In this document: positions 1 through 20,907 of the stretch, piece by piece | Layout: each line of letters begins with the position of its first letter | Position numbering within the stretch: position 1 is the stretch's first letter | NCBI GenBank assembly: GCA_947623845.1 | Contig: CANQHM010000019.1 | Span: forward strand, 1-20,907 | Length of the DNA stretch: 20,907 nucleotides | Source: an uncultured Bacilli bacterium | Lineage (GTDB): Bacteria > Bacillota_I > Bacilli_A > RF39 > UBA660 | Direction: 5' to 3' | Notes under the pieces: generated by a model | Databases searched by the model: none | Told to the model about the DNA's origin: nothing | The model's input: the letters and a program-made list of their open reading frames with translations, nothing else | Position numbers and translations under genes: made by a program

Positions 1-25
1 AAAAAAGTGCAATACTTTACACTTT
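1..25 (-). terminator. Intrinsic terminator of the DUF1934-argS-rpoE-prfA-prmC operon
   Basis: On the plus strand AAAGTGCAA (4-12) pairs with TTACACTTT (17-25) around a TACT loop, with one G-T wobble, and positions 1-6 are all A. Read on the minus strand this is a 9-bp stem followed by a run of six T. The stem contains the prmC stop codon (17-19). The T run may continue beyond the window edge. Confidence 0.75.
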
Positions 26-730
26 CATAATAAATATATACCGATCTAAATTATTATAATCCTTTTCACAAGTTACTTTATAATCGGGAAGACTTTCTTT
101 AACATAGTTTATTATTGATTCTTTTTGCGTTGCGCCGATTTCAAAAGCACATAACTTAAAGTGGATAAGTTTCAAGTTATCAACAATTTTTTTATAGAAA
201 GCTAGGCCTTGATCACTCGCATATAAGGCAAGAGATGGTTCATATTTTACTTCGGGAGCTACTTCTTCATCATAAGCAATGTAGGGAGGATTACTTATAA
301 TTATGTCATAATCTGGTATTTTAGAATTTAAGATATCTTGGTTTAGAAAATTAATATCAACATTATTTAGTTTCGCATTTTCTTTAGCGGTATTTAAAGC
401 TTCTTCACTAATATCTAGTGCCGTTACAGAAGAAGAGGGAAGAAGTTTTTTTAGACTTATAGCAATACAACCACTACCAGTGCCAATATCTAAGATAGTA
501 GGAGAGGTAAGATTTAGTTTTTGAATGAGTTTAAAAGTTTTATCAACTAAGTATTCCGTTTCAAAGCGTGGAATTAAGACACTTTCATTAACTTTGATTG
601 GGTATCCACAAAAAGATACATCTCCAATTAGATATTGAACGGGGTAGTTATCGTATAATTTATCTAAATAGGATGTATCATTTGGGTATTTCTTTTCTAA
701 TAATTCTTTATCAAGACGAGATATTTCCAT
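17..730 (-). CDS. prmC: Peptide chain release factor N5-glutamine methyltransferase PrmC (HemK)
   Basis: PrmC uses S-adenosylmethionine to methylate the glutamine of the GGQ motif of release factors in the cytoplasm. The protein has a short N-terminal helical region with the family-typical PVQYLIG, a SAM-binding loop DIGTGSGC at about residues 82-89, and the catalytic NPPY motif at about 147-150, which defines N5-glutamine methyltransferases. At 237 aa it is a little shorter than the usual 270-290 aa, and the shortening is in the N-terminal substrate-binding part. Its ATG overlaps the prfA stop codon by one base (TAATG), so translation is probably coupled. Lying directly downstream of its substrate gene prfA is the standard arrangement. 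The stop codon lies in the terminator stem. Confidence 0.93.
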   Translation of the reverse strand: MEISRLDKELLEKKYPNDTSYLDKLYDNYPVQYLIGDVSFCGYPIKVNESVLIPRFETEYLVDKTFKLIQKLNLTSPTILDIGTGSGCIAISLKKLLPSSSVTALDISEEALNTAKENAKLNNVDINFLNQDILNSKIPDYDIIISNPPYIAYDEEVAPEVKYEPSLALYASDQGLAFYKKIVDNLKLIHFKLCAFEIGATQKESIINYVKESLPDYKVTCEKDYNNLDRYIFIMKV

Positions 731-1797
731 TAGATACCTTGGTTATCGCCCGCGAGTTTAAGACGCATGTCTTCATTAATTAGGGCATCAATTATGGGTT
801 CTAGGGCACCTTCCATAACCCGATCTAGTTCCATAATACTAAAGTTGATACGATGGTCAGTGACACGGTTTTGCGGATAGTTATAAGTTCTTATTTTTTC
901 ACTACGGTCCCCCGTACCAATTTTACTTTTACGTTCCGCACCTACTTCATTTTCTTGTTTTTGTTGTTCATAATCATAAATTTTAGATTTTAATAAAGCT
1001 AGAGCGCGTTCACGGTTTTTTAATTGGCTTCTTTCGGTTTGGCAAGTTACCACGACACCGGTAGGAATGTGAGTAAGACGCACTGCAGAGTTTGAGGTAT
1101 TAACGGATTGGCCACCCGCTCCACTACTATGGTAAACATCCATTTTAATATCAGATTCTTTAACTTCGATGTTAACATCTTCCACACTTGGCATTACTAA
1201 AACAGTGGCGGTAGAGGTATGGACACGGCCTTGAGTTTCGGTAGTAGGGACTCTTTGAACACGGTGTGAACCACTTTCATATTTCATTTTAGAATAAACA
1301 TCGTCACCCTTAACAATAAATTCAATTTGGGCATAACCACCACTGGCACCAGGAGTTTCGTTTATTATTTCAATTTTCCAGCCTTGATGTTCAAAGTAAT
1401 GAGAATACATTCTAAATAAGTCACCAGCAAAAATGTTAGCTTCATCACCACCGGCAGCTCCCCGAATTTCCATAATGATATCTTTGCCATCATTAGGGTC
1501 TTTAGGAACTAACATTATTTGTAATTCTTCTTCAATTTTAGGAATTTTTTCTTCTAAATCGGCGATTTCTAGTTTAGCCATCTCCGCAAGTTCAGCGTCA
1601 TTTAACATCGTTTTTGCTTCTTCTAGATTATTCTTCGCTGTAGTTAGTTCATCATATTTTAAAACAATACTTTCTAAATCTTTTTGTTCTTTAGATAAAC
1701 TCTTAAGTAAATTATAATTACTTAGAACTTCGGGATTAGTTAGTTTTTCACTTACTTCATTATATTTTTCTTTAATCGCTTCTAAGCGGTCGTGCAT
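730..1797 (-). CDS. prfA: Peptide chain release factor 1 (RF1)
   Basis: RF1 recognises UAA and UAG in the ribosomal A site and triggers release of the peptide. The 355-aa length is normal. The GGQ peptidyl-hydrolysis motif is at about residues 228-230 in GAGGQSVNTSNSAVRL. The stop-codon reading motif is PTT in HRVQRVPTTETQGR (about 187-189), the PxT form of RF1 and not the SPF form of RF2. The N-terminal third is a charged helical domain. A good Shine-Dalgarno (AGGAGG) lies a few bases upstream of the ATG. It follows rpoE with a 13-base gap and is followed by prmC with a one-base overlap, so it belongs to the same transcript. Confidence 0.97.
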   Translation of the reverse strand: MHDRLEAIKEKYNEVSEKLTNPEVLSNYNLLKSLSKEQKDLESIVLKYDELTTAKNNLEEAKTMLNDAELAEMAKLEIADLEEKIPKIEEELQIMLVPKDPNDGKDIIMEIRGAAGGDEANIFAGDLFRMYSHYFEHQGWKIEIINETPGASGGYAQIEFIVKGDDVYSKMKYESGSHRVQRVPTTETQGRVHTSTATVLVMPSVEDVNIEVKESDIKMDVYHSSGAGGQSVNTSNSAVRLTHIPTGVVVTCQTERSQLKNRERALALLKSKIYDYEQQKQENEVGAERKSKIGTGDRSEKIRTYNYPQNRVTDHRINFSIMELDRVMEGALEPIIDALINEDMRLKLAGDNQGI

Positions 1798-1810
1798 AAC
1801 TTATACCTCC

Positions 1811-2260
1811 TTATAGTAAATCGGTTCCTTCTTCATCTTCATCTATAATAGCTAAATCTTTTAAATCATCTTCAGGTTCGTCATCATCAGTTACATCATC
1901 GTCATAATAAATATCTTCATCTTCTTTTTCTTCTAATGGTTCTTCTTCGACTTCTTCTTCAAGTTCAGTAGCGACATCGTCGTCTTCTTCAATATCCATG
2001 ACAATATTAGATTTATGGCGAGTTTTTAAATCCCAATAACCATTATCTAACATGGTAAATCTTTGATCAGTAGATAAAACTTGGAAAAATTCACCAATTT
2101 GGCTTTCGTATACAGAATCACTTAAATTAAGTAATTCACATACACTTTTAAATAAATCAGTTATTTTAGATTTTTTACCAGTTTCCTTTAAAATTTCATA
2201 AGCAATATCATCATAAGACATCGTTTCTAGTTCTTCTTCACTAATATTTTTTAATTTCAT
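1811..2260 (-). CDS. rpoE: DNA-directed RNA polymerase delta subunit
   Basis: The delta subunit is a Firmicutes-specific RNA polymerase accessory protein that promotes recycling and makes promoters sensitive to initiating NTP. The first ~80 residues fit the HARE-HTH fold (MSYDDIAYEILKETGKKSKI, then a conserved SQIGEFFQVLSTDQRF stretch ending in GYWDLK). From about residue 88 onward the tail is almost only Asp and Glu, the disordered polyanionic tail of delta. The 149-aa length is slightly below the ~170 aa of Bacillus. It lies between argS and prfA with short gaps and an AAGGAG ribosome site before the ATG. Neighbourhood with argS is also seen in Bacillus. It is not the sigma factor that carries the name RpoE in Proteobacteria. 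Confidence 0.93.
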   Translation of the reverse strand: MKLKNISEEELETMSYDDIAYEILKETGKKSKITDLFKSVCELLNLSDSVYESQIGEFFQVLSTDQRFTMLDNGYWDLKTRHKSNIVMDIEEDDDVATELEEEVEEEPLEEKEDEDIYYDDDVTDDDEPEDDLKDLAIIDEDEEGTDLL

Positions 2261-2274
2261 ATTTAATACTCCTT

Positions 2275-3885
2275 CTACATTTTCTCTGGTGGGATGACAC
2301 CAATTAAATCAAGTGCATTTTTAATAGTTATTTTGATAGCACTTAAAAAATTAAGGTTTTCCATTGTTTCATCTTTATTATCAGTTATGAATCTCTTTTT
2401 AGAGTACAATAGATGGAAGCTGCTAGCAAGTTCATAGACATAGTTGGTTATTAAATGAGGTAGTTTCTTTTCAGCAGCATTTTTGACAACAGATGGAAAC
2501 TCATATAATTTTTCTAAAACATTATATGACAAATCGTCGTTAATGTATAGGTATTTATTAATATTTTTTATATTTTTATAAGAATTTAGAATAGTACAGG
2601 TGCGGGCATAGGCATAAGATACGTAATAAACGGGATTTTCATTTGACGTTTTCTTGGCAAGTTCAAGATCAAAATCCATTTGAGTATCTAAGCTTCGCAT
2701 TGAGAAGAAATAACGAGCAGCATTGATACCTACTTCATCAATTAGTTCTTGTAAACTTACAGAGTTACCAGTTCTTTTACTCATTTTAATTTCAATACCA
2801 TCTTTTACTAAACGAACTAGTTGTAAGAGTTTAACATCTAAGATATCAGGATTATAACCTAAAGCTTTTAGGGAACCTTTAAGGCGAGCGACATATCCGT
2901 GATGGTCGGTTCCTAAAACATCGATTAGGTTAGTATAACCTCTTTTTATTTTATCAATATGATAAGCAATATCAGGAACTAGGTAAGTATAAGTACCATC
3001 ATTTTTAATTAAAACGTGATCTTTATCATCTCCTAAAACACTAGATTTTAACCAAGTAGCGCCATCACTTTCATAAGCGTAGCCAGACTTTTTCATGGTT
3101 TCAATCATTTCAGGAAGATTACTTTTACTAACAATTGCTTTTTCACTAGAATAAACATCAAAGTTAATACGATAATCTTTTAAAACTTTTTTTATTTTAT
3201 CAAGTAAGATATTTTTACCTAGGTCTTTATAATAATCTAGTTCCTTATCTTTTAAAGTATCTTTATGTTCTTTATATAAGTCTTCCGCGATTTCTGTGAT
3301 TTCGGGTCCGTGATAACCATTTTCGGGTATTTCTTTTGCGATACCTAGAAGATTTAGATAACGAGCTTGGATAGAAAGACCTAGATTAGTTATTTGGACA
3401 CCAGCATCATTTACATAATATTCTTCGGTAACATCATAACCATTAAATCTTAGGATACGAGCAAGGGAGTCACCATAAGCACCACCCCGAGCATTACCTA
3501 AATGAAGAATGCCAGTAGGGTTAGCACTAACAAATTCAATATTGTAATTTAACCCTTTACCACTAGTATTGCTACCGTATTTAGCTCCTTCTTTAATAAT
3601 AGTATTAATATTATCTAGAAGGTAATCTTTTTTAACAAAGAAATTGATAAAGCCAGGAGGAGCAACTTCAACACTCGTTACAACATCACATTTAAAGTTA
3701 TCTTTGATAGTAGTAGCAATATTTAATGGGTTATCTTTTAAGGTACTTGCTAATCTTAAAGCAATATTTGTAGCAAAATCGCCATTTTCTTTCTTTTGTG
3801 GTTTCGTAAGAGTTACTTGTACGTCTTTAACATTTAGAGATTCTAAGGCTTTATTTAAAGACTTTATTATACTTTCTTCGATCAT
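2275..3885 (-). CDS. argS: Arginyl-tRNA synthetase
   Basis: This class I aminoacyl-tRNA synthetase charges tRNA-Arg. The 536-aa protein carries the N-terminal Arg-specific additional domain (about 1-85, with ENGDFATNIALRLA), the HIGH-type signature as HLGN at about residue 127 in NPTGILHLGNARGGAYGD, and KMSKRTGN at about 367. The C-terminal helical anticodon-binding domain includes the typical ENPVYYVSYAYAR segment. Length is slightly below the usual 550-570 aa but no domain is missing. The ATG is preceded by AAAGGA. It starts two bases after the end of the DUF1934 gene, so the two are co-transcribed. Confidence 0.97.
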   Translation of the reverse strand: MIEESIIKSLNKALESLNVKDVQVTLTKPQKKENGDFATNIALRLASTLKDNPLNIATTIKDNFKCDVVTSVEVAPPGFINFFVKKDYLLDNINTIIKEGAKYGSNTSGKGLNYNIEFVSANPTGILHLGNARGGAYGDSLARILRFNGYDVTEEYYVNDAGVQITNLGLSIQARYLNLLGIAKEIPENGYHGPEITEIAEDLYKEHKDTLKDKELDYYKDLGKNILLDKIKKVLKDYRINFDVYSSEKAIVSKSNLPEMIETMKKSGYAYESDGATWLKSSVLGDDKDHVLIKNDGTYTYLVPDIAYHIDKIKRGYTNLIDVLGTDHHGYVARLKGSLKALGYNPDILDVKLLQLVRLVKDGIEIKMSKRTGNSVSLQELIDEVGINAARYFFSMRSLDTQMDFDLELAKKTSNENPVYYVSYAYARTCTILNSYKNIKNINKYLYINDDLSYNVLEKLYEFPSVVKNAAEKKLPHLITNYVYELASSFHLLYSKKRFITDNKDETMENLNFLSAIKITIKNALDLIGVIPPEKM

Positions 3886-3887
3886 AT

Positions 3888-4238
3888 TTATTTCCTTTCT
3901 AACTTTATATTAATTATATCTTCTTGACTTTCTAATTGATAAGTTAAAGAAATATTATTATCATTATTCTTATAAGTACAAGATTTAACATTAATATCAA
4001 AACTTATATCCTTTTCTTTAAAAAGATAAAGACCTTTCTTATTATGAGAATCTAATTTAAAGTAATACACATTATTATCTCTTTCATAGATTATATTATC
4101 ATTTTTAAGAGTTATCTTATTTAGAGTGTCATCATAATTAAATGAATATACTTGTTTAGAGATTGTAACTAATACATTATCATCTACGGTAAAATCCTTA
4201 GAAGTAATTACTAGTTTATAAGGTACATCTTTTTCCAT
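3888..4238 (-). CDS. DUF1934 (YwiB-like) beta-barrel protein
   Basis: This 116-aa protein has alternating short beta-strand segments with few helices, and its position directly before argS matches YwiB of Bacillus, a DUF1934 member with a calycin-like beta-barrel. Its molecular function is not established in the family. No signal peptide, membrane segment or catalytic motif is visible. It is the first gene of the operon, with AAGGA ahead of its ATG and a TGC-TATAAT extended -10 further upstream. Family assignment rests on size, strand pattern and synteny rather than on a hard motif. Confidence 0.7.
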   Translation of the reverse strand: MEKDVPYKLVITSKDFTVDDNVLVTISKQVYSFNYDDTLNKITLKNDNIIYERDNNVYYFKLDSHNKKGLYLFKEKDISFDINVKSCTYKNNDNNISLTYQLESQEDIINIKLERK

Positions 4239-4253
4239 AAATCACATTCCTTG

Positions 4254-4289
4254 ATTACTAATTATAGCATAAAGACACGAGAAATAATT
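4254..4289 (-). promoter_or_regulatory. Promoter of the DUF1934-argS-rpoE-prfA-prmC operon
   Basis: On the minus strand TATAAT (plus positions 4261-4266) is preceded by TGC, an extended -10 element. The -35 region about 17 bases upstream (around 4284-4289) is poor, as is common with extended -10 promoters. The predicted start is near 4254, leaving a short leader with AAGGA before the ATG at 4238. Confidence 0.65.
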
Positions 4290-4337
4290 ATAAATTATTT
4301 ATTTTTTTCCATACTAATGATATGGTGATGTCTCGTG
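4276..4337 (+). promoter_or_regulatory. Structured leader of the penicillin-binding protein gene
   Basis: Three nested dyads occur in this short stretch. CACGAGA (4276-4282) is complementary to TCTCGTG (4331-4337), which includes the GTG start codon. Inside it, AAATAATT (4282-4289) pairs with AATTATTT (4293-4300) across a 3-base loop and is followed by seven T. CCATA (4309-4313) pairs with TATGG (4321-4325), which overlaps the weak GGTG ribosome site. If all of this is transcribed it could hide the start site. The plus-strand promoter could not be placed with confidence, so transcription of the left arm is uncertain. Confidence 0.35.
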
Positions 4338-6278
4338 AAACATTTTAAGAGATTTTATAAGATTTGTCTAGTCCTTTTGATAATTTTTTTAATAAGTTTA
4401 GCAAGTTTGTATGTTTGTGCTTATTTTGCACCGACGTTAGATATTAAAAATTCGGGACATTTTTATATTTATGATTCGAAAGAAAATTTAGTTTATCAAG
4501 GGTCTTCTTCTAGTAGATGGGTAGATTTAGAAGATGTAAGTCCTTATATTATTGATGCTGTGATTAGTGTAGAAGATAAGAATTTTTATAAACATAATGG
4601 ATTTGATTATTTAAGAATTATTAAAGTGTTTTTTAGTAATTTAGCAAATAGAGAGATAGTAGCGGGGGCTTCGACGATATCCCAACAATATATTAAGAAT
4701 TTATATTTAGATTTTGATAAGAAATGGAGTAGAAAGATTGAGGAAGCGTGGCTTACTTTAAAGTTAGAGGTTCATTATGATAAAGATCAAATATTAGAAG
4801 GTTATTTAAATACGATTAATTATGGACAAGGAAATTATGGAATAGAGAATGCCGCGAATTATTATTTTAATAAGAGTGCGAAAGATGTTACTTTAGAGGA
4901 AGCACTTATTTTAGCAGGAATTCCGAAAAGTCCATATTATTTTAATCCAGTGACATCTTATGAATCAGCGAAGAATAGGGCTTTAATTGTAGCTCAAGCT
5001 ATGGTTAAAAATAAGAAATTAACGGAGGAGGAATACAATAATTTATTTAAGGAAGAAGTAAATATTTATGGGAAGAAGAGTGAGAATAACTTACAAACTT
5101 TAATGTATTATCAAGATGCCGTTTATGATGAGTTACATACTTTAGAAAGTGTACCCGATTCGTTAATTGAAACGGGAGGGTTAAAAATTTATACCGCGTT
5201 AGATATGTATACCCAAAAAGCGATGGAAGAGTCGATGTTAAGAGAGATGAATGAGACAGGAGATTTACAAGTTGCTAGCGTGGCGATTGATCCCAAAACG
5301 GGGAATGTGTTAGGTTTAATTGGGGGAGTGGATTACGCAAAAAGTCAATATAATAGAGCCATAGATGCGGAAAGACAAGTAGGGAGTACGATGAAACCAT
5401 TACTTTATTATGCAGCGTTAGAGAATGGAATGACGTCTTCAAGTACTTTTTTAAGTGAACCAACGAATTTTGTTTTTGCGAATAATCAAACTTATAGTCC
5501 AGAAAATTATAATGGAAAATATGGAAATCAAAATATTACGATGGCAGCGGCGATATCGTATAGTGATAATATTTATGCGGTGAAGACTCATTTGTTTTTA
5601 GGGGAGAATGTGTTAGTAGATACCGCAAAGAAGATGGGGATTAGAAAGAGTTTAGATCCGATTGTATCTTTACCTTTAGGAACAGTAGAATTATCAATGT
5701 TAGATTATGCGAATGCTTATACAACTTTAGCAAGTGGCGGTTATAAAAGGGAGATATCATTTATTACAAGAGTGGAAGATTTAGATGGACACGTTTTATA
5801 TGAAAAGAAAAAGAAAGATAATTTGGTATTAGAACCTAGTTATGTTTATATTTTAAATGAGATGTTAACTAGTACTTATAATTCGGCTTTTATCGATTAT
5901 AATACACCGACCGTCTTAAGTATTGCGGGGAAGATTTCAAGAAAATATGCGGTGAAGACAGGAACAACAGGAACGGATTGTTATATGGTAGGTTATAATC
6001 CTGATATTATGATGATGGTATGGAATGGATATGATGATAATAGGGCGGTAGAAAATAAGTTAGGTAATATTTCTAAAAATATGTGGGTTGATACTGTAGA
6101 AGCTTATGAAAAAGATAAGGAAGTTACTTGGTATCAAAAACCCGAAAATGTGGTAGGAATGGCATTAAATGCGATTACAGGGAAGTTAGATAACGATTTA
6201 GAGCATAGTAATATTTTCTACTTCATTGATGGTAGTGAGGGAATTTATGAGGTAAAAAGTGCAGAATATGAAGAATAG
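4335..6278 (+). CDS. Class A penicillin-binding protein (glycosyltransferase/transpeptidase)
   Basis: This is a bifunctional cell-wall enzyme that polymerises lipid II glycan chains and crosslinks the peptides outside the membrane. After a short basic N-terminus there is one membrane anchor (about 9-32). The GT51 domain shows EDKNFYKH with catalytic Glu at 80, GASTISQQ, RKIEEAW and EGYLNTINYG. The transpeptidase domain has all three signatures: STMK with nucleophile Ser351, SDN at 410-412 and KTG at 541-543. The 647-aa length is normal for a compact PBP1a/2c type with no extra C-terminal domain. The start is GTG: the nearby ATG at 4328 is in another frame and soon stops, and a weak GGTG lies upstream. 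It is divergent from the argS operon. Intact penicillin-binding proteins indicate a walled cell, so not a true Mycoplasma. The exact subfamily name cannot be decided here. Confidence 0.95.
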   Translation: MKHFKRFYKICLVLLIIFLISLASLYVCAYFAPTLDIKNSGHFYIYDSKENLVYQGSSSSRWVDLEDVSPYIIDAVISVEDKNFYKHNGFDYLRIIKVFFSNLANREIVAGASTISQQYIKNLYLDFDKKWSRKIEEAWLTLKLEVHYDKDQILEGYLNTINYGQGNYGIENAANYYFNKSAKDVTLEEALILAGIPKSPYYFNPVTSYESAKNRALIVAQAMVKNKKLTEEEYNNLFKEEVNIYGKKSENNLQTLMYYQDAVYDELHTLESVPDSLIETGGLKIYTALDMYTQKAMEESMLREMNETGDLQVASVAIDPKTGNVLGLIGGVDYAKSQYNRAIDAERQVGSTMKPLLYYAALENGMTSSSTFLSEPTNFVFANNQTYSPENYNGKYGNQNITMAAAISYSDNIYAVKTHLFLGENVLVDTAKKMGIRKSLDPIVSLPLGTVELSMLDYANAYTTLASGGYKREISFITRVEDLDGHVLYEKKKKDNLVLEPSYVYILNEMLTSTYNSAFIDYNTPTVLSIAGKISRKYAVKTGTTGTDCYMVGYNPDIMMMVWNGYDDNRAVENKLGNISKNMWVDTVEAYEKDKEVTWYQKPENVVGMALNAITGKLDNDLEHSNIFYFIDGSEGIYEVKSAEYEE

Positions 6279-6282
6279 TTTT

Positions 6283-6552
6283 CTATTTTTCTTTTTCGAT
6301 GTAATCAACTATAGTATCAGTTTCAAGATTAACTATTTCAATACGATAATAATCTTTCTTTAAAAAGGTTTTATATAAATCAAAAGCCATAGTTAATATT
6401 TTTTCTGTAGTCATATCTTCTTCTTTTAATTTATAAAATTCATCCCATTCTAATAATCCGTCAAAATCATTATATAACGAAGTAGGGGTGATACCTTTAC
6501 CACCTACATATTTAGTAGTTCCATCTTTATAATAAAATTTAAATTGATACAT
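6283..6552 (-). CDS. Small protein of unknown function, 89 aa
   Basis: I do not recognise this family. The protein opens with MYQFKFYYKDGTTKYVGGKG, which reads as a beta-hairpin, continues with a predicted helix around TTEKILTMAFDLYKTFLKK and ends with a strand (YRIEIVNLETDTIVDYIEK). It has no Cys, no signal peptide and no membrane segment, so it should be cytosolic. The start is well supported: AGGAGG sits eight bases before the ATG, and an extended -10 (TGA-TATAAT) lies upstream at 6581-6586. It is convergent with the penicillin-binding protein, with only four bases between the stop codons, and lies downstream of the ORF6N gene in the same direction. Confidence 0.72.
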   Translation of the reverse strand: MYQFKFYYKDGTTKYVGGKGITPTSLYNDFDGLLEWDEFYKLKEEDMTTEKILTMAFDLYKTFLKKDYYRIEIVNLETDTIVDYIEKEK

Positions 6553-6573
6553 ATATTATTCCTCCTTTTATTT

Positions 6574-6605
6574 ATAGATTATTATATCATACTATTAAAT
6601 TATAC
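6574..6605 (-). promoter_or_regulatory. Promoter of the 89-aa gene
   Basis: Minus-strand TATAAT (plus 6581-6586) is preceded by TGA, an extended -10. It lies between the stop codon of the ORF6N gene (6595-6597) and the AGGAGG site of the 89-aa gene. The -35 region would overlap the end of the ORF6N gene and has no clear consensus. Confidence 0.5.
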
Positions 6606-7494
6606 TGTTTATCTTATTTTGTAAAGCATTACATATATCTTTATCATTTATTAAATTAATCGAAAAAGTTTTATAACCAATACGATTAATGCTCGCTCCA
6701 CAGTGATAAATTATATTGTTATCAAGAATAAAGTATCTATCGTGAAAAGTATTATCATAATAAACATCTAAGTTATGATATTGTTTATTATACTTTTCAA
6801 TATCCTGTTTAGTTAATAAATTATTAGGTTTGGTAATTAGAGATACTTTAATATTTAATCTTTTAATAATATCTAATAAGGTATTATCAGCATAAGCATC
6901 AATTATAATTAAAGAAGATTTAGCACTTTTAAAGATATCTAAAATTTTAGAATAAGCATCAAATATTTGGCCATTAAAATAAATTTCATTAACTTTTTGT
7001 TTTTCATTTAATTTAGCAAAAGACTCTTGTAATAATTTTATGTCTTTGTTATTTTTACTTATATTATCGCTATTATTTAAAATTTGCTTTTTCATATACT
7101 TAAGTTCTATTAAATCGTTAGATAAATATTTACGCATTTTAACAAAAGCACGCATTATATTAACGCTCATTTCTATAGCAATGTCAGTTTTTAAAACTGA
7201 AGCTAACATTGCTGTACCTTGTTCAGTGAATACATATGGGTTATATCTTCGACCACCTTTTTTGTTTGAGGTCCCAATTTGGGACCTCAAAGAATCATAT
7301 TCTTCGGCTGTTAATTGAAAGCAAAAATCTTCCGGAAATCTTTCTTTATTTCTAGTCACTGCTTGATTAATAGTTTTTGTTCCGTTTTTACAGTCATATA
7401 ATTTGCCTAAATCTGAATCTAGCATCACTTGTTTACCGCGAACCTCATAAATTAAATTTTCAATTTTAATATTCGTTTTTACTAATTCATTCAT
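6595..7494 (-). CDS. ORF6N-domain protein with C-terminal PLD-like domain
   Basis: Residues about 11-95 match the ORF6N domain seen in phage antirepressor-type and poxvirus-related DNA-binding proteins: VRGKQVMLDSDLGKLYDC, NKERFPEDFCFQLT, LRSQIGTSN (69-77) and PYVFTEQGTAML. A charged helical stretch (about 125-170) follows. The C-terminal ~110 residues look like a phospholipase D-like fold with HDRYFILD (251-258) and YHCGAS; only one degenerate HKD-like motif is present and its Lys is replaced by Arg, so nuclease activity is doubtful. The start is the ATG at 7494, 8 bases after AGGAGGA; the TTG at 7500 is too close to the ribosome site. The LRSQIGTS codons form a 27-bp perfect palindrome, and relatives of that palindrome lie upstream. 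Probable role is DNA binding, possibly autoregulatory or phage-derived; the biological role is unknown. Confidence 0.85.
   Translation of the reverse strand: MNELVKTNIKIENLIYEVRGKQVMLDSDLGKLYDCKNGTKTINQAVTRNKERFPEDFCFQLTAEEYDSLRSQIGTSNKKGGRRYNPYVFTEQGTAMLASVLKTDIAIEMSVNIMRAFVKMRKYLSNDLIELKYMKKQILNNSDNISKNNKDIKLLQESFAKLNEKQKVNEIYFNGQIFDAYSKILDIFKSAKSSLIIIDAYADNTLLDIIKRLNIKVSLITKPNNLLTKQDIEKYNKQYHNLDVYYDNTFHDRYFILDNNIIYHCGASINRIGYKTFSINLINDKDICNALQNKINSII
7265..7291 (-). repeat. Perfect 27-bp palindrome inside the ORF6N coding sequence
   Basis: TTTGAGGTCCC (7265-7275) is mirrored by GGGACCTCAAA (7281-7291), and the centre AATTT adds two more pairs, giving 13-bp arms around one central base. 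On the coding strand it spells L-R-S-Q-I-G-T-S-N, the conserved ORF6N motif. The 36 nt from 7266 to 7301 match upstream 7595-7630 at 33 positions. Confidence 0.9.
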
Positions 7495-7527
7495 AATCAA
7501 AATCCTCCTATTTTCTATTTATAAAAT

Positions 7528-7728
7528 AATTATATATTACAAAATTCTGTAAAAACATAAGGTAAGTTTCAAACTATACTATAAGTATTCAAACTTGAGG
7601 TTCCATTTTGGAACCTCAAAGAATCATATTATAAAGAATTATATATTTAAAAATTCTGTAAAAATATAAAACAAATTTCGAACGCCATGATAAGTATTCA
7701 ACCTTGAAGTTTCAAAATGAAACTTCAA
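7528..7728 (-). repeat. Two degenerate 92-bp direct repeats upstream of the ORF6N gene
   Basis: Positions 7528-7619 and 7637-7728 align without gaps at 71 of 92 positions by hand count. On the minus strand each unit carries, in order, a palindrome of 25-27 bp, a TTGAATACTTAT block, a TTTTTACAGAATTTT block and an ATATATAATT -10-like element. The unit next to the gene supplies its proximal -10 (7529-7534). The two palindromes differ in sequence but each keeps its own dyad symmetry. Confidence 0.85.
7595..7619 (-). repeat. Palindrome homologous to the ORF6N LRSQ codons (proximal copy)
   Basis: TTGAGGTTCCA (7595-7605) pairs with TGGAACCTCAA (7609-7619) around TTT. On the minus strand it reads as L-R-F-Q-N-G-T-S, preceded by codons for Y-D-S as in the gene. 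Relative to the in-gene palindrome two of its three substitutions are a matched pair that preserves base pairing. Confidence 0.85.
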
Positions 7729-7729
7729 G
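7703..7729 (-). repeat. Palindrome related to the ORF6N LRSQ codons (distal copy)
   Basis: CTTGAAGTTTCA (7703-7714) pairs with TGAAACTTCAAG (7718-7729) around AAA, 12-bp arms. Read on the minus strand in the equivalent frame it gives L-K-F-H-F-E-T-S. It begins directly after the short ATG-AAT-AC remnant. Confidence 0.85.
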
Positions 7730-7765
7730 TATTCATTATCAAAACCTCCCTATATTTTCTACTAG

Positions 7766-7801
7766 TAAAATAATTATATATTACAAATGTACGTTCGTCA
7801 A
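7766..7801 (-). promoter_or_regulatory. Strong sigma-A type promoter upstream of the repeat block
   Basis: Minus-strand TTGACG (plus 7796-7801) and TATAAT (plus 7773-7778) are separated by exactly 17 bases, with a start expected near 7766. It would make a leader of about 270 bases carrying two hairpins before the ORF6N gene. The -10 elements are repeated at 7638-7643 and 7529-7534, where the matching -35 positions are poor. Confidence 0.65.
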
Positions 7802-7811
7802 GAAAAAGTTT

Positions 7812-7837
7812 AAAAAAAATAACCATTTAAGGTTACT
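7812..7837 (-). terminator. Intrinsic terminator of noc
   Basis: On the minus strand AGTAACC pairs with GGTTATT around a 6-base loop (plus 7831-7837 with 7818-7824; one G-U pair), followed by a run of eight T (plus 7812-7819, partly paired). The stem contains the noc stop codon at 7833-7835. Confidence 0.7.
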
Positions 7838-9248
7838 TTCTAATTATTATGGTATATATTGTTGAATTTAGGGTATCTGTTTCATTAAGTTCAACATTTA
7901 ATCCAGATTGTTTTAAAGAATTAATAGCATTATCAATAATAGATTTTTCATTATCTACAGGAACAGTAGGATTAACTACAGGTTCAATAGCAGGTTTTTC
8001 TTCTTCTACTAAAGCCATTGGATCAAAAATTTTAGGAGTTTCATCTATTGGAGGAGTTGGAATAACGGGATCTGTAGCAGCGCTATTAAAGAAACGATTA
8101 GTTTGAGGTCCTAAATAACTATTATTTAGGGGTTCTTCAACAGGAGGTTTTTCTTCTGGTTTAGGTTCTTCTTTAGGAGTCATGGGATTATCTATAACAT
8201 GAAGGGTACCAGCATTAAAGTTAGGATCTGTTCCTAATTGAAATAACGAATTGATATCATAATCATCTTTAGAGGTATTTTCGGTAGATGGTAAATCATT
8301 AAAGAACCGAGTTGGTTCACCGGTAGGTTCAGGGGTAGGAGTATTAAATACTGGTAATCCTAAATCTACTTTGGGTTCAGTTTCCACATTTAAAGAATTT
8401 GGTACTTCGATTTTTGGAGAACTTTCTGTTTCCATATTTAAAGAATTTGGTATTTCTATTTTAGGAGTTGGTTCTACAGAAGGTTCTTCTTTAGGAGGTA
8501 ACGGATTAGAATAATCTGTCATTACAGAATCAGGAACCATCATACTATCAACAGACATTCTTTTTTGATTTAAATCAGTGGCATTATTTTTAATAGATTC
8601 AATATTAGGAGTTAAATCAACTTTAGGAATATCAGCATCATTACCACTTAAAAAGTGTTTTATTTCTTTATCTAACGCTCTAACAGTTAAACGTTCTGTT
8701 ATAGTTTTTTCTAAGAATTTCTTTTGATCTTCTTTATTAGGAAGAGCAAGTAAAGCACGAGCATGACGTTCACTTATTCTTTCTTCTAATAGGGCTTGTT
8801 GAACAGAATCATCTAAGTTTAATAAACGTAATTTATTAGAAATAGCAGATTGAGAAAGGCCCATTTTTTTAGCTAATTGTTCTTGAGTAAGATAACCTTT
8901 ATCTAAAAGACTTTTATAAGAACGAGCTTCTTCGATAGGAGTTAAGTCACGACGTTGAATATTTTCAACTAAAGCAACTTCGGCACTTTTATTATCATCG
9001 ATATTAGAAATAACAGCAGGAACAGTAGTAAGTCCAGCCATTTGACTAGCTTTATAACGTCTTTCACCAGCGATGATTTCATATTTATTACCTAATTTAC
9101 GTAATACTAAAGGTTGAATAATTCCATGTTCTTTAATAGATGCAGCAAGTTCTTGTAAGCCTTGCTCGTCAAAAGATAACCGTGGTTGAAAACGGTTTGG
9201 AATTATATCATCGATATTTACTTGTAAAACTTCATTATCCATATTCAT
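7833..9248 (-). CDS. noc: Noc/ParB-family chromosome-binding CTPase with long disordered linker
   Basis: ParB-family proteins load on DNA at a palindromic site and slide as CTP-bound clamps; Noc couples this to nucleoid occlusion of division. The N-terminal domain has PNRFQPR (17-23), the CTP-binding GERRYKAS (61-68) and ENIQRRDLTPIEEA. A helix-turn-helix lies at about 119-142 and Noc-like ISERHARALLAL at 158-169. The C-terminus (431-471, SIIDNAINSLKQSGLNVEL...) resembles the Noc dimerisation tail. Position after rsmG matches Bacillus noc. Between them, residues ~201-430 form a Pro/Glu/Thr-rich, probably unstructured linker with a 16-aa tandem repeat, making the protein 471 aa instead of ~280-290. 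The N-terminal amphipathic membrane-targeting helix of Bacillus Noc is not visible. It could be the cell's ParB rather than Noc; binding-site evidence is missing. Confidence 0.85.
   Translation of the reverse strand: MNMDNEVLQVNIDDIIPNRFQPRLSFDEQGLQELAASIKEHGIIQPLVLRKLGNKYEIIAGERRYKASQMAGLTTVPAVISNIDDNKSAEVALVENIQRRDLTPIEEARSYKSLLDKGYLTQEQLAKKMGLSQSAISNKLRLLNLDDSVQQALLEERISERHARALLALPNKEDQKKFLEKTITERLTVRALDKEIKHFLSGNDADIPKVDLTPNIESIKNNATDLNQKRMSVDSMMVPDSVMTDYSNPLPPKEEPSVEPTPKIEIPNSLNMETESSPKIEVPNSLNVETEPKVDLGLPVFNTPTPEPTGEPTRFFNDLPSTENTSKDDYDINSLFQLGTDPNFNAGTLHVIDNPMTPKEEPKPEEKPPVEEPLNNSYLGPQTNRFFNSAATDPVIPTPPIDETPKIFDPMALVEEEKPAIEPVVNPTVPVDNEKSIIDNAINSLKQSGLNVELNETDTLNSTIYTIIIRK
8377..8466 (-). 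repeat. 48-bp tandem repeat coding for the Noc linker
   Basis: Segments 8377-8418 and 8425-8466 are near-copies offset by 48 bases. They encode PKIEVPNSLNVETE (278-291) and PKIEIPNSLNMETE (262-275), so the repeat is in frame with a 16-residue period. Confidence 0.8.
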
Positions 9249-9286
9249 AATATACAGCCCTTTTCTATTCTTATAATTATCTATAT

Positions 9287-9317
9287 TAATAATACCTTAA
9301 AGTTTCTTTTTTTGCAA
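9287..9317 (-). promoter_or_regulatory. Promoter of noc
   Basis: Minus-strand TTGCAA (plus 9312-9317) and TATTAT (plus 9289-9294) are separated by 17 bases. The leader runs to AAAGGG, nine bases before the ATG at 9248. TTGCAA is self-complementary, so the same hexamer could also face right, but no matching -10 was found on that side. Confidence 0.6.
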
Positions 9318-9411
9318 TAGTAAAACATGTAAAATTTTATTCTTTTAATTTGATTATCATAGATTTTTTAGGAAATATGTGGTATTAATATAATAAGGAT
9401 GTGATTCTAAA

Positions 9412-9522
9412 ATGGAGAAAGAATTAAAGGATCTTAGTTTTGAAGAATTAGTAAATATTATGAAAGAACTTACAGATTTACAAAAGGAACTTAGTGAGAA
9501 AATAGAAAAAGGTGAAAAGTAA
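9412..9522 (+). CDS. 36-aa acidic/helical peptide, coupled to the 629-aa gene
   Basis: The frame reads MEKELKDLSFEELVNIMKEL, then TDLQKELSEKIEKGEK, and ends in TAA sharing its last base with the ATG of the next gene (TAATG). A strong ribosome site (AAGGATGTGA) lies seven bases before its ATG. The peptide is nearly all helix-forming and charged, with heptad-like spacing of Leu/Ile, so it could pair with a helix of the larger protein. It has a slight likeness to the first helix of exonuclease VII small subunit, but is too short and lacks the second helix. Either a genuine small protein or a leader peptide that sets expression of the downstream gene. Confidence 0.6.
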   Translation: MEKELKDLSFEELVNIMKELTDLQKELSEKIEKGEK

Positions 9523-11411
9523 TGACATATATAGAATATAAAACGGCGATTGATGCAATTCATGAACGAATGAATACCGAAGGCGTAAATAATCAACAAT
9601 TACAAAATGATTTAAGATTATTAGAATCTATTTATCGTAATGAACTTAGAGAAGCTTTAGAATTAAAAATAAATGAAATGGATGAAAAAGAATTAGATGC
9701 TAATATAGCTAAAATGGGACCAAATTTTGAAGAAAGAGATAAAGAACTTAGAGCTATTTTCTTAGATTCTAAAGTTAATGAATATACTAATGCTAATAAT
9801 ATTAAATTTACAAATATCAAAGAAGTCGAAAGTATTTTAGATATGCATGATAGATATTTCAATGCGAAGATAGATTATGTGGAAATGATGACTAAAGCAA
9901 GTACTTTTGAAGCAGCGATGAGTTGGTTTAAAATGACTGACTTTTATAAAAACAATAAGCAAAATATAGATGCTTTCGAATCACAAATGAAATATAGATT
10001 TCAATTTAGTGAGGTAGTGGAAAGATCAGTAGTAGAACTATTATTTAATGATACAATGGGAGATCTAATTAATAATTATTTCTTTAAATCTAATTTTATT
10101 AATGAACATTATTTTGAACCAGAATTTCATGATCGAAAAGTAGAAGATCCTCTTACTATTCAAGATATATTAGGACATTTAGCTAAAAAGTCTGGGATGG
10201 AAAATCATTTAAAACAAAGAGGATTTGAAACTTACTTTAAAACCACCGAATTTGCAAAACTTAATCCTGATTTTAGTATTTCAACTGCTAATGGTGATAT
10301 AGATAGTATGGAAATGGGGATACGAACACTTAGGACTTTAAAAGATGTTTATAAAAATGCTTATCAAAAATATGCCGAAGAAAGAGAAAAGATAGTTGTT
10401 AAACCGCAAGAAGAAATAAAAGGGAAAACGCAAACTATCCAAGATAAGAAAGCTTATTTATTAGAATTAGTTACTGGTGGGTATACAAGAAGTATTGATG
10501 TAAATAAAACTATTCAAAATAGTGAAATGTTACAAGGATTAGAAGCACAAGTACCAGAATTAGAGGGATTTGATCATAGAAATAAAGAAGGCATTAGTGT
10601 TGATGAAGTATTAAGTACATCTAGTTTAAATTTAGGAGGATTAGGTAGTGCTATCCAAGAATTATCTGGATTAGGTAAAGAACAAGAGGAATTTTATAGT
10701 TTATTACAAAATTATGAAGCTGTTGTTTTACCAACATATAATGCTGAAGTAGGAGCTTTAAATGGCCAAAGAGAGCAATACGAAGCACAATTAAAAGAAG
10801 CACAAAATTTAGTAGCAAGTGCTGGAGTACAATTATCTGTTAAACAAAACGAGAAAGTAAATATATTCAATAAAAATAAACATAATATGGAATTAGCACA
10901 ATGTAGTCAAGCTTATAATGAGGCGAAGAAAAGAGAAGAAGAAGTTAATTCTTTACTTGATAATATTAAAAGAGCTAGTGAAAGTAGTTATTTAAAATTA
11001 AATACTGAATATACTAAATTAATACAGTATGTTCCACATGTAAGAAGTTATTTACCACATCAATTAGAAAATATTAAAAATGATGCGAAAGCTTATTTTG
11101 AATTAAGAAAGAATACCGCTTTACAAACTTATAGAGAAGCGATTAGAAATTATGTTAGTAATGTTTCTAAATTCTTTAAGACAACGCCAGAAAAATTATA
11201 TGAAAGATTTAGTATTAATTTAGAAGAGTTCCAATCAGATATTTTAAATCGTATAACTCTTATGGCTCAAGCTTTAAATGAAGCGGTAAATTTAAGTGTT
11301 CAAGATGAACAAGTTTTAGATGCTATGAGAAATGCAGCAGGTTCTGATATAGAACTAGCTCAAGAGGATTTAAATACAATTATAAATGAAGAATCACAAA
11401 GACATCGTTAA
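9522..11411 (+). CDS. Large helical/coiled-coil cytosolic protein of unknown function, 629 aa
   Basis: I do not recognise this protein. It has no signal peptide or membrane segment and is dominated by charged helices. The N-terminal ~115 residues are highly charged (LRLLESIYRNELREALELKI, EMDEKELDANIAK). The centre (about 115-260) has more aromatic residues (AAMSWFKMTDFYKNN, INNYFFKSNFINEHYFEPEF) and may be globular. A GG/Leu-rich patch LNLGGLGSAIQELSGLG lies near 370-383, followed by a likely coiled coil at ~385-495 (EQEEFYSLLQNYEAV..., REQYEAQLKEAQ, AKKREEEVNSLLDNI). The C-terminal ~130 residues are again helical. There is no Walker motif, zinc motif or visible catalytic signature. It overlaps the 36-aa gene by one base, is divergent from noc, and lies between noc and rsmG where Bacillus has nothing. 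A structural or scaffold role is inference only. Confidence 0.8.
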   Translation: MTYIEYKTAIDAIHERMNTEGVNNQQLQNDLRLLESIYRNELREALELKINEMDEKELDANIAKMGPNFEERDKELRAIFLDSKVNEYTNANNIKFTNIKEVESILDMHDRYFNAKIDYVEMMTKASTFEAAMSWFKMTDFYKNNKQNIDAFESQMKYRFQFSEVVERSVVELLFNDTMGDLINNYFFKSNFINEHYFEPEFHDRKVEDPLTIQDILGHLAKKSGMENHLKQRGFETYFKTTEFAKLNPDFSISTANGDIDSMEMGIRTLRTLKDVYKNAYQKYAEEREKIVVKPQEEIKGKTQTIQDKKAYLLELVTGGYTRSIDVNKTIQNSEMLQGLEAQVPELEGFDHRNKEGISVDEVLSTSSLNLGGLGSAIQELSGLGKEQEEFYSLLQNYEAVVLPTYNAEVGALNGQREQYEAQLKEAQNLVASAGVQLSVKQNEKVNIFNKNKHNMELAQCSQAYNEAKKREEEVNSLLDNIKRASESSYLKLNTEYTKLIQYVPHVRSYLPHQLENIKNDAKAYFELRKNTALQTYREAIRNYVSNVSKFFKTTPEKLYERFSINLEEFQSDILNRITLMAQALNEAVNLSVQDEQVLDAMRNAAGSDIELAQEDLNTIINEESQRHR

Positions 11412-11424
11412 GGATGTCTTTTTT
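11398..11424 (+). terminator. Intrinsic terminator of the 36-aa/629-aa operon
   Basis: AAAGACATC (11398-11406) pairs with GATGTCTTT (11413-11421) around GTTAAG, and the T run reaches 11424. The stop codon of the 629-aa gene (11409-11411) lies in the loop. The structure also overlaps the end of the convergent ATPase gene, but on that strand no long T run follows it. Confidence 0.8.
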
Positions 11425-12628
11425 AAATATCATCTTTTAAAAGAAAATCAATAATGTTTAAATGCGTTATTCCATCTTTAGATAAATTTACTTTATCTAA
11501 GGAAATAATATATTTAGGATAGTTATCGTTTATTGATTTAAAAGCATCAAATTCTCTTTCCATAGTTTTTTCATGGTCTTCTAATTCATAAGTTACTTGA
11601 ATGTATTTTGTATTTCCATCTTTTTTGGCAATAAAATCGATTTCACTATTTTTATTTTTTCCAACATATACTTCATAATCACGATTTATTAATTCATTAT
11701 AAACAATATTTTCTAGGACTATGTAATTTTTAAATTCTGGATTATTATTTTTTATTTGTGCTATGCCTAAATCAGTAGCATAATATTTGTTTAAAGTTTT
11801 TAAAACGCCTTTACCAGAAATATCATAGCGATTTACTTTTTTAATAATTAATGCTTTACATAAAGCATTTAGATAATTATATAAAGTTTCTTTAGAAATA
11901 TTACGATTTTCTTTTTCTAAATATTTTATAATATTATCAGCAGAAAATTCTCTTCCCATTGTTTCAATTACATATTGTAATATCATATCAAATAGAGTAG
12001 TATCTTTTATATTAAGTCTTTTTACAACATCTCTTAATATAATTGAATCATAAACACTATGTAAATAATTTTTTATATCGGTTTCATTAGTAAATTCACA
12101 TCTATTGGGTAGACCACCCCATTTAGCATAATCCCAGAAAGCATTCATGTTATATCCATCTTGGTTGGTTAATGTAACATATTCTTTATAAGATAAAGGA
12201 TTAACTTTAATTAAAACATATCTTCCAGATAAATCAGAAGATAATTCTTCGGATAATAATTTACTATTTGAACCAGTTAAAAAAATACTTAAATTTTTGA
12301 CAGATGCACGTAGAGAATTAACTACTTTTTCAAAATTATCAACATTTTGTACTTCATCTAAAAATAAATAATACTTATTTGAATCAACAATTTGATCTTT
12401 CACATATTTATTTAATTTTTTATAATCAGTTAATTCTTCAAATTCAATATATTCGAAATTAATGAATATGATATGGTTATCTTTGACTTTTTTTTGTTTT
12501 TTTAATTCATCAATAATTTGGGTTAAAATTACAGATTTTCCACATCTTCTTATACCTACTAAAATCTTTATTAAATCAGAATCATAAAATCCTCTAATTT
12601 TAAATAAATAATTTTCTCTTACAAGCAT
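11423..12628 (-). CDS. AAA_14/DUF4143 family ATP-binding protein
   Basis: This belongs to the widespread family of P-loop ATPases with a C-terminal DUF4143 domain, found in many bacteria and archaea and of unsettled function. Walker A is GIRRCGKS (25-32), Walker B is YYLFLDEVQ (86-94) and the sensor-like LTGSNS is at 118-123. The region from about 195 has the typical YDSIILRDVVKR and a winged-helix-like stretch, and the C-terminus has EIDFIAKKDGNTKYIQVTYE (329-348), which fits a PD-(D/E)XK-like core (D331, then Q344-V345). The 401-aa length is normal. It has its own near-consensus promoter and GAGGTGA ribosome site, so it is transcribed apart from the mnm genes. Families of this kind are often patchily distributed, and its position in the otherwise conserved rsmG-noc interval suggests insertion. 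Confidence 0.9.
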   Translation of the reverse strand: MLVRENYLFKIRGFYDSDLIKILVGIRRCGKSVILTQIIDELKKQKKVKDNHIIFINFEYIEFEELTDYKKLNKYVKDQIVDSNKYYLFLDEVQNVDNFEKVVNSLRASVKNLSIFLTGSNSKLLSEELSSDLSGRYVLIKVNPLSYKEYVTLTNQDGYNMNAFWDYAKWGGLPNRCEFTNETDIKNYLHSVYDSIILRDVVKRLNIKDTTLFDMILQYVIETMGREFSADNIIKYLEKENRNISKETLYNYLNALCKALIIKKVNRYDISGKGVLKTLNKYYATDLGIAQIKNNNPEFKNYIVLENIVYNELINRDYEVYVGKNKNSEIDFIAKKDGNTKYIQVTYELEDHEKTMEREFDAFKSINDNYPKYIISLDKVNLSKDGITHLNIIDFLLKDDI

Positions 12629-12641
12629 ATAAAAATCACCT

Positions 12642-12677
12642 CAATAGCATTATACAACATCTTTTTTATTTTGTAAA
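12642..12677 (-). promoter_or_regulatory. Promoter of the DUF4143 ATPase gene
   Basis: Minus-strand TTTACA (plus 12672-12677) and TATAAT (plus 12649-12654) are separated by exactly 17 bases. Transcription should start near 12642, right at the GAGGTGA ribosome site. The palindrome at 12679-12700 abuts the -35 element. Confidence 0.8.
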
Positions 12678-12678
12678 G

Positions 12679-12700
12679 TTAGTACGATTAAACGTACTAA
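12679..12700. promoter_or_regulatory. Operator-like palindrome TTAGTACG-N6-CGTACTAA
   Basis: TTAGTACG (12679-12686) is mirrored by CGTACTAA (12693-12700). The same arms recur in the terminator hairpin 38 bases away. It touches the -35 element of the ATPase promoter, a position where a bound protein would act. There is no T run to make it a terminator of its own, beyond three T on the minus strand. Confidence 0.5.
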
Positions 12701-12711
12701 TTCTTAATTTT

Positions 12712-12745
12712 AAAAAGTTAGTACGGTGTATCGTACTAACTTTTT
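12712..12745 (-). terminator. Terminator of the mnmE-mnmG-rsmG operon
   Basis: AAAAAGTTAGTACG (12712-12725) pairs with CGTACTAACTTTTT (12732-12745) around a 6-base loop: a 14-bp stem ending in A/T runs, so it can terminate in both directions. It starts immediately at the rsmG stop codon (12745-12747). Its core TTAGTACG/CGTACTAA is the same as in the palindrome at 12679-12700. Confidence 0.85.
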
Positions 12746-13446
12746 TATCTATTTTCTTTTAATATTTGTTTATAAGGGCGAGGATATTTAGGATTGGTTG
12801 ATTTTAATTTGGTTATTTTAATTATGGTTCTTTTAGAATTTTCAAAAGGAAGAGTAAAATCTTTTTGGGTAGTTATCTTACTATCTAAAGTAGTTAAGAT
12901 TTTAGAACTTGCTTCTAGTTCTTTAGATATTTCACCTTTTAAAGCGATAAAATAACCATTTACTTTAACATAAGGAAGAGCTAACTCACTAAGAATTGGT
13001 AAAGATGCAACAGCTCTTGAGGTTACCAAATCAAAATATTCTCGTTTATCTTTAATGTATTCTTCAGCTCTGGCATGAACTAAAGTTACTTTAAGATCTA
13101 ATTTTTCACATAATTCTTCTAAAAATTTTATCTTTTTATTATTACTATCTAGTAAAGTTACTTCTAGATGAGGGTAGAAGATTTTTAGGACAAGACCAGG
13201 GAACCCAGCACCAGTACCAATATCTAATAAAGTATTTATAGTATTTAAATCTATTACTTTGATTATAGTTAATGAATCATAGAAGTGTTTTAAATAAATA
13301 TCTTTAGTTTCTGTAATAGCTGTTAAATTAGTGTGTTTATTATAATCTTGTAGGAAAGTACAATAGGTTTTTAGTTTACCTAAAGCATTAGGTGTTGGAG
13401 TTATATTTAAATCAGTTAAATTATTAATAAATTCTTGTTCAGTCAT
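12745..13446 (-). CDS. rsmG: 16S rRNA (guanine-N7)-methyltransferase RsmG (GidB)
   Basis: RsmG methylates N7 of G527 (E. coli numbering) in the 530 loop of 16S rRNA using SAM. The family signatures are visible: NKHTNLTAITE (36-46), KHFYDSLT (53-60), the SAM-binding LLDIGTGAGFPGLVLKI (73-89), then TSRAVASLPILSELALPYVK and the GYFIALKG strand. The 233-aa length is typical. Its ATG lies inside the end of mnmG (8-base overlap), so translation is coupled. The mnmE-mnmG-rsmG order is the usual origin-proximal operon. Confidence 0.96.
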   Translation of the reverse strand: MTEQEFINNLTDLNITPTPNALGKLKTYCTFLQDYNKHTNLTAITETKDIYLKHFYDSLTIIKVIDLNTINTLLDIGTGAGFPGLVLKIFYPHLEVTLLDSNNKKIKFLEELCEKLDLKVTLVHARAEEYIKDKREYFDLVTSRAVASLPILSELALPYVKVNGYFIALKGEISKELEASSKILTTLDSKITTQKDFTLPFENSKRTIIKITKLKSTNPKYPRPYKQILKENR

Positions 13447-15298
13447 TTTTGTTATACTCCTTTTTTAAATAAACTTGTAAAACAGATAAGTCGCTTGGAT
13501 TTACACCACTGATACGAGAGGCTTGTGCTAATGTTTTAGGACGAACTAATTCAAGTTTTTGACGTGCTTCACTAGCTAAATTTTTAATATCTTTATAATT
13601 AATATCTTCAGGAATTTCCTTTTCTTCTAGTTTAGCTAATTTTTCGACCTCTTTATAAGACTTAGCAATATAACCTTCATATTTAGTAGCTATTTCTACT
13701 TGTTCTAAGACTTCATCATTATATTCTAGATTTAATAGTTCTTGTAAGAAAGATATTTTTATTTCTGGACGTTTTAATAATTGATAGTAAGTGATATTTT
13801 CTTTAGGAATTTCTAGATTATATTTTTTAAATAGATCCTTATCTTTTTTAGTTAAGTGATGTTCTTGTAAATATTTAGTTAAAGTATCTATATCTTTTTC
13901 TTTGGTAGTTAAACGATTCATTTGTTCTTCGTTAATTAAACCACAATTATAGCCATATTTTCGAAGACGTAAGTCGGCATTATCATGACGAAGAAGTAAA
14001 CGAAATTCCGCCCGTGAAGTGAGCATTCGATATGGTTCTTTCGTACCTTTAGTTACTAAGTCATCTATTAAGACACCAATATAAGATTCATTTCTTTTTA
14101 GTATTAAAGGTTCTTTATTTTGAAGCTTTAAAGAGGAATTAATACCAGCGATTAAGCCTTGACCAGCTGCTTCTTCATAACCAGAAGTACCATTTATTTG
14201 ACCAGCAGTGAAAAGATTAGTTATAACTTTATTTTCAAGGGAAGGACTTATTTGTAAAGGGTCGATAGCATCATATTCAATAGCATAAGCATTCTTCGTA
14301 ATAATAGCGTTTTCTAAACCCTTTAGGGAATGAACCATTTTTTCTTGAATATCTTTAGGCATACTAGTAGAAAAACCTTGTAAGTACCATTCATCATAAT
14401 ATAGGCTTTCAGGTTCTAGGAATAATTGATGACGTTCTTTATCACTGAAACGGACGATTTTATCTTCAATAGATGGGCAGTAACGAGGGCCCACACCTTC
14501 TACGATACCACCATACATACTTGATTTATCTAAGTTATCTAAGATTAATTTTTTAGTTTCAGGAGTAGTATAAATTAAATAGCATTTTTGTTGGTTATTT
14601 TTGTCATATAAAGGAGGGTTATCGAAACTGAAGGTCCAATATTCATCGTCACCTTTTTCTTCTTTCATAACAGAAAAATCAATAGAACTAGCTTTGATAC
14701 GAGGAGGAGTTCCAGTTTTTAAACGTAAAATTTTAATACCTAGTTTTTTTAAGTTATCACTTAGATGGCGGGAATAATCTTCACCATGAGGACCACTTGG
14801 AGTTTTCGTATGACCAACTAATATTTGGGCTTTTAAATAAGTACCAGTAGTTAAAATTAAATTAGTACAAGATATTTCTTCACCATTAGATAGAATTACC
14901 CCTTTAATAGTATTATCTTCCACAATAATATCTTCAACCATGGCTTCTTTAATAGTAAGATTAGGAGTGTTTTCTAAAACTCTCACCATTTCTTTAGGGT
15001 AAGTTATTTTATCAGCTTGAGCACGTAGGGAACGAACAGCAGGACCTTTACTGTTATTAAGCATTTTAATTTGGAAGTGAGATCTATCAGCAACTTTACC
15101 CATAATACCACCTAAAGCATCTATTTCTCTTACAATGATACCTTTAGCAGTCCCACCAATAGAGGGGTTACAGGGCATGTCGGCGATATTTTTTTTATTC
15201 ATGGTTACTAAAAGAGTTTTAATACCCATAGTAGCACTAGCATGAGCGGCTTCACATCCCGCATGGCCACCACCAACAACTATACAATCATATTTCAT
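13439..15298 (-). CDS. mnmG: tRNA uridine-5-carboxymethylaminomethyl modification enzyme MnmG (GidA)
   Basis: MnmG binds FAD and NADH and works in a complex with MnmE to modify the wobble uridine (U34) of certain tRNAs. The N-terminal dinucleotide fold VVGGGHAGCEAA starts about five residues in. Other family blocks are MPCNPSIGGTAKGIIVREIDALGG, LNNSKGPAVRSLRAQADK, LRLKTGTPPRI, YCPSIEDKIVRF, GQINGTSGYEEAAGQGLIAG and a C-terminal helical domain ending SRISGVNPSDLSVLQVYL. The likely start is ATG at 15298 (619 aa), with AGGTGA just upstream; the in-frame GTG at 15307 is part of that ribosome-site region. The stop is TGA, the one clear TGA stop in the window. The start follows the mnmE stop codon closely. 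Confidence 0.96.
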   Translation of the reverse strand: MKYDCIVVGGGHAGCEAAHASATMGIKTLLVTMNKKNIADMPCNPSIGGTAKGIIVREIDALGGIMGKVADRSHFQIKMLNNSKGPAVRSLRAQADKITYPKEMVRVLENTPNLTIKEAMVEDIIVEDNTIKGVILSNGEEISCTNLILTTGTYLKAQILVGHTKTPSGPHGEDYSRHLSDNLKKLGIKILRLKTGTPPRIKASSIDFSVMKEEKGDDEYWTFSFDNPPLYDKNNQQKCYLIYTTPETKKLILDNLDKSSMYGGIVEGVGPRYCPSIEDKIVRFSDKERHQLFLEPESLYYDEWYLQGFSTSMPKDIQEKMVHSLKGLENAIITKNAYAIEYDAIDPLQISPSLENKVITNLFTAGQINGTSGYEEAAGQGLIAGINSSLKLQNKEPLILKRNESYIGVLIDDLVTKGTKEPYRMLTSRAEFRLLLRHDNADLRLRKYGYNCGLINEEQMNRLTTKEKDIDTLTKYLQEHHLTKKDKDLFKKYNLEIPKENITYYQLLKRPEIKISFLQELLNLEYNDEVLEQVEIATKYEGYIAKSYKEVEKLAKLEEKEIPEDINYKDIKNLASEARQKLELVRPKTLAQASRISGVNPSDLSVLQVYLKKEYNKND

Positions 15299-15307
15299 TT
15301 TATTCAC

Positions 15308-16654
15308 CTACTTTCCTAAACAAAAGTTTTTAAATAATTCGTCGATTAATTCTTCTGTATAAGTAGCACCAATAATTTCTCCTAAAGCATTCCAAGCATT
15401 TTTTATATCAATTTCGACTAAATCAATAGGTGTGTCTTCTTTTAAAGAAGTAAGAGCATTATTAATATAATTAATAGCTTGTTCAACTAAAGATATTTGG
15501 CGCGCATTAGACATATAAGCTAAGTTTTTACTTTCAATTTTACCTAAGTTAAAGATTTTTAATATTTCTTTTTTAAGATCATTGATGCCATCTTCACTGT
15601 TGGTATTTCCCTCAATATAAGATGGAAGACTTTCTAATTCTAACTTAGTTTGTAAATCATTTTTATTAACAAAGATGATATGAGTTAGATCTTTTATTTT
15701 AGCTAATAAGTCTTTATCTTCTTTAGTTAATTTTTCATTACTATTTAAAACTAAGATTACTAAGTCGGCTTTATTGATGGCTTCTAAACTTTTATCTACA
15801 CCAATTTTTTCAACAACGTCAGTAGTGTTTCTAATACCAGCAGTATCAATGAAATTAAGTTTTATACCATCGATTACGATACTACCCTCAACAATATCAC
15901 GAGTGGTACCAGCAATATTAGTAACAATGGCTTTATTTTCATTTAAGAAACGATTTAATAAACTAGATTTACCAACATTAGGACGACCAACAATACAAAT
16001 ATTTAAACCATCTTTAATTATTTTAGAAGTTTTACTTTCTTTTAAAATAGTATTTAAATTTTCTTTTACTTCTTCTAATTTAGGTAATAAAGTTTTGTGG
16101 GTTACAACTTCAACATCTTCATATTCAGGGTAGTCAATATTTACTTCTATATTTGATAAAAGATATGCTAATTTTTCTCTTTCCGTAGTTATTAATTTAG
16201 ATAAAGTACCAGTTACTTGGTTTATAGCCATCTTACGAGCATTATCAGTATCAGCAGTGATTAGATCACTTACAGCTTCACTTTCGACTAAATCGATACG
16301 ACCATTTAGGAAAGCTCTTTTAGTAAATTCGCCAGGTTCGGCAAGACGGGCACCAATAGTTAATAATATTTCTAATATTTTATTTGTAATAGCAATACCA
16401 CCATGAGTATTTATTTCAACAACATCTTCAGTAGTAAAAGTTTTAGGAGCACGCATTACAGATACCAATACTTCATCAATTATTTCATTTTTATATTTTA
16501 TATAACCATAATGAATAGTATGAGATTGTACTTTAGTTAAATCTTTAGTAAATATACTACTTACTAAAGGTATAGCTTCTTTACCACTTAATCTAATTAT
16601 AGCGATAGCACCTTCCCCTAAAGGTGTTGATATAGCACAAATTGTATCAGTCAT
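15308..16654 (-). CDS. mnmE: tRNA modification GTPase MnmE (TrmE)
   Basis: MnmE is a G-protein activated by dimerisation that works with MnmG in U34 modification and binds a formyl-tetrahydrofolate derivative with its N-terminal domain. The protein begins MTDTICAISTPLGEGAIAIIRLSG; the GTPase core has GRPNVGKSS (about 223-231), GTTRD, DTAG and NKND, and the C-terminus is FCLGK, the conserved CxGK. An upstream in-frame ATG at 16705 exists, but it precedes the promoter -10 (16676-16681), so the start at 16654 (448 aa, AAGGG ribosome site) is chosen. It is the first gene of the mnmE-mnmG-rsmG operon. Confidence 0.96.
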   Translation of the reverse strand: MTDTICAISTPLGEGAIAIIRLSGKEAIPLVSSIFTKDLTKVQSHTIHYGYIKYKNEIIDEVLVSVMRAPKTFTTEDVVEINTHGGIAITNKILEILLTIGARLAEPGEFTKRAFLNGRIDLVESEAVSDLITADTDNARKMAINQVTGTLSKLITTEREKLAYLLSNIEVNIDYPEYEDVEVVTHKTLLPKLEEVKENLNTILKESKTSKIIKDGLNICIVGRPNVGKSSLLNRFLNENKAIVTNIAGTTRDIVEGSIVIDGIKLNFIDTAGIRNTTDVVEKIGVDKSLEAINKADLVILVLNSNEKLTKEDKDLLAKIKDLTHIIFVNKNDLQTKLELESLPSYIEGNTNSEDGINDLKKEILKIFNLGKIESKNLAYMSNARQISLVEQAINYINNALTSLKEDTPIDLVEIDIKNAWNALGEIIGATYTEELIDELFKNFCLGK

Positions 16655-16668
16655 AGTAACCCTTCTTT

Positions 16669-16705
16669 CCGCTGTATTATAGCACGAAGTAAGAATTATG
16701 TTCAA
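16669..16705 (-). promoter_or_regulatory. Promoter of the mnmE-mnmG-rsmG operon
   Basis: Minus-strand TATAAT (plus 16676-16681) is preceded by TGC, an extended -10. TTGAAC (plus 16700-16705) lies 18 bases upstream as -35. The start is expected near 16669, just before the AAGGG ribosome site. A separate promoter here fits the presence of unrelated genes between khpB and mnmE. Confidence 0.75.
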
Positions 16706-16726
16706 TAGTATTTAAATTTTTATCAT

Positions 16727-16759
16727 AAAAAAATGTTAATAACCTTTTAGTTATTAACA
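16727..16759 (-). terminator. Terminator of the exported-protein gene
   Basis: TGTTAATAAC (16734-16743) pairs with GTTATTAACA (16750-16759) across a 6-base loop, and the plus strand has an A run at 16727-16733. On the minus strand this is a 10-bp AT-rich stem plus seven T. The stop codon (16747-16749) is in the loop. Confidence 0.75.
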
Positions 16760-18009
16760 ATTATATATGGTTCGTCAAAGGTACCTTGACCTGATGTTAT
16801 TTGAGTATTAGATTTTAGGTATAAAGATGGGTTAACTGAAAATTCAGTTAGTGCCGAAGCAAAGCGAGTTGATCCATCTATGTTAATAATTACGATACCG
16901 ACAGTATCATCTGATCTTGGTGTTAGTGTAAATTGATTCTGTTGTTTCATGTACAACCAATTTTTATTTTTACATCCATTCATATAGTCGTATAAATTTG
17001 TTGCTATGCATTGGTTTCGATTGTCACCATTATCACTTCCGCTTGTAGCAAATCCGTAATCACTTGGATACATTAAGGCCACTTTACCACTCCATGTTGA
17101 AATTGCTTCTTTTGGTACTATTGTTCCTCTTTCAATTTTATAAAATTGCGTTGATAAAATGGAACGATCATTAAACCCTCCAATATTCCAATTAACTCTT
17201 TCTATCATATTTAACGTTGAAGTACTTATTGGTTTATATTTTTCGTCTTTTTCACTTGTTATCCATGTTCCATCATTAATTGGATTCAAATAATCTTCAT
17301 TTAAGGATTTTTTTAAACTTGCATTACCCCATATATTTCTTTCATCATCCCATGCAACTTTTCCGATTTTATCCGCTCTAATGATTTTTACTAAACTTTG
17401 ATTTGTTGTTTCCTTATTTGTTTCTTCATCTACTATAGTCATATTATTCATTAATCCTATAATACGCCATCTTTCACATTGATGTTCTTCATCCTCTGCA
17501 TTTTCTTTAGTTAAATCATCATATTTTGAACAATTGAACCAAATATAATTTGATGGTGTTGCTCCGATATATCTTAAATTAGCATCATTAGTTTCATCCA
17601 CTAATACATCTTCTTTTATTCTTAATGTATCATAATTTATATTCTTTGTTCCAAATTTTATGGTACATTTATCTGGTCCATTTGAATTAACTGATGCCAT
17701 CCAATTATCTGGATCAAATGTTACAGTTGCATCTCCATCACATTCATATCCACTAAAGGCATAACCATCTTCTTTTCCTGGAAATTCATTTTGAGTTTCC
17801 CCATTAACTAATACGGATAAATAAATATCTCTTTTCTTAAATTCACTTACTGTATTAAACACTAACTTATTAGTGTGTCTTACTTGGTATAGCGCAAATG
17901 AGTACCCTACAACTACAATTAATAATAAAGTGCATAGCCCTACTATAACTTTATTTTTATTACCATTTTGAATTTTGTATAATTCTTTATCAGGATTAAA
18001 TTTTCGCAT
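16747..18009 (-). CDS. Single-pass membrane-anchored extracellular protein, 420 aa
   Basis: A basic N-terminus (1-20) is followed by one hydrophobic segment (about 20-41, VIVGLCTLLLIVVVGYSFAL) and a long soluble part, so the protein is probably anchored in the membrane with its body outside. Outside cysteines fall in spaced pairs (90/115, 160/178, 334/346), which suggests disulfides. The body contains ERWRIIGL (179-186), LVKIIRADKIG (206-216) and a C-terminal VALMYPSDYGFATSG...NPSLYLKS...SGQGTFDEPYIIV block. I recall similar arrangements in surface proteins of uncultured gut Firmicutes, with some likeness to DUF6273-type domains, but no function is known. It has an AAGGTA ribosome site. It is divergent from an XRE regulator and sits where Bacillus has khpB next to mnmE. 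No catalytic motif is seen; a surface, adhesion or pilin-like role is a guess. Confidence 0.8.
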   Translation of the reverse strand: MRKFNPDKELYKIQNGNKNKVIVGLCTLLLIVVVGYSFALYQVRHTNKLVFNTVSEFKKRDIYLSVLVNGETQNEFPGKEDGYAFSGYECDGDATVTFDPDNWMASVNSNGPDKCTIKFGTKNINYDTLRIKEDVLVDETNDANLRYIGATPSNYIWFNCSKYDDLTKENAEDEEHQCERWRIIGLMNNMTIVDEETNKETTNQSLVKIIRADKIGKVAWDDERNIWGNASLKKSLNEDYLNPINDGTWITSEKDEKYKPISTSTLNMIERVNWNIGGFNDRSILSTQFYKIERGTIVPKEAISTWSGKVALMYPSDYGFATSGSDNGDNRNQCIATNLYDYMNGCKNKNWLYMKQQNQFTLTPRSDDTVGIVIINIDGSTRFASALTEFSVNPSLYLKSNTQITSGQGTFDEPYIIVNN

Positions 18010-18020
18010 ACTATAATTAC

Positions 18021-18040
18021 CTTACTCTTTCTAAAGTAAG
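18021..18040. promoter_or_regulatory. Imperfect operator-like dyad near the exported-protein start
   Basis: CTTACT (18021-18026) is mirrored by AGTAAG (18035-18040), with partial further pairing inside. It lies between the predicted -10 region and the ribosome site of the minus-strand exported-protein gene. It resembles the better dyad at 18083-18098 in having ACT...AGT half sites with T/A-rich centres. Confidence 0.3.
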
Positions 18041-18082
18041 TTTAGCATATTTTATCTTGAAAAAAGGTTTAGTATTTATATC

Positions 18083-18115
18083 ACTTTTTACAAAAAGTAA
18101 TGCTAATCCTATACC
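18083..18115 (+). promoter_or_regulatory. Candidate promoter and operator of the XRE gene
   Basis: TTTACA (18087-18092) and TATACC (18110-18115) are 17 bases apart on the plus strand. The -35 lies inside a perfect dyad, ACTTTTT (18083-18089), AC, AAAAAGT (18092-18098), of the size and symmetry typical for XRE-family repressors. Autoregulation of the regulator, and control of the divergent exported-protein gene, is inferred from position. Confidence 0.45.
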
Positions 18116-18179
18116 CAATTTTTCGGTGTTTTTTGAGATAATTATATTAGGAAGAATTTGAAAGAGGGGTATATTTACT

Positions 18180-18608
18180 TTGAAAACTGCAAAGGAAGAT
18201 GAAAATTACATTTATGAGTTAATAAGTACAAATATTAAAAAATATAGAAAACTTAAAGGATGGACACAAGCAGAACTTGCTGATAAAATTAATTATTCTT
18301 TATCTTTTGTAAAGAGTATTGAGTCTTCCTGTCTTCATACATTCTCTTTAGGTGCTATATGGAGAATAGCACAAGTATTAGGAGTTGACTTTAGTAAATT
18401 GTGTGAAGATGAAGATAATGATAGTAAATCTAAAAGTATACTTTATAAATGTTCTAAATGTGGCTTAGAAACTAAATTTCCTGCTAGTTTAATTAGAAAT
18501 TTAAAAAGTTTAAATGAAGTTAATGGTAATAATAATTTACCATCATTTCCATGTACTAATGATGATTGTGATGGAAGAATATTTCCTACAAATCCAATGG
18601 ACTTTTAA
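18180..18608 (+). CDS. XRE-family transcriptional regulator with C-terminal zinc ribbon
   Basis: Residues about 16-76 form a Cro/C1-type helix-turn-helix (NIKKYRKLKGWTQAELADKI, YSLSFVKSIESS, IWRIAQVLGVDFSKL). After an acidic hinge, residues 88-142 have CSKC (91-94) and CTNDDC (125-130), a CxxC/Cx4C arrangement that likely binds zinc. The combination is uncommon for small XRE regulators. The start is TTG at 18180: GAGGGG lies ten bases upstream, and no in-frame ATG exists before the HTH. It is transcribed away from the exported-protein gene across 170 bases holding two operator-like dyads, so it is probably the local regulator. Downstream it is convergent with khpB. DNA binding is near certain; the sensed signal is unknown. 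Confidence 0.88.
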   Translation: MKTAKEDENYIYELISTNIKKYRKLKGWTQAELADKINYSLSFVKSIESSCLHTFSLGAIWRIAQVLGVDFSKLCEDEDNDSKSKSILYKCSKCGLETKFPASLIRNLKSLNEVNGNNNLPSFPCTNDDCDGRIFPTNPMDF

Positions 18609-18618
18609 CAAGTTCTTT

Positions 18619-18648
18619 TTTTATTATATAAAATTTTATTATATAAAA
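18619..18648. repeat. Tandem 15-bp AT repeat between the XRE gene and khpB
   Basis: TTTTATTATATAAAA occurs twice head to tail (18619-18633 and 18634-18648) without mismatch. Each unit is itself almost self-complementary, so the pair could fold as a weak AT-only hairpin after the XRE stop codon and act as a poor terminator. Confidence 0.8.
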
Positions 18649-18662
18649 ATCTTAACTCTTAC

Positions 18663-18688
18663 AAAAAAAACTACTAATAATAGTAGTT
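18663..18688 (-). terminator. Terminator of the rpmH-rnpA-yidC-khpB operon
   Basis: On the plus strand AACTACTA (18669-18676) pairs with TAGTAGTT (18681-18688) around ATAA, with an A run from 18663. On the minus strand this is an 8-bp stem followed by eight T, two of them within the stem. The khpB stop codon (18687-18689) overlaps the stem. Confidence 0.85.
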
Positions 18689-19298
18689 AATCTTCTTTAT
18701 AACTTACAACGATATGACGATTAGGTTCTTCGCCCTCGCTTAAAGTAGAAATATTTTTAAATTTAGTTAAAGCATTATGAACTAATCTTCTTTCATATGA
18801 GTTCATATTATCCATAGTTACAGGATTATGGGTTTTTAATACTTCACGAGCAATATTCTTAGCAAGTCTTTCTAGATTACGTTCTTGTTTTTCTTTATAA
18901 TCACTAATATCTAGAATAATATTTAAATGAGTATTTAATTCTTTAGTAGCAACTCCTCTTACAATAGTTTGCAATGCTGCTAAGTTTTTACCCTCTTTAC
19001 CAATTAAGATATTATTTTTATCACTATATATTTTAATATAGATTTGATTTTCTCTAATACTAGTTTCAAAAGATGCTTTAATAGTCATATTTTTTAGTAA
19101 TTCATCAAGATAATTTTTTAAGTATTCAACAACACTAGTTAACTTTATAGCTTTTATTTCATAAGATTTACCTTTGAATAAGCCACCCTTTTTTTCTTCG
19201 ATTTGATAGATTATTTCACTTTCTTTAGCATTAAAACATTCTAAGGCGGTATTTAATGCTTCTTCTTCAGTTTTTCCTGTAAATACTTCTAAATTCAT
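18687..19298 (-). CDS. khpB: RNA-binding protein KhpB (Jag/EloR/SpoIIIJ-associated)
   Basis: KhpB binds RNA, forms a complex with KhpA, and in streptococci influences cell elongation and division. The three standard domains are present in order: Jag-N (1-50, with KKGGLFKGKSYEI), a type II KH domain with the GKEGKNL loop (100-106), and R3H at about 140-200 with the SYERRLVHNAL core (167-177) and EGEEPNRHIVV. The 203-aa length is normal. It lies two bases after the yidC stop codon, the usual pairing, with GGAAGT before its ATG. Operon linkage with the insertase is conserved across Firmicutes. Confidence 0.95.
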   Translation of the reverse strand: MNLEVFTGKTEEEALNTALECFNAKESEIIYQIEEKKGGLFKGKSYEIKAIKLTSVVEYLKNYLDELLKNMTIKASFETSIRENQIYIKIYSDKNNILIGKEGKNLAALQTIVRGVATKELNTHLNIILDISDYKEKQERNLERLAKNIAREVLKTHNPVTMDNMNSYERRLVHNALTKFKNISTLSEGEEPNRHIVVSYKED

Positions 19299-19300
19299 TT

Positions 19301-20257
19301 TTACTTCCTTCTTTCATTTAATTTTTTTATTAACCAGGTTTGAATAATACCAAAGGCACTATTGACAATCCAGTAAAGAGCAATAGCAGTTGGTAAACTT
19401 AACGAAGCGATGGAAATCATTATTAACATAAAGTTCGTCATAAATTTCATTTGGCTCATTTGTTCATCACTACCACTTGCTTCTTGGGTTAACTTAAATG
19501 AGAAATAAGTAGTTAAAATAATTAGAGCGATTAGAACAATATAGATATAGTAACCTTTAGTAATACCTACTAATGGGGTCATTCCTAAAGGTAGTTCGTA
19601 TTTAACATTGTTTAGGAATGGTAGGAATGTTCCCTCAAATATAGCAGGAACACGGTTTATGGCTTCTAAGAAAGCAAAGAAGAGTGGTAACTGAATAAAC
19701 GCTAGTAAGCATCCAGAGATAGGATTGATATTATATTTTTTATAAACCATCATCATTTCTTGACTCTTCGCCATCATGGAATCCGTATCTTGTTTATTAG
19801 CATATTTGCGTTCAATACGAGCAAGTTCGGGTTGAGCTTTCTTAATATTTTCTTGTTGCATCGTACTTTTCTTAGTAATTGGTACCATAACTAAACGAAT
19901 AAGAATAGTAACTAAGATAACTGCTAAACCATAGTTTTTAACTAGAACTCCTAATTTAATAATTATCCATGCTAGGGGTTTTACAAATATGGATTCCCAT
20001 AAACTAGAATATTTAACAGAGTTTAAATGGAAATCAGCACATTCTGGTAAATCTTCTAATTTAACTTTTAAAGATTTATTATGTTTTTCATATAAGTTTA
20101 ATAAATCTTCTTCTTGCGGTTTACATAAAATATTTGCGGTTATGGTTTGACCAGTTTTTTCATAAATAACACTTTTTTTATCTTCTTTAACATAGGTTGT
20201 ACAACTTGCAGTAGTAAATAAAATTAAACCTAAAATAAGTAATTTAAATTTTTTCAT
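19301..20257 (-). CDS. yidC: Membrane protein insertase YidC/OxaA (SpoIIIJ type), lipoprotein
   Basis: YidC inserts and folds proteins in the cytoplasmic membrane, alone or with Sec. The N-terminus is a lipoprotein signal with lipobox TASC, so Cys19 should be lipidated. Five hydrophobic segments follow at roughly 86-104, 109-128, 180-200, 236-255 and 272-305. The conserved groove arginine is R121 in ILIRLVMVPIT, and the basic cytoplasmic hairpin around ENIKKAQPELARIERKY follows. The 318-aa length is a little over the ~260 aa of Bacillus SpoIIIJ; the extra residues are a 65-aa extracellular stretch after the lipobox with two further Cys (45 and 73). Its ATG overlaps the rnpA stop codon by one base, so the two are translationally coupled. 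Confidence 0.95.
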   Translation of the reverse strand: MKKFKLLILGLILFTTASCTTYVKEDKKSVIYEKTGQTITANILCKPQEEDLLNLYEKHNKSLKVKLEDLPECADFHLNSVKYSSLWESIFVKPLAWIIIKLGVLVKNYGLAVILVTILIRLVMVPITKKSTMQQENIKKAQPELARIERKYANKQDTDSMMAKSQEMMMVYKKYNINPISGCLLAFIQLPLFFAFLEAINRVPAIFEGTFLPFLNNVKYELPLGMTPLVGITKGYYIYIVLIALIILTTYFSFKLTQEASGSDEQMSQMKFMTNFMLIMISIASLSLPTAIALYWIVNSAFGIIQTWLIKKLNERRK

Positions 20258-20595
20258 TAGATCTCCTTTATTAATTCATATAATGATTTTTCTAATACTT
20301 CATAGGGACATTCTTTTGCTGCCTTCCTAATCATTATAATATAATATTTAGTATTTGAAAATAGATTTTTGTATTCATCAATGATATTTCGCGTTTGTCT
20401 TTTGATTTTATTTCGTTCATAAGCTTTACCATATTTATTACTTATAGCAATACCAATTTCGGTTTTAGCTATTTTTTTATCCTTATAATATATAATATAG
20501 TTTTTATTCTTACGATAAGGAGAAGTTTTGATAATATCATTAAATAAACGTTTATCTTTAATCGTTTCGATTCTTTTTATTTTAACCATCTCCAT
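20257..20595 (-). CDS. rnpA: Ribonuclease P protein component
   Basis: RnpA is the protein subunit that helps RNase P RNA bind and cleave the 5' leader of pre-tRNAs. The family core is IAISNKYGKAYERNKIKRQTRNI, containing the RNR-like motif ERNKIKR; the N-terminal part shows KDKRLFNDIIKTSPYRKNKNYIIYY. The 112-aa length is standard and the protein is strongly basic. Two ATG codons (20595 and 20589) are close together and neither has a good ribosome site; the first is kept here. The gene follows rpmH after a small hairpin with a T run, so its level may depend on read-through. The rpmH-rnpA-yidC-khpB order is typical of the origin region. Confidence 0.94.
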   Translation of the reverse strand: MEMVKIKRIETIKDKRLFNDIIKTSPYRKNKNYIIYYKDKKIAKTEIGIAISNKYGKAYERNKIKRQTRNIIDEYKNLFSNTKYYIIMIRKAAKECPYEVLEKSLYELIKEI

Positions 20596-20599
20596 TAGA

Positions 20600-20621
20600 A
20601 AAAAACCACATATGTGGCTTA
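20600..20621 (-). terminator. Hairpin with T run between rpmH and rnpA (possible attenuator)
   Basis: CCACATATGTGG (20606-20617) is a perfect 12-bp palindrome. On the minus strand AGCCAC and GTGGTT make a 6-bp stem with an ATAT loop, then a T run (plus 20600-20605). It lies directly after the rpmH stop codon and would reduce transcription into rnpA. Confidence 0.6.
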
Positions 20622-20744
20622 CTTTTTAATAATTTCTTTACGTCCTTTTTGTCTTCTAGTTTTTAAAACATTAGATTCTTTACGAGCAAAAAAACCATGT
20701 TTCTTAGCTCTTTTACGATTATTTGGTTGATAAGTTCTTTTCAT
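20619..20744 (-). CDS. rpmH: 50S ribosomal protein L34
   Basis: The minus-strand frame from ATG at 20744 reads [20 protein letters not shown], then [21 protein letters not shown], and ends in TAA: 41 aa. This is the full L34 pattern (KRTYQPN-RKR-K-HGF-AR, then VL--RR-KGRK). L34 is a small basic protein of the large ribosomal subunit. A strong ribosome site, GGAGGTG, lies just upstream, preceded by a near-consensus promoter. Its place next to rnpA and close to dnaA is one of the most conserved features of bacterial origins. Confidence 0.97.
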
Positions 20745-20776
20745 TTTTGACACCTCCACATCTCTTGTTAAATAAC

Positions 20777-20812
20777 TTCATTATTATAATATTAAATGAA
20801 GAGGAAAGTCAA
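20777..20812 (-). promoter_or_regulatory. Promoter of the rpmH-rnpA-yidC-khpB operon
   Basis: Minus-strand TTGACT (plus 20807-20812) and TATAAT (plus 20783-20788) are separated by 18 bases. This is the best promoter match in the window and fits a highly expressed ribosomal-protein gene. Confidence 0.8.
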
Positions 20813-20834
20813 GAGATTATCTAATTAAAGGTTA

Positions 20835-20907
20835 CTATTCACAGCTGAAAATTAAATAACGCAAAGTAGACTAAGCAAAAAACTTAGTTTATTTTTATTT
20901 CTTCTAA
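20835..20907. other. Left part of a possible oriC/dnaA intergenic region
   Basis: CTATTCACA at 20835-20843 matches the DnaA box TTATNCACA at eight of nine positions. A hairpin ACTAAG (20870-20875) with CTTAGT (20883-20888) is followed on the plus strand by T-rich sequence. No coding frame was recognised here. With rpmH on the left, dnaA is expected on the right beyond the window, and the box may be the edge of an origin cluster. A single box is weak evidence. Confidence 0.3.

Follow-up and report, generated by a model that had tools for sequence, protein, structure and literature searches.

The ORF6N family appears to carry the site of its own protein within the coding sequence, with three protein residues linked to the site letters by a code

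Described systems and the ORF6N gene of the window

Operators within coding sequences are known from lac O2 in lacZ and gal OI in galE, and autoregulated transcription factors with diverging operators, e.g., phage repressors, have these operators in promoters. Short palindromes near or in genes that show paired changes are found in REP/RAYT systems and as Rickettsia palindromic elements. The active site of PLD-type nucleases has the form HxK(x)4D...GSxN. For ORF6N proteins, we know of no structure with DNA, and a profile search for a relative in the PDB gave none that was convincing (best E 0.11).

The case described here resembles lac O2 and gal OI in that a predicted repressor site lies within coding sequence. 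Unlike these, it is situated in the gene for the regulator's own DNA-binding domain, is found throughout the family in several phyla and varies in step with the predicted recognition helix. With the phage repressors, ORF6N proteins share a dyad site, helix residues that would set the specificity and presumably the dimeric state, whereas the conserved ORF6N site is located inside the reading frame and not in a promoter. The likeness to REP/RAYT systems and Rickettsia palindromic elements consists in short palindromes near or in genes and in their paired changes, but unlike in REP/RAYT systems no Y1 transposase was matched in the protein analyzed here, and the copies are located at ORF6N genes instead of being dispersed.

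The window, i.e., the whole analyzed stretch of 20,907 nucleotides from an uncultured Bacilli bacterium, is a low-GC segment (28.5% G + C) containing genes that, judged from their translations, we take to be yidC, mnmE, mnmG, rsmG and parB. The ORF6N gene (6595..7494, minus strand) adjoins parB and encodes 299 amino acids from an ATG start codon, with an alternative listed ORF (6595-7500) starting from TTG. No match of the window region to plasmid DNA was found. Between rsmG and an AAA/DUF4143 gene (12662-12747), there are two 39-bp tandem repeats with dyads of the GTACGA..CGTAC type, the second of which resembles a stem-loop with a T run.

By Pfam, PADLOC and Foldseek, the protein consists of an N-terminal ORF6N domain and a PLD/TrmB-like C-terminal part. 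It belongs to the ORF6N family (Pfam PF10543, E 2.1e-33, 114.9 bits vs. a curated cut-off of 27.8) and shares this domain with ORF6N / KilA-N phage proteins, which are listed as antirepressor (PMC6591296). Furthermore, it matches the PADLOC candidate defence model PDC-S05 (308 bits, E 1.2e-92), for which the PADLOC listing gives neither a mechanism nor a DNA target and which is reported to be abundant in rumen genomes (PMC13356809). The C-terminal part has Foldseek matches to TrmB/TrmBL2 and PLD folds, and the PLD nucleases PLD3, Zucchini and SauUSI also match the protein model. The top hits, archaeal TrmB and TrmBL2, likewise combine a DNA-binding N-terminal part with a PLD-like C-terminal fold, a resemblance only, with about 14% identity and a TM-score of about 0.3 over the whole model. 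The PLD nuclease motif is changed to HDRYFILD ... GASIN, the lysine being replaced by arginine (25 aligned proteins, small variants aside). In the literature searched, with subscription journals and preprints outside its scope, no DNA site or code for ORF6N proteins was found.

Palindromes within and around ORF6N genes

An earlier note on this DNA had described three near-perfect palindromes with the paired changes CCC/GGG, TCC/GGA and TTC/GAA, reading LRSQIGTS, LRFQNGTS and LKFHFETS in the frame of the gene; positions, dyads, changes and readings could all be confirmed. The three inner bases of an arm are called its word in the following, and protein residues 41, 44 and 48 the key. The in-gene palindrome TTGAGGTCCCAATTTGGGACCTCAA (7266-7290; 12/12 pairs, within a longer dyad at 7262-7294) has the word CCC, codes for residues 69-76 and is the predicted operator of its own gene, which has the key T41 Q44 R48 (TQR). 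Upstream palindrome 1, TTGAGGTTCCATTTTGGAACCTCAA (7595-7619; 11/12 pairs, the centre pair being broken), has the word TCC and is the predicted site of a DKR-type ORF6N protein, and upstream palindrome 2, CTTGAAGTTTCAAAATGAAACTTCAAG (7703-7729; 12/13 pairs), has the word TTC, predicted for a (T/S)LR-type protein. Neither upstream copy is located within a listed ORF of at least 60 amino acids. First-order Markov resampling of the window (30 resamplings) resulted in 0.1 such dyads per resampling (arms of at least 11, loop of at most 5, at least 8 G + C).

The upstream region contains a 109-bp tandem duplication, the units of which (7524..7632 and 7633..7741) are 73% alike and hold palindrome 1 and palindrome 2, respectively. 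Past the palindrome, palindrome 1 and the gene share 11 nt (AATATGATTCT) on one side only, the other flank being that of the array unit. Since one flank matches the gene, a copying event may explain the origin of palindrome 1. Its peptide is also that of a relative (P0002), whose helix DINKAVKR gives the key DKR, and past recombination with a TCC-type ORF6N gene would be the simplest account of its history. A promoter-like sequence, TTGACG-17-TATAAT (7773..7801, minus strand), is located upstream of both palindromes and has little weight, as five promoter-like sites were counted in the region compared to a shuffle mean of 4.9. Reading palindrome 2 as a terminator was rejected; the one terminator-like call (shuffle mean 0.2) lies on the plus strand, and parB and the ORF6N gene are on the minus strand.

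A regular expression search of 80 loci and the window yielded 74 ORF6N loop motifs, with two motif artefacts. In the remaining loop motifs, the arms of which are diverse, 10 to 12 of the 12 pairs are formed. With an HMM search, the palindrome was found in 129 of 152 distinct ORF6N N domains, at the same domain position in several phyla. The 23 domains without a match comprise 14 partial and nine full-length ones, and two of the latter (L127, L129) have a variant palindrome missed by the motif, so that about seven are truly without. In the majority of genes the palindrome is read in a frame giving peptides like LRSQxGTS, and in a minority (frame 2) in one giving peptides like FLVENFDQK; its location in the domain is the same in both. 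The three E. coli prophage ORF6N loci that were examined have no palindrome; a phage-type ORF6N query matched in 127 of 5426 E. coli genomes.

For 94 of the 114 distinct in-gene 25-mers, the pairing was compared with that expected for a fixed peptide. The observed value is 10.64 of 11 pairs vs. 4.98 for synonymous codons drawn from ORF6N usage, and 93 of the 94 sites exceed 99% of this null. Because the pairing is far above the synonymous codon expectation, the constraint acts on the DNA and not on the protein alone, and the second reading frame likewise indicates that the dyad is kept at the DNA level within the gene. When arms were shuffled between sites, the pairing dropped to 7.6 of 11. 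Among 6441 gene pairs, only three showed high upstream and low near-downstream identity at the palindrome and none the reverse, so there is no general swapping of gene halves.

Within the palindromes, there is little variation at RGT/ACY and the inner AA/TT, in part owing to the filter, and the outer four and inner three bases vary. Both arms have equal words in 145 of 154 in-gene and 78 of 86 nearby non-coding sites. A scan confined to sites with RRT/AYY at the motif positions and A/T at the inner ones, and to words containing at least one G or C, revealed eight words common to both sets, namely TTC, CCC, TCC, CAC, CGC, CGA, CAA and GCC; a ninth, GCA, was symmetric once in a later set (L498). 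ORF6N genes of the NRN type repeatedly have the unequal site GCA/GAA (L486, L489, L510, L513) and once GTA/GAA (L496), which could be a coding compromise or another half-site preference.

The earlier note had named, as a finding that would speak against its reading, the absence of upstream copies from all relatives and of further instances near other ORF6N genes. This was not the case, as 86 distinct non-coding copies were found in the analyzed loci at most 1.5 kb from ORF6N sequences, 66 of them upstream and 20 downstream. Some stand alone and others form clusters, in many cases with distances of 50-65 bp (e.g., L037, L050, L074, L187), and a cluster in L037 (9080-9972) comprises up to nine palindromes with varied arms. 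From a total of 110 non-coding sites in the loci, five are farther away than 1.5 kb and 19 lie in loci in which no ORF6N domain was found, several of these at contig ends. In L086, L087 and L089, palindrome arrays are located at contig ends as if the assembly broke there, so that draft genomes probably show too few arrays. In some loci (L130 1310-3043; L039, L047, L011, L038), two to three ORF6N genes follow one another in tandem and differ in their palindromes. On plasmid pTS1 of Treponema saccharophilum (L125 532-4694), the ORF6N gene is situated amid genes for a DNA methyltransferase, a wHTH protein and a restriction subunit S, which looks like the inside of a type I R-M operon.

As the loci had been chosen for ORF6N or the motif, a scan of whole genomes gives the fairer figure. 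In 98 genomes, 52 core sites GGTCNMAANTTKNGACC were detected, of which 29 are inside ORF6N hits, 18 at most 1.5 kb away and five elsewhere. Core sites are present in 22 of 41 genomes with ORF6N vs. 1 of 57 without, and a control motif read backwards had one forward match in the same genomes. The copies are thus not dispersed, as the earlier note had it, nor do they spread through unrelated genes or intergenic regions like RPE or REP elements; 47 of 52 are located at ORF6N genes. Among the five outliers, three share a conserved sequence of another kind, AAACGGTCACAATTTGTGACCAGTT or its complement, which in these three genomes lies away from ORF6N hits (L185 1214, L186 3009, L194 3026) and is perhaps the operator of another regulator. 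The sequence GGTTACAAATTGTAACC was seen in many genomes with and without ORF6N (among others L108, L109, L111, L114, L123); its word TAC is absent from the ORF6N genes seen, and it is probably the site of another regulator.

Agreement between palindrome words and helix residues

The words were compared with the encoded proteins for 140 in-gene sites, which remained from 154 once partial domains, stops and duplicates had been removed; for mutual information and the tree, six sites with unequal words were also excluded (134 sites). The mutual information between word and alignment columns is highest at residues 74, 41, 44 and 71. The word itself encodes residues 71 and 74 and does not encode 41 and 44, the latter two ranking highest outside the palindrome-coded segment. 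Residue 48 follows the last letter of the word, with R48 in 114/114 C-final and N48 in 18/20 A-final words. The assignments are CCC with TQR (24/25), TTC with (T/S)LR (28/28), TCC with DKR (18/20), CGC with RER (16/16), CGA with REN (11/14), CAC with (V/E/A/Q/K)QR (19/19), CAA with EQN (6/6) and GCC with (Y/N/Q)RR (6/6). In an in-sample lookup, 133 of 140 words follow the key, keys occurring a single time counting as correct. Symmetric words with a mismatched key exist, for example EQR with TCC (L088) and ILR with CCC (L019).

The spacing of residues 41, 44 and 48 fits one helix face. In the structure model of the window protein, these residues lie on a helix at 39-48, and the codons of residues 41-48 (T I N Q A V T R; 7351..7374, minus strand) are predicted, from this helix and the covariation with the word, to encode the recognition helix. 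The palindrome-coded segment falls into a low-confidence loop of the model (73-81, mean pLDDT 74, 25 sequences). Judged by covariation, the specificity of the in-gene site matches the recognition residues encoded by the same gene.

A tree was built without the code columns and the palindrome-coded columns. On this tree, the word changes at least 39 times, residue 44 at least 30 times and residue 48 at least eight times. Many branches are weakly supported and starred branches alone give only one to two independent pairs per contrast, for which reason path-disjoint pairs on the whole best tree were used. Of 28 pairs with different words, 27 also have different keys, and in 23 both words agree with the assignments above; among 50 pairs with the same word, the key differs in eight. 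Residue 44 differs in 24/28 of the former vs. 2/50 of the latter.

The rule was then fixed and applied to 46 further domains, new by a 65-residue identity filter, which may have let through some close relatives of the first set. Nine are without a palindrome, five of these full-length. Of 35 scorable cases, 27 were exact. In each of the eight misses the two arms are unequal; the prediction holds for one arm in seven of them and for neither arm in L496. The symmetric scorable cases were as predicted in 27/27, the third letter was right in 29/29 symmetric words, and no symmetric word contradicts the code. Two keys were outside the rule (RQR, MQR), both with CAC. The frame-2 genes obey the code in 7/7 cases with a readable key, three sharing one sequence type and an eighth being a fragment without key, and 5/5 more do so among the further domains. 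Nine distant genes gave five exact matches, three with one arm and one outside the rule (H48, Treponema). Four more Bacteroidota genes fit by eye (L127, L196 and L197 with AQR and CAC, L198 with EQN and CAA). Among the matches listed, with duplicates included, gammaproteobacterial phage relatives have N48 with an A-final word in 6/8 and do not keep the rest of the key.

The flanks of 23 genes contain 68 non-coding sites, and own words, i.e., those given by the gene's own key, were counted for 22 genes with 67 sites. The own word occurs in 19 of 67 sites where 8.6 are expected (p 0.0014, 5000 shuffles), 13 of 22 genes having at least one such site, and the other 48 words are not own. Where the in-gene site is lost or misfits the key (L037 twice, L083, L088, L187, L071), the own word is present in the flank in five of six cases, compared to 6 of 13 genes with a fitting in-gene site (small numbers). 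In genome G001, where four ORF6N genes were found (keys giving CAC and CCC), two of seven array words have a cognate gene; in G002, likewise with four (CAC, TTC and CGC), two of five do. In the window, the in-gene site is own by the code and both upstream sites are foreign, so the paired changes noted earlier are specificity differences.

These data also bear on other explanations of the symmetry. Covariation within the protein, by which loop residues coded by the palindrome have to fit helix residues 41, 44 and 48 and the DNA symmetry is a side effect, is hardly probable at all. It is true that 71 and 74 are as informative on the word as 41 and 44, which they are by construction, but the frame-2 genes keep the match between word and helix with quite different peptides in both gene sets, synonymous positions are fixed too, and the non-coding flanks are enriched for the own word. 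A hairpin selected in the ORF6N mRNA, e.g., for translational control or processing, would be compatible with the in-gene copy, and probably the upstream copies of the window, being transcribed, and with the fact that RNA stems likewise keep pairing through paired changes. It is nevertheless very improbable, as the broken pairs on the sense strand of the 114 distinct in-gene sites (15 G-T, 23 A-C, 9 other) have no G-T bias, which argues against an mRNA stem, as array copies lie upstream of the likely promoter in L037 and downstream of the gene in L187, and as a code with one helix face better suits double-stranded DNA.

Quasi-palindrome correction, template switching or gene conversion could copy one arm onto the other and produce symmetry without function, and near-perfect palindromes in coding and non-coding copies, the flank shared by palindrome 1 and the gene, and half-changed sites such as GCA/GAA are in line with this. 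Such a process predicts free drift of the words, whereas symmetric sites, scanned for words containing G or C, show only the same eight words in both settings, and it predicts neither the agreement with the helix residues nor the concentration at ORF6N genes. Blind copying of arms is therefore disfavoured, since the inner words are a small vocabulary that tracks residues encoded elsewhere in the gene, and we regard it as highly unlikely to be the cause. The earlier note had left the choice between selection for the palindrome and such copying; the former is strongly supported by the occurrence in most ORF6N N domains, the clustering beside ORF6N genes and the conservation at the DNA level, and the latter is unnecessary for the symmetry, as the words track the helix. 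There is similarly little probability for a self-spreading element of the RPE or REP kind, with ORF6N genes and their surroundings as frequent landing places. The clusters with varied arms and the copies on both sides of genes would suit it, but only five of the 52 core sites lie away from ORF6N, three of the five being a different sequence, genomes without ORF6N have hardly any copies, the palindrome has the same place in the domain across several phyla, and the code between word and helix is left unexplained.

Predicted operators and their meaning for the ORF6N family

Taken together, the palindromes are very probably binding sites of ORF6N proteins, predicted from sequence, with the in-gene copy as the gene's own operator and the upstream copies as sites of other specificities. 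For the window, the CCC palindrome is most likely the predicted operator of its TQR protein. A dimer of the ORF6N protein would read two half-sites RGT-NNN-AA, placing helix 39-48 into the major groove of either half, with residues 41, 44 and 48 reading the inner word. As the dimer would read the inner word in each half, a switch of specificity would be seen as the same change in both arms, and the symmetry would follow from dimer binding, so that template switching would not be needed. The in-gene operator would be written into a stretch coding for a flexible loop, and its position means that it is carried along with the gene. Binding within the own gene may act as a roadblock or repress transcription, and the likeliest use would be negative feedback on the gene's own transcription. 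The upstream TCC and TTC copies would be sites of K44-type and L44-type specificity, respectively. They could be in active use by ORF6N proteins that are paralogous or newly arriving, or could be relics of genes or specificities of this family that the locus had in the past. Several observations count against the operator reading. Most flanking words are not own, both upstream sites of the window are foreign, some ORF6N genes have no palindrome, the misses have unequal arms and some symmetric words have a mismatched key. Moreover, a promoter operator would not account for the array of L187 on the downstream side of its gene, and at least 56 palindromes of viral contigs (at least 11/12 pairs, four words) are outside recognised ORF6N domains.

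Exact scans of viral contigs for four words revealed at least 245 core matches in at least 240 loci, at least nine of them inside ORF6N; 240 of at least 280 loci were analyzed for core matches, and all of the at least 280 were used for the further domains, to which they added two new ones, both as predicted. Such palindromes, in the gene's own frame, were also hit in at least 13 phage genes that match ParB_N or, weakly, DUF3102 (L255, L257, L302, L262, L330, L337, L344, L346, L349, L351, L353, L357, L214); these genes had been chosen by their word and a helix expression. Pfam analysis of seven of these gave two over the cut-off, three below and two without a match. Among the matches listed, GCC goes with a helix arginine in 8/8 and TCC with AKTTAFR or GKTAVWR in 4/4, and the sole CCC gene (L214) also has AKTTAFR. 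Since it shares this helix with TCC genes, no code is claimed, and this second family is a lead only.

A tentative extension, which we consider rather unlikely, is that ORF6N genes, and mobile DNA-binding genes of one further kind or more (here the ParB_N and DUF3102-like phage genes), are self-addressed and that the flanking arrays are panels of sites. With the operator in the coding sequence, control and specificity would move as one unit, and many paralogs could coexist without crosstalk. Through an array with many words, a locus might respond to the set of ORF6N specificities that happens to be in the cell, among them those which phages and plasmids bring in.

In gut bacteria, phages and plasmids, proteins of this widespread family are common; they are listed as candidates for anti-phage defence, and with the code a predicted target can be given for an ORF6N protein from its sequence alone. 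For the evolution of DNA-binding specificity, the family offers a case in which protein and site change within one gene, with about 39 natural switches on the tree of 134 domains. An operator carried in the reading frame suggests a general way in which a mobile regulatory gene may stay controlled wherever it lands.
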